Part shown: positions 1 to 64,000 of the stretch, in pieces | How positions within the stretch are numbered: the first letter of the stretch is position 1 | Layout: every line of letters starts with the position of its first letter | Source: Thalassospira sp. MCCC 1A03138 | GTDB taxonomy: Bacteria > Pseudomonadota > Alphaproteobacteria > Rhodospirillales > Thalassospiraceae | NCBI RefSeq assembly: GCF_002115785.1 | Contig: NZ_JFJY01000002.1 | Span: forward strand, 186,001 to 250,000 | Direction of reading: 5' to 3' | DNA: 64,000 nt | Position numbers and translations under genes: made by a program | Notes under the pieces: generated by a model | Database searches by the model: none | Seen by the model: only the letters and a program-made list of their open reading frames with translations | Told to the model about the DNA's origin: nothing

Positions 1-1381
1 CTTCGCCGATAACATCCGGACGCCAGGTCGGTGCAACAGCTGTAATAACCGGCGCAGAACCGCTGACTTCGAAGCCAAGCGACTTCAGAATTGCAATCGC
101 CTGATCGGCGTCAACTTCAACACCACCCAGTTCCCGGATGCGATCAATGCGAAGATCAAAGCTGTTCCGGGGCGCAGGAACTTCCCCGGCCTTGACCACG
201 TGCGAAACTTCGCCACCACAAAGTTCCGTGATCAGACGGGTGGCAACTTCCATGCCCCAGACAATTGATTGCGGATCAACGCCGCGCTCGAACCGGTAAC
301 GCGCGTCGGAATTGATCTGCAGTTTGCGACCGGTTTTTGCAACACTGATCGGATCGAACAGGGCACATTCGACAAACACATTGACCGTGTCTTCGACACA
401 ACCGGTTTCTTCACCGCCGATAATACCACCGATGCCAAGTGCCTTTGCCTGATCGGCAATCACGACCATGCTGTCGGACAGCTCGTATTCCCTGTTATCA
501 AGTGCAGCAAGCTTTTCGCCATTGGTTGCATAGCGCACATTGATGTCACCCGACATCTTGTCGGCATCAAATACATGCAATGGACGAGCAAGATCATGGG
601 TCACAAGGTTTGTGATATCGACAAGAGTCGAAATCGGCCGCAAACCGATGGCTTCAAGACGGGCTTTCAGCCATGCCGGGCTTTCGCCGTTTTTAACACC
701 ACGGATATAGCGACCATAAAATGCCGGGGCTGCGCCATTTTTCGCAATATCGGCTGAAATCGTGACACCCACCGGGCTATCAAACGATCCGGCAACCGCT
801 TCCTGACGGGGATCTGCCTTTAGCGCCCCAAGACCGGCAGCGGCAAGATCACGTGCGATCCCGCGTACACCGGTACAATCGGGACGGTTCGGGGTCAGGC
901 CGATTTCAATGATCGGATCGTCCGCACCAAGAACCGTTGCAACCTGTGCACCGATTTCGGCATCTTCCGGCAACTCGATGATGCCGTCGTGATCTTCACC
1001 CAGGCAAAGTTCGCGGGTCGAACACATCATGCCCTGACTTTCGACGCCGCGGATTTTACCCGGTTTCAGTTTCGAACCGTCAATCGGGATGATCGCGCCC
1101 GGCTGTGCCAGTGCAACCTTGATCCCGGTTCGTGCGTTCGGTGCACCGCAAACGACCTGAATGATTTTATCACCGGTATTCACCCGGCACAGTTTCAGGC
1201 GGTCGGCATCCGGGTGCTGGCCAGCTTCTTCGATATAGGCGACACGGATATCCCTAAGCGCTGCGGCCCGGTCGGTGACGCTTTCGATTTCAAGCCCGAC
1301 ATCGGTCAGTTTTTCAGCGATAACATCAATCGACGCATCGGTATCGAGGTGCTGCTTCAGCCAATCGAGTGTGAATTTCAT
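1..1381 (-). CDS. pheT: Phenylalanyl-tRNA synthetase beta subunit (partial, C-terminus outside window)
   Basis: The beta subunit of the cytoplasmic alpha2beta2 enzyme that charges tRNA-Phe. Translating the minus strand from the ATG at 1381 gives about 460 uninterrupted residues, just over half of the roughly 800 usual for the family; the rest lies beyond position 1. The start MKFTLDWLKQHL is typical. An EMAP-II/tRNA-binding domain follows at about residues 39-148, then the B3/B4 editing region and the start of B5. It begins 4 bp after the pheS stop, so the two subunits are translationally close and made in ratio. Identity is secure; only the C-terminus is unseen. Confidence 0.96.
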   Translation of the reverse strand, partial: MKFTLDWLKQHLDTDASIDVIAEKLTDVGLEIESVTDRAAALRDIRVAYIEEAGQHPDADRLKLCRVNTGDKIIQVVCGAPNARTGIKVALAQPGAIIPIDGSKLKPGKIRGVESQGMMCSTRELCLGEDHDGIIELPEDAEIGAQVATVLGADDPIIEIGLTPNRPDCTGVRGIARDLAAAGLGALKADPRQEAVAGSFDSPVGVTISADIAKNGAAPAFYGRYIRGVKNGESPAWLKARLEAIGLRPISTLVDITNLVTHDLARPLHVFDADKMSGDINVRYATNGEKLAALDNREYELSDSMVVIADQAKALGIGGIIGGEETGCVEDTVNVFVECALFDPISVAKTGRKLQINSDARYRFERGVDPQSIVWGMEVATRLITELCGGEVSHVVKAGEVPAPRNSFDLRIDRIRELGGVEVDADQAIAILKSLGFEVSGSAPVITAVAPTWRPDVIGE

Positions 1382-1385
1382 GATC

Positions 1386-2456
1386 TTAGCCTCTCACCAT
1401 GTTCGGTACATCCAGCGGCACGAAACCGTAATGTTTCAGCCAGCGCAGATCGGTATCGAAGAAGGTGCGAAGATCGGGAATGCCGTATTTCAGCATCGCG
1501 ATACGTTCGATCCCCATGCCAAAGGCAAAGCCCTGATATTCATTTGGATCAAGCCCACAAGCCGCCAGAACGCGCGGATGAACCATGCCGCAGCCCAGAA
1601 TCTCCAGCCAGTCGTCGCCTTCACCAATCTTGAGCTCCCCACCCTTGCGCGAACAGCCAATGTCCATTTCGGCACTCGGCTCGGTAAACGGGAAGAAGCT
1701 CGGACGGTAGCGAACCGGAACTTCATCCAGTTCGAAATAGGTTTTAACAAACTCCAGCAGGCACCCTTTCAGGTGACCCATATGGGTTTTCTTGTCGATC
1801 ACCAGTCCCTCGACCTGATGGAACATCGGCGTATGGGTCATATCGCTATCGGAACGATATGTCCGCCCCGGCGCGATGATCCGGATCGGTGGGGTTTTGC
1901 TCTGCATGGTTCTGATTTGCACCGGCGAGGTATGGGTGCGCAGCACAAGGCGCGACCCGTCTTCCTGCTCGGGCAGATAGAAGGTATCCTGCATCTCGCG
2001 CGCCGGGTGTTCCGGTGGGATGTTCAGGGCGGTAAAGTTATGGAAATCGTCTTCGACATCCGGACCTTCGGCAAGCGCAAAGCCCATCTCGCCAAAGATC
2101 GAGATGATTTCGTCCATCGTCTGGCTGATCGGATGAATCCGGCCTGCAGTCTCGTCCATGCGCGAAGGCAGGGTTACATCGATCCGTTCGCCAACCAGAC
2201 GTGCGTTCAAGGCCGCGTCTTCCAGGCCGGATTTGCGGGTCTCGATCGCCTCGGCAACCTGATCCTTGACCGTGTTCAGCGTCTGACCGAATTCGCGGCG
2301 CTGATCCGGATCCATCTGGCCAAGGTTTTTCATCAGGCCGGTAATGCGGCCCTTTTTGCCAAGAGCACTGATACGAACATCTTCAAGAGCCTGCAAGTCG
2401 GCTGCTTTTTCGATTTCGGCCAGAACCTCTTCGCGCAATGCTTCGATGTTTTCCAT
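1386..2456 (-). CDS. pheS: Phenylalanyl-tRNA synthetase alpha subunit
   Basis: The catalytic alpha subunit of PheRS, 356 aa, which is the normal length. An N-terminal coiled-coil arm (about 1-90) precedes a class II aminoacyl-tRNA synthetase core. Motif 2 appears as the [19 protein letters not shown] stretch near residues 195-215. The C-terminal [14 protein letters not shown] near 320 is motif 3 with its ATP-binding arginine. It lies directly upstream of pheT. The stretch between rplT and this gene carries a terminator-like hairpin that leaves only about 45 bp before the ATG, so expression may depend on read-through from the rpmI-rplT unit. Confidence 0.97.
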
Positions 2457-2503
2457 AACTTCCGATGCTTTGCTTAAAGTGAATTGGGATAAACAAAAGA
2501 AAA

Positions 2504-2526
2504 GGGACGGCCAATATGGCCGCCCC
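2504..2526 (-). terminator. Terminator/attenuator-like hairpin between rplT and pheS
   Basis: Ten-base arms (2504-2513 and 2517-2526) surround a 3-nt loop, with one wobble pair on the minus strand. On that strand the hairpin is followed by a U-rich TTTTCTTTTG. It looks like an intrinsic terminator ending the infC-rplT unit, yet the pheS ATG is only about 47 bp further on. Confidence 0.6.
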
Positions 2527-2550
2527 CGATCAAATCAGGCAAGTGCCGAT

Positions 2551-2573
2551 TAAACCTTTTTGCAAAAGGTTTA
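2551..2573. repeat. Perfect 10-bp inverted repeat abutting the rplT stop codon
   Basis: TAAACCTTTT and AAAAGGTTTA (2551-2560 and 2564-2573) flank a 3-nt spacer immediately downstream of the rplT stop. It would form an AT-rich RNA hairpin just before the GC-rich terminator-like hairpin at 2504-2526. A role as pause hairpin or 3'-end stabiliser is inference. Confidence 0.6.
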
Positions 2574-2930
2574 TTAGCCGAGTGCAGCCTGCGCCTGGGT
2601 AACCAGAGCTTTGAAAGCATCGGGTTCGCGCACGGCGATGTCGGCAAGCACTTTGCGGTCCAGTTCAACGCCGGCCTTCTTAAGGCCGTTCATGAACTGC
2701 GAATAGCTCAGACCGTTTTCACGAGCACCGGCGTTGATACGCTGAATCCACAAGCTGCGGAACTGGCGTTTCTTAACGCGACGGTCGCGATATGCATATT
2801 GCAGACCTTTTTCAACGGCCTGCACAGCAGTGCGGTAAGCATTCTTGCGGCGACCACGATAACCTTTGGCAGCCTTGATAACCTTGCGGTGACGGGCGTG
2901 AGAAGACACGCCCCCTTTTACACGAGCCAT
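2574..2930 (-). CDS. rplT: 50S ribosomal protein L20
   Basis: L20 binds 23S rRNA early in assembly of the large subunit. The protein has 118 aa, the standard length, and opens with [19 protein letters not shown], the basic extension typical of the family. It is followed by the conserved [24 protein letters not shown] region. It lies 16 bp after rpmI. In many bacteria L20 represses its own operon by binding the leader mRNA. The structured stretch upstream of rpmI could serve that purpose here, but no specific L20 site was identified. Confidence 0.98.
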
Positions 2931-2946
2931 TTAACTCTCCTTAGCC

Positions 2947-3144
2947 TTAACCGTACGGCAGGAATTTTTTGACGATGCGGGCATCTGCGTCACAGAGAAT
3001 CTCCGTGCCACGTGCCTGGCGCTTCATCTTGGTGGGTTTCGCAGTCAACAGGTGGCGCTTGTTAGCGACATTGCGACGAACTTTACCCTTTGCGGTCAGG
3101 CTAAAGCGTTTTTTAGCGCTCGCTTTGGTCTTCATCTTGGGCAT
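2947..3144 (-). CDS. rpmI: 50S ribosomal protein L35
   Basis: A 65-aa basic protein of the large ribosomal subunit. The start at 3144 ([14 protein letters not shown]) matches the normal L35 N-terminus and length. The reading frame stays open further upstream but would add 14 untypical residues. The sequence is Lys/Arg-rich throughout, with the family's KKRF and KRHLL patterns. It is the first cistron of the rpmI-rplT pair. Confidence 0.96.
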
Positions 3145-3494
3145 TTTTCTATCCTTGCATAAGCAATGAAACACGAAATTCCCCACGGCGGCTGGGCATG
3201 CCCTGAAAGATCAATGATCTTTCCAGCCTCACCACCTGTTTTGGGGACGGGTGGTTATAGACTCCACCCCTTCCTTTTTCAAGGACCTTTTCGCCCCTGT
3301 TACCCGCGATTTCCCCCGCTTCACCACATCGCGTAAAAGATCAGACTGAAACGGTCACAACAACACACCGTTGGCAGAGATCCTCGCATATCTGCGTGAT
3401 CCGAAATCGTATTGTGAAAGTCAGGGAAAAAGCCGGACGATAAGTATGCACTCAATACCTGGCGGCAGATCGATGTCAGCCCGGCAGAAATATG
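3145..3494 (-). promoter_or_regulatory. rpmI upstream/leader region with two hairpins
   Basis: A 350-bp stretch without a supported gene, lying between the receiver gene and rpmI. It holds a perfect 8-bp inverted repeat (GAAAGATC at 3205-3212, GATCTTTC at 3216-3223) and a second one (ACCACC at 3231-3236, GGTGGT at 3250-3255). Both would fall in the 5' leader of rpmI mRNA. A promoter and possibly an L20-type autoregulatory leader are expected here. No confident -35/-10 pair was assigned. Confidence 0.35.
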
Positions 3495-3899
3495 TTAAAC
3501 CGCTGTTTTAATTGTGTGAACTCGACCGATCCACTTCTCGATTCGGCTCAGCAGTTTTTCGCGATTGATCGGCTTTAAGACGAAGTCATTTCCACCCGCG
3601 GCGACACCGCCACGCAAATCTTCTTCGCCCTGACGAGCCGTGACATAGATGATTGCACAGGCACGATCAGGGAAACCCGTCCGAACCCGAAGCGAAGTTT
3701 CAAAGCCGTTCATGCCGGGCATCATGATATCCATCAGGATGATGCGCGGCTTTTTTGTCTTCAGGACTTCCAGAAGTTCCTTGCCAGAGGAAACGCCAAC
3801 AAAACTGTATCCGCCACTTTCGACGATTCGTTTCAGAAGCACGAGACTTTTAGGGTCGTCATCGACCCCGACGATCAGAAGATCATTCCCGGCTGCCAT
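3495..3899 (-). CDS. Stand-alone response-regulator receiver protein
   Basis: A 134-aa single-domain CheY-like receiver without an output domain. Acidic residues near the N-terminus (GVDDDP), the phospho-acceptor Asp in ILMDIMMPG near residue 52 and the conserved Lys in VLKPINREKL near 108 are all present, so it should be phosphorylatable. The ATG at 3899 is preferred because AGAGGG lies about 7 nt upstream; an extension to 3926 is possible. It sits between infC and rpmI, where translation genes normally adjoin, and no histidine kinase is nearby. Its partner and target are unknown. Confidence 0.9.
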   Translation of the reverse strand: MAAGNDLLIVGVDDDPKSLVLLKRIVESGGYSFVGVSSGKELLEVLKTKKPRIILMDIMMPGMNGFETSLRVRTGFPDRACAIIYVTARQGEEDLRGGVAAGGNDFVLKPINREKLLSRIEKWIGRVHTIKTAV

Positions 3900-3928
3900 G
3901 GCATTCCCTCTTGCTTGGAAAGGCAAAA

Positions 3929-3948
3929 CGCCGCGGGTTAACGCGGCG
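3929..3948 (-). terminator. Weak terminator hairpin overlapping the infC stop codon
   Basis: CGCCGCG and CGCGGCG (3929-3935 and 3942-3948) enclose a 6-nt loop containing the infC stop. A short TTTTG follows on the minus strand. The U-tract is short, so read-through into the receiver gene is likely. Confidence 0.4.
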
Positions 3949-4474
3949 CCAGCACCATAATCATTATGCGGCCTTCCATCTTCGGCATCTGTTCGGTTTT
4001 GGCAAGATCTTCAAGATCCCCCGAAAAACGCTGCAGCATGCCAAGACCAAGGTCCTGGTGAGCCATTTCACGTCCACGGAAACGCAACGTGACTTTCACC
4101 TTATCTCCACCGCCAAGAAACTTCTGCGCTGCACGGAGCTTCACATTGTAGTCATGGATATCAATGTTCGGACGGAGCTTGATTTCCTTGACTTCAATAA
4201 CCTTCTGTTTCTTTTTGGCTTCGTTCTGTTTCTTGCTTTGTTCGTATTTGAACTTGCCGTAGTCGATCAGCTTACAGACGGGAGGCTCGGCATTCGGAGC
4301 GACTTCGACAAGGTCGAGTCCAGCTTCCATCGCCATTTCAATGCCTTCACGAACCGTCATTGGATCAGACATATTGCCTTCAGCGTCTACGACACAAATG
4401 GCACGGGCTTTGATATCCTCATTGACGCGCGGACCTTCCTTGGTCGGCTGCATCGGTTTACGTGGTCGTGCTAT
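3938..4474 (-). CDS. infC: Translation initiation factor IF-3, predicted AUA start
   Basis: IF-3 binds the 30S subunit and checks start codon-initiator tRNA pairing. The product has 178 aa with the N-terminal domain (RVNEDIKARAICVVDAEG), a basic linker (KKQNEAKKKQK) and the C-terminal domain (KEIKLRPNIDIHDYNVK). No ATG, GTG or TTG sits where the protein should begin. An ATA at 4472-4474 lies 7 nt after a strong AAAGGAG and gives the family's length and N-terminus (IARPRKP). infC in many bacteria uses AUU, AUC or AUA so that IF-3 can repress its own translation. The in-frame ATG seven codons later lacks a comparable ribosome binding site. Confidence 0.93.
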   Translation of the reverse strand: MARPRKPMQPTKEGPRVNEDIKARAICVVDAEGNMSDPMTVREGIEMAMEAGLDLVEVAPNAEPPVCKLIDYGKFKYEQSKKQNEAKKKQKVIEVKEIKLRPNIDIHDYNVKLRAAQKFLGGGDKVKVTLRFRGREMAHQDLGLGMLQRFSGDLEDLAKTEQMPKMEGRIMIMVLAPR

Positions 4475-4701
4475 GGATAATCTCCTTTGGTAATCAAACA
4501 AAAAAGCACAGAAACAAGTCGCTGGTGATGCAATAAGTCGCCGGAAAGCACATCCGATCATGCGTACTGCAAAACGGACCTTTGCCTAGCATATCGGGCC
4601 GTCATCAGAAAGCAATGATTTTAGCCTTGTGCAACGGTATTCAAAGCCTTGAAGTCCTTCGCATTCAATGACGCACGACCGACATGGCAGAAACGGCGAT
4701 A

Positions 4702-5718
4702 TTAATCGACAAGATCAAGGCGATGACGCACCTCATCCATCACCCGATTAACCGTCAATTCCCTCAGGTCATTCTCTCTGACAATGCTGACTGCGTTGTC
4801 CGTGGTTCCGCGCGGCGCACTTTTTTTAGGGTCGGAGTCCCGTGAAAACAGCACAATAGAAGGCGCCCCTGCCGCTGCTGCAATATGCATCGGCCCCGTA
4901 TCGTTACCAATCGCCAAAACTGAGCGTGCCGCAAGTCCCGCAATATCAAGAAACCCTGTACGCCCCATCAGGTTTCGCGCCTTGGGGCACATACTATCGA
5001 TTTTGCCAAGAACCTCGGCTTCCTTATCGGTTCCGATCAGCACCGGTGTCAGACGATAATCGGCGATCTTTTTTGCCAATAGACCGAACCGCTCGGCAGG
5101 CCAGCGTTTATCAGGACGATGCGGTGCCCCGCCTGGACAAATGAGCACAAAGGGACTGCGAACGCCAAAACGTTCCAGATCAATATCCGACCCGGCAATA
5201 AACGGCGGTGGCACATTTTCAATCCCGGAGCGATGCAGCTGATCCGCCAAACGGTCGATGGTATGCAAACTGTCACGATCCGGGTTGTCATGCGGGTGCG
5301 AACATCCCTTGGCAATTCCGGACCATTCCGGGGTTTTACCCGGCCAGAAAAGCCGATAGTAGAATCCGCTGCGATCTGATGTTTGCAGATCATAGATCCG
5401 ATCAAAGTTGCCATTGCGCAGGAAGCGGCGCAGCGCAAGAACCTCACGCACCTGATAAAGCTTTGGCCGCCGGTCTATTGCAATGGCGTCAAAATAACCC
5501 GTTGATTTTATCAGGTCGACATAAAGCCGGGTTGTCAAAACCGTGATATGAGCACGCGGGTGCGCGGATCGAATCGCGGCAAACGCCCCCATGGCAAGAA
5601 TAATGTCCCCCAAGGCAGACAGCTTGATGACAAGGATGCGTTCCTGCCTGGCATCCGGCATCACACCCGCGACGATTTCAGCATCTTGCGGCATGTCCGA
5701 AGTCATCGTTTCTGTCAT
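4702..5718 (-). CDS. Glycosyltransferase family 9 (ADP-heptose:LPS heptosyltransferase-like)
   Basis: A 338-aa GT9 enzyme, probably adding a heptose or related sugar to the lipopolysaccharide core on the cytoplasmic face of the inner membrane. The N-terminal ILVIKLSALGDIILAMGA near residues 28-45 and the C-terminal IGNDTGPMHIAAAAGAPSI near 270 are hallmark GT9 motifs (acceptor and nucleotide-sugar sides). Its ATG overlaps the stop of the upstream GT4 gene by 4 bp (ATGA), so the two are translationally coupled. Exact sugar and acceptor cannot be read from sequence. Confidence 0.88.
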   Translation of the reverse strand: MTETMTSDMPQDAEIVAGVMPDARQERILVIKLSALGDIILAMGAFAAIRSAHPRAHITVLTTRLYVDLIKSTGYFDAIAIDRRPKLYQVREVLALRRFLRNGNFDRIYDLQTSDRSGFYYRLFWPGKTPEWSGIAKGCSHPHDNPDRDSLHTIDRLADQLHRSGIENVPPPFIAGSDIDLERFGVRSPFVLICPGGAPHRPDKRWPAERFGLLAKKIADYRLTPVLIGTDKEAEVLGKIDSMCPKARNLMGRTGFLDIAGLAARSVLAIGNDTGPMHIAAAAGAPSIVLFSRDSDPKKSAPRGTTDNAVSIVRENDLRELTVNRVMDEVRHRLDLVD

Positions 5719-6947
5719 GCAGCGTTCCTGATCGCGCTTTTCAGCGCCTTTTCATAAACCGCCAGGGTTTTTTCCGCCATCTGTGTCAGGGAATAGTTTT
5801 CAATAACGTGCTTTCGCCCTTTTTGCGCTAAAGCGGCACGCTTTTCCGGGGTCAACCGCAACACCTGCGTCAATGCGACAGACAATTGCTCAACTTCATT
5901 CGGCGTAACAAGCCATCCGGTTTCACCGGGCAAGACCGTCTCCATGGCACCGCCATGAGCCGTCGAAACAACCGGACGCCCCATGGCCTGCGCTTCGGAT
6001 GGAATTCGGCCAAACGCCTCGGGCTCGATTGAGGGACATGCCACGACATCCGCCAGCATGTAGGCCGCCGGCATATCGGCACAATGATCAACGATATGCA
6101 CGATATCCTCAAGGCCAAGCTTTTTGGTCAAAGCCAGCACTTCATCACGGTAAGCCGTGCGACCCTGATCGGAACCAACCATCAGGCAACGCACGTTCCG
6201 ATGGCCAAGTGCCTCGAATACTGCGGGCAATGCCTTTATCAGGAAACAATGCCCTTTCCAGCGCGTGATCCGCCCCGGCAACATGATGACATATTCTTCA
6301 CCGGTCAAACGCCACTGGTTTGACAATGCAATCAGGCGTTCCTGACTGACATTTTCCGGATTGAACAAATCGGTATTGGTCCCGCGCGGCACGATATTCA
6401 GGCGCGCCGGGTCCATTTTATAAAACTTGCGAATATGGTCCGCGATATGATTGGAAATGGCGATGACCTGATCACCCATTGTCATGATCGCGTTATAACG
6501 CTTTTTGAACAGGTTGTTATGACCGGAATAAGTGCCATGGAATGTCGTAACAAAGGGAATCCCCGCCTTGCGCGCAGCAAAATAGGCACTCCAAGCCGGC
6601 GCGCGCGAACGCGCATGAATAATATCAACACCCTCTGCACGGATAAGATCAACCAGCGCATCAACATTGCGGCGCATGGTAAACAGATTTTTTGACTTCA
6701 GTGGCAGGGTAATATGACGGGCACCAAACCGATCCAGCTCCCGCTCAAGCCGCCCGCCCTGAGAGGCAACCAGCGCAACACCACCACCATCAACAATGGC
6801 ACGCGCAATATCAACCGTACCGCGCTCCACACCACCGGTATCAAGTTCCGGCAGAACTTGCAGAATTACGGCCGGACGATAAGCCGAACCTTGCACCTGC
6901 TGTTCCGGACGATAAACTGACTGGGTCTTGATCTCTGACGCGCTCAT
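5715..6947 (-). CDS. Glycosyltransferase family 4 (GT-B fold)
   Basis: A 410-aa retaining glycosyltransferase with two Rossmann-like domains. Visible are the N-terminal VLPELDTGGVERGTVDIA loop, PGRITRWKGH near residue 230 and the C-terminal EPEAFGRIPSEAQAMGRPV nucleotide-sugar site with its E-x7-E pattern. It resembles lipopolysaccharide or exopolysaccharide transferases such as WaaG/RfaB. The ATG at 6947 is chosen over an upstream TTG at 6971. It is coupled by ATGA to the GT9 gene and lies back to back with the hydrolase gene on the plus strand. Confidence 0.88.
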   Translation of the reverse strand: MSASEIKTQSVYRPEQQVQGSAYRPAVILQVLPELDTGGVERGTVDIARAIVDGGGVALVASQGGRLERELDRFGARHITLPLKSKNLFTMRRNVDALVDLIRAEGVDIIHARSRAPAWSAYFAARKAGIPFVTTFHGTYSGHNNLFKKRYNAIMTMGDQVIAISNHIADHIRKFYKMDPARLNIVPRGTNTDLFNPENVSQERLIALSNQWRLTGEEYVIMLPGRITRWKGHCFLIKALPAVFEALGHRNVRCLMVGSDQGRTAYRDEVLALTKKLGLEDIVHIVDHCADMPAAYMLADVVACPSIEPEAFGRIPSEAQAMGRPVVSTAHGGAMETVLPGETGWLVTPNEVEQLSVALTQVLRLTPEKRAALAQKGRKHVIENYSLTQMAEKTLAVYEKALKSAIRNAA

Positions 6948-6986
6948 GCAATTCCAACCACTAACACCCAAGGATACCCTTCCCGG

Positions 6987-7784
6987 ATGACAAATGACAT
7001 GCCGACGCCTCAGTATCTCGAGCGGCCTGACGGATTAAAAATCGCATACCATGCGACTCCCGGCAAGCTGACAGAAGTACAAGGCCGACAAAAGCCTGGT
7101 GTTCTGTTTCTGGGGGGCTTCATGTCCGATATGACCGGCACCAAGGCCACCCATCTCGAGGCCCATTGCGTACAGCAGGGGCTGGCTTATACCCGCTTTG
7201 ACTATTCGGGTCACGGACAATCGGCAGGCGCATTCAAAGACGGCACCATTAGACAGTGGGCCCGCGATGCCATTGCCATTATTGACGAAATCACCTCGGG
7301 TCCACTTGTTTTGGTTGGATCATCTATGGGTGGCTGGATCATGCTATTGGCGGCACTGGCGCGGAAAGAACGCATCGCCGGTCTTGTTGGCATTGCGGCA
7401 GCCCCCGACTTCACCGAAGACCTTATGTGGGCGCAATTCACCGATGCCCAGAAATCCGAAATCGTCGAAAAAGGGGCGCTGATTGAGCCCACCGAATATG
7501 GCGACGATCCCTATACGATCACGCATGCCCTGATCGAAGACGGCAGAAATCAGCTCCTTTTGCGAAACCCGATCAAACTTAAATGCCCGGTGCGCCTTGT
7601 CCAGGGCATGCAGGACCCGGATGTCCCGTGGCAGACTGCCATTCGTCTGGCAGAAGCACTGGTTTCCAAAGATGTCCGTATAGATCTGATCAAAACCGGT
7701 GATCATCGCCTGTCCGAACCGGATGAGCTTGATGTCATCACCAAATATCTTGATGAGGTTATCCAAAAGGTGACGGTCGGCTAA
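6987..7784 (+). CDS. Alpha/beta hydrolase, ABHD10-like
   Basis: A 265-aa serine hydrolase. The nucleophile elbow GSSMGG is near residue 112. The acid is probably the Asp in QGMQDPDVPW, and the histidine is in TGDHRLSEPDEL near the C-terminus, completing the triad. The early GGFMSDMTGTKA oxyanion-loop pattern and the overall size match bacterial relatives of ABHD10 (acyl-thioesterase/acyl-glucuronide esterase). No signal peptide, so cytoplasmic. The substrate is unknown. It is transcribed divergently from the glycosyltransferases and converges on the Rieske gene. Confidence 0.85.
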   Translation: MTNDMPTPQYLERPDGLKIAYHATPGKLTEVQGRQKPGVLFLGGFMSDMTGTKATHLEAHCVQQGLAYTRFDYSGHGQSAGAFKDGTIRQWARDAIAIIDEITSGPLVLVGSSMGGWIMLLAALARKERIAGLVGIAAAPDFTEDLMWAQFTDAQKSEIVEKGALIEPTEYGDDPYTITHALIEDGRNQLLLRNPIKLKCPVRLVQGMQDPDVPWQTAIRLAEALVSKDVRIDLIKTGDHRLSEPDELDVITKYLDEVIQKVTVG

Positions 7785-7792
7785 GACCGTCA
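7771..7792 (+). terminator. Hairpin over the hydrolase stop codon
   Basis: TGACGGTC and GACCGTCA (7771-7778 and 7785-7792) form a perfect 8-bp stem enclosing the stop region. There is no T-tract, so it is a weak terminator or 3'-stabilising hairpin between convergent genes. Confidence 0.3.
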
Positions 7793-7807
7793 TGATGACG
7801 CATAATT

Positions 7808-8158
7808 TCAGGCCAGAACGACTTTCTCATTCTCGATCTTTACGGCAACGGGTTCCAGCATATCGCCGTCACAAGGACCCGATACGCATAGGCCATCTTC
7901 GATCCTGAAACGTGCGCCATGCGTCGAACAGATGATCTCATTGCCAAGATTGCTAATGAATTCATCCGGCTCAAGTTCAAGCGGCACACCAATATGGGGA
8001 CAACTGTTGACGTAACCGAAAACCCCTGCGTCGTCCCGCACGATGAAAATCCCGGCCCGGCCAGGATTTCCATCAAGCGATATGCCCTTGGCCCCGGTGG
8101 CATCCAGATCGGAAAGTTCGCATAACACTGTTCCGGGGGGCGGCAGCTCAACCGTCAT
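7808..8158 (-). CDS. Rieske [2Fe-2S] ferredoxin-like protein
   Basis: A 116-aa single-domain Rieske protein. The two cluster-binding boxes are SCPHIGVPLE (C-x-H) and CSTHGARFRIEDG (C-x2-H), about 20 residues apart. Such small soluble Rieske proteins pass electrons to oxygenases or act in redox sensing; the partner is not apparent. The ATG at 8158 overlaps the EVE gene stop by 4 bp (ATGA), indicating coupled translation. An upstream in-frame start at 8182 would lie inside the EVE gene and is less likely. Confidence 0.88.
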   Translation of the reverse strand: MTVELPPPGTVLCELSDLDATGAKGISLDGNPGRAGIFIVRDDAGVFGYVNSCPHIGVPLELEPDEFISNLGNEIICSTHGARFRIEDGLCVSGPCDGDMLEPVAVKIENEKVVLA

Positions 8159-8568
8159 CCCGAAACACCCCCCATCTCGCAAATCGCTGTCCAGGATGCA
8201 TCATCTATCGGCATGACGGACAAACGGGATTGTCTGAGCAACGGCAATTCGGCAAATCGCGGATCAGCTTTGATATCAGCCAGCGTCACCGGATTTGGCA
8301 CCGGTTTGACGGTTTTGAAGTCAACCTGAACAAATTTACCGCTGGTGTCAGTTGGATCGGGATAGGCTTCGCGGACAACCTCGACAATGCCGACAATCCG
8401 TTTTTCATTCACCGAATGATAAAAGAAAGCCAGATCACCGATCTGCATGGTCTTGAGGTTTTTTGCCGCCTGATGGTTGCGAACCCCGTCCCATCCCTCG
8501 ACACCTTTCCTGACCTGATCGTCCCACGACCAGCTTCCCGGCTCGGTTTTGATCAGCCAGTATGCCAT
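8155..8568 (-). CDS. EVE-domain protein
   Basis: A 137-aa protein that is essentially one EVE domain (PUA-like fold; Thy28/THYN1 family). Hallmarks are MAYWLIKTEPGSWSWDD at the N-terminus, GWDGVRNHQAAKNL near residue 25-38 and IGDLAFFYHSVNEKRIVGI near 45-60. EVE domains are thought to bind modified bases in DNA or RNA. It lies 3 bp after the YciI gene and overlaps the Rieske gene by 4 bp, so YciI, EVE and Rieske form a tight set. Confidence 0.93.
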   Translation of the reverse strand: MAYWLIKTEPGSWSWDDQVRKGVEGWDGVRNHQAAKNLKTMQIGDLAFFYHSVNEKRIVGIVEVVREAYPDPTDTSGKFVQVDFKTVKPVPNPVTLADIKADPRFAELPLLRQSRLSVMPIDDASWTAICEMGGVSG

Positions 8569-8571
8569 GGA

Positions 8572-8850
8572 TCAGAATACCTTTTTGAACGGACGAATAA
8601 TCACGGATTCAAACAGACCTGCCTTGCCGTAGGGGTCATTGGCAGCAAATTCTTCGGCTTCGGCCTGGGTGTCAAATTCGATAATGAAGACCGAGCCATT
8701 CATGCCCTCAAGATCGGGATCAAGTGTGGGGCCTGCTGCAACGATCCTGTCGGCAAAACCGTCCTTGATATAGGCAAGATGCGCATCACGATTGGCTTTG
8801 CGCACAGCAAGATGCTCCGGTTTGTCGACACAGCGAATGTAAAAATGCAT
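8572..8850 (-). CDS. YciI-like protein
   Basis: A 92-aa YciI-family protein (ferredoxin-like alpha/beta fold). The start MHFYIRCVDKPEHLAVR, the HLAYIK segment and the C-terminal NDPYGKAGLFESVIIRPF fit the family, whose conserved His and Asp residues suggest an enzyme of unknown function. The ATG at 8850 follows AGGAAA by about 9 nt. It is the first gene of the YciI-EVE-Rieske set downstream of gpsA and tsaD, a neighbourhood I recall from other alphaproteobacteria. Confidence 0.9.
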   Translation of the reverse strand: MHFYIRCVDKPEHLAVRKANRDAHLAYIKDGFADRIVAAGPTLDPDLEGMNGSVFIIEFDTQAEAEEFAANDPYGKAGLFESVIIRPFKKVF

Positions 8851-8951
8851 GGCAGCGTTTCCTGTCAAAATTGGTTTTGATACCGGTAAATTGACAGAAC
8901 CTGCTCAAAGGCTCAAGCCGAACAAAGGCTGATAGCGTGGATGTGACCGGA

Positions 8952-9959
8952 TTATTTTCCGGTTTCAAGCTCATCGCGAAACGGGCGCTGCAACAATGCA
9001 TTGATCGTGCTTCGCAGGTCCGCATCATGGTTGGCGACCTGATCCACAGCACTGCAGATCGGCATTTCAATACCGTATTTCGACGCAACGGCCGTAATTG
9101 ACGCAGCAGTATGAACACCTTCGGTCACGGAACGGCGTTCGGCTAGAATATCCTCGGCCTTGGCACCCTGACCAAGGGCAAACCCGAAGGTGTAATTACG
9201 CGACAACGTACCGGTACAGGTCAGCGTCAAATCGCCAAGTCCCGCCAGCCCCATCATGGTTTCAATCCGGCCCCCCATCGCCACTGCCAATCGCGACATT
9301 TCGGCAAGGCCACGGGTAATCAGGGCCGCACGCGCATTATCGCCAAGCTCAAGCCCGGCAACAACACCGCTTGCAATCGCCAGAACGTTTTTGATAGCCC
9401 CCGCAACTTCAACACCAACAACATCGGTACTGAAATAGGGCCGAAACGCCGACGTACCGATCAATTCCACCAGATCCTTGCCCAAATTCCTGTCTGAACA
9501 GGCAAGTGTAATCGCTGCGGGCAGCCCCTTCGCGACTTCCTGGGCAAATGTCGGCCCAGATAGAACCGCAACAGGCACATTCCCGAGTGTTTCTTTTACG
9601 ACCTGCGCCATCAAGGCACCGGTCCCTTTTTCGATCCCTTTGGCGCAAATAACGGCAGGAAGCGTTTCGGGCCAATGCGGGGCAAGCTTGATCAAAGTGC
9701 TTCGAAGATGCTGTGCCGGTGTAACCAGAAGAACCGCGTTTGACTCTCGCAATCCATCAATCGCAATTGTCCCTCTTAATGCTTTCGGAAGCTTCACGCC
9801 AGGTAGATAAAGGTCATTTTCACCAGAATTGTCGATGCGTTCCGCCAGTGCACTATCACGCAGCACAAGCTCGACATCAGCACCAGCCCGAACAGCCTGA
9901 ATGGCCAGCGCAGTACCCCATGCGCCGCCGCCGACTACCGTTATGCGCTTATCCGACAT
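8952..9959 (-). CDS. gpsA: Glycerol-3-phosphate dehydrogenase [NAD(P)+]
   Basis: GpsA reduces dihydroxyacetone phosphate to sn-glycerol-3-phosphate, the backbone of phospholipids, in the cytoplasm. The 335 aa are the usual length. The N-terminal ITVVGGGAWGTALAIQA is the NAD(P)-binding Rossmann motif. LSGPTFAQEVAKGLPAA near 140 and the catalytic-lysine region VAGAIKNVLAIASGV near 190 are typical, as is MMGLAGLGDLTLTC near 248. It lies about 50 bp after tsaD. Confidence 0.97.
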   Translation of the reverse strand: MSDKRITVVGGGAWGTALAIQAVRAGADVELVLRDSALAERIDNSGENDLYLPGVKLPKALRGTIAIDGLRESNAVLLVTPAQHLRSTLIKLAPHWPETLPAVICAKGIEKGTGALMAQVVKETLGNVPVAVLSGPTFAQEVAKGLPAAITLACSDRNLGKDLVELIGTSAFRPYFSTDVVGVEVAGAIKNVLAIASGVVAGLELGDNARAALITRGLAEMSRLAVAMGGRIETMMGLAGLGDLTLTCTGTLSRNYTFGFALGQGAKAEDILAERRSVTEGVHTAASITAVASKYGIEMPICSAVDQVANHDADLRSTINALLQRPFRDELETGK

Positions 9960-10012
9960 AGTTCTTCTCGACCCCGATGATAAATATTCGAACAGTTGGT
10001 GTTTGGAAAAGA

Positions 10013-11071
10013 TCAGGCCTTCACGCCCGCACCCGGACGCTTTGGTGCCTCGGGGTCAAGCGGCCAGCGCGGTCGCGGCTTGAAATCCAGTTCGTCATGC
10101 TGACCGAGGCGAAAACGTTCCAACCCGGCCCAGGCAATCATGGCGGCATTATCAGTACAAAGCTCCAACGGTGGCGCAACAAGCGTCATGCCTGCCTGAT
10201 CGGTCAATTCTGTCAGACGGGTACGCAGATATTTGTTCGCAGCCACACCACCGGCAAGAACCAGCGCCTTACCTGCCGGATAATCCCGCATAAACTCAAA
10301 AATTGCATTTCGCGTCCGATCAATCAGCGTATCGCCAACCGCCCGCTGGAACGAAGCCGCCAGATCAGCTTTGACTTCGGCAGTTTGCTGCTCTATCGGG
10401 AACCCGTCCAGATAGTTACGAACCGCCGTTTTAAGACCCGAAAACGAAAAATCACACCCGGGACGCCCGCGTAACGGTCGGGGCAAACCAAACCGGTCCG
10501 GGTTCCCGGCCTCCGCCGTTTTTTCAAGCGCAGGGCCCCCAGGATAACCAAGTCCCATCATTTTTGCGGTTTTGTCGAATGCCTCGCCTACCGCGTCATC
10601 AATGGTTGTACCAATTCGTTTGTATTGGCCGACACCTTCAACGATCAGGACCTGGCAATGCCCGCCGGAAACCAGTAACAGCAAGTATGGAAATGCAACA
10701 TCATCCGTAAGGCGCACTGTAAGTGCATGACCTTCAAGATGATTGACCGCCAGAAACGGCTTCTGCGCGGCAAAGGCAATCGCCTTCGCGGTCATGGTCC
10801 CCACCATCACCCCACCAATCAGACCGGGGCCACCTGTGCAGGCCACGGCATCAAGATCGGTAAAATCAACACCCGCATCATCCATCGCTTCGGCGACAAG
10901 ACGGTCAAGATGTTCAAGATGCGCCCGCGCCGCAATTTCCGGAACAACACCACCGTAAGGACGATGATCGTCAAGCTGCGAAAGCACCCTGTTGGACATA
11001 ACTTCACGCTTGTCATTCACGACAGCTGCCGCCGTTTCATCACAACTGGTTTCGATACCCAATACGATCAT
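10013..11071 (-). CDS. tsaD: tRNA N6-adenosine threonylcarbamoyltransferase
   Basis: TsaD transfers the threonylcarbamoyl group to A37 of ANN-decoding tRNAs, working with TsaB and TsaE. The 352-aa product begins [18 protein letters not shown]. It carries the metal-binding NHLEGH near residue 110, the phosphate-binding ASGGH-like LLVSGGHCQ near 135 and the C-terminal [12 protein letters not shown]. All are typical of the Kae1/TsaD family. An in-frame TTG at 11089 could add six residues. It is divergent from hemC across about 260 bp. Confidence 0.97.
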
Positions 11072-11334
11072 TTCTTGCAAATCCGGCAATAAGTCGCGTC
11101 AGATTGACGCATCCTGTGTGGGAAAATTCTGGCAGTGATGTAGCCTAAACAGCACCCGCTTTCCACCCCAAGGCAATGCATTTGCCCTATGCAGGAAAAG
11201 CGTCAGAGAAAAAACACTACCACATAAGTCAATGAAACAGGGACATTCATCATTATAATCCGATCCGGTTTGGGCAAGGTGGCATACGCTACCGCCCTTG
11301 TTTTCAATCGGTTTTATGACTACAACTCGGGCTC

Positions 11335-12288
11335 ATGACAAACACATCTGATACCGTAAAACTCCGCATCGGCACACGTGGCTCTCCCCTGGCGATGGCT
11401 CAGGCGCATGAAGTCCGCGACAAGCTTGCGAAAGCGCATCCCGAACTCGCCGCCGAGGGCGCGATTGCCATTACCGTTATTACAACGACGGGCGACAAGA
11501 TTCTTGATCGCGCATTGTCGGAAATCGGTGGCAAGGGGTTGTTCACCAAGGAAATTGATGATGCCCTGATGGGCGGCGAGATTGATCTTGCGGTTCACAG
11601 TATGAAGGATGTGCCGACGGTGCTGCCAGATGGCATGATTTTGCCAACGATCCTGCCGCGCGAAGACGTGCGAGATGCGTTTATTTCTCTGAAATACAAA
11701 AGCTTTGCCGAAATGCCTGCCGGATCGGTGATCGGCTCGGCATCATTACGCCGCCAAGCAATGATCCTTAATAAATATCCCGATCTCAAGGTTGTGACAT
11801 TCCGTGGCAATGTCCAAACCCGCCTTCGCAAGCTTGAAGAGGGTCAGGTGGATGCCACACTTCTGGCAATGGCAGGTTTGAACCGGCTAAACCGTCCAGA
11901 AGTTGCAACTGCTGCAATTTCCGAGGACGACATGCTCCCCGCTGTTGCCCAAGGGGCAATCGGTATTACTATTCGCGAAACTGACAACCAAACGCACAAC
12001 TGGCTTTCTGCTTTGAACTGCCCGGCATCGGCCATCCGCGTCGCGGCTGAACGCGCGGCGTTACGTGCGCTCGACGGTTCATGTCGCACCCCTATTGCTG
12101 CTCTTGCCGAATATCTCCCGGATGGCAGAATGCGTTTACGGGTCAGCATTGTGCGCCCGGATGGCAGCGAACGACTGGATACTGAACGAATGATTGATGA
12201 CCCGGACCTGGCAAATGCCGCAGCCGCCGGAACCGATGCCGGTAACGAGCTCAAAGAACGTGGCGGGTCAGACTTTATCTCGGCCTAG
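11335..12288 (+). CDS. hemC: Hydroxymethylbilane synthase (porphobilinogen deaminase)
   Basis: HemC joins four porphobilinogens into hydroxymethylbilane in cytoplasmic heme synthesis. The 317-aa protein shows LRIGTRGSPLAMAQA at the start, the catalytic-loop region VHSMKDVPT near residue 90 and ASLRRQAMI near 137. The dipyrromethane-anchoring cysteine is in ALDGSCRTPIAALA near 249. It is followed about 40 bp later by hemD, the next enzyme of the pathway. Confidence 0.97.
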   Translation: MTNTSDTVKLRIGTRGSPLAMAQAHEVRDKLAKAHPELAAEGAIAITVITTTGDKILDRALSEIGGKGLFTKEIDDALMGGEIDLAVHSMKDVPTVLPDGMILPTILPREDVRDAFISLKYKSFAEMPAGSVIGSASLRRQAMILNKYPDLKVVTFRGNVQTRLRKLEEGQVDATLLAMAGLNRLNRPEVATAAISEDDMLPAVAQGAIGITIRETDNQTHNWLSALNCPASAIRVAAERAALRALDGSCRTPIAALAEYLPDGRMRLRVSIVRPDGSERLDTERMIDDPDLANAAAAGTDAGNELKERGGSDFISA

Positions 12289-12328
12289 TCGGCTTAATTG
12301 CGCGATCTGGAATATCAGCGGGGAGACT

Positions 12329-13051
12329 ATGGGACCATTGATCCTCAATACCCGGCCGGAAGCCGATTCGCAGGAACTCGAAACCACGCTTTTGCAACGT
12401 GGTTATCGCCTGCTTTCGGCGCCGATGTTGCGGATCGAGTTTCCCCAAAACCCGGATCAGCTTGATCTTGCTGATGTACAGGCATTGATATTTACCTCTG
12501 CCAATGGTGTGCGTGCCTTTACCCGGCAATGTGATGACCGGCATTATCCGGCTTTATGTGTAGGTGATGCGACTGCCCGCACCGCACAACAGGCCGGTTT
12601 CACCGATATACGAAGTGCTAACGGCGACATTCACGATTTGGCACGCCTGATCAAAGATCAGATTGATCCGACAAACGGTGCATTATTCCATCCTGCGGCC
12701 CGCAAGGTCGCCGGAGATCTGGGATCACTTTTGCGAGACGGAAACTTCGATATCCGCAGGCAAACCATGTATGATGCCGTTCCGTCCGATTGTCTTCCAG
12801 ATGAGGTCGTCAGCGCGATTTCTGCCCATCATATTGATGCAGTTTTATTTTTCTCTCCCCGTACGGCGGAAAGCTTTGTTAAGCTGATTGAAAGACACAA
12901 ACTGCAAAAAGATCTGGTCGGTACACGTGCAATTTGTCTGAGTTCGGCAGTGCAAGATCGCCTAAGCGTCCTTACATGGCTAAAGACAGAAGTGGCACAA
13001 CACCCGACACAGGAATACCTTCTTTCGGCACTAGAGAACGCATTCGCCTGA
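12329..13051 (+). CDS. hemD: Uroporphyrinogen-III synthase
   Basis: HemD cyclises hydroxymethylbilane to uroporphyrinogen III with inversion of ring D. The 240-aa product is in the family range. The ATG at 12329 follows GGGGAG closely and begins MGPLILNTRPEADSQEL, a typical opening. Inner landmarks are IFTSANGVRAF near residue 50 and VLFFSPRTAESFVKL near 172. The family is poorly conserved, so position after hemC adds weight. Frame upstream of this ATG is open but overlaps hemC. Confidence 0.93.
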   Translation: MGPLILNTRPEADSQELETTLLQRGYRLLSAPMLRIEFPQNPDQLDLADVQALIFTSANGVRAFTRQCDDRHYPALCVGDATARTAQQAGFTDIRSANGDIHDLARLIKDQIDPTNGALFHPAARKVAGDLGSLLRDGNFDIRRQTMYDAVPSDCLPDEVVSAISAHHIDAVLFFSPRTAESFVKLIERHKLQKDLVGTRAICLSSAVQDRLSVLTWLKTEVAQHPTQEYLLSALENAFA

Positions 13052-13105
13052 CTTTTCCGCGCCAAGTGGTGTCTCGGAACAACCGCAAACTGCAATGGTC
13101 CGACA

Positions 13106-14629
13106 GTGAAAAAACCAGAAACGCCAAAAACCCACGCTTCCACAGACCCAGCCGAGGCAAAATCCGGCTCGTCCGAAACCATTTCCATTGATAGCAAGGG
13201 CAATGCAAATATTGCCAAAGAACCTGCTGATCAAAAGCCGGGAACGACGTCGGGTGGGTCAGAAGGTGCGAAACCTTCATCCACGTCAAACACCACCTCA
13301 AAGTCAGACAGCCAGAAGTCCGGCACCAAAACGGCAGATGCAAAACCCGAAATCAAGCCGGGTATGAGCCAAAAGACTGTTGCCGACAAGCAAGCCGCAG
13401 ACAAGACAGACAAAACCGTGCAAAAAAAGCGTGGTGGTCGGGCAATCCTGTTGTTTGTGATCATTATTGCCGGTGCCTTGGTCACCGGATGGCTGACACG
13501 CGCCGTTTGGTGGCGTGATGCGGAACCCGTTCTGAGCCAGTATGTGCCTGCTGAAATCCTGGCCGAGATCACACCGGAAAACGTGCCAGATAACCAGTCG
13601 TCAGGAACTGGTAGCGAGCCGCCAGCCGATAGTCCCACACCATCCACATCTGCCAATGATGCAACCGGAACTTCACCAAGCATAACGCCTGCTGCGCCTG
13701 AACGTGGCGATGCAATGATTGGCAATGAAGACAACCTGTCCGAGCCGTCAGACAGCGCGTTCCCGAGCGATGAAAAAACAACACCCGAAGGTGATGAAAC
13801 AGTCGTTGTCGATACGGCATTGACCGAACGCCTGTCACGTCTCGAAGGTACAATCAACGCCTTGCGTGAACGCCTTGACAGTGAACGCGGCGATTCGCTG
13901 AACTCCACGGTTGCACGCCGGATGGCAGAAATTGAAACCCGCACCGCACCGATTGAAGAACTGGCACGGGTCGAAGCAGAACTTTCTGGTGTTGCAGCAG
14001 AAATGCGCGATCTGTCAGCACGTTTGTCAACCATGGAAGAAGAAGTGCGGGCAACTGCCGGTCTTCGGGTTGAAAGCCGTGGCCAGGCCATTGCCATGGC
14101 CGTTACGATCCTGCGCGATGCCGTGCAGCGCGGCGGATCGTTTATGATCGCGCTTAATCAGCTGGAACGCAGCGGCTCGGACGATCCCGTAATTGCAGAA
14201 CAGATATCTGCCCTGAAACCGCTTGCCGATCGTGGCGCGCCCACCATCGAAAAGCTGCGCCAGTCATTTCCGGCAATGGCACAGAAAGCCGTGCAGGCAT
14301 CAAGTGACGACCATTCCGGTAGTGTTCTTGACGCGACCTGGGCCAATATCAAAAAGCTGATTCCGGTTAGGCGTATTGATGTTGTCGGCGAAGAATCGCT
14401 CGATGGACGTTTGGTGAGCGCAGAAACAGCGCTTGAAAGTGATGATCTTGATGGTGCCATTGCCGCCCTTGATGGTATCGAAGGTGACAATGCCAAGGCC
14501 GCCGTCAACGAGTGGCTTGAAGACGCCAAAAGCCGTCAGGTGTTGAACGGTGCCATCGCAACGCTCAGTGCACATGCGATCAATCTTCTGACCGGTGATG
14601 GGTCCGCACATACGGGGGACAGCCAATGA
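13106..14629 (+). CDS. Mic60/mitofilin-family inner-membrane protein (COG4223)
   Basis: A 507-aa membrane-anchored protein with a GTG start. About 110 low-complexity, Lys/Ser/Thr/Pro-rich cytoplasmic residues precede one transmembrane helix (ILLFVIIIAGALVTGWLT, about 112-130). A disordered acidic linker and a long coiled coil (about 235-320) follow. The globular C-terminal part (about 330-500) fits the mitofilin domain. This is the usual alphaproteobacterial homologue of mitochondrial Mic60, which shapes membranes. The position between hemD and HemY, and the ATGA overlap with HemY, match that group's gene order. The function in this organism is inferred from the family. Confidence 0.88.
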   Translation: MKKPETPKTHASTDPAEAKSGSSETISIDSKGNANIAKEPADQKPGTTSGGSEGAKPSSTSNTTSKSDSQKSGTKTADAKPEIKPGMSQKTVADKQAADKTDKTVQKKRGGRAILLFVIIIAGALVTGWLTRAVWWRDAEPVLSQYVPAEILAEITPENVPDNQSSGTGSEPPADSPTPSTSANDATGTSPSITPAAPERGDAMIGNEDNLSEPSDSAFPSDEKTTPEGDETVVVDTALTERLSRLEGTINALRERLDSERGDSLNSTVARRMAEIETRTAPIEELARVEAELSGVAAEMRDLSARLSTMEEEVRATAGLRVESRGQAIAMAVTILRDAVQRGGSFMIALNQLERSGSDDPVIAEQISALKPLADRGAPTIEKLRQSFPAMAQKAVQASSDDHSGSVLDATWANIKKLIPVRRIDVVGEESLDGRLVSAETALESDDLDGAIAALDGIEGDNAKAAVNEWLEDAKSRQVLNGAIATLSAHAINLLTGDGSAHTGDSQ

Positions 14630-16056
14630 TCCGTCTTGGCCTGTTCATTCTGATAACTGCAATTCTGGTCACCTGCACGGTCTGGTTTGCCAATAATCCC
14701 GGTACAATGACCATCGTCTGGCTCGGCTACAGGTTTGATGGCTCTATTGGCATGGTCGCCCTTGGCCTTCTTGTTCTGACCGGGGTTCTGGTCATCCTGT
14801 GGCGCTGTTGGTCCGCCATTGCCAATTCTCCCAATTGGCTTGGCCGTATTCTGGGCAGTCGTCGTCGCAAAAAAGGTCAGCAGGCCCTTACCATGGGATT
14901 GCTGGAACTTGCATCTGGTGATGTTCGACAAGCATTGAAGCATACCCGTGCGGTCGACCGGTATCTTGAAGACGATACCCTGACCCGCCTGTTAACAGCC
15001 CAAGCAGCCGAACTTGACGGGAACAACGAGGCTGCCAAACGTCAATTTGAAGCAATGCTGGAAAAGCCTGATTCAGCATTTTTCGGGTTGCGCGGTTTAC
15101 TGCAGTTATCGCTGAAGTCCGATAACCGGTCGGAGGCACTCGATTATGCGGAACGGGCCCACCGCCTGCGTCCTCGCAACCCGTCCGTGCTTGTAACGTT
15201 ATTTGATTTGTTACTGGGTGCAAAACGCTGGGACCGGGCCCTGACCCTGCTGGTGGATGCCCAAAAGGCAGATATCTTTAACGAAGATGAACTGACACGT
15301 CGCCGCGCACTTCTGATTACAGCCAAAGCTGAAGACGCAATAACGGATGGTGAAAATGCCGAAGCCATCAAACTTTTGCGCAAAGCTTTGAACGCGCGCC
15401 CGGACTTTACCGGCGCGGCTGTTCTTCTGGCCCGGCTTTATGCCGACATTGATCAGCCTGCGAAAGCGCGCGACGTTGCCCAGCAAAGCTGGCAAACATC
15501 ACCATCCGCGGCCTTGGGTAAAATCTATCTGGACAGTCTTTCCGAAGACGCCTTGGCAAAAGTCAAAGCTGTCGAAAAGCTGATTGCCGCCAATCCGGAA
15601 CATGTAGAAAGCCAGCTTTTGCTTGCCGAAGCCGCACTTTCTGCCGATTTGTGGGGCATGGCACGCAGCAACCTGGAAAAGGCCATCGCCCAGAAGGCGC
15701 AGTCACGTCACTACCGTCTTCTGGCTGATCTGGAATTCCGTGAAAAGAAAGATGCCGCAAAAGCACGTGAGCTGCTGGTAAAGGCAAGTCACGCCAATCC
15801 CGACCCCGGCTGGCGGTGCGGTGCATGTGGTACGGAAACAGATAAATGGGCGGTAACCTGCCCGTCCTGTCATTCCTTTGGCAGCATTGACTGGCGCGCA
15901 CCAATGCGCGTTCACAATGACCAGCCAGCATCCAGCCCGGCAACACCAAGACAGCCTGCCGCAATAAAGCAGGATGGTGCAATGATCGAAAACGCCGATC
16001 CGACTGATAAAACGGTGAACGCCGCAAAAGGTGAACATCCTGCGACGGCTGTTTGA
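14626..16056 (+). CDS. HemY-like tetratricopeptide membrane protein with C-terminal zinc ribbon
   Basis: A 476-aa protein with two N-terminal transmembrane helices (about 5-23 and 42-62), then TPR-like helical repeats through about residue 390. The C-terminal zinc ribbon has C-G-A-C near 397 and C-P-S-C near 414, resembling the rubredoxin-like knuckle of LapB/YciM. HemY_N proteins are linked to heme synthesis by position, but their biochemical role is unsettled. It overlaps the Mic60 gene by 4 bp (ATGA). A roughly 60-residue Pro/Ala/Asp-rich tail follows the ribbon. Confidence 0.87.
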   Translation: MIRLGLFILITAILVTCTVWFANNPGTMTIVWLGYRFDGSIGMVALGLLVLTGVLVILWRCWSAIANSPNWLGRILGSRRRKKGQQALTMGLLELASGDVRQALKHTRAVDRYLEDDTLTRLLTAQAAELDGNNEAAKRQFEAMLEKPDSAFFGLRGLLQLSLKSDNRSEALDYAERAHRLRPRNPSVLVTLFDLLLGAKRWDRALTLLVDAQKADIFNEDELTRRRALLITAKAEDAITDGENAEAIKLLRKALNARPDFTGAAVLLARLYADIDQPAKARDVAQQSWQTSPSAALGKIYLDSLSEDALAKVKAVEKLIAANPEHVESQLLLAEAALSADLWGMARSNLEKAIAQKAQSRHYRLLADLEFREKKDAAKARELLVKASHANPDPGWRCGACGTETDKWAVTCPSCHSFGSIDWRAPMRVHNDQPASSPATPRQPAAIKQDGAMIENADPTDKTVNAAKGEHPATAV

Positions 16057-16086
16057 CTTTAATATTCCTGCAATAAGCACCAAAAC

Positions 16087-16123
16087 AAACAGGCCGCGGA
16101 CATAAAATGTCTGCGGCCTGTTT
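16087..16123. terminator. Bidirectional intrinsic terminator between HemY and purH
   Basis: Sixteen-base arms (16087-16102 and 16108-16123) with one G-T wobble and a 5-nt loop. The stem core is GC-rich, with AAA/TTT at the ends, so it can act in both directions between the converging genes. Confidence 0.85.
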
Positions 16124-16144
16124 GCTTAAGGTTCAAACCAAAGA

Positions 16145-17722
16145 TTAATGGCGGAAGTGACGCATACCGGTAAACACCATGGCAATACCGTGTTCATCGG
16201 CAGCCGCAATGACTTCTTCGTCACGCATTGAACCGCCCGGCTGAATAACCGCTGTGGCACCGGCATTGACTGCGGCCAGCAATCCGTCTGCAAACGGGAA
16301 GAACGCATCAGACGACACGACCGATCCCTTGGTACGCAATTCGCCTTCACCCGCATTTTTACCAGCTTCTTCGGCTTTCCATGCGGCAATCCGTGAACTG
16401 TCAACACGACTCATCTGGCCGGCACCCACACCAACCGTCTTGCCGTCTTTGACATAAACAATCGCGTTTGATTTGACGTGCTTGCCAACGCGGAAAGCAA
16501 ACAGCAGATCATCAAGTTCGGCTTCGGTCGGCTTGCGCTTGGTGACAACTTTAAGCGCGTCACGCTTGACGCGACCGGCATCGCGGTTCTGAAGAAGATA
16601 GCCACCTGCCAGCGAGCGAAGCGTCATGTCTTCACCTTCCGGATCCGCCATGCCACCGGTCACCAGAAGACGCAGGTTCTTCTTCGCTGCCAGAACTTCC
16701 TTCGCCGCGTCATCGGCATCCGGGCAGATCACGACTTCGGCAAACAGTTTGGCAATTTCTTCGGCAGTCGCTTTATCAAGGGTACGGTTAATGGCAATGA
16801 TGCCGCCAAAGGCCGAAACCGGATCACAAGACAGGGCCTTGTTATAGGCTTCAATCAGAGTTGCCCCCTCGGCAACGCCACACGGATTGGCGTGCTTGAT
16901 GATGGCAACAGCCGGTTTTTCATCAAACTCGGACACCAGCTCAAACGCCGCATCCGTGTCATTCAGGTTATTGAATGACAATTCCTTACCCTGAAGCTGG
17001 GTCGCGGTGGCAACGCCCGGACGGTTTTTACCGTTGGTATAGAATGCTGCCTGCTGATGCGGGTTTTCGCCGTAACGCAGGGTCTGTTTCAGTTCGGCAG
17101 AAACATTCAGGCGCTGCGGGAAGGTTTCGCCAAGCTCGCCAGCAAACCAGCTTGAAATGGCCGAATCATAGGCCCCCGTGCGGGCAAATGCCTTGGCAGC
17201 CAGAACACGTCGGGTTTCAGCCGTCGTGGTACCGGCATTGTCTTTCATCTCGGCAGTAACGCGGTCGTAATCAGACGGATCGACAACAACCGTAACCGAT
17301 TCATGGTTCTTTGCTGCCGAACGGATCATGCTCGGTCCGCCGATATCGATATTTTCGATGCAGGTATCGAAATCGGCACCCTTGGCAACGGTTTCCTCGA
17401 ACGGATAAAGGTTCACACAAACCAGATCGATCGGTGAAATGTCGTTATCTTCCATCGCCTGCATATGGCTGGAAAGAGAACGGCGGCCCAAAAGGCCGCC
17501 GTGAATCTTCGGATGAAGAGTCTTGACGCGACCGTCCATGATTTCGGGAAAACCGGTGTGATCGGCAACTTCCTTCACAGGGATACCGGCCGCTTCGATG
17601 GCCTTGGCAGAACCACCGGTCGACAGGATTTCAACACCCTGTTCATGAAGGGATTTGGCAAATTCGACCAGACCGGTCTTGTCGGAAACGGAGATCAGCG
17701 CGCGCGCAATACGAGCAGTCAT
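16145..17722 (-). CDS. purH: Bifunctional AICAR formyltransferase/IMP cyclohydrolase
   Basis: PurH carries out the last two steps of IMP synthesis in the cytoplasm. The 525-aa protein begins [18 protein letters not shown], with the MGS-like cyclohydrolase domain (about 1-195; [29 protein letters not shown]). The formyltransferase domain follows (about 200-525; [13 protein letters not shown]) and ends in GMRHFRH, the usual C-terminus. The ATG at 17722 is preferred to a TTG at 17737. It appears monocistronic. Confidence 0.97.
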
Positions 17723-18010
17723 CGGGTTCGCTTTCAATACATCGTCAATGATGAAGGCCCCGGACCCATTGATGATATATCGGCCTACTCCGTATTGCTA
17801 TTGGTGCATACGGGGTAATGACGTTTGCGGGCAATCGGCTTTATGATGAGTGAAAACCGCTGATTTTCATTCGGGCCGACACATGATCAATGAGTCCGAA
17901 CCATGTTTCGCGCGGAGCTTTATCACGCACGCGCCAAAATGTGGACCCCGAAATGTTGCATGGCCGCAGGCCGGACTGCGCAGACGTGCCGTCTTTAAAC
18001 AGACATCAGA

Positions 18011-19969
18011 TTATTGACCACTAACCGCCTGATCGAGTTTTCCCGGATCGCTATCTGCAAAAAAGGATTTAACCCCAATCTCGGGCGGCTGAAATTCGGG
18101 GACAAGACGCCCCATCAGTTCCAGCGTTTTGTGGGTATCACGATTGACTGCGCTCTGCCCAAGTTCATCGAACACCTGTTTGATCAGGGCGTAATCAACG
18201 ACCCGCGGTGCGGCCAGCATGACACCATCCGTTTCTGTCGGCTCTGGTGGCTCACCATCGTGAAACAATTCTTCGTAAAGCTTCTCGCCGGGGCGTAATC
18301 CCGTTACCTTGATATCGATATCCTTGCCCGGACGCAGGCCCGATAGCAGGATCATCTGACGCGCCAGATCGATAATCTTTACCGGGCGCCCCATATCAAG
18401 AACGAATATCTTGCCACCATCGGTGACACCATGTTTGCCAAGTTCGGCGGCCTGCAAAACAAGTTCCACCGCTTCGGCAATTGTCATGAAGTACCGCGTG
18501 ATGCCTTCGTGCGTCACCGTCAACGGACCGCCGGCCTCCAACTGGCGACGGAACAGGGGCACGACGGATCCAGTTGAGCCCAGCACATTGCCAAACCGAA
18601 CCGTTACAAACCGCGTCGGGCCACGCTGATCCGCTGGCAGCGTCTCAAGCGCCTGACAATAGCATTCCGCCAAACGTTTTGACGCCCCCATGACATTCGC
18701 CGGATTTACGGCCTTGTCCGTTGAAATCAGAACCATGGTGCCAACCCCGGCCGCACGGCATGCCTCGGCAACGTTGCGGGTGCCCAACGTATTGGTCAGA
18801 ATACCTTCATTGGGATTGTGTTCAACCAGCGGCACATGTTTATAAGCTGCGGCATGAAAAACAATCTCCGGCTTTTGCTTTGCAAAAACCTGATCGATCC
18901 GGGTTCGATCACGAACATCGCCTAAAATACTTTCACGCGGAAGATCGGGATATTTTTCCGCCATCTCCATATCGATGGCATAAAGATTGTATTCCCCCGC
19001 ATCCAGCAAGGTTAGACTTTCCGGACCATAGGCAGCAATCTGCCGCACCAGCTCCGACCCGATTGATCCACCCGCACCGGTCACAAGCACCCGATGCCCG
19101 GCAATCATCTGACGAACCTTGTCTCGATCAAGGCGCGCCTGCGGACGGCCCAGCAAATCCTCGATCGCTACGGGGCGGATTTGCAGTGGGTCGGCAAGAC
19201 CTTCCCGCAGATCATTCAACTTTGGCAGGCGCGCAAGGGTGATGCCCCTTTGATCAGCAACCTCGACCCATTTCGTGATATCTTCGTGGCGCAGTGCGTC
19301 ACCGGTAAGAACCAAACGGCGCGGCAGCCCACGCTTGCTATTGGCGAGCTTGCCAAGGATCTCCTCAAGACGGTCTACGGTCGCAAGCACGTCAACACCA
19401 TGCATGTTGCGCCCAACGCGGCTATCGGTCAGCGAAACAATCCCGACAACATCAAACGGTGTATTTGCTGAACGACGCGTTTCGCGAATGAAGGCTTCCG
19501 CCTCGTCGCCTGCACCAATCAACAGAACCGGCAACCGATGGGTACCCTGCCGCACCATTTCGCGGGCAGACGTTTTATCCTTGGCAATCCGGTAAATCAG
19601 CCGGGACCCGCCCAGGAGCGCCATTAAGAGGAACCACTGAATAATCGGTGTTGATCGCGGCAACCAGTCAAGCCGCACAGTCAGGAACAGCACGAGAAAC
19701 AATAACCCAACGGCAATTGTTACCGCCTTGGCAATTCGCGTCAGATCGTTCAAAGACGCATAACGCCAAATCCCGCGATAAAGACCAAAAAACCAGAAAG
19801 AGACTGCGGCGATGACGGTAAAGACTGATGCCGAAAACAGAATGTTCTGCGGATTATAAAAAACCACACCATCGCCCACGCGCAGATAAAGTGCTGCGGG
19901 CAATGAAACAGCCGCCATTGTCACATCATGGACAAAGGCAATCTGGCTACGTTGGAATAAACGCGACAT
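18011..19969 (-). CDS. Membrane-bound nucleotide-sugar 4,6-dehydratase (WbpM/PglF/CapD-like)
   Basis: A 652-aa enzyme with four N-terminal transmembrane helices (first about 120 residues), a CoA-binding-like domain and a C-terminal SDR domain. VLVTGAGGSIGSELVRQI is the NAD(P)-binding motif near residue 297. LISTDKAVNPANVMGASKR carries the catalytic region. Relatives convert UDP-GlcNAc to a 4-keto-6-deoxy sugar for surface polysaccharides. The ATG at 19969 follows AAGGA by 5 nt; a start at 20002 is possible but has a weaker ribosome binding site. It lies downstream of a sugar-phosphate transferase, suggesting an O-antigen or capsule function. Confidence 0.9.
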   Translation of the reverse strand: MSRLFQRSQIAFVHDVTMAAVSLPAALYLRVGDGVVFYNPQNILFSASVFTVIAAVSFWFFGLYRGIWRYASLNDLTRIAKAVTIAVGLLFLVLFLTVRLDWLPRSTPIIQWFLLMALLGGSRLIYRIAKDKTSAREMVRQGTHRLPVLLIGAGDEAEAFIRETRRSANTPFDVVGIVSLTDSRVGRNMHGVDVLATVDRLEEILGKLANSKRGLPRRLVLTGDALRHEDITKWVEVADQRGITLARLPKLNDLREGLADPLQIRPVAIEDLLGRPQARLDRDKVRQMIAGHRVLVTGAGGSIGSELVRQIAAYGPESLTLLDAGEYNLYAIDMEMAEKYPDLPRESILGDVRDRTRIDQVFAKQKPEIVFHAAAYKHVPLVEHNPNEGILTNTLGTRNVAEACRAAGVGTMVLISTDKAVNPANVMGASKRLAECYCQALETLPADQRGPTRFVTVRFGNVLGSTGSVVPLFRRQLEAGGPLTVTHEGITRYFMTIAEAVELVLQAAELGKHGVTDGGKIFVLDMGRPVKIIDLARQMILLSGLRPGKDIDIKVTGLRPGEKLYEELFHDGEPPEPTETDGVMLAAPRVVDYALIKQVFDELGQSAVNRDTHKTLELMGRLVPEFQPPEIGVKSFFADSDPGKLDQAVSGQ

Positions 19970-20092
19970 TCGGTTCCTTACCGGAATACTGGTGTGGTTC
20001 ATATTAGCCGCAAGCCTTTGGCAGGGACACGGTTTTTCTTTTCGCGTCCGGCCTGAAACAAGTCAAGCTATCCGAACGAGCGGCACTCACAA

Positions 20093-21106
20093 CTACTGTG
20101 TTTTGACTGTCTTGACCGGCAACAATTTCATTCCCGCAATCAGGAAAACGACAATCATCGTGGCCATTGCCAGCCGTTCGAATATCTCTGCATCTGTCGG
20201 CAAGAACACCACAACGATCAGTGCCAGATTGGTCAGCAATATCAGGAAAGAAACCCCCGCGTGGCTCATTCCGCGCTGGGTTGCCTGCTGATAGAAATGT
20301 TCACGATGGGCATGCCATACCTTTTCCCCCCGAAGTCCGCGCTTTATCAACGTAAAGGTGGCATCAACCAGATAGTATAGCGGCAGGATCAAAGCTGGCA
20401 TCCACGCACCACGTGCCGCCAGTTCAAGCAGCAACCAACCCAGAACAAACCCCAACGGCACCGATCCGACATCGCCCAGAAAAAGTTTCGCCGGATGCCA
20501 GTTCCAGATCAGGAATCCGGCCATGATCGCCAGAATACCAAGCCCGATATAACCAAGATCAATGAATTCAGGCAATGGCATCAAAAGCGCCAAAGCAAAA
20601 ACGCCCGCGCCAATGGATCCTGCCTCTACGCCGGTAATGCCGTCAATCCCATCCATGAAATTGAAAAGATTAAGGAACCAGACCCAGGCAAGAACCACCA
20701 GAACACGATCCAGCCACATTGGCACCAGCCCTTGCAGGACAGGACTGTCAATCGCAAACACACCGACGATCACGGCAACGAACTGACAGGCAAAACGAAT
20801 AGCGGGCGACAGATCATGTCGATCATCAAACCAGCTTAACGTGCCAAGCGCCGCAGCCGCGGCGAGCATGACCCATTGAGGCAGATCAGCATTCCCCGAC
20901 CATAAAAAAACCGCTCCGACCATGAACACCAAAAGCGGTGTCACGGCCAATCCACCACCGCGCGGGGTTGGCACCGCGTGACTGGAACGATGATTGGGCA
21001 TATCCAGAATCGCCTTGCGCCGCAGATAAAGCAACACCGCCCAGGTCAGCACCATAGAGCCGATCAGAAAGCAGCCGGAAAAAATCGCAAGTGCGGCAAA
21101 AGACAT
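20093..21106 (-). CDS. MraY/WecA-family polyprenyl-phosphate sugar-1-phosphate transferase
   Basis: A 337-aa integral membrane protein with about ten hydrophobic segments. It loads a sugar-1-phosphate onto undecaprenyl phosphate to start a surface glycan. Family motifs are DMPNHRSSHAVPTPRGGG near residue 35, NLFNFMDGIDGITGVEA near 148, FLGDVGSVPLGF near 212 and the His-rich HAHREHFYQQ near 278. It resembles WecA/WbpL more than MraY. It precedes the dehydratase gene by about 120 bp on the same strand, so the two probably work in one pathway. Confidence 0.9.
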   Translation of the reverse strand: MSFAALAIFSGCFLIGSMVLTWAVLLYLRRKAILDMPNHRSSHAVPTPRGGGLAVTPLLVFMVGAVFLWSGNADLPQWVMLAAAAALGTLSWFDDRHDLSPAIRFACQFVAVIVGVFAIDSPVLQGLVPMWLDRVLVVLAWVWFLNLFNFMDGIDGITGVEAGSIGAGVFALALLMPLPEFIDLGYIGLGILAIMAGFLIWNWHPAKLFLGDVGSVPLGFVLGWLLLELAARGAWMPALILPLYYLVDATFTLIKRGLRGEKVWHAHREHFYQQATQRGMSHAGVSFLILLTNLALIVVVFLPTDAEIFERLAMATMIVVFLIAGMKLLPVKTVKTQ

Positions 21107-21295
21107 CTGTATCGCCCGTTCCGTTCAAATCATCCGTCTGGATTACCGGGCACTCGTCCCCATCGCAAGGCTTTTAAGTAGCCGACAAACCATATCCAGC
21201 AGGCCAGCCATGCCAGAAATCGCGCGGCTAAGTGCTTTACAGCCCCCCAAAGGGCGCTTACTTACAAGCCACAACCCGAAACCGGAGATATTCCT

Positions 21296-22645
21296 TTGAC
21301 AGAACGCCGCGCCCGTCCGGACAACCGCCACGCGCCACACCATAGCCAACCGGCCGATCTTCCCGATCCCCGGATGCTGGCGCTCAAAACCCTGCAGGAA
21401 CTGCGCGGGGGGGAAATCACACTGGACGAGCTTCTGTCAAAACACGGGTTTGGCCTGCCGTCACTGGACCGCAATTTTTTGCGCCAATTGCTGGGCACGA
21501 CATTGCGCCATCTGGGTGAAATTGATGCCATGCTGGCCCCACGCTATCACCCGCCACAAGATCGCACCGCCGCACGACTGACCAACATCCTGCGTCTGGG
21601 TATCGCCCAGCTGTTTTTCATGGATACGGCCGATCACGGTGCTGTTGACAGCACGGTTAATCTGGCGCGCGATGCCGGACTTCATCGGTACACCAAACTG
21701 ATCAATGCCGTCTTGCGCGGTTTGCAGCGCGACGGCTTTGAATGGCCTGAAAATGTCGAAGACTGGCAATTGAACGTTCCGGCATGGCTGCGCGGATCAT
21801 GGAAAAAGGCCTATGGCGCGGACGTGGCCCAGGGCATTGCACAGGCAAGCCTTGGCTATGCCATGCTTGACCTTTCGATCAAAGACCCGGCCGAGGCCGC
21901 CGAATGGGCGGAAAAAATGGACGGTATCGTCCTTCCAACCGGCACGGTCCGGCTTGAAGGCGGGCGTCGCATCCGCAACCTGCCGGGCTATAAAGACGGT
22001 AAATGGTGGGTGCAGGACGCGGCGGCATCCATGCCGGCCAAGCTGTTTTCGGCTCACAAGGGCAAAACCATTTATGATCTCTGCGCTGCACCGGGCGGAA
22101 AAACCATGCAGCTGGCGGCTTTTGGTGCACAGGCCATTGCCGTTGATAAATCCGAGGGCCGCCTGAAACGCGTCTATGAAAACCTTGAACGGGTTGAACT
22201 CGGTGCCGCCGTTGTTATCGGGGACGCCACCGATCTGGCCCCTGATACGCCACGTGCCGATGCGGTTTTGCTTGATGCCCCCTGTTCGGCAACCGGCACC
22301 ATTCGTCGCCATCCCGATATTCTGTTGCGTCAGAACGACAAACTGATGCGATCGCTTTTGCCGATCCAGACCAAGCTGCTCAATCAGGCTGACAAGCTTC
22401 TGAATGTTGGTGGCGAGCTGATCTATTGCACCTGTTCACTGCAACCTGAAGAGGGCGAGCATCAGGTCAAATCATTTTTGGCCGATCATCCCAATTACGA
22501 ACGCAAACCGATTACCGCCGACGAACTTGGCGGCTGGAGTGAGGCGATCAACGATGCCGGAGAGCTTCGCATCCTGCCGCTTCACATGCAGGAATATGGC
22601 GGGATTGATGGTTTCTTCTGCGCACGGTTGGTCAAGAAATCCTGA
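21296..22645 (+). CDS. rsmB: 16S rRNA m5C967 methyltransferase-type RsmB, TTG start
   Basis: A 449-aa SAM-dependent RNA cytosine-C5 methyltransferase. The N-terminal NusB-like domain (about 25-150) precedes the methyltransferase core with DLCAAPGGKTMQLA near 262. The two cysteines of the reaction are in LDAPCSATGTIRRHPD and IYCTCSLQPEEGE. The start is a TTG at 21296 preceded by GGAG at 8 nt spacing; no ATG occurs before residue 27. It is followed by rpe. Confidence 0.92.
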   Translation: MTERRARPDNRHAPHHSQPADLPDPRMLALKTLQELRGGEITLDELLSKHGFGLPSLDRNFLRQLLGTTLRHLGEIDAMLAPRYHPPQDRTAARLTNILRLGIAQLFFMDTADHGAVDSTVNLARDAGLHRYTKLINAVLRGLQRDGFEWPENVEDWQLNVPAWLRGSWKKAYGADVAQGIAQASLGYAMLDLSIKDPAEAAEWAEKMDGIVLPTGTVRLEGGRRIRNLPGYKDGKWWVQDAAASMPAKLFSAHKGKTIYDLCAAPGGKTMQLAAFGAQAIAVDKSEGRLKRVYENLERVELGAAVVIGDATDLAPDTPRADAVLLDAPCSATGTIRRHPDILLRQNDKLMRSLLPIQTKLLNQADKLLNVGGELIYCTCSLQPEEGEHQVKSFLADHPNYERKPITADELGGWSEAINDAGELRILPLHMQEYGGIDGFFCARLVKKS

Positions 22646-22771
22646 TTGGTATCTTGAACGATACAGATCAAGACAGCCATTCGCGCCGCTTGGGTGACAG
22701 GACCGCGTTTTTGGGGTATGAGAACCGCGAAATTCCCATATCCCAACCCGCTTCAGGACCTTTGCCGCGCC

Positions 22772-23437
22772 ATGACCGCATCAAACGCCATTAAAATCGC
22801 ACCTTCGATCCTTTCCGCCGATTTCGCCCAGTTGGGCGTTGATGTCCGCGCGGTTGATGCCGCCGGGGCGGATTACATCCATATCGATGTCATGGACGGC
22901 CATTACGTGCCCAACATCACCATCGGCCCGGATGTGGTCAAGGCACTGCGCCCCCATAGCGACAAGGTGTTTGACGTTCATCTGATGATCGCACCGGTCG
23001 ATCCCTATATCGAAGCCTTCGCCAACGCCGGTTCAGACATCATCACCATCCATGCCGAAGCAGGCCCGCACCTGCATCGTTCGCTTCAGCTGATCAAGTC
23101 GCTGGGCAAGAAAGCCGGGGTGTCGCTGAACCCGTCGACGCCGGAAAGCGTGATCGAATATGTCATGGACATGGTTGACCTTGTTCTGGTCATGACCGTC
23201 AACCCCGGCTTTGGCGGCCAGAAATTCATTCCAAGCCAGCTTGAAAAAATCAAACGCATCCGCAAGATGATCGACGCGACCGGCCGTGATATCGACCTTG
23301 AAGTCGATGGTGGTGTAAACCCGGAAATCGCGCCCAAGGTGATCGAAGCCGGGGCAAACGTTCTGGTTGCCGGTTCCGCGACCTTCAAAGGCGGCCCATC
23401 CGAATATGCCAACAACATCAAAGCCATTCGCGGATAG
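22772..23437 (+). CDS. rpe: Ribulose-phosphate 3-epimerase
   Basis: Rpe interconverts ribulose-5-phosphate and xylulose-5-phosphate in the pentose phosphate or Calvin cycle. The 221-aa TIM-barrel protein shows [15 protein letters not shown], the metal-site [11 protein letters not shown] near residue 37, [16 protein letters not shown] near 138 and [10 protein letters not shown] near 175. The ATG at 22772 gives the standard length; frame upstream is open to 22694 but reads unlike the family. A strong terminator follows. Confidence 0.96.
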
Positions 23438-23455
23438 TTAAACGAAATAGATTCG

Positions 23456-23490
23456 ATAAATCACCGGGGAGAATTAACCCGGTGATTTAT
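23456..23490. terminator. Terminator of rpe, overlapping the 3' end of the divergent-strand insert gene
   Basis: Perfect 13-bp arms (23456-23468 and 23478-23490) with a 9-nt loop, AT at the ends and GC in the middle, so it can act both ways. Its right arm covers the stop codon of the minus-strand winged-helix gene, so the insert joins the core genome inside this element. Confidence 0.75.
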
Positions 23491-23864
23491 TTATCCTCGA
23501 AACCCAGCTGCCAATATTGACCAGTTTTTCTGATCATTTTTTTCTCGGACATCCGAGAAACATAGCTTCTTAGCGTATTGTAATTAACACCAATTCCTTG
23601 CGATTTAAGCTCGCTGAATATTTCTGAAGTTCGTGCGCCCTTTTTGGTCCTCTTCAGCAACTCAAGGATAGCAGTCTCAAAAAATAATCGATCTACATTC
23701 TTTAGATTGACCTGTTGATCTTTATTCTGAGCACTATGTCTAGCGCGGCGCCTCAGAATAAGGTTATTCAGCGCATTTATTTCAGCACGAATATCTCTCA
23801 CACGCGCCTCCAAATGGCGCTTTTCTTCTTCCAACTTCTCAATTATGGGATCTTTATCGGTCAT
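23487..23864 (-). CDS. Small coiled-coil plus winged-helix-like protein, unrecognised
   Basis: A 125-aa protein that I do not recognise by family. Residues 5-45 are a strongly charged amphipathic helix (EKLEEEKRHLEARVRDIRAE) that should dimerise as a coiled coil. Residues 60-122 read as a winged helix: ILELLKRTKKGARTSEIF, then YNTLRSYVSRMSEKKMI as recognition helix and wing. A DNA-binding regulator is the likeliest role. Codon and base use are clearly more AT-rich than the neighbours. It is divergent from the Abi_2 gene across a region with a 54-bp palindrome, and the GCAACATA core of that palindrome recurs just upstream of this start (23879-23886). Confidence 0.75.
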   Translation of the reverse strand: MTDKDPIIEKLEEEKRHLEARVRDIRAEINALNNLILRRRARHSAQNKDQQVNLKNVDRLFFETAILELLKRTKKGARTSEIFSELKSQGIGVNYNTLRSYVSRMSEKKMIRKTGQYWQLGFEDK

Positions 23865-23958
23865 ACTCTCATGTTATCGCAACATATTGCATTTTTCGAT
23901 AAAAATTTTCCCTTTAAAATCAGATCACTAAATTTGCTCTTCCAACTTGATTTTAACT

Positions 23959-24012
23959 TACAAACGTGCTATGCAACATAGTTTATAAACTATGTTGCAT
24001 AGCACGTTTGTA
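23959..24012. repeat. 54-bp perfect palindrome, no spacer
   Basis: Two 27-base arms (23959-23985 and 23986-24012) are exact reverse complements with no intervening base. It lies between the divergent winged-helix and Abi_2 genes. Each arm contains ATGCAACATAG. A third GCAACATA lies at 23879-23886 in front of the winged-helix gene. It could be an operator for a dimeric regulator, a cruciform-forming element, or the stem of a structured RNA. Confidence 0.97.
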
Positions 24013-24116
24013 TTTACTCAACATTTTTGCTTGAAGATTTATCTCTGCTGACTCATATTTCCAATCAATCAGAACCCCCACGCCTCTCGACGAAGCGCAC
24101 CAGGGGGTTTATTTTT
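23986..24116 (+). ncRNA. Candidate short structured RNA upstream of the Abi_2 gene
   Basis: The 125 bp between the palindrome and the Abi_2 ATG hold no gene but end in a terminator-like hairpin, as a small RNA gene would. AbiF-type Abi_2 toxins are reported to be paired with an upstream non-coding RNA antitoxin, which is why the region is flagged. The 5' end is unknown: no clear promoter could be assigned, and the RNA might include the whole palindrome (from 23959) or only what follows it. Confidence 0.3.
24073..24116 (+). terminator. Terminator-like hairpin just upstream of the Abi_2 start
   Basis: AACCCCC (24073-24079) pairs with GGGGGTT (24103-24109). An inner CGC/GCG pairing (24081-24083 with 24095-24097) is possible. 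A T-rich tract (24108-24116) follows. It ends about 20 bp before the Abi_2 ATG at 24138, so a transcript from upstream would mostly stop before the coding region and only read-through would express it. Confidence 0.7.
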
Positions 24117-24137
24117 GCACGATACAAAGAGCTCATC

Positions 24138-25022
24138 ATGGCTCGTAGAACATTCAAGAAGCCTGCAAAATCAACAACTGAGCTAATTAGTTTTCTAAGG
24201 AATAAAGGCCTTATCATTGATGATGAGCCATATGCGGCTCACTGCCTTCAATGCGTTGGTTATTACAGACTAAAAATATACATGCGCCCCTTAGAAACCG
24301 GGAAACAGTTTAATGATGGGGTCCGCTTTGAAGACATCGTTGAGCTATATGACTTTGATCGTGAACTACGACTCCTATGTCTCGATGCAATTGAACGCAT
24401 TGAAGTCGCACTAAGGGCTCACATAATAAATATAATGGGCGCTCACGGAGGCCCCCACTTCTACTATGATGCCGGGTATTTTCATTCAGCCGAAGCGGTA
24501 GCCAAAGTTAAGAAACTTGGTGCAGAAGGAAAGCACTTATCTATCACACATTACAAGAATCAGTACTCAACCCCTGACCTTCCGCCTATCTGGTGTCTTA
24601 CAGAAGCATCAACCTTCGGCACGATATCAATGATCTACGCAGATTTAAAATTGCAATACAGGAAAGAGATAGCTAGGGAATTTTCTCTTTCAGAAAAATT
24701 GTGCGTTTCGTGGTTTAAGTCTTTATCAACATTGAGAAACTTTTGCGCTCACCATTGGCGACTTTGGAACGCTGAACTCATTGTTAACAAGCCTAGACAG
24801 GCCCGAGCTTATTTAGATGACTTGCAACCAAATGGTTCATGCTATGCGCGACTTGCAATTATGCAAATTATGCTCAAAAAGATAGATCATGATGGCCGAT
24901 ACCGTTGGTCACAACGCCTTGAAAAACTGATAGATTCAAGACCTCGGACGGTTTTCATATCGGCCATAGGCTTTCCCGAAGACTGGAAAGATCGTCCTTT
25001 ATGGAACGGCCAACTAGGTTAA
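24138..25022 (+). CDS. Abi_2 family (AbiD/AbiF-type) abortive-infection protein with HEPN motif
   Basis: A 294-aa Abi_2-like protein. The start MARRTFKKPAKSTTELISFL, the VGYYRLKIYMRPLE segment near residue 47 and DFDRELRLLCLDAIERIEVALR near 80-100 are family features. The RNase-type HEPN motif R-x4-H appears in LRNFCAHHWRLWN near residue 202. Family members abort phage infection, and AbiF-type members act as RNA-regulated toxins related to Cas13 ancestry (recalled from literature). The ATG at 24138 is preferred to a TTG at 24027 that would run through the terminator-like hairpin. The gene is AT-rich, unlike its neighbours, which suggests acquisition. It ends 13 bp from the convergent SDHAF4-like gene. 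Confidence 0.88.
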   Translation: MARRTFKKPAKSTTELISFLRNKGLIIDDEPYAAHCLQCVGYYRLKIYMRPLETGKQFNDGVRFEDIVELYDFDRELRLLCLDAIERIEVALRAHIINIMGAHGGPHFYYDAGYFHSAEAVAKVKKLGAEGKHLSITHYKNQYSTPDLPPIWCLTEASTFGTISMIYADLKLQYRKEIAREFSLSEKLCVSWFKSLSTLRNFCAHHWRLWNAELIVNKPRQARAYLDDLQPNGSCYARLAIMQIMLKKIDHDGRYRWSQRLEKLIDSRPRTVFISAIGFPEDWKDRPLWNGQLG

Positions 25023-25035
25023 ACTCACAAATAAA

Positions 25036-25296
25036 CTAGAAATCGATGCAACGCCCCTTGTTTTCCCAATCACCGAAGCGGGTCGGCTCGGGGCCTTTGG
25101 GCCCGCCGATTTCGCGCTGTTTTGCAGCAGCTTCCTTGGCGGCCTTGGCTTCAGCCAGCGCATTGATTGCATCCTGTGACAGAACAGGCGCCATGTCTGC
25201 ACCGGCAATGGCTTCATTCTTTTCTTCCGAGGTTTTCGGTTCGGCCTTTTCTTTAGGCACCTCGTGAATGACGGTCTCGCGGAACTTTCCGGCCAT
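25036..25296 (-). CDS. DUF1674/SDHAF4-like succinate dehydrogenase assembly protein
   Basis: An 86-aa protein. Its C-terminus (GPEPTRFGDWENKGRCIDF) is the DUF1674 signature shared with eukaryotic SDHAF4, which binds flavinylated SdhA during complex II assembly. The N-terminal half is charged and Ala-rich, probably disordered. The ATG at 25296 follows GGAG at 7 nt. No sdh genes are in the window. It marks the core-genome side of the right edge of the AT-rich insert. Confidence 0.85.
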   Translation of the reverse strand: MAGKFRETVIHEVPKEKAEPKTSEEKNEAIAGADMAPVLSQDAINALAEAKAAKEAAAKQREIGGPKGPEPTRFGDWENKGRCIDF

Positions 25297-25544
25297 CCTT
25301 ATTCTCCGGTTGTCGGGACTGCCCGATGGAACTGCTATCCCAGAAATAGCCCGCCTGCACCGTCGGGGCAAGTTATAGGGCAGCAATATCTGGCAGGATT
25401 TCCAAAATCCGTTCGATTTCAGCAGCTTGGGATTTCAACGACAAAATCCACCAAACATGCAGACAGCCATTTATCCGAAACTGGCTCTTTCCCCCCTGCC
25501 CGAAAGCCGCTATTTCAGGCAGACGAGCAAACCAAGGAGAAACC

Positions 25545-27914
25545 ATGCGTCCAATTCCCCAGCGTATCGCCGAAGAACTTTCATGCCGGCCGGAACAGGT
25601 CATTGCCACCATCGAGATGCTCAATGAGGGCTCCACCGTTCCATTCATTGCGCGCTACCGCAAAGAAAAAACCGGCGGTCTTGATGATACCCAACTTCGT
25701 ACGCTGGAAGAACGCCTGCGCTATCTGACCGAACTGGAAGAACGCCGTTCAAGCGTGCTTGAAAGCATCCGCGAACAGGAAAAACTGACGCCGGAACTTG
25801 AAAAGGCCATCAACGAGGCAGATACCAAAACCCGCCTTGAAGATTTGTACCTGCCCTACAAGAAAAAGCGCCGCACCAAGGCCCAGATCGCTCGCGAAGC
25901 CGGGCTTGAGCCGCTGGCAGATGATCTGTACGGCAATCCGAACCTTGATCCGGAAACCGAAGCCGCCAAATATGTCGATGCCGAAAAAGGCGTCGAAGAT
26001 ACCAAGGCCGCCCTTGATGGTGCCCGTCAAATCCTGATGGAACGCTTTGCCGAGGATGCCGATCTGGTCGCCAAGCTGCGCGATCTTTTGTGGAATGACG
26101 GCGAAATCAGCGCCAGCGTGATTGATGGCAAACAGGCCGAAGGTGCCAAGTTTTCCGACTATTTCGAACATTCCGAAAAAATCAAAACCTGCCCGTCACA
26201 TCGCGCACTGGCCCTGTTCAGGGGGCGCAACGAAAACATCCTGCAACTTAAACTGACACTCGGTGCAGCCGACGAAGACCGCCCCCGCACCGAGCAGGGC
26301 CGGGCCGAGATCATGATTTCCGCCCATGTCGGTATTGCGGATCGTGGCCGTGCCGCAGACAAATGGCTGGTGGATACGGTTCGCTGGACCTGGCGGGTCA
26401 AACTGTCGCTATCCATCGAACTTGACCTGTTTGGCACCCTTCGTGACAGCGCCGAAGAAGACGCGATCAAGGTCTTTGCCGATAACCTCAAAGACCTGCT
26501 GCTTGCCGCACCGGCCGGGCAGAAGGCCACCATGGGCCTCGATCCGGGGGTGCGTACCGGTGTCAAGGTTGCCGTGATCGATGCCACCGGCAAGATGGTT
26601 GATACCGCAACCGTTTACCCGTTCCAGCCACGCAATGACGTCGAAGGCGCGCTGAATACACTGGCCGCCCTTGCCGCCCGCCACAAGATCGAACTGATCG
26701 CGATTGGCAATGGCACCTATTCGCGTGAAACCGACGATCTCGCCGGTCAGTTACTCAAACGCTTCCCGGCCCTTAAGGCGACCAAGGTCATCGTCAACGA
26801 ATCCGGTGCATCGATTTATTCCGCGTCGCAATTTGCCGCCGAGGAATTCCCGGATCTGGATGTGTCGCTGCGTGGCGCGGTATCCATCGCCCGCCGCCTA
26901 CAGGACCCGTTGGCAGAACTGGTGAAGATCGAACCAAAATCCATTGGTGTCGGGCAGTATCAGCACGACGTATCGGAAACCAAACTGGCCAAATCACTTG
27001 ATGCCGTGGTTGAGGATTGCGTGAACGGTGTGGGGGTTGACCTCAACACCGCCTCCATTCCGCTTCTGACCCGTGTTGCCGGCCTTTCGGAAACGCTGGC
27101 GCGCAATATTGTCGGTTATCGCGATATCAATGGCGCGTTCCGGTCACGTGCGGACCTTCGCAAGGTAGAACGCCTCGGCCCCAAAGCGTTCGAACAATGC
27201 GCCGGTTTCCTGCGCATTCGTGGCGGAGAAAACCCGCTTGATGCATCGGCGGTGCATCCGGAAGCCTATAAACTGGTGGAACGTATCAGCACCCGTTCCA
27301 ACAAACCGCTGGCAGAGCTGATTGGCGACTCGCCCTTCATCAAAACCCTGCGCCCGGATGATTATGCCGATGATGTGTTCGGCGTCCCAACCATCCGCGA
27401 CATTCTGGCCGAACTTGATAAACCCGGCCGCGATCCGCGCCCCGAATTCAAGACCGCGAAATTCACCGATGGCGTGAACGAGATCAAGGACCTCAAGACC
27501 GGAATGAAACTTGAAGGTACCGTCACCAACGTCACCAATTTCGGGGCATTTGTGGATATCGGTGTCCATCAGGACGGGCTGGTTCATATTTCGCAACTGG
27601 CGGACAAATTCGTTTCCGACCCGCGTGAAGTCGTCAAGGCGGGGCAGATCGTGTCGGTTACCGTCATGGAAGTCGATGCGCCGCGCAAACGTATCGGTCT
27701 GTCGATGAAATCGGCCCCGGATTATGAAGGCACCCGTGAAAAGCGTACCGAGTCCCGTGGCAATCAAAGCAATCCCGGCCATCAGGCACGCACAAACACC
27801 GGGCGGCACAACCCGCAACGCGGCGGAAATCATCAAGGCGGTCAGGGCAATACCGGAAATGACGGTGGTGCCATGGCTGCGGCTCTCAAGGCCGCAATGG
27901 AACGCCGGAAATAG
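25545..27914 (+). CDS. tex: Tex-family S1 RNA-binding protein (transcription accessory protein)
   Basis: A 789-aa Tex/Spt6-like nucleic-acid-binding protein. The N-terminal helical region contains [17 protein letters not shown] near residue 33. A YqgF/RNase H-like domain follows ([16 protein letters not shown] near 328), then helix-hairpin-helix segments near 500-560. An S1 domain is near 650-720 ([19 protein letters not shown]). A Gly/Asn/Gln/Arg-rich tail of about 60 residues follows and may add RNA binding. The start has AAGGAG at good spacing, and a strong terminator follows. Role in transcript processing and stress tolerance is known from homologues. Confidence 0.95.
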
Positions 27915-27951
27915 AGATTTCATAAAAATTTCGCATCTCAACTGATTGTAG

Positions 27952-27985
27952 AAAGCCCCCTAACCTTTTGTTCAGGGGGCTTTTT
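27952..27985 (+). terminator. Intrinsic terminator after tex
   Basis: AAAGCCCCCT and AGGGGGCTTT (27952-27961 and 27974-27983) form a 10-bp stem with a 12-nt loop, continuing into a T-run to 27985. Confidence 0.88.
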
Positions 27986-28101
27986 ACATGTGACGGTTGG
28001 AAAATCGAAACATTCGGCACTGAAATGCCGCATTTGCGCCCCCATTTTCCCGTCTTCACCGCGCATCTTTGCATCACCAAAAAGAAGCGCGAGGAAACAT
28101 C

Positions 28102-28407
28102 ATGTTTAGATCTTTGCGCAGCAAGCCGGTTGTAATCGCCCTCGTCGGAGTTTTGACAGTGACGACAGCCGCACTGGCTGCAATCCGTGTCGCACCGAAA
28201 GCGACCACCGACAGTGTCACCATCCATGCTGATCAGGCAAAAGGCGAAGTCATCCTGTCCTTTCAGGACGGATCGATTGCGCTGAACAAAGATTGCGGCT
28301 CTTTCCCGTGCCGTATCGATATTTCCCGCCTGCAAAAGGGGGAATATGACGTGATGATCCGCAATGGCACCGATATTCAGAACATGGTCAGCCTTTATAA
28401 GGAATAG
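28102..28407 (+). CDS. Small exported protein of unknown function
   Basis: A 101-aa protein not recognised by family. A short basic N-terminus (MFRSLRSKP) and hydrophobic stretch VVIALVGVLTVTTAALAAI (about 10-28) suggest a Sec signal peptide, possibly cleaved after ALA, or an anchor. The mature part is beta-rich with two cysteines five residues apart (CGSFPC, near residue 66), which could form a disulfide in the periplasm. The ATG at 28102 follows GAGGAAA. It stands alone between the tex terminator and sodB. Confidence 0.7.
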   Translation: MFRSLRSKPVVIALVGVLTVTTAALAAIRVAPKATTDSVTIHADQAKGEVILSFQDGSIALNKDCGSFPCRIDISRLQKGEYDVMIRNGTDIQNMVSLYKE

Positions 28408-28790
28408 CAGGCTAACCGGTTATCCGGCTCGGGGTACATGACGCCCGACGGCAGAAGCCTGTCGGGCAGACATTCGCAGAATTCAAAATATTTTCGCGTC
28501 CATGGAACGATGCGCGCCTCAGCTTGTTTAAAGGGTATGGAATATCGCAAAGCTGTCCAAGGCATTGCGCGCTGCTTCCTTTGTCCTAGATAAAGGCCGA
28601 GGATTAAGACCACGAGGTTTTCCATCATGCCCGTTTCCGAACCAGCCAAAAGACAGTGATCATCCATAGCAACAAGTTTTCCAACAGGTTGCATGGGATT
28701 TTCACTTTTACGGCAGGTGGTAATGGGGATATGTTGCGGAAGCCCTGTGCTGACCGCACAAACCAATAACGAAAGTCGAGGATCTGTATC
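28408..28790. other. Intergenic region upstream of sodB
   Basis: About 380 bp without a supported gene. A 7-bp inverted repeat (GCCCGAC 28443-28449, GTCGGGC 28461-28467) could end the small-protein transcript, but it lacks a T-run. The sodB promoter must lie here; no convincing -35/-10 pair or Fur-like site was found by eye. Confidence 0.4.
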
Positions 28791-29396
28791 ATGGCTCTTG
28801 AACTCCCTGCACTCCCTTACGCTTATGACGCGCTTGCACCGGTCATGTCGGCTGAAACCCTTGAGTTTCACCATGACAAACACCACAACGCCTATGTTGT
28901 GAACGGCAACAAGCTGCTCGAAGGTTCCGGCCTTGAAGGCAAGTCGCTCGAAGAAATCGTTGTTGCATCCTATGGCGATGCATCCAAAGCCGGCCTGTTC
29001 AACAACGCTGCCCAGCACTGGAACCATATCGAGTTCTGGCAGATGATGAAGAAAAACGGCGGCGGCAACATTCCGGGCGAACTGGAAAAGAAAATCGTTG
29101 AAGATTTCGGCTCTGTCGATGCCTTCAAGGAAGCCTTCATTCAGGCTGGCGTAACCCAGTTCGGTTCTGGCTGGTGCTGGCTGGCGCTTGATAAATCCGG
29201 CAAGCTGGTCGTGACCAAAACCCCGAACGCGGAAAACCCGCTGGTCCACGGTCAGACCCCGCTGCTTGGTTGCGATGTGTGGGAACACTCCTACTACATC
29301 GATTACCGCAACGCGCGCCCGGACTATGTCAAAGCGTTCATCAACGACCTGGTGAACTGGGAATATGTTGCAGAACGTTTCTCCAAAGCTGGCTAA
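28791..29396 (+). CDS. sodB: Superoxide dismutase, Fe-type
   Basis: A 201-aa Fe/Mn-family SOD that dismutates superoxide, probably cytoplasmic as no signal peptide is present. Metal ligands are visible: the early His in LEFHHDKHHNAYV (residue about 27), the His in FNNAAQHWNHIEFW (about 74), and Asp and His in CDVWEHSYYIDY (about 160 and 164). The Gln in NAAQHWNH favours iron over manganese, which is a family rule of thumb. A strong UUCG-loop terminator follows. Confidence 0.94.
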   Translation: MALELPALPYAYDALAPVMSAETLEFHHDKHHNAYVVNGNKLLEGSGLEGKSLEEIVVASYGDASKAGLFNNAAQHWNHIEFWQMMKKNGGGNIPGELEKKIVEDFGSVDAFKEAFIQAGVTQFGSGWCWLALDKSGKLVVTKTPNAENPLVHGQTPLLGCDVWEHSYYIDYRNARPDYVKAFINDLVNWEYVAERFSKAG

Positions 29397-29427
29397 TCAA
29401 GCCAAGCTTGGAAACAGAATTAGAGAG

Positions 29428-29457
29428 AACGGTCCCTTCGGGGGCCGTTTTTTTTTT
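29428..29457 (+). terminator. sodB intrinsic terminator with UUCG loop
   Basis: AACGGTCCC and GGGGCCGTT (29428-29436 and 29441-29449) form a 9-bp stem with one wobble pair, closed by TTCG and followed by ten Ts. Confidence 0.93.
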
Positions 29458-29471
29458 CAGAACGCCCAAAC

Positions 29472-29501
29472 AAAAACCCCGCCGGAAAACCGACGGGGTT
29501 T
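29472..29501 (-). terminator. Terminator of the catabolic operon
   Basis: Twelve-base arms (29474-29485 and 29490-29501) with one wobble pair on the minus strand and a TTTT loop, followed on that strand by Ts. It sits just downstream of the ALDH7 stop and faces the sodB terminator. Confidence 0.8.
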
Positions 29502-29526
29502 ATTGAAAGCACAATCAAACGCGCGA

Positions 29527-31026
29527 TCAGATATCAAACTTAATCCCCTGCGCCAGCGGCAGTTCGCGGGAATAGTTGATCGTGTTGGTCGCACGGCGCA
29601 TATAGCCTTTCCATGCGTCCGAACCCGATTCACGTCCGCCACCGGTTTCTTTTTCACCGCCAAACGCACCGCCGATTTCCGCACCCGACGGGCCGATATT
29701 GACGTTGGCGATACCGCAATCCGAACCAACAGCCGACAGGAACAGTTCGGTTTCGCGCAGATCGGTCGAGAAGATGCAGGATGACAGGCCCTGTGGCACA
29801 CCGTTCTGAAGCGCAATGGCTTCTTCAAGCGTTTCATAGGTCATCACATACAGGATCGGCGCAAAGGTTTCGTTGCGCACAGTTTCGGTCTGCGACGGCA
29901 TTTCAACAACCGCCGGGGTGACGTAGTAGGCATTCGGATATTGATCAGCCAACACGCGTTCACCACCATGGACCGTACCGCCGTCTTTCTTGGCATTGGA
30001 AAGCGCGGTCTGCATGTTGTTGAAACTGTCCTCATCAATCAGCGGACCGACAAGCGTGCCATCGGCAAGCGGATCACCGATTTTGACAGACTTGTAGGCA
30101 GCAACGATTTTCGGCAGCAATTCGTCTTTGACGTCCTTATGGACAATCACGCGACGCAGGGATGTGCAACGCTGGCCACAGGTCCCAACCGCCGAGAAGA
30201 CAACCGCACGCACGGTCATATCAAGATCGGCAGACGGGGTAACGATCATGGCGTTGTTGCCACCCAGTTCCAGGATGGTCCGGCCAAAACGTTCCGCCAC
30301 ACGCGGGGCAACTTCGCGGCCCATGCGGGTCGAACCGGTTGCCGAAACAAGTGCCACATCATGGCTGTCGGTAAGGGCCTCGCCAATGCGGCGATCACCG
30401 ATGACAACATGATGCAGGCCTTCCGGGGCATCACCAAATTTCGCCAACGCCTTTTCAAAGATTTTCTGGCAGGCAAGGGCTGTCAGCGGGGTTTTTTCCG
30501 ACGGTTTCCAGATCACCGCGTTGCCGCAGACCAGTGCCAGCGCAGTGTTCCATGACCAGACGGCAACCGGGAAGTTAAACGCGGAGATGACGCCAACAAC
30601 GCCCAGCGGATGCCAGTTTTCCATCATTTTATGGCCCGGACGTTCGGACGCGATGGTCAAACCGTAAAGCTGGCGCGACAGGCCGACGGCGAAATCGCAG
30701 ATATCGATCATTTCCTGAACTTCGCCAAGACCTTCCTGATAGATCTTGCCGCATTCAAGCGACACCAGACGTCCCAGCGGTTCCTTGGCCGCGCGCAGTT
30801 CCTCGCCCAGAAGACGGGCCAGTTCACCACGGCGCGGGCCGGGCACCTGACGCCACTGGGCAAATGCCTTTTTCGAACGCGCAATGATGTCGTTCATTTC
30901 CGACGGGTCGGTCTCGGCAACAGCCGCAATTTCAGAACCGTCAACCGGGGTCTGAACCTTAAGCGTACCATTGGAAATCTCGGCCTCGGACAGGCCCAGT
31001 TCGGTCAGAATGTTTTTGAAACTCAC
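29527..31026 (-). CDS. amaB: Alpha-aminoadipic semialdehyde / piperideine-6-carboxylate dehydrogenase (ALDH7 family)
   Basis: A 499-aa NAD-dependent aldehyde dehydrogenase. Catalytic Cys lies in GTCGQRCTS (about 287) and the general-base Glu in LELGGNNAM (about 253). The C-terminal GAEIGGAFGGEKETGGGRE is the ALDH7A1/AmaB signature. Family members oxidise 2-aminoadipate-6-semialdehyde to 2-aminoadipate in lysine breakdown. The start is a GTG at 31026, preceded by GGGAG at 8 nt; no ATG occurs in a sensible place. It is the last gene of a four-gene operon with aminotransferase, FAD oxidoreductase and HglS-like genes. Confidence 0.9.
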   Translation of the reverse strand: MSFKNILTELGLSEAEISNGTLKVQTPVDGSEIAAVAETDPSEMNDIIARSKKAFAQWRQVPGPRRGELARLLGEELRAAKEPLGRLVSLECGKIYQEGLGEVQEMIDICDFAVGLSRQLYGLTIASERPGHKMMENWHPLGVVGVISAFNFPVAVWSWNTALALVCGNAVIWKPSEKTPLTALACQKIFEKALAKFGDAPEGLHHVVIGDRRIGEALTDSHDVALVSATGSTRMGREVAPRVAERFGRTILELGGNNAMIVTPSADLDMTVRAVVFSAVGTCGQRCTSLRRVIVHKDVKDELLPKIVAAYKSVKIGDPLADGTLVGPLIDEDSFNNMQTALSNAKKDGGTVHGGERVLADQYPNAYYVTPAVVEMPSQTETVRNETFAPILYVMTYETLEEAIALQNGVPQGLSSCIFSTDLRETELFLSAVGSDCGIANVNIGPSGAEIGGAFGGEKETGGGRESGSDAWKGYMRRATNTINYSRELPLAQGIKFDI

Positions 31027-31060
31027 GGTTAAGCTCCCTTCTTTTTGAATTTTACGGCGA

Positions 31061-32404
31061 TCACGACCGGTCATCCGCATCCGATACCGCCGCCAGCTTT
31101 GGCAGCAACTTGCCGATGATCGCAAAAGCTTCATCGACCTGTTCGAACGGAATGGTCAGCGGGGCCAGAAGGCGCACCACATTGGCGTGTTCACCACTTG
31201 GCATCAACAATAGCCCGCTTGCACGAGCCAGTTGCAATAATGTTTGCAGACGTTTCGGCGACGGTGCCCCGTCATCTGCAACCAGTTCGAAGGCGCGCAT
31301 TGCGCCAATTCCACGCATTGCACCGATGACCTGCCCACCGGGCAAATCACGTAACCACGCAATATGGGTGGCATATTTTTCGCCAAGCTGCTTGGCACGG
31401 TTCAAAATGCCGTCTGTTTCCAGCACCTCGAACACACCGGTCGCCGCCGCACAGGCCACCGGATTACCGGAATAGGTCCCGCCCAGACCACCGGGCAACA
31501 GGGCATTCATCACATCCTCGGCCCCCGTGATCGCCGCCAGCGGGAAGCCACCGCCAATACCCTTGCCCATCACGATAATATCGGGGCAGACATTGGCATG
31601 CTCGATGGCGAACATCTTACCCGTCCGGCCAAAGCCCGACTGGATTTCATCAGCAATCAGAACCATGCCATTGGCATCGCAAAGACGGCGCAGTTCGACA
31701 AGAAAGGCCGCGTCGCACGCCCTGAAACCACCTTCGCCCTGCACGGGTTCGATCACCACGGCACCGATACTGCCCGGATCGACCGATACGGCAAATAATT
31801 TGGCAATTGCGTCCATTGCATTGGCCACCGATACACCGGTTTCACGGCAGGGATATGGCAAATGGTAAACCGGCCCCGGAAGCGGCCCAAGCCCGGTCTT
31901 GTAGGGTTTGGTTTTGCCCGTCAGCGCAAGGGTCGCAAGCGTTCGGCCATGAAACGCCCCCTCAAAGGCCAGAACACCCGTCCGGCCGGTAAAGGCACGG
32001 GCAAGTTTCAGGGCATTTTCCATCGCCTCCGCCCCGGAATTGGTCAGCATCGATTTTGCCGGACCTTCAATCGGGCAGTTTTGCTCCAGCCAATCGGTTA
32101 CCGCGACATAAGGTTCATGCGGCAACGCGTTAAAGCAGGAATGGGTAAAGCGTTCGCACTGCTGTGCCACACGGGCCATGACGACCGGATTGCGATGCCC
32201 GGTATTCAGCACCCCGATCCCGCCGATGAAATCGATATAGCGATTGCCGTCGATATCCCAGGCTTCAGCATTCAGCGCCCGATCCAGATAAATCGGGTGC
32301 AGAGTGCGAATACCATTTGAAACGCTGTGTTTCTGGCGTGCCGTGATGGTGGCGGCGTCAATCGCGGCATCTTGTGTCTGGTTGGTCATATCGTCACGGG
32401 GCAT
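31061..32404 (-). CDS. Class-III PLP-dependent aminotransferase (GabT-like)
   Basis: A 447-aa omega-aminotransferase. SGAEAMENALKLARAFTG near residue 120, FHGRTLATLALTGK near 150, the PLP-ring Asp in LIADEIQSGFGRTG near 250 and the Schiff-base Lys in VMGKGIGGGFPLAA near 280 are typical. It looks closest to 4-aminobutyrate aminotransferases. In this operon a lysine 6-aminotransferase or 2-aminoadipate aminotransferase is more fitting, but sequence alone cannot decide. The ATG at 32404 follows GGAG; an alternative ATG at 32389 lacks a clear ribosome binding site. Confidence 0.88.
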   Translation of the reverse strand: MPRDDMTNQTQDAAIDAATITARQKHSVSNGIRTLHPIYLDRALNAEAWDIDGNRYIDFIGGIGVLNTGHRNPVVMARVAQQCERFTHSCFNALPHEPYVAVTDWLEQNCPIEGPAKSMLTNSGAEAMENALKLARAFTGRTGVLAFEGAFHGRTLATLALTGKTKPYKTGLGPLPGPVYHLPYPCRETGVSVANAMDAIAKLFAVSVDPGSIGAVVIEPVQGEGGFRACDAAFLVELRRLCDANGMVLIADEIQSGFGRTGKMFAIEHANVCPDIIVMGKGIGGGFPLAAITGAEDVMNALLPGGLGGTYSGNPVACAAATGVFEVLETDGILNRAKQLGEKYATHIAWLRDLPGGQVIGAMRGIGAMRAFELVADDGAPSPKRLQTLLQLARASGLLLMPSGEHANVVRLLAPLTIPFEQVDEAFAIIGKLLPKLAAVSDADDRS

Positions 32405-32466
32405 GTGGGGTTGCTCCGGCTTTCATCGTTAAGTTATTGATCTCGAATATTCGTTGCGAAATCGAT

Positions 32467-33654
32467 TTAAATTACGTTCAATTCCAGAACCGGGGCATTG
32501 TCGCGGATGCGCTCATAGCCGAACACGGACATATCAAGGGTCTGGTAATGGCCTGCGACGATCAGTTCCGAAAGGCCACGGCCAACTGCCGGGCTTTGCT
32601 GTAAGCCATGGCCCGAGAACCCGTTGGCAAAGAAGAAATTCTTTACCTCCGGATGCGGACCGATGATCGCGTTCTGATCCAGCAGGTTATAGGAATAATG
32701 ACCGGCCCAGGCATTGACCATCTTGATCGCCTCGAACCGTTCACAACGCTCGTAAAGTCCCGGCCAGACGATGTCGTCAAACAGGCTGTAATCGACTTCG
32801 AAGTCCCAGCATTCCGGATCACGATCCGCGGGCGGCGCAATGCCGGTAATGAAAAGATCGCCTTCGGGACGGACATAAAGGCCACTTGGATCAATCAGCA
32901 TCGGGCAGGACGCGTTGATGTCGGCCGCATCACGGCAATCAAACACAAAGATACAGCGTTTGCGAGGCTCCACCGGGATTTCAAGCCCCACCATGCGGGC
33001 AACTTTGGATCCACCGGTTCCCGCCGCATTGACAAGCGCCCCGCAACCAAACCGCCGTCCGTCTTTCAGGACCACACCCGTGACCTGATCGCCATCGCGC
33101 AGAACCTCGACGACTTCGCCATCGATATAATCGGCCCCCTGACGGCGGGCCTGTTTGCGGAAGGATTGCATCAGGGAATAGGCATCAAACCATCCCTCGC
33201 CGGTACGGCCCCAGCAGGCCGCCGCCAGATCGGATGTGTTCATCCACGGATATTTGGCCGCCAGTTCATCGGGCTCCATCCAGACGATATCAGCCCCCAG
33301 CTTGGTCTGGGTTGCGTGATTCTGTCGCAGGATATCGCGCCCGGACTCGGTCGCCAGAACCAGATAGCCCTTTTCATGGAAGGAAATATCGACTTCCGGA
33401 TCAAGATCACGTTTCAGGTTGCGCAGGAATTCAATGCCGAAACCCGACATTTCAATATTGATCGGGGTCGAAAACTGCTGACGGATGGATGCCGCCGACA
33501 GGGTTGTCGAACAGAATTCATAATTCGGGTCTTTTTCAATGACCAGAACCCGGCCCTTGAAATCATCCCGGCCGGTCAAAAACCACGCGGCGGAGCTTCC
33601 GATAACCGCCCCGCCAACAATGATGACATCATAATTTTCGTCCACTGATCCCAT
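32467..33654 (-). CDS. FAD-dependent amino-acid oxidoreductase (DAO family)
   Basis: A 395-aa flavoprotein of the D-amino-acid oxidase/DadA fold. The N-terminal YDVIIVGGAVIGSSAAWFL is the dinucleotide-binding motif. The C-terminal FFFANGFSGHGLQQSPAVG near 350 is the second FAD-binding region. In this operon it may deaminate 2-aminoadipate to 2-oxoadipate or act as an AmaA-type pipecolate oxidase. Resemblance to FOXRED1-type proteins is also noticeable. No signal peptide, so cytoplasmic or peripheral on the membrane. Confidence 0.85.
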   Translation of the reverse strand: MGSVDENYDVIIVGGAVIGSSAAWFLTGRDDFKGRVLVIEKDPNYEFCSTTLSAASIRQQFSTPINIEMSGFGIEFLRNLKRDLDPEVDISFHEKGYLVLATESGRDILRQNHATQTKLGADIVWMEPDELAAKYPWMNTSDLAAACWGRTGEGWFDAYSLMQSFRKQARRQGADYIDGEVVEVLRDGDQVTGVVLKDGRRFGCGALVNAAGTGGSKVARMVGLEIPVEPRKRCIFVFDCRDAADINASCPMLIDPSGLYVRPEGDLFITGIAPPADRDPECWDFEVDYSLFDDIVWPGLYERCERFEAIKMVNAWAGHYSYNLLDQNAIIGPHPEVKNFFFANGFSGHGLQQSPAVGRGLSELIVAGHYQTLDMSVFGYERIRDNAPVLELNVI

Positions 33655-33732
33655 GATCGCCTGTCACCCGATAGAATGTTTTGAAACCGGAACGGTATAA
33701 TCCGTTCCGGCATTCCGGTCTTTTTTGCTTTC

Positions 33733-34857
33733 TTATGCCGCCGCGTTTCCGGCAGTCATTTTAAAGATGCCCTGTGCATTGCTGCTGTCAAATCGAAGAT
33801 CAAGTTTTTGTTCCCCGGTCGCCTCATCACGCACGTGATCACGGCTGATGAATTCATAGAAGGAACCGGGCACATCACGGGTCACCAGATCGCCATTGGC
33901 ATCACGCATCTGACGCAGGACACGGGTTGCTTTGAATGCGGTCTGACGCACCGATCCGGTGCTTGAAATTTCGACCTTTTCCTTCATCGGGCGGCCTTTG
34001 GCGCGCTGTTCGCTGGCAACCGCCTCGATATCGTCAACCCGATCCGTTGCATGGTTGAACGCATTGCCTTCGGTCGAAATCCACGCCATTTCTGCCGACT
34101 CTGCCAAAAGGACCTCATAATCGGCCTCGGCTACCGGGCCGTGCTGCGCGCCGAAACATTTGACCAGAACCGGCAGAAGCTTGGTCGCATCGGCAAAGTT
34201 GACAGTGCCGTTAGCAGCCAGTTGATCCAGCAGGACCTTGGCACCGGGCGACAGCGGATCAACCGATTTGCCAACCGTATTGGCAACCGCCTGCTGGAAG
34301 GCCGGGCTGAATTCTTCGACATGAAGTTCGGACACAAAGAACTGCGCAATCAGTTCCGGTTCATCAGCATGGCAAAACGCCCGACCCGTCATTTTCAAAC
34401 GCGACAGCGGATAAACACCGGCAACATCAAATCCAAGCGGGGCAAGAATGCGCGCCATGGCAACATGACCGCGCGGCAATGCGCCGGTCGCCGGGCCATC
34501 AACGGTACGAATGGCACCATGATCGAAAATGATCGGCTCGCCCGCGGCCAGTTTATCCTCGGAATAGGCTTTGCCTTCGGGAACGGCTTCCAGAAGACCA
34601 TCAAACAAGATCATGTTAAGCGCCTGTGCCATCGTCAGGCGGCTGACTTTTCCGGCCTCATTCGCAGGATCGGCCAAAAGCCGGTCATTCACATCAATCA
34701 TGCGAAACAGATAATCGGCCTTTTCCGCACCAAGAACAGCTTTAAGAACAGCGCCAAGCTGGCTGTCTAGCGGGGATTTAACTGGCTGGGGCACTTCTGC
34801 CTCTCCTTCCGTAATATTATCAATTACCCGATCAATTTTACTGTCCGGAAGGATCAT
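33733..34857 (-). CDS. DUF1338 protein, 2-oxoadipate dioxygenase/decarboxylase (HglS)-like
   Basis: A 374-aa DUF1338-type protein, shorter than the roughly 460 aa I recall for Pseudomonas putida HglS. HglS is a non-heme Fe(II) enzyme turning 2-oxoadipate into D-2-hydroxyglutarate plus CO2. The motif FDHGAIRTV near residue 108 has the His and the Arg four residues later that I recall as HglS active-site residues. The start is uncertain: ATG at 34857 is used, but one at 34884 is also possible, and neither has a strong ribosome binding site. It is the first gene of the operon, divergent from a LysR gene. Confidence 0.8.
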   Translation of the reverse strand: MILPDSKIDRVIDNITEGEAEVPQPVKSPLDSQLGAVLKAVLGAEKADYLFRMIDVNDRLLADPANEAGKVSRLTMAQALNMILFDGLLEAVPEGKAYSEDKLAAGEPIIFDHGAIRTVDGPATGALPRGHVAMARILAPLGFDVAGVYPLSRLKMTGRAFCHADEPELIAQFFVSELHVEEFSPAFQQAVANTVGKSVDPLSPGAKVLLDQLAANGTVNFADATKLLPVLVKCFGAQHGPVAEADYEVLLAESAEMAWISTEGNAFNHATDRVDDIEAVASEQRAKGRPMKEKVEISSTGSVRQTAFKATRVLRQMRDANGDLVTRDVPGSFYEFISRDHVRDEATGEQKLDLRFDSSNAQGIFKMTAGNAAA

Positions 34858-34919
34858 GTGGTGGCACGAGGGGTTCCGAACCATTGAAATGCTAAGGCTT
34901 GGCAGGAAATCTCACAAAC

Positions 34920-34938
34920 GATATATTCGCACCATATC
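34920..34938. promoter_or_regulatory. LysR-type binding site candidate
   Basis: GATAT (34920-34924) and ATATC (34934-34938) form a dyad with a 9-bp spacer and contain the T-N11-A pattern (T34924, A34936) of LysR sites. It lies in the intergenic region between the HglS-like operon and the LysR gene, where such a regulator would bind. Confidence 0.5.
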
Positions 34939-34973
34939 ATTCCATTTGGTAATGAACTTGGGGATAAAAACAC

Positions 34974-35891
34974 ATGCGTCGCGTCCTGCCGTCCCTCACT
35001 GCCCTGCAATTTTTCGAAAGCTCTGCCCGGCATCTGAGCTTTACCCGTGCGGCCGAGGAACTGAATGTGACGCAAAGTGCTATCAGCCGCCAGATCCGCG
35101 CACTGGAGGAATATCTGGGCCGGGATCTTTTTCGTCGGGTGAAAAAGCGCCTGAAGCTAACCGCGGCGGGCGAAGCCTATGCCGCACAGGTGCGCGATCT
35201 TCTGGATCGCGCAGAAGCCGCAACCCTGCAGGTCATGGCCTATTCCGATGCGGGCGGGATGCTGAATGTCGGGACATTGCCGACCTTTGGCGCACGCTGG
35301 CTGGTGCCGCGACTGGGGGATTTCAAAACCACATGGCCCGATATCCAGCTTAACCTGATCACCCAGACCCGCGAATTCAATTTCACCCGCGAAGGCATCG
35401 ATATCGCCATCCATTTTGGCGAGGACAACATGCCCGGCTGCGTGTTTCACCGTCTGATGGGTGAAACCCTGATTGCGGTTTGCGCGCCCAAAATCCTTAA
35501 GGAAAATGACGATCTGCCAATTGCGCGTGAACGGGTCCGCAATTGCACCCTGTTGCAACATTCCACCCGTCCACGTGCGTGGCAGGACTGGCTGGCTGCA
35601 ACCGGCGTTGCGGTTGTGGATGAACTTGCCGGTCCGAGGTTTGAGCATTTCCACATGGTGATCCAGGCCGCCGTGGCCGGACTGGGGCTGGCCCTTCTGC
35701 CGGAATTTCTGGTGCGCGAAGAACTTGATAACGGGCGGCTTGTCGCCCCGTTTGACGTATCGATCCCCAACCGGCATGCCTATTACGTTGTTTACCCCGA
35801 AGAAAAGGAAAACAACTTTGCGGTTCGGGCGTTCCGTGACTGGATCATTGCAACCTGTCGGGCTGAAACAGCACAGTCAAACGCCGCATGA
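34974..35891 (+). CDS. LysR-family regulator, GcvA-like
   Basis: A 305-aa transcription regulator. An N-terminal winged helix-turn-helix (about 5-65; LSFTRAAEELNVTQSAISRQI) is followed by a type-2 periplasmic-binding-like sensor domain (about 95-295). The GTLPTFGARWLVPRL segment is characteristic of the GcvA group. It is transcribed away from the HglS-like operon and is the obvious candidate regulator of it. The ligand is unknown; an intermediate such as lysine, aminoadipate or oxoadipate is inferred from context only. Confidence 0.93.
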   Translation: MRRVLPSLTALQFFESSARHLSFTRAAEELNVTQSAISRQIRALEEYLGRDLFRRVKKRLKLTAAGEAYAAQVRDLLDRAEAATLQVMAYSDAGGMLNVGTLPTFGARWLVPRLGDFKTTWPDIQLNLITQTREFNFTREGIDIAIHFGEDNMPGCVFHRLMGETLIAVCAPKILKENDDLPIARERVRNCTLLQHSTRPRAWQDWLAATGVAVVDELAGPRFEHFHMVIQAAVAGLGLALLPEFLVREELDNGRLVAPFDVSIPNRHAYYVVYPEEKENNFAVRAFRDWIIATCRAETAQSNAA

Positions 35892-36018
35892 CATCTTCCA
35901 ACGGATATATCCCGACAACGAATTTCATTGCCGATTGAATTCACCAACCCTAAAGTTCCCACCCATATGTATAAGAACCGCCATCCGCGCGGTCAGACCG
36001 GGGTAAGGGGAATTGGTT

Positions 36019-37734
36019 GTGTCGCAACTGGAAAATCGTCTGGATCTTTATAATGTGCTGCCCGGAACGTTTGGCACCTTGCGCAAGGCATCCGGGCTGA
36101 TCCACGATCAATCGGCCAAACGCGCCGAAGGCTTTTACAAAACCATCAGCCAAAGTGACGACCTGAAAGCCACCCCGCTTTCGGAGGCGACCATCGCGTC
36201 CCTGACGAAATCATTGCAAAATCACTGGAAAAACCTGTTTGATGGCAAGATTGACGAGGCGTTCGTCATCCAGGCCAGCCAGATCGGCCAGGCCCACGAA
36301 ACCCACGGCATTACCCCCAAACTTTACATCGCGACCTATAATGCGATCACCGATGCCCTGATCGAGGCGATCATTACCCGCCATCGATGGAACGCCGGTC
36401 AGGCGGCAAGCATTGTCACTTCGCTGACATCGGTCATGCTGCTTGATATCGAACTGACCCTGACCGCCTATTGCGATGCCAGTGCCGTCAAACGCCACAA
36501 TGCATCGGAAAACGCCTTTGCCGATCAGCAGCTTGATCGCACGATGGATCTGTCGGTTGCGATCAACCAAAGTGCCGTATCCAATGCCCGCATGATGAAT
36601 GTCATCGAAGATGTCGACCGCAAGGCACAATCTATTTCGGCTGCCATTGATCAAATGGTTTCAGGCATTAGCCACATCGCCGAAAATGGCCGCGCTGCTG
36701 CCGATAACGCGTCCGATGCCATCACCGCCACACGCAACGGCCAGCAAACCGTCAGGGAAGCCGTTGGCAGCATGGATGACATCGCACATGCGGTTTCCGA
36801 TGCATCCGGCCGGGTCGATGCCCTGGCCGAGGCATCCGAAAAAATCGGCGAAATTGTCGCATCGATCGAGGCAATTGCCGCCGAAACCAACCTTCTGGCG
36901 CTCAACGCCACAATCGAGGCCGCCCGCGCGGGCGAAGCCGGCAAGGGATTTGCCGTCGTCGCGGGCGAGGTCAAGGCGCTTAGCCAGCAGACCGCACGCG
37001 CGACCGAGGAAATCCGCAGCCGCATTGTCAATCTGCAGGGCGAAACACAGGGCATCGTCGATGCCATGGCGCGCGGCAATGATGCCGTTTCACACGGGCA
37101 GAATGTGATGAATGATGTTGCCCGCGAAATGGGTGACATCGGCAGCAAGATGGAAGACACGACGCGTCGTATCGCCGATATTTCAACCATCCTTGATGAA
37201 CAGAACAAGGCAACCGATGCCGTCCGCGATGGCATTACCGGCATCGCGGGGCAAACCGGTGGGCAGGTTGCGGCCATCCGGTCCGCCATCGGCGTTATCG
37301 GACAGGTCGAAGGCTTGATCGAAACACAGGTTTCCGAACTCGTTCAGTATGAAATTCCAAACCGGACCATACGAAGTGCCCGCGCCGAGCATGCCGTCTT
37401 CTTCAAATCCGTTGCCGAACTTCTGGCCGGACTGGGCAGCAGTGCCGATATCCACATGGGCGATGCCAAAGCCTGCCGGTTTGGCAAATGGTATGACAGC
37501 CCGGCATCAAAACCGTTCCGCCATCTGCCGTCTTTTGACGCGATCCGGGCACCGCATCTGGCACAACACGAAGCCGGTCAGGCGGCGATCACGGCCTTCA
37601 GGAATCGCGATATCGTTGCTGCGGAAACGGCCTTCGCCCGCATGGAAACCGCAACCCACGAAGTCCTGCAGAAACTCGATCAACTGGCAAACGAAGCGCG
37701 CAATATCACCCCGCTTGCCGAAGCCGCCGAATAA
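36019..37734 (+). CDS. Soluble globin-coupled chemoreceptor with C-terminal CZB domain
   Basis: A 571-aa cytoplasmic sensor. An N-terminal globin-coupled domain (about 1-165) has a likely proximal heme His in [12 protein letters not shown] (about 93). A methyl-accepting signalling domain (about 195-420) carries the conserved hairpin [21 protein letters not shown]-terminal chemoreceptor zinc-binding (CZB) domain (about 450-560) shows its His residues and the Cys motif CRFGKWY. No transmembrane helix. The GTG at 36019 is chosen because AAGGGG lies 8 nt upstream; a TTG at 36013 is too close. Oxygen or redox plus zinc/hypochlorite sensing is inferred from the domains. No che genes are nearby. Confidence 0.9.
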
Positions 37735-37757
37735 CCTCATCCCCCGCGCAAAAGAAA

Positions 37758-37781
37758 GCCCGGACGGTTTAATGTCCGGGC
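37758..37781 (-). terminator. Terminator of the MFS gene
   Basis: GCCCGGAC and GTCCGGGC (37758-37765 and 37774-37781) enclose an 8-nt loop. TTTCTTTTG follows on the minus strand. It may also help end the convergent chemoreceptor transcript. Confidence 0.7.
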
Positions 37782-37813
37782 AATCAACTCTGATGAAGGC
37801 GATACGTGAAACG

Positions 37814-39088
37814 TTATCCGCCGATCTTCGCGGCCGACCCGGCACGCAGCGCTGCAATCATCTGAACGCACACAATCGCAAACAGGAAGGACAAGGCCGC
37901 CTCCCAGTTGCCAAGCAGATCATGCAGGGCGCCAAACAGAACCGGGCCGATAGCCGCCAGCAAATAACCAACCGACTGACACATACCCGACAACCGGGCC
38001 GAGGTCTGCGGGTCCGCCCCGCGGATACCCACCAGCGTCAAGGCGATACTGATCATCGCCCCCTGCCCAAGCCCCATGCAGAACGCCCAAAGATAGGGAA
38101 GCTCGGTCGTGGCAAAAACAAAGCCGGGAATACCGATCATCAGCGGAACATGCAAAATGACCATCGCCAGTTTCTTGTTGGCGATTTTTGAATAGATCAG
38201 GGGGGCGGCAAACGCGGACGGAATGCCAAACACGTTAAAGATGGTCAGAAGGGTTGCGGCCTCACCCTCTGAAATGCCGCTATCGATGAAGACCTTCGCG
38301 ACCCATGCGGTGCCGGTATAAAACATCAGGGACTGACACCCGAAAAACAGCGCAAGCCACCATGCCTCGGCATTTTTCCAAAGCGAAACCTGTGTGACAG
38401 AAACGGGTGCCGGTCCCTTGTGGCGATAGCGCAACATTGGCAGCCACAACAGGAAGGCAAAGGCGGCAAACACCGCCCAGATCCCCAATGAATACCGCCA
38501 ATCACCATCCGCCGCGTTTCGTATCGGAATGGCAGCGAATGCCGCAACCGTCGCACCGGTCGACATGGTAAAGGTGTAAAGCGCTGTAATCAAAGCAACA
38601 CGGGTCGGGAAACTGCGCCGCACCAGCGACGGCGTCAGCACATTTAAAACGGCAATCGCCGACCCAAGAATGATCGTGCCAACAATCATGATGCCATAGC
38701 TGCCCGTTGCGCGAAGCCCCTGCCCCACCGCAATAAACAGCAGCATGGTCAGAAGCGTTGCCTCCAACCCGAACCGCTGCCCAAGACGCGGCGCAAAAAT
38801 CGATAGCACACCAAAACTAAGAACCGGGATGGTCGTCAACAGGCCAAGCTGCACGCCCGAAAGCTGCAAATCAACGCCGACAATCTCGGCAAGCGGCCCC
38901 ATGGCAACGATGCTGCCGCGCATGTTCGCTGCCAAAAGCAAAAGCGCCAGCAAAAAGCCGATATGCGGACCAAGGTGACGAAATCCGCGTGACGCAGGAT
39001 CGGCTGATCGCGTGTCTTCATTCTGCTGCGCCGGGGGCACAGCAGACAAGGTTTCAGACGGTGCAACACCGTCCTGATTTTGGGTCAT
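37814..39088 (-). CDS. MFS transporter, CynX/NimT family
   Basis: A 424-aa major facilitator with about twelve transmembrane helices after a polar N-terminus of about 40 residues. AANMRGSIVAMGPLAEIV in helix 1, the FGVLSIFAPRLGQRFG loop between helices 2 and 3 and repeated Gly/Pro-rich helices resemble CynX (cyanate) and NimT (2-nitroimidazole) transporters. The substrate is unknown. The ATG at 39088 follows GGAG by 8 nt. It seems to be transcribed alone. Confidence 0.88.
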   Translation of the reverse strand: MTQNQDGVAPSETLSAVPPAQQNEDTRSADPASRGFRHLGPHIGFLLALLLLAANMRGSIVAMGPLAEIVGVDLQLSGVQLGLLTTIPVLSFGVLSIFAPRLGQRFGLEATLLTMLLFIAVGQGLRATGSYGIMIVGTIILGSAIAVLNVLTPSLVRRSFPTRVALITALYTFTMSTGATVAAFAAIPIRNAADGDWRYSLGIWAVFAAFAFLLWLPMLRYRHKGPAPVSVTQVSLWKNAEAWWLALFFGCQSLMFYTGTAWVAKVFIDSGISEGEAATLLTIFNVFGIPSAFAAPLIYSKIANKKLAMVILHVPLMIGIPGFVFATTELPYLWAFCMGLGQGAMISIALTLVGIRGADPQTSARLSGMCQSVGYLLAAIGPVLFGALHDLLGNWEAALSFLFAIVCVQMIAALRAGSAAKIGG

Positions 39089-39405
39089 CGGAATACTCCG
39101 GCAAGGGTGGTGGCGGGGAAAGCCTGAGTATCACGGGCCTGAAAGCCCGAAATTGCGTGAACGAACTGCAAAACAACGAAGCAGTACGAGAACCTGTCTG
39201 ATTTTGTCCGCGACATGGGGACATAATATATGTGTCACCCGTGGCACTTTTGGCAGATTTTCGAACGTTTCCAGAATTTTGCTTTGTTTGGCCGCATGCT
39301 AGCCGCAGAAACCGGGTCGCTCAACGCAAATCCGACAATTGGGAATTACCGGCAAGGCAAAGCAAGCCCTCCCCGCCGGTCACCCTTGTAAAAACGAAGC
39401 CGCCC
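39089..39405. other. Intergenic region upstream of the MFS gene
   Basis: 317 bp between the MFS start and the PhzF stop, both on the minus strand. No gene is supported. A small imperfect dyad (TGTCC...GGACA, about 39207-39224) next to an AT-rich TAATATAT could belong to the MFS promoter, but this is weak. Confidence 0.4.
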
Positions 39406-40311
39406 TTACACAAATAATTCCCCGGATGCCGCAAGCACCGCACCACCAGACAATTTGATGAAATCACCATCCAGCTCGATGCGAATCACGCTGGGCCGGT
39501 CCATTTCAACGCCCTGTATGATTCTGACCGATGCGTTCGCATCCGCGTAACAGTACTTTGCCAGTTGCCAGGCCAGCGGCCCCGCGGCACTGCCCGTTGC
39601 CGGGTCCTCGACAATACCGGCAGTCGGATTGAAGAAACGCGCATGCGCGGTCATGCTTCTGTCTTCCGGATCAAGCGAGAACAGATAAATCCCCTCCGCC
39701 CCAACCGTTGCCAGAATATCGCGCAGACGGCGCACATCGGGCTCCACATTGGCAATGACAGATCGGCTACGCATCGGGACCAGAAGATGTGCCGTCCCGG
39801 TGTAAACGGTTTGCACCGGCACATTGCCAATACCAATGTCGTCACGCGAAACACCAAGCCCCAAGGCAAGCGCATCCAGATCAGATAGAACCGCGCGCGC
39901 TTCCGCCGACGCCTGATCCATGGTCACAGTAATCCCGTCTTTTCCTTTCAGGACTTCAACAGGCAGATCACGACCACCGATTTCCTGGGTAAATTCCCTC
40001 TGACCGGCGGGTAACAAACCAAGATGACCAAGCAGCCACCATGCCCCCAAAGCATTATGACCGGTTCCACCAACCTCGACCCCAGCCCCGGTAAACGAGC
40101 GAAGTTTCCAATCCGCACCGCCGGCAGTTTTCGGACGCATCAGGAAGGTCGTTTCAGACAAATTGAACTCGCGCGATATCGCCTGCATCACCGTGGTCGA
40201 TAAATCATCCGCATCCATCACCACCGCAAGCGGATTGCCGCCAAGCACCGATGACGCAAAAACATCAACGATATGATACGGGTGGGTTTTCATCGTTTTC
40301 GCGATGTTCAT
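39406..40311 (-). CDS. PhzF-family isomerase-like protein
   Basis: A 301-aa PhzF-fold protein (diaminopimelate-epimerase-like twin domains). The presumed catalytic Glu lies in REFNLSETTFLM near residue 50. GVEVGGTGHNALGAWW near 75 and the C-terminal VEDPATGSAAGPLAWQL near 240 are family glycine-rich loops. No phenazine genes are nearby, so the natural substrate is unknown, as for most of the family. The ATG at 40311 follows AGGAGA by 6 nt. It is divergent from a LysR gene that probably controls it. Confidence 0.9.
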   Translation of the reverse strand: MNIAKTMKTHPYHIVDVFASSVLGGNPLAVVMDADDLSTTVMQAISREFNLSETTFLMRPKTAGGADWKLRSFTGAGVEVGGTGHNALGAWWLLGHLGLLPAGQREFTQEIGGRDLPVEVLKGKDGITVTMDQASAEARAVLSDLDALALGLGVSRDDIGIGNVPVQTVYTGTAHLLVPMRSRSVIANVEPDVRRLRDILATVGAEGIYLFSLDPEDRSMTAHARFFNPTAGIVEDPATGSAAGPLAWQLAKYCYADANASVRIIQGVEMDRPSVIRIELDGDFIKLSGGAVLAASGELFV

Positions 40312-40471
40312 TGTGTTCTCCTGTATTTTGAAAATGACGGTAGCCCGTAAAAACACCGCACGGACGCAATGGCAGATCGTCAAGCATCCGGGGCGTGAAA
40401 CCAGCCAAGGGATCGGGCTCAGCCGGTGGCGCAAAGAACATCTGAAAAAGACCGCACAGGAAATCCTTCAT
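40265..40471 (-). CDS. Possible small protein overlapping the phzF-like start
   Basis: A 68-aa reading frame (MKDFLCGLFQMFFAPPAEP...) with GGAAGG about 5 nt upstream of its ATG. It runs 47 bp into the PhzF gene in another frame, so translation of the two could be coupled. The middle segment (GFTPRMLDDLPLRP) looks protein-like and faintly like short DUF1127-type proteins. No family is assigned, and it may be spurious. Confidence 0.3.
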   Translation of the reverse strand: MKDFLCGLFQMFFAPPAEPDPLAGFTPRMLDDLPLRPCGVFTGYRHFQNTGEHNEHRENDENPPVSYR

Positions 40472-40591
40472 TTCACCTTCCACCTTTAGATGAACTAAAT
40501 CTTCTGCTCTGCCGATCCGGGATCATCGGGCATTGCGTGATTGACATTCCAACAGATCGCGTGAATGGTTCAATTCATCTATTTTGAAATG

Positions 40592-40610
40592 ATTTTAGAT
40601 TTTCTAAAAT
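40592..40610. promoter_or_regulatory. Palindromic operator candidate over the LysR start codon
   Basis: A perfect inverted repeat, ATTTTAGA and TCTAAAAT with a 3-bp spacer, ends on the first two bases of the LysR ATG at 40609. A regulator bound here would block its own gene's start, which suggests autorepression. Confidence 0.45.
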
Positions 40611-41505
40611 GAAACGAGCACCGCTTCCCCCGTTAAACAGTCTGCGCACCGCCGAGGCGATTGGCCGAAACGGAACACTTCTGCGCACGGCCGACGAACT
40701 CAACGTCACGCCAGGTGCAGTTAGCCAGCAGCTTAAAACGCTTGAACAATTTCTGGGGCTGGAGCTTTTTGCCCGAACCGACAAGGGCATGATCCCGACT
40801 GAAGCGGGTCAACGATTACTGCCGGGATTAAGCGATGCATTTACCCGCATCCGCGACAGCATTGCCGCAGCAACGCGGCAGGACGAAAACGTCCTGACCG
40901 TGACAACCGGGGTGATTTTTGCCGGAAAATGGCTGGTGCCGCGTCTTGGCCGGTTCCGTGACCGCCACCCGGAAATTGATATCCGGATTTCAACCGACAA
41001 TCGGCTGACATCGTTTGATCGTGACGATGTTGACATCGGGGTACGGTTCGGTCGCGGTGGCTGGGAAGGATTGCGGGCGCACAAGCTTCTTGAACAGCAA
41101 ATGCTGCCGGTTTGCGCCCCGTCACTCAAGGACCGCTTTCGCGAGCCGGCCGACATCGCGCGCGGGCCCCGCATTGTCGACCGCCTCAGTTTTTTCGCCT
41201 GGCAGGACTGGCTGGATGCCGCCGGAACGGATGAACCGCTTTCAGGGCAGGAAATCACATTTTCCGACGGATATCTCGCACTTGAGGCCGCAATGGCGGG
41301 CCACGGTGCGATGCTTGGCTGGCCCGTCATCATTCAGGACGCATTGCGCAATGGCGATCTGATTGAACCGTTCAAAATCTGCGCCCCGACACCCTATGCC
41401 TATTGGCTCGTGTCATCGGAATCCCGCTGGAACCGCCCGACGGTGCGGGCGTTCCGGAACTGGATCATCGAAGAAGTGAAAAGCTTTGCGTTGCAGACAG
41501 GCTAA
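40609..41505 (+). CDS. LysR-family regulator, GcvA-like
   Basis: A 298-aa LysR protein. Its N-terminal helix-turn-helix (GTLLRTADELNVTPGAVSQQLKT region, about 20-45) precedes a substrate-binding-like domain (about 90-290) with GVIFAGKWLVPRL, the GcvA-group segment. It is divergent from the PhzF-like gene and probably controls it, and possibly the small overlapping frame. An AT-rich palindrome covers its own start. It converges with the LysE-type gene. Confidence 0.92.
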   Translation: MKRAPLPPLNSLRTAEAIGRNGTLLRTADELNVTPGAVSQQLKTLEQFLGLELFARTDKGMIPTEAGQRLLPGLSDAFTRIRDSIAAATRQDENVLTVTTGVIFAGKWLVPRLGRFRDRHPEIDIRISTDNRLTSFDRDDVDIGVRFGRGGWEGLRAHKLLEQQMLPVCAPSLKDRFREPADIARGPRIVDRLSFFAWQDWLDAAGTDEPLSGQEITFSDGYLALEAAMAGHGAMLGWPVIIQDALRNGDLIEPFKICAPTPYAYWLVSSESRWNRPTVRAFRNWIIEEVKSFALQTG

Positions 41506-41529
41506 CCAGGCGATCAAAAACTCGTTTGA

Positions 41530-42162
41530 TCAAACCGGCAATATGCCAATGATGACCCGCATCGCAATCACGACAAACAATATTGCGATGATGCGTTCGA
41601 TCCACATCGAATGTGCGCGCAGCCACGGCAAAACCGCGCCATGCGATAAGCCGACCGCAACAAGGCAGTACCAGGCGGCATCAATCCCCGCCGCGGTGAA
41701 AGCCAGCAGGAATTTACCGCCCCATTCAAATTCCGGGGACACGAACTGACTGAACAGGGCAAGGAAGAACAGCGCAATCTTCGGGTTCAGAAACGCGATC
41801 ATGAAACCATCGCGTGCCGCCTGCGTCATTGTATCTGCAACCTGCCCACCCTGATCAGACTCGAACCGTGCGCCTGACCCTGCCGCACGCCAGGCCTTGA
41901 TCGCCAGATAGATCAGATAAAGCGCGCCAAGGACGCTGACGATATTGCGAAATGCCGGAACCGTTTGGAAAAGTATGCCAAGGCCGGTCATGGTAATGAC
42001 GGCATAAAAACCGACGCCCAAACCATGCGCCACCGCACAGGCAAATCCTGCCTGACGGGATTGCCCGACGGAATATCGCAAAACAACCGCAAGGCTGGGG
42101 CCGGGCGTCATCGCGCCAAGGATGCAGATTGTCGCAACGGACAACCAGGCCGCAAATGTCAT
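41530..42162 (-). CDS. LysE/RhtB-family amino-acid exporter
   Basis: A 210-aa inner-membrane protein with six hydrophobic segments. ILGAMTPGPSLAVVLRYSV at the N-terminus is the family signature, and FLNPKIALFFLALFSQFV near 125 is the conserved mid-region. Relatives export lysine, homoserine, threonine or other amino acids. The ATG at 42162 follows AGGGAA. A link with the lysine-degradation-like operon at 29.5-34.9 kb is only suggestive: eight kilobases and unrelated genes lie between. Confidence 0.9.
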   Translation of the reverse strand: MTFAAWLSVATICILGAMTPGPSLAVVLRYSVGQSRQAGFACAVAHGLGVGFYAVITMTGLGILFQTVPAFRNIVSVLGALYLIYLAIKAWRAAGSGARFESDQGGQVADTMTQAARDGFMIAFLNPKIALFFLALFSQFVSPEFEWGGKFLLAFTAAGIDAAWYCLVAVGLSHGAVLPWLRAHSMWIERIIAILFVVIAMRVIIGILPV

Positions 42163-42458
42163 GATGTTTCCCTTGGTATCTTGGCGGTTTTGTTATCGCG
42201 CTCGTGATCGCACCATCAAGCTAGCGGGATGTCTGAACCGTTTCAACGCAAATGATGTTTCAAAATCGCATCAATCACAGGCGAAAACGCGTTCTGAATC
42301 AAGGCATTCCCCGATGCCTTTTTGTTACCTTATCTGCCGCACTCTCTCCTTAAAGCCGCCCGATGCCTTCCTTATTGCCCGATCAGACTGTCTGATCGGC
42401 GGCGTATCCATTTCCCGGAATGCCACCACGATAAAACAAAATGGGAAGGACACGAGAG

Positions 42459-42692
42459 ATGCGAAACGTAGCTATTACATTGGCCGTTGCCAGCACACTG
42501 GGATTATCGGCCTGTAGCGGTTTGGGTGACAGGGACCAGAAAATGCTGAGCGGCGCCGCCATTGGTGCCGGTGTTGGCGTTGTTGGCACAGCCGTCACGG
42601 GCGGATGTATTTCCTGCGGGGCTTTAATTGGCGGGGTCGTGGGCACCGGTGCGGGTTATATCCTTCATGAGAATGAGGAACGCCGGAAGTGA
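42459..42692 (+). CDS. Small glycine-zipper lipoprotein
   Basis: A 77-aa predicted lipoprotein. The N-terminal signal MRNVAITLAVASTLGLSAC ends in the lipobox LSAC. The mature part is a glycine zipper (GAAIGAGVGVVGTAVTGG...GGVVGTGAGYIL), a membrane-packing helix pair seen in 17-kDa/OmpA-associated envelope proteins. The ATG at 42459 is preferred; one at 42441 would lengthen the signal by six residues. Its stop overlaps the start of the next gene (GTGA). Confidence 0.78.
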   Translation: MRNVAITLAVASTLGLSACSGLGDRDQKMLSGAAIGAGVGVVGTAVTGGCISCGALIGGVVGTGAGYILHENEERRK

Positions 42693-43297
42693 CAGGCTTG
42701 AAATGGTCCCGACGCATTATGGCCGCTGCGGTCTCTGTTGGCATCGTCGCACCGGTTGCCATTCCGGCGACGGCCTTTGCCGACCCGCCACCCTGGGCAC
42801 CGGCGCACGGTCACCGTGCAAAGCATCATGATAAACACCATCGCAGGGATTATGACCGCGGATATCGATCCGACATGTTCGTATCAGACGGGAATTTCCT
42901 GCGATGCAACCGCGATGTGATTGGCGCATTGATTGGTGGCGGTGCGGGAACCGCAATCGGATCGACAATTGGCAAAGGCAGCGGTCGTGACGTTGCCATG
43001 ATTGGCGGTGCGATCCTTGGCCTTCTGGCTGGGTACTCCGTCGGGCAAAGCCTTGATCAGGCCGATGTCGCCTGCACGGGATATGCCCTTCAACAAATTC
43101 CGGACGGACAGACGGCCCGCTGGATCAACCCGGAGTCGCAACGCCAGTTTGATATGACACCAACCCGGACATGGCAAAATACGGCGGGACGTTACTGTCA
43201 CGAATATACGGCAACAACTGTCATTGGCGGAAATCAGCAGCAAAGCTATGGCACAGCCTGCATGCAACCGGATGGAAGCTGGCAGATCGTATCCTGA
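42689..43297 (+). CDS. Surface-antigen-like protein with glycine zipper (RT0821/Lpp0805 type)
   Basis: A 202-aa exported protein with a GTG start overlapping the previous stop. A signal peptide (about 1-31, ending ATAFA) is followed by a His/Arg-rich stretch, a glycine-zipper helix pair (about 75-120) and a C-terminal domain. In that domain WINPESQRQFDMTPTRTW and CHEYTATTVIGG...YGTACMQPDGSWQI match the 17-kDa surface antigen pattern. It probably sits at the outer membrane. It is coupled to the small lipoprotein gene and followed by a good terminator. Confidence 0.82.
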   Translation: MTGLKWSRRIMAAAVSVGIVAPVAIPATAFADPPPWAPAHGHRAKHHDKHHRRDYDRGYRSDMFVSDGNFLRCNRDVIGALIGGGAGTAIGSTIGKGSGRDVAMIGGAILGLLAGYSVGQSLDQADVACTGYALQQIPDGQTARWINPESQRQFDMTPTRTWQNTAGRYCHEYTATTVIGGNQQQSYGTACMQPDGSWQIVS

Positions 43298-43341
43298 TAT
43301 CGCCTGCCGGAAATACTACCTATACGCGTAGTTGTATATTG

Positions 43342-43370
43342 AAGGACCCGGAAGTTTCGGGTCCTTTTTG
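43342..43370 (+). terminator. Intrinsic terminator after the surface-antigen gene
   Basis: AAGGACCCG and CGGGTCCTT (43342-43350 and 43358-43366) form a perfect 9-bp stem with a 7-nt loop, followed by a T-run. Confidence 0.9.
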
Positions 43371-43455
43371 CTGTCTGGAACCGCAATTTTGCGGTCGATT
43401 ATTTATCCAGATCAGTGACTTAATAGGAGCCCAACTATCCATATCGTAATTTGTT

Positions 43456-43470
43456 TTACGTTAACGTCAC
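43456..43470. promoter_or_regulatory. MerR/LiuR-type operator, copy 1
   Basis: The reverse complement of this site is GTGACGTTAACGTAA, identical over all 15 bases to the sites at 45953 and 47718. It is palindromic around GTTAAC. It lies about 60 bp before the SCP2 gene that starts the FadL unit. Confidence 0.75.
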
Positions 43471-43529
43471 TTTGCGTTACAGTGCTGACATAAACAGAAA
43501 AACAACATCAGCTTCACAGGGAGGCGTTC

Positions 43530-43826
43530 GTGGAGGATATCCTCGAATCCGTAAAACAGAAACTTCCGCAATTGCGCGGCCTCAATGCCGTGGTTGCCTT
43601 TGATTGCGGCGAAGACGGACATATAGTCATTGATGCGACCGGCCCCGAGCCGGAAATCAGTGATGACGATATGAGCGACGCGGACTGCATCCTGAAAATC
43701 AAGAAAGCCAATCTGGAAAAGATGATTGCCGGCAAACTTGATCCGATGCTCGCCTTTACAATGGGCAAGCTCAAGATCAAGGGCTCCATGGGAGTCGCGG
43801 CAAAACTTTCATCCATGCTGGATTGA
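43530..43826 (+). CDS. SCP2 sterol-binding-domain protein
   Basis: A 98-aa protein that is essentially one SCP2 domain, a hydrophobic-tunnel fold binding fatty acyl chains or other lipids. The acidic middle (DDDMSDADCILKIKKANLEKM) and the C-terminal FTMGKLKIKGSMGVAAKL are typical. The GTG start follows GGGAGG. It is the first gene of a unit with a DUF6134-like protein and FadL, under an operator shared with the fatty-acid genes. A role as intracellular acyl carrier is inferred. Confidence 0.88.
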   Translation: MEDILESVKQKLPQLRGLNAVVAFDCGEDGHIVIDATGPEPEISDDDMSDADCILKIKKANLEKMIAGKLDPMLAFTMGKLKIKGSMGVAAKLSSMLD

Positions 43827-43849
43827 TTTCTAACGTCAGGGGAACAGGG

Positions 43850-44521
43850 ATGCGGCACAGCTTTATCAAAAGCACCGTTCTTTGCACTTTGGCCGCCGGC
43901 CTGATCGGAAGCCTTGGTGCAATCTCATCGGCGCATGCCGACGAAACACTGAATTATCAGGTCTTGAAGGATGGGGAACCCATCGGCTTTGAAACGGTCG
44001 AAATCACCGACACGCCCGATGGTTATACCGCCACCATCACCACGCGCACCGATGTGAAAGTCCTTTTCCTTCAATTCCAATATGGCCATTCACGCCTTGA
44101 AAAATGGCGGAACGATCAACTTGTGTCCGTTGATACCGATACAAATGATGACGGCTCCCCATATACCTACAAGGCTGAATATGAAGGTGACTGTTTCGAG
44201 GTCGCCGGCAAGGGTGTTGCGAAACGCGATGCCTGTGACGGCGCATGGCCCCTTACGCTCTGGCGCGAGGATATCACCACGAAAACAAGCCTTTACAGCG
44301 TAATCAATGCCGAACCTTACGCTGTGACAACCCGGAAAACCGGGACAGAAACACTTGCCATCAATAACCGGGAAATACCCGCCACACACTATGTCATGAC
44401 CGGGGATGTCCAACGCGATCTCTGGTATGGCGATGACGGCAGGCTTCTGAAAACAAGCTTCGAAAGAAAGGGTTACGACATCGACTTTATCCGGGTCGAT
44501 GCCAAAGACCTTCAAAAATAA
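43850..44521 (+). CDS. DUF6134-like exported protein
   Basis: A 223-aa protein with a Sec signal peptide (MRHSFIKSTVLCTLAAGL..., probable cut after SAHA near residue 31). The mature part is beta-rich with two cysteines (EGDCFEVAG and KRDACDGAW) that could pair in the periplasm. It reads like the DUF6134 group, an assignment made from memory. It sits between SCP2 and FadL in a fatty-acid-regulated unit, so a periplasmic role in lipid handling is plausible. The ATG at 43850 is chosen to place the signal peptide properly. Confidence 0.75.
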   Translation: MRHSFIKSTVLCTLAAGLIGSLGAISSAHADETLNYQVLKDGEPIGFETVEITDTPDGYTATITTRTDVKVLFLQFQYGHSRLEKWRNDQLVSVDTDTNDDGSPYTYKAEYEGDCFEVAGKGVAKRDACDGAWPLTLWREDITTKTSLYSVINAEPYAVTTRKTGTETLAINNREIPATHYVMTGDVQRDLWYGDDGRLLKTSFERKGYDIDFIRVDAKDLQK

Positions 44522-44575
44522 AAGCGGGCGCAAAAAGCGCATTCTTCAAAACCGTTATGATCCAGGGAGAAACCC

Positions 44576-45883
44576 ATGACGTCCAAATTCAAGAAAAGCT
44601 GCCTGTGGGGGGCAGCTTCCGGAACAGCACTCATCTGCGCACTTGCGGCAAGCGGCAGCGCCCATGCTTCAGGCTTTCAGCTTCGCGAAGTCAGTGGCAG
44701 TCTACAGGGTTCGTCCTTTGCTGGCATGTCCACACAAACGGATGATGCATCGCAAATATTCTTCAACCCAGGCTCTGTTGGCCAACTCCGAGAATCGACC
44801 TATTCGGTGGGCACAAGCCTTGTAATGCCAAATGTGAAACTCAAAAGCGGCAGCTTTACCTCAAGCACACTTACTAACGCGGCAGGCAGCGTATCAAACG
44901 CTACCTACGGAGATATGGGTCAGGATGCCCTTGTTCCAAATGCGCATGCCGTCTGGACATTGACAGACCAGCTTAATCTGGGCATCTCGCTCACAACACC
45001 TTGGGGGTTAGTAACCGACTATGAAAGCGACTTTGCCGGTCGTTTCTTCGGCACCACATCCGCCATCAAAACAGCGAACGTCAAACCCGTTCTGGCCTAC
45101 CGTTTTGACAATGGACTTTCCGTTGGTGGCGGGGCGCAGATCCAATATATGGATGCACGTCTGGCCAAAGCCGTGGGCTTTGGTGCCGGCGAGGGTAATG
45201 GCGATGTTACCGGTGACGACCTTGCCGCAGGCTGGACTGCCGGTATGAACTGGGAACTGCCGACCGGCACCCGTATCGGGGCATCCTATGTTTCGGAAAT
45301 CACCCACAACCTGAAAGGCGACATCACGTTTGATAGCGCTGCCCAAGCTGGTGGGTACCGTAATCAAACGGCAGAAGCCAAAGTTACCACCCCCGAATAC
45401 ATTACCTTTGGCATTGCACAGGATATTGGGGAAAAATGGACGATCATGGCTGATGGTCAGTGGACCAATTGGGAATCGATTGGAACACTGAACTTCAGAT
45501 ATGGTGGCGACACCAACGTCAACTTCGCTGGAAACCAGAACAGCACTGCTGACGTCTATAACTGGAGCAGTTCCTGGTTCTATTCGCTCGGCGCTAAATA
45601 TCGCTACGATGAAAACTGGACCTTCCGCGGTGGTGTGGCCTACGATCAGACACCCATATCTGACGAATACCGTTCTGTTCGTATTCCGGATTCAAACCGT
45701 TACTGGTTATCTCTTGGCGCATCGTACAAAGTCGCAGACTGGGCCGACGTAAGTCTCGGTTACACTCATATCTTTGCCCACAACTCAACCGTCAATCACA
45801 CAGAAACCAATGTCGGCACCTTCAGAGGTGAATACGAATCAGAGGTCGACATCATCGCTCTACAGGCGAAATTCCAGTTCTGA
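44576..45883 (+). CDS. FadL/OmpP1-family outer-membrane fatty-acid transporter
   Basis: A 435-aa outer-membrane beta-barrel. After a signal peptide (about 1-32) comes SGFQLREVSGSLQGSSFAG and TDDASQIFFNPG, the FadL N-terminal hatch with its conserved NPA-like NPG. Alternating barrel strands follow, ending in a terminal Phe (ALQAKFQF), as outer-membrane proteins do. It should import long-chain fatty acids or other hydrophobic compounds. It is third in the SCP2 unit and is followed by a terminator. Confidence 0.92.
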   Translation: MTSKFKKSCLWGAASGTALICALAASGSAHASGFQLREVSGSLQGSSFAGMSTQTDDASQIFFNPGSVGQLRESTYSVGTSLVMPNVKLKSGSFTSSTLTNAAGSVSNATYGDMGQDALVPNAHAVWTLTDQLNLGISLTTPWGLVTDYESDFAGRFFGTTSAIKTANVKPVLAYRFDNGLSVGGGAQIQYMDARLAKAVGFGAGEGNGDVTGDDLAAGWTAGMNWELPTGTRIGASYVSEITHNLKGDITFDSAAQAGGYRNQTAEAKVTTPEYITFGIAQDIGEKWTIMADGQWTNWESIGTLNFRYGGDTNVNFAGNQNSTADVYNWSSSWFYSLGAKYRYDENWTFRGGVAYDQTPISDEYRSVRIPDSNRYWLSLGASYKVADWADVSLGYTHIFAHNSTVNHTETNVGTFRGEYESEVDIIALQAKFQF

Positions 45884-45900
45884 TCGGTTATACTGTTCGA

Positions 45901-45943
45901 TGCGGGATGGCGGCTTGCCATTCCGCATCGGGCGGTTTTTTTT
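45901..45943 (+). terminator. Terminator after fadL-type gene
   Basis: Eleven-base arms (45901-45911 and 45917-45927, one wobble) are followed after 8 bp by eight Ts (45936-45943). A second small GGGC/GCCC hairpin spans the T-run. It ends just before the operator at 45953. Confidence 0.65.
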
Positions 45944-45952
45944 GCCCGCAAA

Positions 45953-45967
45953 GTGACGTTAACGTAA
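45953..45967. promoter_or_regulatory. MerR/LiuR-type operator, copy 2
   Basis: GTGACGTTAACGTAA, identical to the copies at 43456 (reverse strand) and 47718. It ends 14 bp before the acyl-CoA ligase ATG, so bound protein would block the start region of that transcript. Confidence 0.75.
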
Positions 45968-45981
45968 TGGAGTTAACGCGT

Positions 45982-47673
45982 ATGAACCAAATAAACGTCC
46001 AAGACGCGCCTGTCCTGCAAAATGGTGTCGATGTCAGCTCGCCGGTGCGCATGCGCCCGGTTCACGAGATTTTTGATGATGCGGCAAAGCGTTTTGCCAC
46101 GCGCCCATGTCTTGATTTCCTGGGTCGAATTTACGACTACGAAGACATTTCCAGACAAATTGATCGCGTCGCCGAAGGCTTTCATCAGCTGGGCGTGCGT
46201 AAAGGCGACAAGGTCGGGCTGTGCCTGCCCAACACGCCTTACTACGTGATCTGCTATTATGCCGTGCTGAAATGCGGCGGTGTCGTTGTCAATTTTAACC
46301 CGCTTTATGCCAAGCGCGAAATCGCCTATCAGATCGAGGATTCCGGTTGCCGCCTGATGGTAACGCTTAATCTGAAGCAGATTTATTCCAAGGTTGCCGA
46401 TTGCCTTGATGTAACCTGCCTGAAGCGGATCGTCGTCTGCGAGATGAGCGATATCCTTCCCCCGGTCAAAAGCGTTCTTTTCAGCCTGTTCAAACGCAGC
46501 GAGCTTGCCGAAATCCCCAGGGATCTGCGTCATATCCCCTTCTCGCGACTGACTGACTGCAAACCCATAAACTTCGTTGCCGACGTAACGGTCAACGATC
46601 TGGCCGTGCTGCAATATACCGGTGGTACAACCGGTCGCCCCAAGGGGGCAATGCTGACCCACGGGAATCTCAGCGCCAATGTCGATCAGCTGACACGCTG
46701 GATGCCCGATGCAAATCCGGGGCACGAAGTCACGCTGTGTGTGCTGCCATTCTTCCATGTCTTTGCCATGACCGTGGCACTGAACACATCGATCAATCTC
46801 GGGGCGGAACTTGTTCTGCAGCCGCGCTTTGAACTTGATGCGTTGTTAAAGGCACTCGACAAGAAAAACGTCACGATCTTCCCCGGTGTGCCGACGATCT
46901 ACACGGCGATTAATAACTCGCCGGAAACGCTCAAACATGATCTGTCTTCGGTCCGTTGCTGCATTTCGGGCGGCGCGCCGCTTCCTGTTGAAGTCAAACA
47001 CCGTTTTGAAGAAATCACCGGCGCCAAACTGGTCGAAGGCTATGGCCTGACAGAAGCCAGCCCGGTCTGCACATGCAATCCGGTCAAGGGCGTGAATAAG
47101 GAAGGATCAATCGGCATTCCGATGCCCGGCGCCGAAATCCAGATCAGGTCGCTTGACCGACCGGATCAAATCATGCCGACCGGCGAGAAAGGCGAGGTTT
47201 GCGTTCGCGGTCCGCAGGTGATGCCCGCATACTGGCAGAACGAGACGGCAACCAGAGAAACCTTTGTCGATGGCTGGCTCAAGACCGGCGATGTGGGCTA
47301 TGCCGATCAGGACGGATATATCTTTCTGGTTGATCGGCTTAAAGACGTCATCCTGTGCAGCGGTTACAATGTCTATCCGCGCGCCATCGAAGAAGCGCTT
47401 TATCTGCACGAACAGATCGCCGAGGTCACCGTAATCGGCGTTCCGGATCAATATCGCGGTCAGGCGCCCAAGGCCTTTGTACGTCTGAAGGACAATGTCA
47501 CCGATGTAACCGCCGAAGATCTTCGAACCTTCCTTGACGACAAGATTTCGAGAATCGAGATGCCGCGCGAAATCGAGATCAGGGAAGAACTTCCAAAAAC
47601 CATGGTCGGCAAATTGTCGAAGAAGGAACTGGTCGAGGAAGAGCGCCTGAAGCGCGAGGGAAAAGCACAATAA
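45982..47673 (+). CDS. fadD: Long-chain fatty-acid-CoA ligase
   Basis: A 563-aa AMP-forming acyl-CoA synthetase that activates imported fatty acids. LQYTGGTTGRPKGAMLTH near residue 210 is the ATP-binding signature. VEGYGLTEASPV near 355, GWLKTGDVGYADQDGY near 435 and the C-terminal KTMVGKLSKKEL with the adenylation lysine complete the family pattern. The ATG at 45982 is preferred because GGAG lies upstream; an ATG at 45967 falls on the operator. It is a separate unit between FadL and the MerR gene. Confidence 0.93.
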   Translation: MNQINVQDAPVLQNGVDVSSPVRMRPVHEIFDDAAKRFATRPCLDFLGRIYDYEDISRQIDRVAEGFHQLGVRKGDKVGLCLPNTPYYVICYYAVLKCGGVVVNFNPLYAKREIAYQIEDSGCRLMVTLNLKQIYSKVADCLDVTCLKRIVVCEMSDILPPVKSVLFSLFKRSELAEIPRDLRHIPFSRLTDCKPINFVADVTVNDLAVLQYTGGTTGRPKGAMLTHGNLSANVDQLTRWMPDANPGHEVTLCVLPFFHVFAMTVALNTSINLGAELVLQPRFELDALLKALDKKNVTIFPGVPTIYTAINNSPETLKHDLSSVRCCISGGAPLPVEVKHRFEEITGAKLVEGYGLTEASPVCTCNPVKGVNKEGSIGIPMPGAEIQIRSLDRPDQIMPTGEKGEVCVRGPQVMPAYWQNETATRETFVDGWLKTGDVGYADQDGYIFLVDRLKDVILCSGYNVYPRAIEEALYLHEQIAEVTVIGVPDQYRGQAPKAFVRLKDNVTDVTAEDLRTFLDDKISRIEMPREIEIREELPKTMVGKLSKKELVEEERLKREGKAQ

Positions 47674-47677
47674 TTCA

Positions 47678-47748
47678 ATACGTTAATGTCACGTCACACA
47701 GAATGGAAAAAATCCAAGTGACGTTAACGTAAACTAATTGACGTAAAG
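47678..47748. promoter_or_regulatory. MerR/LiuR-type operators, copies 3 and 4, and a half-site
   Basis: Three elements precede the MerR gene. An imperfect site (47678-47692) differs from the consensus at two bases. A perfect GTGACGTTAACGTAA lies at 47718-47732. A half-site TTGACGTAAAG lies at 47738-47748. This density suggests autoregulation and control of the downstream beta-oxidation genes. Confidence 0.72.
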
Positions 47749-47777
47749 ATAAAAATATATACCATAAGGGCGATCAA

Positions 47778-48182
47778 ATGACGAAAATTGACGACCGGTT
47801 TTATACCGTTCCCGAACTGGCGGAGAATCTGGGGGTCACACCACGCACCATCCGGTTTTACGAACAAAAGGGTCTCGTAGCACCACAGCGCGCTGGCACC
47901 ACCCGGATTTATACCCGTCAGGACAGGGCAAGAATGCTGATCATCCTGCGGGGCAAGAGGCTGGGTTTCACGCTGAAGGAGATTGCAGATTATCTGGATC
48001 TTTATGGCGCAGACCCCACCCAGGCCGAGCAGATCAAAATGCTGCTGACCCGGGTTCGGGAACGGATAGAAGCCCTGGAAGATCAACGCCAGGCACTGGA
48101 CATCACTTTGGATGAATTGCGTGACATCGAACAACAATCGATTGATGCGCTTAAAGAAAAAGGACTCGATCCGGTAGCGTAA
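47778..48182 (+). CDS. MerR-family regulator, LiuR-like
   Basis: A 134-aa regulator. The N-terminal winged helix (YTVPELAENLGVTPRTIRFYEQKGLV, about 10-35) and the long C-terminal dimerisation helix (about 80-120) are MerR features. Like LiuR, it lacks the cysteines of metal-sensing members. LiuR-type regulators control branched-chain amino-acid and fatty-acid breakdown in proteobacteria. It is the first gene of the beta-oxidation unit and has operators directly upstream, so it is the likely binder of the repeated 15-bp site. The ligand is unknown, perhaps an acyl-CoA. Confidence 0.9.
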   Translation: MTKIDDRFYTVPELAENLGVTPRTIRFYEQKGLVAPQRAGTTRIYTRQDRARMLIILRGKRLGFTLKEIADYLDLYGADPTQAEQIKMLLTRVRERIEALEDQRQALDITLDELRDIEQQSIDALKEKGLDPVA

Positions 48183-48229
48183 CAATTGCTTTCCGGAATC
48201 GCTGACAGCTCAGGAAGGAATACTTCGCC

Positions 48230-49366
48230 ATGACCAATGCCGTTATTGCCGGATATGTCCGGTCGCCTTTCACCCCGGCACGCAAAGGTGCCCTTGCCAA
48301 GGTCCGTCCTGACGATCTTGCGGCACAGGTCGTCAAAGGTCTGGTGGATAAAACCGGTATCGATCCCAACACGATCGAGGATCTGGTTCTGGGCTGCGCC
48401 TTCCCCGAAGGCGAACAGGGTCTTAACGTCGCCCGCCTGATCACGTTCCTTGCCGGTCTGCCGCGCTCGGTCGGCGGTGTTACGGTCAACCGTTTCTGCG
48501 GATCATCCATGCAGTCGATCCATCAGGCAGCAGGCGCAATCGCGATTGGTGCCGGTGATGCCTTTATCTGTGCCGGTATCGAAAGCATGTCACGCGTGCC
48601 GATGATGGGCTTCAACCCGATGCCGAACCCGGCCCTGTATAAGGAAATGCCCGAGGCATATATGGGCATGGGTGATACGGCGGAAAACGTCGCAACCAAA
48701 TACAGCCTGTCGCGCGCCGATCAGGAAGCCTTTGCCGTTGAAAGCCATAAAAAGGCCGCCGCCGCACAGGCAGCAGGAAAATTTGTCGATGAAATCATCC
48801 CGATTGAAGGCCCCGATGGCACAATCGCCGAAGACGGCTGCATTCGCGGCGACACCACAGCCGAAGGTCTGGCCGATCTGAAACCGGCTTTCAAGGCGGA
48901 TGGTGTTGTGACTGCGGGCACATCCTCGCCGCTGACCGACGGTGCATCTGCCGTTCTGGTCTGCTCCGAGGAATACGCAAAAAAACACGGCCTCACACCG
49001 CTGGCACGGATCAAATCTGTCGCTGTTGACGGTTGCCTGCCGGAAATCATGGGGATCGGCCCGGTTGGTGCCTCGAAAAAGGCACTGGCGCGCGCTGGTA
49101 TCAAGGCATCCGACCTTAATGTCGTTGAACTGAACGAAGCATTCTCGTCGCAGGCAATGGCCAGCATTTCCGACCTTGGCCTGGATATCAAAACCGTCAA
49201 TATCGATGGCGGCGCACTGGCCATCGGGCATCCGCTGGGGGCAACGGGTGCGCGTATCGTTGGCAAGGCCGCCGCCCTTCTTAAACGTGAAGGCGGCAAA
49301 TACGCACTTGCCTCGCAATGTATTGGCGGGGGTCAGGGGATCGCGACCATTCTGGAGGCGATGTAA
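48230..49366 (+). CDS. fadA: 3-ketoacyl-CoA thiolase (acetyl-CoA acyltransferase)
   Basis: A 378-aa thiolase that cleaves 3-ketoacyl-CoA with CoA in the last step of beta-oxidation. The nucleophilic Cys is in VNRFCGSSMQSIHQAAGA (about 89). The His of GGALAIGHPLGATGAR (about 334) and the second Cys of ASQCIGGGQGIA (about 364) complete the active site. Its stop overlaps the next start by one base (TAATG). With the two following genes it forms a fadA-fadN-fadE set as in Bacillus. Confidence 0.95.
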   Translation: MTNAVIAGYVRSPFTPARKGALAKVRPDDLAAQVVKGLVDKTGIDPNTIEDLVLGCAFPEGEQGLNVARLITFLAGLPRSVGGVTVNRFCGSSMQSIHQAAGAIAIGAGDAFICAGIESMSRVPMMGFNPMPNPALYKEMPEAYMGMGDTAENVATKYSLSRADQEAFAVESHKKAAAAQAAGKFVDEIIPIEGPDGTIAEDGCIRGDTTAEGLADLKPAFKADGVVTAGTSSPLTDGASAVLVCSEEYAKKHGLTPLARIKSVAVDGCLPEIMGIGPVGASKKALARAGIKASDLNVVELNEAFSSQAMASISDLGLDIKTVNIDGGALAIGHPLGATGARIVGKAAALLKREGGKYALASQCIGGGQGIATILEAM

Positions 49367-51690
49367 TGACCAGCATCAAACAGGTCGCCGTTATCGGCGC
49401 CGGTGTTATGGGGGCTGGGATTGCCGCCCATATCGCCAACTCGGGCACGCCCGTGCTGTTGCTTGATATCGTTCCCGCAGGATCAAAAAACCGCAACGCG
49501 GTGGCCGAAGGTGCGGTTGCCAAAATGCTGAAAACCGATCCGGCCCCGTTCATGTCCAAACGTGTGGCAAAGCTGATCACGTGCGGCAATATCGAGGACG
49601 ACCTTGATAAGCTTTCCAAATGTGACTGGATCGTCGAGGCCGTCATCGAACGCCTTGATATCAAACAGGATCTGTATCGCAAGATTGACGCGGTTCGCGC
49701 CAAGGGCTCGGTTGTCTCGTCAAACACCTCGACCATTCCGCTGGCCACACTGATCGATGGCATGGGCGACGGGTTTGCACAGGATTTCATCATCACGCAT
49801 TTCTTCAACCCGCCGCGCTATATGCGTCTGCTGGAACTGGTCGGATCAAACGTCACCCGAAACGGCGTCATCGACATGGTCGAGCAATTTGCCGATCATA
49901 AACTGGGCAAGACCTGTGTCATCTGCCATGACAAGCCGGGCTTTATCGCCAACCGCCTTGGTGTCTACTGGATTCAGGCCGCCATGGTCGAAGCGATGGA
50001 TCGGGGATTGACTGTCGAAGAAGCCGACAGCGTCATCGGTCGCCCGTTCGGTATTCCCAAAACCGGTGTCTTTGGCCTGATGGATCTGGTGGGTCTGGAT
50101 CTGATGCCCCATGTGCAATCCAGCATGGCAGGTGCCCTTGATAAATCCGATCCGTTCCACTCGATTTACCGCGAAAGCGATCTGGTCGGCAAACTGATCG
50201 CGGATGGCTATACCGGTCGCAAGGGCAAGGGCGGTTTTTACCGTCTGAACCGTGAAGGTGGCGAAAAGGTCAAGGAATCGGTCAATCTTCAGACCGGTGA
50301 ATTCGCCAGATCGGAAAAAGCCCGCCTTGAAAGCGTCCGTTCTGCCGGTAAAGACCCGCGCAAAATGATGGAAGCAAAGGACAAGGGGGGCCTTTATGGT
50401 CGTGCCGTGATGGCCAAAACCCTTGCCTATGCCGCCTTCATCGCCGAAGAAGCCGCCAATTCGATTGTCGATGTCGATGACGCGATGAAACTTGGCTATG
50501 CGTGGAAAACCGGTCCGTTCGAACTGATCGATGCCATCGGGGTCGATACCCTGATTGCCATGCTTGAAGCGGACGGTATCGAGGTCCCGGCATTACTCAA
50601 AAAGGCGGCCGGAAAATCGTTTTACAAGGTCGAAAACGGCACGCTGTTCTTCCTTGGTTTTGATGGCAAATATGCCGACGTCGTTCGTCCGGACGGTGTT
50701 CTTCTGCTTGAAGACATCAAACGCAAATCCGAACCGGTTGTCGGCAACCGCGCCGCATCGCTTTGGGATATCGGTGACGGCGTCGCCTGCCTTGAATTCC
50801 ATACCAAAATGAATGCGCTTGATGCCGATGTTCTTGGCATGATCAAGACATCCATCCGGACTGTCAAAAAGCAGTTCAAGGCGATGGTGATCTATAACGA
50901 AGGCAGTAATTTCTCCGCCGGGGCCAACCTTGGTCTGGCGCTGTTTGCCGCCAATATCGCCGCGTGGCCGGAAATCGAAAACCTCGTTGAAACCGGTCAG
51001 GAAACCTACAAGGCCCTGAAATATTCGCCCTTCCCGGTTGTTGGCGCGCCCAGCGGCATGGCATTGGGTGGTGGCTGCGAGGTCCTTTTGCATTGTGATG
51101 CCGTACAGGCCCATGGGGAAACCTATATCGGTCTGGTCGAACCCGGCGTTGGCCTGATCCCGGCCTGGGGCGGGTGCAAGGAAATGATCCGTCGCTGGTC
51201 CGAAAACCCGAAATTCCCCAAGGGCCCGATGGCACCAAGTGCCAAGGCGTTTGAAATCATTTCGGTGGCAACCGTTGCCAAATCCGCAATGGAAGCCAAG
51301 GAAAACCTGTTCTTCCGCGAGGGTGATGGCATCACCATGAACCGCAACCGTCTGCTGGCCGATGCCAAGGCGCGCGCGCTTTCCATGGTCGATGGTTACG
51401 AAGCCCCCGAAGAATTCACCTATCGCCTGCCCGGCGAAAGCGCACGGGTCGCCTTCGAAATGGCGGTTGATGGTTTCTATCGTCTGGGCAAGGCCACCGA
51501 TTACGACCGTGTCGTCGCAGGTGAACTTGCCAGGGTTCTGGCCGGTGGTGACACCGACGTCACCGAAGAACTTTCCGAAGACGACATTCTGGAACTGGAG
51601 CGCGAAGGCTTCATGCGTCTGGTCCGCAACGAAGGCACCATGGCCCGGGTCGAACATATGCTTCTGACCGGCAAGCCGTTGCGAAACTAG
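49366..51690 (+). CDS. 3-hydroxyacyl-CoA dehydrogenase/enoyl-CoA hydratase (FadN-type)
   Basis: A 774-aa bifunctional beta-oxidation enzyme. The dehydrogenase comes first (about 1-420): QVAVIGAGVMGAGIAAHIA is the NAD-binding motif, and ITHFFNPPRYMRLLELV is the catalytic His region. The crotonase-like hydratase domain follows (about 480-770; ALGGGCEVLLHCDAVQAH). This order is the reverse of E. coli FadB and matches FadN-type proteins. The ATG at 49366 overlaps the thiolase stop by one base and has GGAGG upstream. Confidence 0.93.
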   Translation: MTSIKQVAVIGAGVMGAGIAAHIANSGTPVLLLDIVPAGSKNRNAVAEGAVAKMLKTDPAPFMSKRVAKLITCGNIEDDLDKLSKCDWIVEAVIERLDIKQDLYRKIDAVRAKGSVVSSNTSTIPLATLIDGMGDGFAQDFIITHFFNPPRYMRLLELVGSNVTRNGVIDMVEQFADHKLGKTCVICHDKPGFIANRLGVYWIQAAMVEAMDRGLTVEEADSVIGRPFGIPKTGVFGLMDLVGLDLMPHVQSSMAGALDKSDPFHSIYRESDLVGKLIADGYTGRKGKGGFYRLNREGGEKVKESVNLQTGEFARSEKARLESVRSAGKDPRKMMEAKDKGGLYGRAVMAKTLAYAAFIAEEAANSIVDVDDAMKLGYAWKTGPFELIDAIGVDTLIAMLEADGIEVPALLKKAAGKSFYKVENGTLFFLGFDGKYADVVRPDGVLLLEDIKRKSEPVVGNRAASLWDIGDGVACLEFHTKMNALDADVLGMIKTSIRTVKKQFKAMVIYNEGSNFSAGANLGLALFAANIAAWPEIENLVETGQETYKALKYSPFPVVGAPSGMALGGGCEVLLHCDAVQAHGETYIGLVEPGVGLIPAWGGCKEMIRRWSENPKFPKGPMAPSAKAFEIISVATVAKSAMEAKENLFFREGDGITMNRNRLLADAKARALSMVDGYEAPEEFTYRLPGESARVAFEMAVDGFYRLGKATDYDRVVAGELARVLAGGDTDVTEELSEDDILELEREGFMRLVRNEGTMARVEHMLLTGKPLRN

Positions 51691-51708
51691 GACGAGGAGG
51701 ACAGAAAA

Positions 51709-53493
51709 ATGGCCCAATATAAAGCACCGCTGCGCGACATGCGCTTCGTCCTGACCGAACTGTTTGACTATAACGACATCAACCAGATGCCCGGATGCGA
51801 GGATTTCACACCGGACGTCGTCGATGCCGTTCTCGAAGAAGCCGCCAAGGTCTGCGAGGAACTCCTGTTCCCGATCAACCGCACAGGTGACGAGGAAGGC
51901 TGTCATTGGGATGATGGTGTTGTCACCACGCCCAAGGGCTTCAAGGAAGCCTATCAGACCTTTGCCGAAGGCGGATGGACCGGCATTGCCTGCGATCCCG
52001 CCTATGGCGGTCAGGGTGCGCCGAAAACGATCAATGCCCTGGTCGAGGAAATGATCTGTTCGACCAACCTGTCATTCGGGATGTATCCGGGCCTGTCTTT
52101 TGGGGCCTATGCCGCCCTTCACAGCCACGCCTCGGACGAACTGAAGGACAAATATCTTCCGAAAATGGTCGAAGGCACGTGGGCTGGCACCATGTGCCTG
52201 ACCGAACCGCATTGCGGTACCGATCTTGGCATCATCAAGACCAAGGCCGAACCGCGTGAAGACGGGTCTTATGCCATTTCCGGCACCAAGATTTTCATCT
52301 CGGCCGGGGAACATGACCTGACGGAAAACATCATCCATCTGGTTCTGGCGAAACTGCCCGATGCGCCCAAGGGGACCAAGGGCATTTCCCTGTTCCTGGT
52401 CCCGAAATTCATGGTTGGCGATGACGGATCGCTTGGCGATCGCAACGCGGTCAAATGCGGGTCGATCGAACACAAGATGGGCATCAAGGCATCCGCCACC
52501 TGTGTCATGAACTTTGATGGCGCAATCGGCTATCTGGTCGGCGAACCCCATCAGGGCATGCCCGCCATGTTCACCATGATGAACCAGGAACGCCTTTCGG
52601 TCGGTATTCAGGGTCTTGGACTTGGCGAAGCCGCCTATCAGGGGGCGGCTGCCTATGCCCGTGACCGCCTGCAAGGAAGGGCATTGACCGGCCCCAAAAG
52701 CCCCGACAAACCTGCCGACTCCCTGCTGGTACATCCCGATGTACGCCGGATGCTTCTGACCGCACGCGCGACCAACGAAGGATGCCGGGCAATGGGCATA
52801 TGGGTGGCGCGCGCGCTTGATACCGCCAAACACCATGCCGATCCGGTCAAACGCGAAGAAGCCGACGAATTCGTCCAGCTCATGACGCCAATCGTCAAGG
52901 CCCTGTTCACCGATTGGGGCTTTGATAACACCAATCTCGGCGTGCAGGTCTTTGGCGGCCACGGTTACATCCGGGAATGGGGTATGGAACAATATGTTCG
53001 TGATGCCCGCATCGCCCAGATTTACGAAGGCACCAACGGCATTCAGGCCCTTGATCTTGTCGGGCGTAAAATGCCGGCAAAGGCCGGTCGTTACCTTCGG
53101 CGCTTCTTCCACCCGGTACAGGAATATATCGAAGCCAATGTCTCGAAGGACGGGCTTGGCGATTTCATCCAGCCACTGGCAAAGGCCTTCATGCGTTTGC
53201 AGCAGGCAACCGGTGAACTGGCCCAACGCGGCATGAAAAACCCGAACGAAGCCGGGGCTGCAGCCACCGAATTCCTGCGTCTGTTTGGTCTGGTCGCGGT
53301 TGGCTACATGTGGGCCCGCATGGCGGAAATCGCGTTGGCGAAACAGGACGACGATCCGGACGGTTTCTATAAGGCCAAACTGATCACCGCCAAATTCTAT
53401 ATGGAACGCATCCTGCCGCAGTCCGGCGCGCTGTTCAGCGCGATGATGGCCGGGTCCGACACCATGATGGAACTGGACGAGGATCTGTTCTGA
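51709..53493 (+). CDS. Acyl-CoA dehydrogenase
   Basis: A 594-aa FAD-dependent acyl-CoA dehydrogenase for the first step of beta-oxidation. It belongs to the long form with an extra C-terminal domain (DmdC/AcdA-like). GTMCLTEPHCGTDLGIIKT near residue 165 is a FAD/substrate-binding signature. GVQVFGGHGYIREWGMEQ near 410 and the catalytic Glu in AQIYEGTNGIQALDL near 438 follow. It is preceded by GAGGAGGA. It should pass electrons to ETF; no etf genes are in the window. Confidence 0.93.
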   Translation: MAQYKAPLRDMRFVLTELFDYNDINQMPGCEDFTPDVVDAVLEEAAKVCEELLFPINRTGDEEGCHWDDGVVTTPKGFKEAYQTFAEGGWTGIACDPAYGGQGAPKTINALVEEMICSTNLSFGMYPGLSFGAYAALHSHASDELKDKYLPKMVEGTWAGTMCLTEPHCGTDLGIIKTKAEPREDGSYAISGTKIFISAGEHDLTENIIHLVLAKLPDAPKGTKGISLFLVPKFMVGDDGSLGDRNAVKCGSIEHKMGIKASATCVMNFDGAIGYLVGEPHQGMPAMFTMMNQERLSVGIQGLGLGEAAYQGAAAYARDRLQGRALTGPKSPDKPADSLLVHPDVRRMLLTARATNEGCRAMGIWVARALDTAKHHADPVKREEADEFVQLMTPIVKALFTDWGFDNTNLGVQVFGGHGYIREWGMEQYVRDARIAQIYEGTNGIQALDLVGRKMPAKAGRYLRRFFHPVQEYIEANVSKDGLGDFIQPLAKAFMRLQQATGELAQRGMKNPNEAGAAATEFLRLFGLVAVGYMWARMAEIALAKQDDDPDGFYKAKLITAKFYMERILPQSGALFSAMMAGSDTMMELDEDLF

Positions 53494-53548
53494 TCATGCA
53501 AACGGGCCGCATCCCTCAACCGGCATATATCGGCACAAGGAGCCTGTC

Positions 53549-54079
53549 GTGAATCTGATTTTCCGACTGATCCGTGTGCTGGTCTTGTCCTGGTTGCGGC
53601 CCGGTCTGCATCCGCTTGATCCGTCTGTCTTGTCATTCCGGGCGTGGCCATTGGATCTGGATATCAATGTCCATATGACCAATTCGCGCTACTTCGCCCT
53701 GATGGATCTCGGACGCACCGAACTGATCCTGCGCAACGGCATTGCCAGACAGATGCTTAAACGCAAATGGCAGCCGGTCGTGTCCGGGTCCACCATGCGG
53801 TTCAAGCGCGCGATCAAACCGTTTCAGCGCTTCAAACTCGAAACCCAGGCCCTTTATTGGGACGAAAAGGGTTTCTATCTGGAACAGCGCTTTACCGCGA
53901 AGGGCAAAACTCTGGCACTTGGCGTTGTGAAAGCCGTGTTTGTCGGCCCCGATGGCATCGTCCCGCCCGAACAGATTTGCAGGCTGGTGGGTGCGGATGA
54001 AACGTCACCGGTCATGCCCGACTGGCTTTCAGGCTGGCCGGACATGGAAACCGCCATCGAAGCACGGCTTGCCGCCTGA
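53549..54079 (+). CDS. Hotdog-fold acyl-CoA thioesterase (THEM6/4HBT-like)
   Basis: A 176-aa single hotdog-domain protein. The catalytic-site segment DLDINVHMTNSRYFALMDLGR near residue 37-57 is the 4HBT/THEM6 pattern. An N-terminal hydrophobic stretch (LIFRLIRVLVLSWL) may attach it to the membrane. It would release fatty acids from CoA and so adjust the acyl-CoA pool. The GTG start has AAGGAG at 7 nt. It lies within the beta-oxidation unit. Confidence 0.85.
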   Translation: MNLIFRLIRVLVLSWLRPGLHPLDPSVLSFRAWPLDLDINVHMTNSRYFALMDLGRTELILRNGIARQMLKRKWQPVVSGSTMRFKRAIKPFQRFKLETQALYWDEKGFYLEQRFTAKGKTLALGVVKAVFVGPDGIVPPEQICRLVGADETSPVMPDWLSGWPDMETAIEARLAA

Positions 54080-54117
54080 CAAGAATAACCGGGCACAAAC
54101 CCGCGGGAGGAATTCTT

Positions 54118-54924
54118 ATGACTTCAAATGATGCCGTCTTGCTGTCGATCACCGATCAGATCGCAACGATCACAATGAACCGGCCCGACCGGATGAATGC
54201 GCTTGATCAATCCATGATCGAAGGATTTGGCACCGCGCTTGACCGGATCGAGGCGGAAATTGCCAATATCGGCGCGGTCATTATCGAAGGATCAGGCGGC
54301 ACTTTCATGGCGGGCGGCGATGTTAAGTTCTTTTATGAATTGTCGCAAAACCCGGCCGAAGAATCCCGCCCCCAGATCGAAACCATGATCAACCGGGTCC
54401 ATGACATCATCATCCGCCTAACCGCCCTGCCCCGTCCGGTTATTGCAAAGCTCGAAGGGGCGGTTGCCGGGTTTGGCATCAGCCTGATGAATGCCTGCGA
54501 CCTTGCGGTTGCTGCCGAGGAAACCGTTTTCACACTGGCCTATATCCATATCGGCACATCACCCGACGGCGGATCAACCCATTCGCTGCCCCGCCTTGTC
54601 GGCATGAAAAAGGCCAAGGAAATCGCCTTTCTGGGTGACCGGTTCACCGCGACCGACGCCCACGAATGCGGCCTGATCAACAAGGTCGTCCCCGCCGATC
54701 AACTGGCATCGGCGACAGCCAAATATGCGACACGCCTTGCCGACGGTCCGCGCGACGCCCTTGCCCGAACCAAGGCGTTGCTCAACACCGCGCTTGAACA
54801 TGATCTGGCCGAACAATTGGAACTGGAAGCCACCGCCTTCGCCGATTGCGCCGGAAGCCACGACTTCCGCGAAGGTGTCAGCGCCTTTGTCGAAAAACGC
54901 AGCCCGCAATTTGGCAAATCATAA
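54118..54924 (+). CDS. Enoyl-CoA hydratase/isomerase (crotonase family)
   Basis: A 268-aa crotonase-family enzyme. ITMNRPDRMNALDQSMIEG near the N-terminus, the oxyanion-hole motif SGGTFMAGGDVKFF near 60 and LEGAVAGFGISLMNACDLAV near 112 are typical. An acidic residue sits in the THSLPRLVG region near 158. Specific substrate cannot be given; isomerase of unsaturated fatty acyl-CoA or hydratase are both possible. The start has a strong GGGAGG. Confidence 0.9.
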   Translation: MTSNDAVLLSITDQIATITMNRPDRMNALDQSMIEGFGTALDRIEAEIANIGAVIIEGSGGTFMAGGDVKFFYELSQNPAEESRPQIETMINRVHDIIIRLTALPRPVIAKLEGAVAGFGISLMNACDLAVAAEETVFTLAYIHIGTSPDGGSTHSLPRLVGMKKAKEIAFLGDRFTATDAHECGLINKVVPADQLASATAKYATRLADGPRDALARTKALLNTALEHDLAEQLELEATAFADCAGSHDFREGVSAFVEKRSPQFGKS

Positions 54925-54945
54925 GAAAATTCAGGGAAGAAAATC

Positions 54946-55839
54946 ATGGCAAGTTTAGCTGGCAAAACACTGTTCATCACCGGCGCATCGCGCGGGATCG
55001 GCAAGGCAATCGCGCTGCGTGCGGCACGCGACGGGGCAAATGTCGCGATCATCGCCAAAACTGATGAACCCCATCCCAAACTGCCCGGCACCATTCACAG
55101 TGCTGCCGCCGAGATCGAGGAAGCCGGTGGCAGGGCACTCGCCCTTAAAACCGACATTCGCGAAGAAGACCAGATCGCCGATGCCGTCGCCAGAACCGTT
55201 GATGCCTTTGGCGGGATCGACATCCTGATCAACAATGCCAGTGCGATCAATCTGACCCCGACCCTGCAAACACCGATGAAACGGTTTGACCTGATGTATC
55301 AGGTCAACACCCGGGCCAGTTTCGCCTGCGCGCAGGCCTGCCTGCCGCATCTGATGAAATCCGATAATCCGCATATCCTGACCATGTCGCCACCGCCCAA
55401 CCTGTCGGCACAATGGTTTGCCAATCACACGGCCTATACGATTTCAAAATACGGTATGAGCCTGGTGACGCTGGGTCTTGCTGCCGAATTCGAAGACGAA
55501 GGTGTCGCTGTCAACTCGCTTTGGCCCGTAACCGTGATCGAAACCGCCGCCCTTAACATGATCCCCGGTCTTGAACAGGGTCGCGCACGTAGCCCCGAAA
55601 TCCTTGCCGATGCCGCGCACGCCATCCTGACATCCCCCGCACGCGACGTTACGGGGGGCTTCTTCACCGATGAAAGCGTGCTCGAAGCCATCGGGATCAC
55701 CGATTTCGAACCCTACAACCTGACACCGGGCAAGGCTCCTTACCCGGACTTCTTCCTTGAAATGGACCGGAACGGCAAAAACGATCCGGCCGTCGCCCGG
55801 CTTCTTGAAAAACTGTCCGCGGCACGCAAGGCCGCCTGA
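54946..55839 (+). CDS. HSDL2-like short-chain dehydrogenase/reductase
   Basis: A 297-aa SDR. The cofactor motif TGASRGIGKAIALRAA is at residues 11-26 and NNASA near 99. The catalytic Tyr-x3-Lys is in AYTISKYGMS near 165. A longer C-terminal extension ends in the NLTPGKAPYPDFFLE segment, as in HSDL2 homologues linked to fatty-acid metabolism. It is the last gene of the beta-oxidation unit and is followed by a strong terminator. Confidence 0.88.
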   Translation: MASLAGKTLFITGASRGIGKAIALRAARDGANVAIIAKTDEPHPKLPGTIHSAAAEIEEAGGRALALKTDIREEDQIADAVARTVDAFGGIDILINNASAINLTPTLQTPMKRFDLMYQVNTRASFACAQACLPHLMKSDNPHILTMSPPPNLSAQWFANHTAYTISKYGMSLVTLGLAAEFEDEGVAVNSLWPVTVIETAALNMIPGLEQGRARSPEILADAAHAILTSPARDVTGGFFTDESVLEAIGITDFEPYNLTPGKAPYPDFFLEMDRNGKNDPAVARLLEKLSAARKAA

Positions 55840-55931
55840 ACCCTTTTTCGTCGGCGTTGGGGAGTGTGTGCCCTGACGTCATCGGGATCTGATTTCAATC
55901 GGGATCAGGTCCCACTCGCCCGCTGAACTCG

Positions 55932-55959
55932 ACCCGCCCTTTTGGGCGGGTTCTTTTTT
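55932..55959 (+). terminator. Terminator of the beta-oxidation unit
   Basis: ACCCGCCC and GGGCGGGT (55932-55939 and 55944-55951) with a TTTT loop form a perfect 8-bp stem, followed by TCTTTTTT. Confidence 0.92.
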
Positions 55960-55979
55960 GGCCCGATGCACAAACAACA

Positions 55980-56004
55980 AAGCACCGCCTTTATGGCAGT
56001 GCTT
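55980..56004 (-). terminator. Probable terminator of the 160-aa protein gene
   Basis: AAGCAC...GTGCTT (55980-55985, 55999-56004) and an inner GCC/GGC pair, separated by a C-A mismatch, form a hairpin. On the minus strand it is followed by TGTTGTTTG, a moderately U-rich tract. Confidence 0.45.
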
Positions 56005-56063
56005 CGTTGGTAATGCGCAAGTGACGTTGAGGGTAAGACAAGTCAGCGCAAATCTTTAAATTC

Positions 56064-56546
56064 TTAGGACGCGGCGCGACGATCCAGCGACTGGCGCGGC
56101 ATCACACAGCTTTTAACCGCCGGAGTCGGGCACATCATCTGTACCGACAGGGCAAGGGCCAGGTCATTGTTGCTGTGCTCACGATCCAGAAAACGCTCGG
56201 ACCATGCCTTGTCGCAGTTGGCCGACAGGAAAGCACAGCGCATCATGGCAAAGCCCGAAGAACCAAAACAGTTGTTCTGGCCGCTCAGATCGGCAAACCA
56301 GCTTGCGATGGCATCGTGGGCCGCCTGATCAAGGATGTCCTGCATGCTTTCTTTTTCCGTTGTCGCAACGGAGTCCTGCTGCAACGCGGTACGCAACTCG
56401 TTCACCAGACGCTGATGGGCGTGCGGATTATCAACGCTAAACGAGCGCAACCATGCACGCGCGGTCTCGTCGATCAGACGGGTCACTGCGGCAGATTCAA
56501 AAGCAGCGTAGGCGTAACCTTTGGATGCGATGGTCAGGTCAGTCAT
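56064..56546 (-). CDS. Protein of unknown function, 160 aa
   Basis: A cytoplasmic-looking protein not recognised by family. It has no signal peptide or membrane segment. The N-terminal two-thirds are predicted helical (AVTRLIDETARAWLRSF, NELRTALQQD). The C-terminal half has five cysteines (FGSSG-flanking NNCFG, MMRCAF, SANCDKAW, MMCPTP, KSCVMP), with no regular spacing that would identify a metal site. The ATG at 56546 follows AGGGG. It lies downstream of opgH on the same strand after about 140 bp, on the far side of a terminator from the fatty-acid genes. Confidence 0.7.
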   Translation of the reverse strand: MTDLTIASKGYAYAAFESAAVTRLIDETARAWLRSFSVDNPHAHQRLVNELRTALQQDSVATTEKESMQDILDQAAHDAIASWFADLSGQNNCFGSSGFAMMRCAFLSANCDKAWSERFLDREHSNNDLALALSVQMMCPTPAVKSCVMPRQSLDRRAAS

Positions 56547-56685
56547 GTTTGCGGCCCCTTCGGGCTAAATGGCGACAATCGGCGATTAACTCTTTGGTAA
56601 GGATTATGATCACCGAAAAACCGCGGCATATTTTGATCAAATCGGGGCGTTTTTGTGGCGCGACCCATGCAAGAAAATCAATGCA

Positions 56686-58800
56686 CTATGACGAATTAGC
56701 AGGCAGCTTTGCATTTTCGTCCTTTTTCCCCGCCATGATCTGGTCAAGCGGCTTGACCGGCCACGACAGGATCTTAAGCTTCTCGTCCCGTGTCAGGCTT
56801 TCGACCCCCAACCGGGCCAGCTTTTCATAGATGATCCCGATCTCGATCTGGGTCCGACGGTCGGGTTTGCGCGCGGGCAAAAGGGCCGAATGCAATGCGT
56901 TGGCAAACGGATCCTCGATCAGGCGCAGCAACCCGTCTTTGACATCCTCATCAGGTGCTTCCGCCGTCAGGCGCGCCAATGTCGCAAGTTCTTCGGGTGA
57001 TTCGGTTTCTTCCGGTGTCACAAAAAGCTTCATCCGGCGCGCGGCACGCCCGATGGCAAGGCTGCTTGACCAATGCGTCAGCCACGGCGCCAGAACAAGC
57101 CCCGCCAGAATTGGCGACAGCCACCAGAAGAACGCCGTATCCACAAACAGCGCCACCGCCCCCCAGATAAGGCCGATCACGATGATCGTCCGATGGGTTT
57201 TAAGTGCGGCCTTAAACGGCACACCGGTATCATCACGTTCCTGCGCGTCCCAACCCACCTGATTGCCGGTCAGAACCGAAAACACGAACTGCGCATGCAG
57301 CATCATCATGATCGGTGCCTGCAATGCGGAATAAAGCGTTTCAAGGATACCGCTCGCCAGCACCATGACCCCACCGTATTTCTTCCGGTCACGGCCAAGG
57401 CAAACCATCAGGATCGAGATGATTTTGGGCACCACCAGCATACCGATGGTAAAGACCAGCAGCACCAGCATCTCGAACGACCGATCAACCGGCCATTGCG
57501 GGAACATCGTGAACTGGCTGGGGAAGAAGCTATAGGTCAGTTGCGTGTTCTGCAGCGTCGCAATCGTCGAAGACAGCAACAGCAAAAGCCACAGCGGCGA
57601 GGAGCCAAAGCTCATGACACCCATAAAGAAATGCAAACGGCTAAGCGGCCTGAATCCCGGCGCAAACAGAAGCCGCGCATGCTGCATATTGCCCTGGCAC
57701 CAGCGGCGATCACGGATTGCATAATCAATCAGGTTCGGCGGCAATTCTTCCCAGCTACCTTCAAGCTGCGGGATCAGCCAGCAACGCCAGCCTGCCTTGC
57801 GCATAAAGGCGGCTTCGACGAAATCGTGGCTCAGGATATGCCCGCCCATCGGCGGCTTGCCCGACAGAACCGGCAACCCACAGCAATCGATGAAAGCCTG
57901 CACACGAATGATCGCGTTGTGCCCCCAATAGTTCGAACTGCCCATGCACCAGAATGACAGACCGGCCGACATGGTCGGGCCATGAACGCGCGAAATGAAC
58001 TGAAGGATACGGGCAAACAGGGTCTGACGGCCGGTCGGCTGCGGCGGGCTCTGGATGATCCCGGCATCGGGGTTGTTTTCCATCAGATAGGCCATATTCA
58101 CCATGGCCTCGCCAGACATCACACTATCGGCGTCAAAAACGATCATGTGATCGTAATGCGTCGCATAGGTTTCGCAGAATTCCTTAAGGTTCCCCGATTT
58201 GCGTTCGGTATTTTCCGCACGACGGCGGAAGAATATCTTGCCGCGCGCTTTCAGATCCGCGCAGGCCTTGGCCCATGCAACTTCCTCGGCGATCCAGATA
58301 TCCGGGTCGCGGGTATCGGACAGAACAAAGAAATCAAACGCATCAATTTCGCCCGTCGCGGCAAGGCTTTCATAACTCGCACGCAACCCGGCAAACACCC
58401 GGTCCGGGTCTTCGTTATAAACCGGGATGACAATCACGTTCTTGGATTTCAACGACCCTTTGCGCGCAATCGGCTTCAACCGTTTCAGCGTAATGGCATC
58501 CAACCCGAACCCGCGCAGGAATATCCCGACAATCCCCGTAAAGAAGGACAGCGAAATCCATGCAAAATTGATCATGAAGAACGCAATCACCACCATTTCC
58601 ATGACGGTAAGCTGATCCGCACCCAATACGTCCGCCATCAGCCACGCGGCATAAGCCGTCGAGAAAATAGATGCCCCGAACAGGAAAATACGCCGTGATC
58701 CAACACCCGGCCCCCTCAGCTTAACTGTCGGGTCAAGGTCATCCTCGTGGGCGCCATGATTGGCTGCGCTATCAGGCATGGGATCGGAAATCCGGTTCAT
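56686..58800 (-). CDS. opgH: Glucans biosynthesis glucosyltransferase OpgH
   Basis: OpgH polymerises beta-1,2-linked glucose from UDP-glucose across the inner membrane to make osmoregulated periplasmic glucans. The 704-aa protein shows transmembrane helices near 45-95, a GT2 domain (about 120-360) and further helices near 390-600. VIPVYNEDPDRVF near 122, the D-x-D in IVFDADSVMSGEAM near 220 and RDRRWCQGNMQH near 362 (Q-x-x-R-W-type site) are visible. It follows opgG on the same strand, separated by 90 bp carrying a hairpin. Confidence 0.93.
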   Translation of the reverse strand: MNRISDPMPDSAANHGAHEDDLDPTVKLRGPGVGSRRIFLFGASIFSTAYAAWLMADVLGADQLTVMEMVVIAFFMINFAWISLSFFTGIVGIFLRGFGLDAITLKRLKPIARKGSLKSKNVIVIPVYNEDPDRVFAGLRASYESLAATGEIDAFDFFVLSDTRDPDIWIAEEVAWAKACADLKARGKIFFRRRAENTERKSGNLKEFCETYATHYDHMIVFDADSVMSGEAMVNMAYLMENNPDAGIIQSPPQPTGRQTLFARILQFISRVHGPTMSAGLSFWCMGSSNYWGHNAIIRVQAFIDCCGLPVLSGKPPMGGHILSHDFVEAAFMRKAGWRCWLIPQLEGSWEELPPNLIDYAIRDRRWCQGNMQHARLLFAPGFRPLSRLHFFMGVMSFGSSPLWLLLLLSSTIATLQNTQLTYSFFPSQFTMFPQWPVDRSFEMLVLLVFTIGMLVVPKIISILMVCLGRDRKKYGGVMVLASGILETLYSALQAPIMMMLHAQFVFSVLTGNQVGWDAQERDDTGVPFKAALKTHRTIIVIGLIWGAVALFVDTAFFWWLSPILAGLVLAPWLTHWSSSLAIGRAARRMKLFVTPEETESPEELATLARLTAEAPDEDVKDGLLRLIEDPFANALHSALLPARKPDRRTQIEIGIIYEKLARLGVESLTRDEKLKILSWPVKPLDQIMAGKKDENAKLPANSS

Positions 58801-58848
58801 AAGGTTTTACTTTTCCCTGAATTCAACTTGCGACTGTCGGGCAAAACG

Positions 58849-58878
58849 CACCACGCGGGCAATTGTGCCCGCGTGGTG
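58849..58878 (-). promoter_or_regulatory. Intercistronic hairpin between opgG and opgH
   Basis: Perfect 13-bp, GC-rich arms (58849-58861 and 58866-58878) with a 4-nt loop lie between the opgG stop and the opgH start. On the minus strand only a short TTTT follows, so partial termination or protection of opgG mRNA is likelier than full stop. Confidence 0.65.
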
Positions 58879-58890
58879 GGGCCAAAGGCG

Positions 58891-60681
58891 TTAAAACACC
58901 CACGGCATCGTCCAGGTTTCACTCAGTACCCTGTCGTCATATTGCAGGAAGGCACGTAAATTTGAACTTTGGGCTTCGCCCGTACCAATCAGATCAAACA
59001 TCACGCGAACCCCGCCATTTTCCGGATCTTTCATGATACGGACATTGCGTATTTCGGCATTGGACGCGCTGATATTCGCCTTAAGATTCTCAAGATCAGT
59101 CAGGTAATATTCAAGCTCTTCACCCGCAAAATTCAATATGAAACGGGTTGCCGCCTGCTCATCATTGCCGCCTGCCGGAATATGCATGATGTGGGTATCG
59201 GTCGCCTGCGAAAGTTTGTGCAGGTCACTTCCATCCTGTGTCGCGGCAATCTGATATTCGAATGTCAGCTCGGTTCCCGCTTCGGGCTTGTTCTGCGGCA
59301 CCCAGAAAGCGACGATATTATCGTTGCTCTCGCTCGGGCTTGGAATTTCGACCAGTTCGACATGGCCTTTGCCCCAATCGCCTTTTGGCGTCACCCAATA
59401 ACCGGGCTGCTGATCAAAACGGGTATCAAGGTCCTGATAATGGTCAAAGTTCCGGTCACGCTGCAAAAGCCCGAAACCACGCGGATTTTCATCAAGGAAC
59501 GAACTGATCTGCAAGTTGGCCGGGTTATCAAGCGGCCGCCAAAGCCACTCGCCCTTGCCATTATTGATCAGAAGCCCGTCGCTGGAATGAACTTCTCCGC
59601 GATAATCTTCGAACCGGCGCCGTTTCTGTTCCCCATAAAGGAACATGCTGTTCAAGGGGGCAAGACCGATCTTTTCAACGCGATCGCGGAAAAACAGGGT
59701 GCTGCTGACATCGACTTTGCTGTTGTCGCCCGGGCGAATGTCGAACCGATAGGCACCGGTTACGCGCACACTATCAAGAAGCGCAAATACCGTGATCGTA
59801 CGCTCGCCTTCTTTGGGCGCAACGATCCAGAATTCACGAAATACAGGGATTTCTTCGCCGGACGGACCGGCAAGATCAATGGTCAGGCCGCGCGCCATCT
59901 GCCCGGCAACCTGATCGCGTCCCTGAATGCGGAAATAGGAAGCGCCAAGGAAGGTCGCCAGTTCATCGCTGCCTGCAACATTACCCAGCGGATAACGCAG
60001 ACGGAAACCGGCATATCCCTGTGTGGAGAAATCATTACCCGAAAGGCCGGTCTCGCCAAAATCAAACAGCCCCGCCGAATACGGCACAGCCTGCACCTGA
60101 CCTTCACGAATAAGGTTTATGGCAACCGGCACGTCATACATGTTGCCCGGATGATAAAGGTCGAGTGCAAAACCTGAATTTGCCTGACTGAAAAAGGCAC
60201 GCTCGGATTTGAAGCGGATTTTCGCGTAATTCTCAGAGCTAAGATTTGCCAGTGCTTCGGGCAACTCACGATGCGGGTTCTCGAACGGTTGCTTTGCAAG
60301 ATTGCGCGCCCGCTCGATCACCAGTGCCGGATCAAATGCCACCGGTACAGAAACAGCCGGCTTTTCCGGGCCATCCTGTACCCCGGCAGAACCATCATTG
60401 GCGGTCTCGGCCGTGGCACTGGCATCAACCGGCTCAACCTGCCCGGCTTGCTCCGGCGATGGGGATGCTGGTGCGGCGGTGCTATCCGCGCTGCCATCGG
60501 GCTGTTTTTCCGGGTTGGCTTGCGTCGATGCAGCCGGTTGTGTCCCGGACGGGGTTTCCTTGGCGGTAGTGTCCTGGGCACGTGCAAAATCGCCCGCCCC
60601 AAACGTTAAAAACCCTGCTAGCGCAACCGCAAGCAGAGCATGAACCGAGACACTGGTGACACGCTTTTGAAATCTGTACAT
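58891..60681 (-). CDS. opgG: Glucans biosynthesis protein OpgG
   Basis: A periplasmic protein needed for branching or release of osmoregulated glucans. It has 596 aa, longer than the roughly 500 usual. After a signal peptide (about 1-36, ending ARAQD) comes an extra low-complexity Ala/Pro/Ser/Gln/Glu-rich stretch of about 85 residues. The OpgG/MdoG domain begins with FDPALVIERARNLAKQPF. The ATG at 60681 is chosen since it places the signal peptide correctly and has GGGA upstream. The frame stays open to 60843, but the added residues look non-coding. Confidence 0.92.
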   Translation of the reverse strand: MYRFQKRVTSVSVHALLAVALAGFLTFGAGDFARAQDTTAKETPSGTQPAASTQANPEKQPDGSADSTAAPASPSPEQAGQVEPVDASATAETANDGSAGVQDGPEKPAVSVPVAFDPALVIERARNLAKQPFENPHRELPEALANLSSENYAKIRFKSERAFFSQANSGFALDLYHPGNMYDVPVAINLIREGQVQAVPYSAGLFDFGETGLSGNDFSTQGYAGFRLRYPLGNVAGSDELATFLGASYFRIQGRDQVAGQMARGLTIDLAGPSGEEIPVFREFWIVAPKEGERTITVFALLDSVRVTGAYRFDIRPGDNSKVDVSSTLFFRDRVEKIGLAPLNSMFLYGEQKRRRFEDYRGEVHSSDGLLINNGKGEWLWRPLDNPANLQISSFLDENPRGFGLLQRDRNFDHYQDLDTRFDQQPGYWVTPKGDWGKGHVELVEIPSPSESNDNIVAFWVPQNKPEAGTELTFEYQIAATQDGSDLHKLSQATDTHIMHIPAGGNDEQAATRFILNFAGEELEYYLTDLENLKANISASNAEIRNVRIMKDPENGGVRVMFDLIGTGEAQSSNLRAFLQYDDRVLSETWTMPWVF

Positions 60682-61019
60682 ATTTCCCGTCTGAGTTTTC
60701 CAACCGATCGGCGAATTTCCCGCCAAAGATGTTTTGCTTAAAGAACGGGGCAGCAATGTGACAGCATCTTGATAAGAATCCGATGCTGCCAACATTTCAA
60801 ATTCCGCATCCTGCGTCTTTACGCCTGTCCGGGCGAGACTCAAAGCGGCATTTTTGCATGGGCTATCCCCCTGAAATGCGGTGATTTCTATCTTGACGGG
60901 AACAAAAATATAGAATGACCAAGCCCGTCAGATTTTCAAAAGAAAAGGCCGGTCAAATGAATGACCGACCTTTTTCTCAGATGAATTAAGGGGAGCTCAT
61001 CTGAATCAGGATAGGAAAA
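60682..61019. other. Intergenic region between ggt and opgG, with ggt terminator
   Basis: About 340 bp. A hairpin with 12-base arms (60944-60955 and 60962-60973, one wobble on the minus strand), flanked by TTTTCTTTTG on the minus strand and TTTTT on the plus, should end ggt. The rest should hold the opgG promoter; none was assigned with confidence. Confidence 0.6.
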
Positions 61020-62618
61020 TCAGTAACCGACAGCACATCCATCCTTGCGCGGATCAGAACCCGCGACATATCCGGCATCGGTTTTCGCAATAAGCTGCGC
61101 TCCGCCAAAACCGAAATTGGTGCTGTCGGGGGCCTCAACCTTGATCGCGTGCCCCTTGGCTTTCAGGGCATCAATCACATCCGCCCCGACCGAGGACTCA
61201 ACGGCAACCTCAAGCCCGGAAAGCGCCTGCCAGCGCGGTGCATCCGCCGCCGTTTGCGGGTCCTGCCCCCAAAGCTGCGTCCGCAGTGTCATCTGCAAAT
61301 GGCCCTGTGACTGCATCGGGCCGCCCATGACACCAAAGCTCATGACCGGATTGCCGTCGTCCCCCATCAGGAAACCCGGTATGATCGTCTGGAACGGGCG
61401 TTTTCCGCCAGCCACCTGATTGGGATGACCGTCTTTCAGGGTGAAACCGAAACCACGGTTCTGCAGGCTGATCGATGTGCCCGGCACAACCACACCGGAC
61501 CCGAAACCCATATAGTTCGACTGGATGAACGACACCATCATGCCGCTTTCATCCGCCGCCGTGACATAGACCGTGCCGCCATGCTTTGGCGCACCCGCCT
61601 TGAAATCCTGCGCCTTGCTGGCATCAATCAATGCCGCACGGGATTTCAGATAATCATCCGACAGCAGATGTTCGACCGTCACATCGCGCATGTGATCCAG
61701 ATCGGCAACATATTCATGCATATCCGCAAAGGCCAGCTTCATCGCCTCGATCTCAAGATGCAGGGCCTCGACCGAGTCCGGAGCATAATCGGCAATGTTG
61801 GTATGACGCAAAATACCCAGCGCAATCAGGGCCGAAATCCCCTGCCCGTTTGGTGGGATTTCATGCAGCTTCACCTTGCCAAAGCTTTGCGAAATCGTTC
61901 CGACCCAGTCGGTTTTATGATTGCCAAGGTCTTCCTCGGTAAGCACCGCACCATTTTCCTTGGCAAAAGCCGCAATTTTGGCTGCCAACCGACCGCGATA
62001 GAAACTCTCGCCACCGGTCTCGGCGATATCGGTCAGGCTTTCGGCAATCGCACGGTTGATGAACAATTCACCCGCTTTCGGTGCCTTGCCACCGGGCAGG
62101 AATGCCTCGGCAAAGCCCGGCTGCTTACCCAAAAGATCGCCGCCCTTTTCCCAAAGGGTCGCGATGATCGGGGAAACGGCAAAACCACGGGTGGCATATT
62201 CGATGGCTGGTTCAAACAGCTTTTCAAACGGCAGTTTGCCGAACTTGTCAGAAATTTCGCGCCACGCGGAAACCGCACCGGGGACCGTCACGGCCTCCCA
62301 ACCACGCTGGGGCATGGCATCCGCCCCGGCAAAACGTTCCGGCGACCATGCAGCAGGCGCACGACCCGATGCATTAAGGCCATGCAGTTCCTTGCCATCC
62401 CAGATGATAGCATAGGCATCCGAACCAAGCCCGTTGCCGGTCGGTTCAAGCACCGTCAATGCAATGGCCGATGCCAGCGCAGCATCGGCGGCATTCCCGC
62501 CCACAAGCAACATGCGCAAACCGGCCTGTGCGGCCAATGGCTGGGAAGTCGAGACAACATTGCGCGCAAGCACCGGTGACCGGCGTGAGGCATAAAGCGC
62601 GTCGTGACGAAGTTTCAT
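61020..62618 (-). CDS. Gamma-glutamyltransferase-family protein, no signal peptide
   Basis: A 532-aa Ntn-hydrolase that should cleave itself before a threonine. The cleavage site is in PKHGGTVYVTAADESG (about 348), preceded by a large subunit with TGNGLGSDAYAII near residue 60. IPPNGQGISALIALGIL near 256 and the C-terminal SFGVMGGPMQSQGHLQ near 430 are also typical. Unlike E. coli Ggt it starts MKLRHDALYASRR without a signal peptide, so it is probably cytoplasmic. It lies 18 bp after a TctA permease gene, so it may process an imported gamma-glutamyl or carboxylate substrate. Confidence 0.9.
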   Translation of the reverse strand: MKLRHDALYASRRSPVLARNVVSTSQPLAAQAGLRMLLVGGNAADAALASAIALTVLEPTGNGLGSDAYAIIWDGKELHGLNASGRAPAAWSPERFAGADAMPQRGWEAVTVPGAVSAWREISDKFGKLPFEKLFEPAIEYATRGFAVSPIIATLWEKGGDLLGKQPGFAEAFLPGGKAPKAGELFINRAIAESLTDIAETGGESFYRGRLAAKIAAFAKENGAVLTEEDLGNHKTDWVGTISQSFGKVKLHEIPPNGQGISALIALGILRHTNIADYAPDSVEALHLEIEAMKLAFADMHEYVADLDHMRDVTVEHLLSDDYLKSRAALIDASKAQDFKAGAPKHGGTVYVTAADESGMMVSFIQSNYMGFGSGVVVPGTSISLQNRGFGFTLKDGHPNQVAGGKRPFQTIIPGFLMGDDGNPVMSFGVMGGPMQSQGHLQMTLRTQLWGQDPQTAADAPRWQALSGLEVAVESSVGADVIDALKAKGHAIKVEAPDSTNFGFGGAQLIAKTDAGYVAGSDPRKDGCAVGY

Positions 62619-62636
62619 TGGAGTCTCCTAATCGGC

Positions 62637-64000
62637 TTAATCGCCGTCCTGTTCATCGGTGGCGGGACGGTTCTTTTTACGCATTTTAAGGATGGACCGG
62701 ACGCTGAAGATAACCGACAGCAACGCCGCCGCCAGAAGGATGGCTGAAATCGGACGGGTAAAGAAGGTCGTCCAGTCCGGATCGCTCATCAATGCGCGAC
62801 GCAGATTGGTTTCGGCAATCGGCCCCAGGATCACACCCAGCACCAGCGGTGCGAGCGGATAATCAAGGCTTTTCAGGCCATAACCAACCAGCCCGATAAT
62901 TCCCAGAAGATACAGGTCCGTCACACGGTTATTAAGCGCGAACGCCCCAATAACGCAGCAAATGATGACCGTCGGCACGATGAACTGCTTGGGGATGTCC
63001 GTCACCCGCAGGAACAGGCGCATGGATGCGACACACACCACCAGCATCATCAGGCTGGAAACGATCATGGCAATGAACATGCCATAGGCCAGATCGGCAT
63101 GATCCATGATCAGGCGCGGACCAACCGAAATACCGTGCACCATCAATGACGCCATCAGAATGGCATCAACCGCAGAACCGGGGATACCAAGCGCAATCAT
63201 CGGGATCAGACCGCCACCCGCCGTGGCAGAGTTACCTGCTTCGGATGCGACCACACCATCGGCACAGCCTTCGCCGAATTTTTCCGGGTTTTTGGAACTG
63301 CGTTTGGCCTGATCATAGGCCAGCAGATTGGCGATGGATCCACCTGCACCGGGCAGCGCGCCAATCAAAACCCCGATCATCGACGACCGGAACAGATTGA
63401 CCGGTGCCATCAGGACTTCGCGCATGACTTTCCATGTCTTGAAGTCGATCACATCGGGGATCAGCGCCTGATTGGTTTTCTTGCCATGAATTTCGACCTC
63501 GCTCAGAAGCTGGCTGATCGCGAAAATACCAATCAGCACCACAAGGAACGGCAAGCCCGGCATCAGAAGATCGGTATCAAAGGTCAAGCGCGATTTACCC
63601 ATCATCGGGTCCGGCCCGATGGTCGCAATGCCAAGGCCAATGACGCCCGCGATCAAACCACGGATTAACGAATTCCCGACAAGGCTTGCGACAATCGTCA
63701 GCGCAAAGACGATCAGCGCGAAATATTCCCACGGGCCAAGCTTGACCGCAATCAGTGCCAGCGGCGGGGCGGCAACGATCAGAACGATGGTCGAAATCAC
63801 CGTCCCGAAGAACGACGCCCATACACCCAGTGAAAGGGCCCGGCCCGGTTCCCCCTTGCGCGCCATCGGAAAGGCATCAAAGGTGGTCGCGACCGAACTT
63901 GGCGTTCCGGGAATCCCCAGAAGGGCGGCACTGATCAGGCCGCCGGTGTACCCACCGACATAAACCGACAGCATCACCGACACCCCCTGCAACGGTTCCA
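62637..64000 (-). CDS. Tripartite tricarboxylate transporter large permease TctA (partial)
   Basis: The C-terminal 454 residues of a roughly 500-aa TctA-family permease; the start lies beyond the right edge. The frame enters the window as EPLQGVSVML, an internal family segment, so the first methionine seen is not the start. GIPGTPSSVATTFDAFPMA near the window edge and IGALPGAGGSIANLLAYDQ in the middle are the two conserved family motifs, with about ten transmembrane helices. It works with a periplasmic TctC-type binding protein and small TctB permease, which are expected upstream. It is followed closely by the gamma-glutamyltransferase gene. Confidence 0.94.
   Translation of the reverse strand, partial: EPLQGVSVMLSVYVGGYTGGLISAALLGIPGTPSSVATTFDAFPMARKGEPGRALSLGVWASFFGTVISTIVLIVAAPPLALIAVKLGPWEYFALIVFALTIVASLVGNSLIRGLIAGVIGLGIATIGPDPMMGKSRLTFDTDLLMPGLPFLVVLIGIFAISQLLSEVEIHGKKTNQALIPDVIDFKTWKVMREVLMAPVNLFRSSMIGVLIGALPGAGGSIANLLAYDQAKRSSKNPEKFGEGCADGVVASEAGNSATAGGGLIPMIALGIPGSAVDAILMASLMVHGISVGPRLIMDHADLAYGMFIAMIVSSLMMLVVCVASMRLFLRVTDIPKQFIVPTVIICCVIGAFALNNRVTDLYLLGIIGLVGYGLKSLDYPLAPLVLGVILGPIAETNLRRALMSDPDWTTFFTRPISAILLAAALLSVIFSVRSILKMRKKNRPATDEQDGD

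Follow-up and report, generated by a model that had tools for sequence, protein, structure and literature searches.

A 54-bp perfect palindrome beside an abiF RNA–AbiF toxin module in Thalassospira: a possible local operator of probably recent template-switch origin

Divergently encoded winged-helix regulators, such as those of the BlaI/MecI, PadR and MarR types, use operator palindromes, and perfect palindromes of great length are prone to instability. Two further lines of published work bear on the locus described here. In C. difficile, the abiF RNA neutralises the toxin AbiF by binding it directly, a single promoter lies upstream of RNA and toxin alike, and the ancestry of the Cas13 nucleases has been attributed to AbiF modules (PMC12373285). 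Template switching can both generate inverted repeats and make them perfect (PMC7202029; PMC8794818), and has been documented in E. coli (PMC7202029) as well as in RNA genes (PMC8794818).

An abiF RNA–toxin module and its divergent neighbour

We analysed a 64-kb stretch of the Thalassospira genome (the window), in which a divergent intergenic region has a predicted DNA-binding protein on its left, an abiF promoter and RNA on its right, and the palindrome in between. The features of the locus are as follows.

23456–23490, no strand: hairpin with 13-bp arms between rpe and the winged-helix gene
23487–23864, minus strand: orphan 125-aa protein, N-terminal helix and winged-helix fold (from the predicted fold)
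23879–23886, no strand: GCAACATA, a word common to the palindrome and the left spacer
23959–24012, no strand: perfect palindrome of 54 bp, 27-bp arms, spacer 0, single copy in the genome
23969–23981, no strand: 13-bp dyad CTATG-CAA-CATAG in the left arm
23990–24002, no strand: mirror dyad CTATG-TTG-CATAG in the right arm
24031–24059, plus strand: probable promoter TTGAAG-17-CATATT of the abiF RNA and toxin
24074–24109, plus strand: abiF RNA (RF03085), RNA antitoxin motif, 38.5 bits against a gathering score of 37
24138–25022, plus strand: AbiF/AbiD (Abi_2) HEPN ribonuclease toxin, 294 aa (PF07751, E 1.5e-49; PADLOC AbiD, E 1.3e-70)

Judged by its sequence, the unit at 24074–25022 is a known kind of RNA toxin–antitoxin module, an identity that was missing from the first-pass annotation. 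As in RCd22-AbiFCd of C. difficile (PMC12373285), the RNA motif lies directly 5′ of the toxin gene and the promoter 5′ of the RNA, the toxin carries a HEPN RxxxxH motif (here RNFCAH, residues 200–205, with R200 and H205 invariant), and a hairpin followed by a T-rich stretch precedes the toxin start; the 3′ end of the RNA is 28 nt from the toxin ATG. Unlike RCd22, which has two abiF motifs, the Thalassospira locus has a single one, and it adds the divergent winged-helix gene and the 54-bp palindrome, neither of which was seen in the relatives examined.

The promoter was assigned by comparison among loci. In six of ten abiF/Abi loci (the window, L004, L085, L086, L088 and L091), the best hexamer pair had a 17-bp spacer and lay 18–19 nt before the abiF stem (CACGCC); in L092 the promoter–stem distance was equal and the spacer 16 bp, and in L090 the 17-bp match was weak. 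The match at the window alone was not significant (P 0.47), and it is the positional agreement among loci that points to 24031–24059 as the probable σ70-type promoter of the abiF RNA and the toxin.

The divergent gene encodes a protein that the first-pass annotation had labelled winged-helix, and this label agrees with the predicted fold, at moderate confidence, and with weak profile matches. The model (single-sequence prediction, mean pLDDT 73) has a long helix at residues 6–46 and a C-terminal winged-helix fold at residues 59–120; the Pfam matches, GapR (E 0.0013) and Penicillinase_R (E 0.0015), both fell under the cut-off. The GapR likeness is a weak one to its DNA-binding domain, covering residues 8–31 of the first helix. 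A structure search with the model returned generic winged-helix folds only, none below E 0.001, and PDB sequence matches to pentatricopeptide proteins and StbA were set aside as helix-repeat or weak. Neither a homologue of the protein nor a second locus carrying its gene was detectable in 28 congeners, 59 relatives, 385 genomes of the class, plasmids or phages, and the matches in IMG/VR were weak and confined to the first helix. The divergent genes beside the Halomonas and Legionella abiF loci had no Pfam match, and the Halomonas neighbour did not align to the Thalassospira protein. On the rpe side of the gene, the hairpin at 23456–23490 is likely to be a two-way terminator.

The genes at 23487–25022 occupy a variable slot between rpe and a conserved minus-strand gene ending at 25036. 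Their GC content of 41%, against 55% for the window, fits horizontal gain. The rpe slot (window 23438–25033) is a hotspot of variable content in the genus: in congeners the slot is short (G010) or holds a large oxidoreductase-like gene (770 aa), a HipA-like gene (440 aa) or a short PIN-like gene, these family names being taken from a reading of the sequences.

A single-copy palindrome private to the locus

The palindrome had been described as two exact 27-nt arms that meet without a spacer, and this was confirmed: the letters of 23959–24012, TACAAACGTGCTATGCAACATAGTTTATAAACTATGTTGCATAGCACGTTTGTA, are identical to their own reverse complement. Across 464 kb, made up of the window and a further 400 kb from its contig, its arms form the longest inverted repeat. 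The runners-up with a loop of ≤ 8 had 17- and 16-nt arms; among palindromes without a spacer, the second longest had 16-nt arms. Chance would yield 27-bp arms (loop 0–8) about 4e-11 times per 64 kb, or about 2e-9 times at AT-rich composition.

The palindrome occurs once in the 4.56-Mb genome, and no further copy was found in 28 congeners, 385 class genomes, plasmids, phages or IMG/VR. A mobile repeat was rejected for this lack of a second copy anywhere searched. The same result makes it very improbable that the palindrome is the remnant of a small MITE-like palindromic element with TA ends, a reading to which the AT-rich island lends itself and which the outer TA dinucleotides would suit, although these are automatic for any palindrome that starts with TA.

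The palindrome is equally absent from the AbiF modules that we compared. No comparable palindrome was present at nine other abiF-RNA/Abi loci or in 58 unique abiF-RNA contexts from virus contigs, where the best upstream inverted-repeat score ranged from 4 to 10, compared with 27 in the window. The toxin's nearest relative comes from Fodinicurvata fenggangensis (L004), is 58% identical and has a nearly identical abiF RNA; the palindrome and the winged-helix gene are both missing from this locus, and the end of a polA-like gene (named from a reading of the sequence) lies directly 5′ of its abiF RNA. Likewise, the abiF RNA accompanies eight plasmid relatives (Abi proteins 37–43% identical), none of them with a palindrome of this kind. 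Its absence from all of the compared loci indicates that the palindrome is private to the Thalassospira locus rather than part of the module, and rules it out as a feature of the AbiF family; it has no bearing on the membership of the toxin and the RNA in their families. The conserved promoter position also places it outside the conserved unit, with ∼20 bp between its right end and the −35 hexamer of the probable abiF promoter. The palindrome is thus most likely a local DNA element and no part of the AbiF antitoxin RNA.

These observations bear on a role as RNA. The palindrome folds strongly (−38.7 kcal/mol as RNA, compared with −10.3 for shuffled sequences), and a scan reported terminator-like sites, as would be expected of a long hairpin that belongs to an extended antitoxin RNA, forms a leader or terminates transcription. 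Such a hairpin is nevertheless very improbable, given that the conserved abiF promoter position lies downstream of the palindrome and that no relative has it. A proper T tract is absent after the palindrome on either strand (GTATTTACTC follows on the plus strand), and the genes on either side are oriented outwards, so that neither reads into it; an intrinsic terminator was rejected on these grounds. Its only resemblance to an RNA family was to miRNA precursors in Rfam, under the gathering score and of the kind that any long hairpin yields, and we assign it no such identity.

As single-stranded DNA, the palindrome also folds strongly (−27.9 kcal/mol), which would suit a cruciform whose supercoiling-dependent formation switches the divergent promoters, with the GapR-like N-terminal helix of the neighbouring protein as a possible sensor. 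We consider this highly doubtful: the GapR match at residues 8–31 is below the cut-off and may reflect coiled-coil bias, and comparative support for a cruciform is absent.

Operator or scar

We tentatively favour, at somewhat less than even confidence, the reading that the palindrome is an operator of local reach, bound by the winged-helix protein and built by a recent template-switch inverted duplication. Perfect arms of 27 bp exceed the need of any operator, so that the symmetry is best explained by such a duplication; it argues for a mutational origin over selection for function. One recent replication template switch would have duplicated a 27-nt stretch in inverted orientation and, with it, the 13-bp dyad, leaving two mirror copies on one face of the helix, with centres at 23975 and 23996, that is 21 bp or two helical turns apart. 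The winged-helix protein would then bind these dyads, tuning its own gene, the toxin module or both. With a transcription start at ∼24066, the dyads would lie near −91 and −70, where a bound protein could fit upstream of RNA polymerase.

The palindrome resembles the products of quasipalindrome-to-palindrome conversion in E. coli (PMC7202029) in that its inverted repeat is perfect and private to a single locus; unlike in those cases, no ancestral sequence is available for it, and the switch is one that we infer. In its divergent intergenic position adjoining a small winged-helix protein, it is like the BlaI/MecI, PadR and MarR operators, from which it differs in that its perfect symmetry is far longer and the predicted regulator has no homologues.

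The sequence words bear on the operator in both directions. The first-pass annotation had noted that a core, ATGCAACATAG, occurs in each arm and that GCAACATA recurs ahead of the winged-helix gene. The core is indeed in both arms, as the symmetry of the palindrome makes inevitable. The recurrence of GCAACATA, 14 bp ahead of the start codon of the winged-helix gene, is also real, yet weak as a signal: in 4% of dinucleotide shuffles, the palindrome and the 94-bp left spacer had a word of at least 8 nt in common (p ∼0.04). This recurrence and the paired dyads would permit a local operator. So would the position of this single-copy outlier between a predicted DNA-binding protein and the abiF promoter, and its absence from every relative of the toxin module compared, among them the Fodinicurvata locus, from which the winged-helix gene is missing too. 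Against an operator stand the moderate confidence of the single-sequence winged-helix model, the failure to find a second locus with the gene in which conservation could be compared, the chance levels of the shared word and of the arm dyad (a 13-bp dyad arises in a shuffled arm with a probability of 0.16, and is weak by itself) and the lack of a dyad regulon: a genome-wide 13-bp scan allowing one mismatch gave no excess, with 5 places for the dyad and 10 for the reversed control.

A functionless neutral scar is, in our view, almost as likely. The same template-switch inverted duplication would then have struck an AT-rich, horizontally acquired intergenic region and left nothing of use. The palindrome is private to the locus, its perfect arms imply youth and not slow selection, and the island is AT-rich (41% versus 55% GC) and sits within the variable rpe hotspot, all of which agrees with a scar. 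Against a scar stand the regulatory location beside a predicted DNA-binding protein and the word shared with the start region of that gene, and the instability of long perfect palindromes would favour the loss of a useless one. If it is merely a scar, the palindrome would be a clean natural case of an inverted repeat that is both perfect and very young.

The operator reading extends to a broader proposal, which we regard as rather unlikely: that this abiF RNA-antitoxin module has gained a second, DNA-level control, made up of the orphan protein, with its coiled coil and winged helix, and of mirror operators two turns apart, lying upstream of the promoter of the antitoxin RNA. A transcriptional regulator on an AbiF module, if true, would mean that such modules can gain control at the DNA level.

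Orphan abiF RNAs in virus contigs

Virus contigs from IMG/VR (L123–L218) carried abiF RNAs without an AbiF toxin, which we rate as more interesting than the palindrome. Examples are L130:5518–5554, L138:9053–9089, L149:10851–10887 and L161:1516–1552, and all six of the virus-contig RNAs tested scored above the Rfam gathering score. An Abi_2 protein was found near the RNA in 1 of 96 neighbourhoods and in 1 of 50 whole virus records, some of which may be fragments. One abiF sRNA of a cyanophage has been reported previously (PMC9964418). The orphan phage RNAs are candidate decoy antitoxins against AbiF. In one group of phage contigs (L130, L131, L135, L152, L164, L172, L182 and L194), the orphan abiF RNA has a TTGACA-type promoter and is followed immediately by a tRNA-Asn(GTT) gene; if AbiF cleaves tRNA, the two may form a paired counter-defence. 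Among the plasmid-borne loci, that of Halomonas sp. KO116 (L088:1974–2896) has its Abi gene as two overlapping frames beside an intact abiF RNA, apparently a broken toxin whose antitoxin RNA has been retained.

Follow-up and report, generated by a model that had tools for sequence, protein, structure and literature searches.

A candidate MerR-type regulator and its putative operators at a fatty-acid degradation locus of Thalassospira

Introduction

LiuR is described as a MerR-family repressor (PMC3223726) that regulates branched-chain amino-acid catabolism (PMC3223726, PMC5343134), and FadR, PsrA, and FadP, which control fatty-acid degradation genes, are assigned to the GntR or TetR families (PMC5343134). 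The assignment of Rru_A1994 of Rhodospirillum rubrum, with its LiuR/ILV box, is to branched-chain amino acids and to butyrate (PMC7238569).

The Thalassospira locus described here carries a MerR-family gene, regulator A, among genes for fatty-acid uptake, activation, and oxidation. A resembles LiuR in being a MerR-type protein with a predicted palindromic operator, catabolic acyl-CoA genes as targets, and probable autoregulation, and the LiuR operator half-sites match the ones present here before LiuR-linked genes. It differs in that A falls in a clade sister to LiuR that goes with fatty-acid genes, whereas a paralogue, C, falls with liu-linked MerRs, and in that most of the sites linked to A have the centre TA/AT instead of AA/TT. 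Kazakov et al. (J Bacteriol, 2009) reportedly assigned control of fatty-acid degradation to LiuR orthologues in alphaproteobacteria, which would likewise be LiuR-type MerRs acting on fatty-acid genes. Rru_A1994 is similar to A in that it is a MerR from the Rhodospirillales, has a site upstream of the gene that encodes it, and acts in acyl-CoA catabolism, but its published assignment is not to a fadL/fadD locus (PMC7238569). FadR, PsrA, and FadP control the same class of genes but are unrelated DNA-binding proteins (PMC5343134). Our literature search, which did not reach most subscription papers, including that of Kazakov et al., found no account of A in Thalassospira or of a fad-linked sister of LiuR.

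We propose, with a probability of roughly 0.7, that a 15-mer repeated at this locus is the operator of A, which as a dimer would repress three fad promoters, including that of its own gene, and would be released by a fatty-acid catabolite.

Results and Discussion

The window, meaning the whole stretch of DNA analyzed (64,000 nucleotides; C12:186001-250000 of a 4.56 Mb Thalassospira assembly), contains the following features.

43456-43470, - strand: candidate operator O1, upstream of SCP2-DUF6134-fadL; exact 15-mer, + strand reads TTACGTTAACGTCAC
43455-43483, + strand: putative SCP2-unit promoter, read from sequence; TTTACG (43455-43460), 17-bp spacer, TACAGT (43478-43483)
43530-43826, + strand: SCP2 sterol-carrier domain protein (Pfam PF02036, E 1.2e-19)
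43850-44521, + strand: DUF6134 protein (Pfam PF19630)
44576-45883, + strand: FadL/TodX outer-membrane transporter (Pfam PF03349, E 1.2e-86)
45953-45967, + strand: candidate operator O2, upstream of the acyl-CoA ligase; exact 15-mer, with GGAG and the start codon directly downstream
45982-47673, + strand: long-chain acyl-CoA ligase, FadD type (Pfam AMP-binding); top NCBIfam matches are long-chain-fatty-acid--CoA ligase, under curated cut-offs
47678-47692, - strand: degenerate candidate operator O3b, upstream; two-mismatch copy, centre 41 bp from O3
47718-47732, + strand: candidate operator O3, upstream of merR; exact 15-mer
47738-47743, + strand: TTGACG half-site, 20 bp from O3; also putative merR -35, with a 16-bp spacer to TACCAT (47760-47765)
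47778-48182, + strand: MerR-family regulator A, proposed cognate repressor (Pfam MerR_1, MerR-DNA-bind)
48230-49366, + strand: thiolase, FadA type (Pfam Thiolase_N/C; TIGR01930 above cut-off)
49366-51690, + strand: 3-hydroxyacyl-CoA dehydrogenase/enoyl-CoA hydratase, FadN type (Pfam 3HCDH_N, 3HCDH, ECH_1)
51709-53493, + strand: acyl-CoA dehydrogenase, FadE (Pfam)
53549-54079, + strand: thioesterase-like protein, probable operon extension (Pfam 4HBT_2; synteny)
54118-54924, + strand: enoyl-CoA hydratase family protein, probable operon extension (NCBIfam matches; synteny)
54946-55839, + strand: short-chain dehydrogenase, probable operon extension (Pfam adh_short; synteny)

The 15-mer, GTGACGTTAACGTAA, matches exactly at O1, O2, and O3 and with two mismatches at O3b. 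Its seven matches in the window (the same sites read on the opposite strand included) compare with 0.74 expected, and none of 100 shuffles reached seven. A sequence-only reading of the window had placed the three exact copies, the two-mismatch copy, and the half-site at 47738 just where we find them, and had named the units that they precede (SCP2-DUF6134-FadL, acyl-CoA ligase, and MerR-thiolase-FadN-dehydrogenase), identities that Pfam backs. The whole-genome scan that it called for bore out the motif in its exact form, which occurs three times in the 4.56 Mb genome, always within the same 4.3 kb of the fad locus, but not in its looser form: at up to two mismatches there were six forward and six reverse matches genome-wide, no more than for a control pattern read backwards (7 and 9), so the looser copies are informative by position only. 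Four of them lie upstream of genes, namely a thioesterase (C30:307206), thioesterase-isovaleryl-CoA dehydrogenase (C12:60000), MccB (C29:170141), and a MerR paralogue (C30:3951); three within open frames (C12:562760, C23:151657, and C30:26825) look like chance occurrences.

The gene order SCP2-DUF6134-FadL-FadD-MerR-FadA-FadN-FadE-thioesterase-ECH-SDR is intact in 22 named relatives, all of them Thalassospira (21) except for a single MAG of the Rhodospirillales. The palindromes of O2 and O3 are present in all 22, the latter with the TA centre, and the core palindrome of O1 is kept in 19, with a TA centre in 18 and an AT centre in L081, and is missing in L076, L079, and L080. An O3b counterpart with at most three mismatches occupies the same place in 16 of the 22. 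In 23-row alignments the flanks of the operators drift; upstream of merR, neither the O3 core nor the TTGACG that follows it varies in any row. The offsets of O3b (41 bp) and TTGACG (20 bp) from O3 would amount to approximately whole helical turns. The 27-bp block before FadD (45953-45979), which holds the operator, GGAG, and a second GTTAACG, is also invariant in 23 of 23 rows, an invariance that extends into the usually free stretch up to the ligase start codon.

Regulator A belongs to the MerR superfamily by its matches to PF13411 (1.9e-18) and PF09278 (1e-12), both above cut-offs, and the solved structures closest to it are those of CueR and further regulators of the MerR type. It contains no cysteine, which separates it from the metal- and thiol-sensing type (CueR, ZntR, MerR), and it scores far under the cut-offs of the NCBIfam ZntR, MerR, and CueR models. 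The nearest named relative is in a T. lucentensis strain (99% identity). Three close MerR paralogues are found in the genome (100, 52, and 49% identity, the next at 33%), and three LiuR-type paralogues were present in all 29 Thalassospira genomes examined.

In a MerR tree of 65 rows, from which L061 (a near copy), L016, L019, L096, L103, and L114 had been excluded beforehand, the MerRs inside fad loci cluster with A (support 91/91) and the outgroup MerRs adjoining liu operons cluster with paralogue C (support 92/94), supports that fall under the strict mark and are not decisive. Paralogue B, which adjoins an acyl-CoA-synthetase-like/GNAT gene, nests in the fad-linked group; it had been considered as the LiuR of this genome and was rejected, the tree placing C there. 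A is thus not placed among the liu-linked MerRs of this tree, and its gene and the exact 15-mer are found at fad genes and not at liu/ivd. It shares with the LiuR group an ACGT-type palindrome, TNACGTNNACGTNA, which stands before A and before LiuR-linked genes alike. These features suggest, though not decisively, that C is the best LiuR candidate and that A represents a sister lineage linked to fad. The C gene itself (G000:C31:11887-12249, L142) is not beside liu genes, unlike its counterparts in several outgroup genomes; it comes after signalling-type open frames and has a degenerate array of three half-sites upstream.

The distribution of sites among other genomes points to the adjacent MerR as the likely cognate regulator. 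Among 150 genomes of the order, 66 had a MerR match, and loci were taken from some of these by best scores and spread. Fifteen outgroup fad loci had this MerR next to them, and 13 of these carried a site with at most one mismatch upstream of a fad gene (0.14 expected from shuffles; the exceptions were L169 and L208), as against none of five FadN-type loci lacking the MerR (Fisher p 0.0014). In two of these five (G080 and G113) FadN is only 47% identical and perhaps not a strict orthologue, and the contrast without them is 13/15 versus 0/3. The strongest evidence that A, and not LiuR, would read the fad sites is that operator and clade co-vary. Four genomes belonging to one related genus have fad operators that have become TRACSTATAGGKWA (the CTATAGG form), with all matches at the fad locus and none in two genomes of the same genus without A or in the window's genome, whereas at liu, examined in two of these genomes (L179 and L180), the operators stay ACGTTTACGT.

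The wider motif is not exclusive to fatty acids, as might have been supposed, given that liu/ivd and thioesterase promoters share its half-site grammar. The palindrome TNACGTNNACGTNA occurs 11 times in the genome against 4 for the control, and 310 against 171 times across the 29 genus genomes, exceeding the control in each of them; in this genus scan the places of the sites were listed for some genomes only. Three of the 11 exact palindromes are at fad and the others at non-fad promoters, including two overlapping copies upstream of thioesterase-isovaleryl-CoA dehydrogenase-thiolase, one upstream of an ivd-type unit, one upstream of mccB-ech-mccA-hmgL, and two overlapping copies upstream of a second thioesterase, the gene names outside the window coming from a reading of translations and not from a family scan. 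Also among the non-fad palindromes are a TT-centred one (L144:4939, G000:C1:366938) directly before a MoxR-like ATPase/VWA pair with no obvious acyl-CoA link, and a perfect TTTACGTAAACGTAAA (L145:5441, G000:C1:794440) upstream of a gene that we take to resemble DUF2889. Across the genus, a site with the 14-base core of the latter is listed in most genomes and TT-centred sites in 29 of 29.

Liu/ivd units in this genome have AA/TT or mixed-centre sites. In a comparison of outgroup loci, 14 of them fad and 15 liu-type (the Thalassospira loci, L200, which has no site, and L178, L181, L184, and L208 being omitted), centres were exclusively TA/AT in 6 of 9 fad-linked and 2 of 24 LiuR-linked sites, with a p of 0.0017 that is optimistic given the near-duplicates L175/L176 and L179/L180, the post hoc choice of classes, and the non-independence of rows. 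The self-complementary centre at fad and AA/TT at liu may be described as a tendency; a strict TA-versus-AA rule was rejected on the exceptions L084 and L165. Arrays in which three ACGT half-sites follow each other at 6-bp intervals, mixing TA with AA/TT centres, precede two PaaI-like thioesterase genes (L143:10002-10021, G000:C12:60001-60020, and L148:5201-5220, G000:C30:307200-307219), the former heading the isovaleryl-CoA dehydrogenase unit.

This shared grammar makes it conceivable, although in our estimation unlikely, that the true LiuR (C) or B binds the same sites, fat and branched-chain amino-acid catabolism then forming one regulon under redundant or competing regulators. ACGT-type sites with at most one mismatch also lie upstream of the genes for paralogues B and C (in a comparison that covered the paralogues other than C of G004), both kinds of centre meet in the thioesterase arrays, and the three paralogues may cross-bind. 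Against this, four of the five fad-type loci without an adjacent MerR are in genomes that have another LiuR-type MerR and yet no site, the operators of one genus diverged at fad and not at liu, and the centres differ as described. Mixed TA+AA arrays are likewise present in the LiuR-only genomes L197 and L198, where A is evidently not required for them, and we rejected such arrays as proof of joint control by A and LiuR. A more speculative and rather improbable idea is that the three paralogues share one ACGT half-site alphabet and are kept partly apart by the central dinucleotide (TA/AT for fat, AA/TT for branched-chain amino acids), so that tandem arrays at the thioesterase and isovaleryl-CoA dehydrogenase promoters would let dimers of different paralogues exclude each other and couple the catabolism of fat and amino acids.

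Control by A as a repressor is also suggested by the geometry of the promoters, which were read by eye. O1 covers the putative -35 (TTTACG) of the SCP2 unit, 17 bp from TACAGT, with conserved TAca.T columns, and O2 ends 1 bp before GGAG, positions that both fit repression; O3 is directly upstream of TTGACG-16-TACCAT at merR. MerR proteins are often activators, and A, with its canonical MerR DNA-binding domain and its structural neighbors, might be a classical one that turns promoters on by twisting a 19-20 bp spacer. We regard this as improbable, and somewhat more so than binding by LiuR or B: no operator within a conserved 19-20 bp spacer was seen at the three promoters in the 23-row alignments, and the best pair at SCP2 is 17 bp apart with the operator over the -35. 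The operator positions thus appear more compatible with repression than with activation of the classical MerR kind, LiuR is likewise described as a repressor (PMC3223726), and the lack of such a spacer together with the lack of cysteine in A favors an autoregulated repressor released by an acyl metabolite. Three identical, closely spaced copies could also be chance or a recently duplicated promoter segment with no regulator, but this is highly implausible and already contradicted by conservation, each site having different flanks although the cores persist in 22 relatives, and by the shuffles.

In the repressor model, two subunits of A would each read one ACGT half-site of TNACGT-TA-ACGTNA, and dimers on the three promoters would block uptake (SCP2-DUF6134-fadL), activation (the acyl-CoA ligase), and beta-oxidation (merR-thiolase-fadN-acyl-CoA dehydrogenase). 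The operator of the merR unit would let A repress its own gene, and A would be released from DNA by an acyl-CoA or by some other catabolite of fatty acids. The earlier proposal of one autoregulated regulon for fatty-acid uptake, activation, and oxidation agrees with these results as a local fad regulon, with operators conserved across the genus and tracking the adjacent MerR, and does not hold as a single LiuR regulon, in view of the three paralogues, the fad-linked clade, and the same grammar at liu/ivd. Its MerR/LiuR-like gene is indeed a LiuR-type MerR, but one of three, grouping with the fad-linked clade beside LiuR.

Conclusions

Regulator A appears to be well conserved and, for the most part, an ordinary relative of a regulator already known from amino-acid breakdown, and its interest lies in the tidy split between paralogues. 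For fatty-acid use in Thalassospira, the locus supplies a candidate regulator with a set of operators, all open to testing. Its clean pair of paralogues allows the operators of two catabolic regulons to be followed across families as they diverge. It also advises caution, in that a LiuR-like MerR need not be a regulator of branched-chain amino acids.
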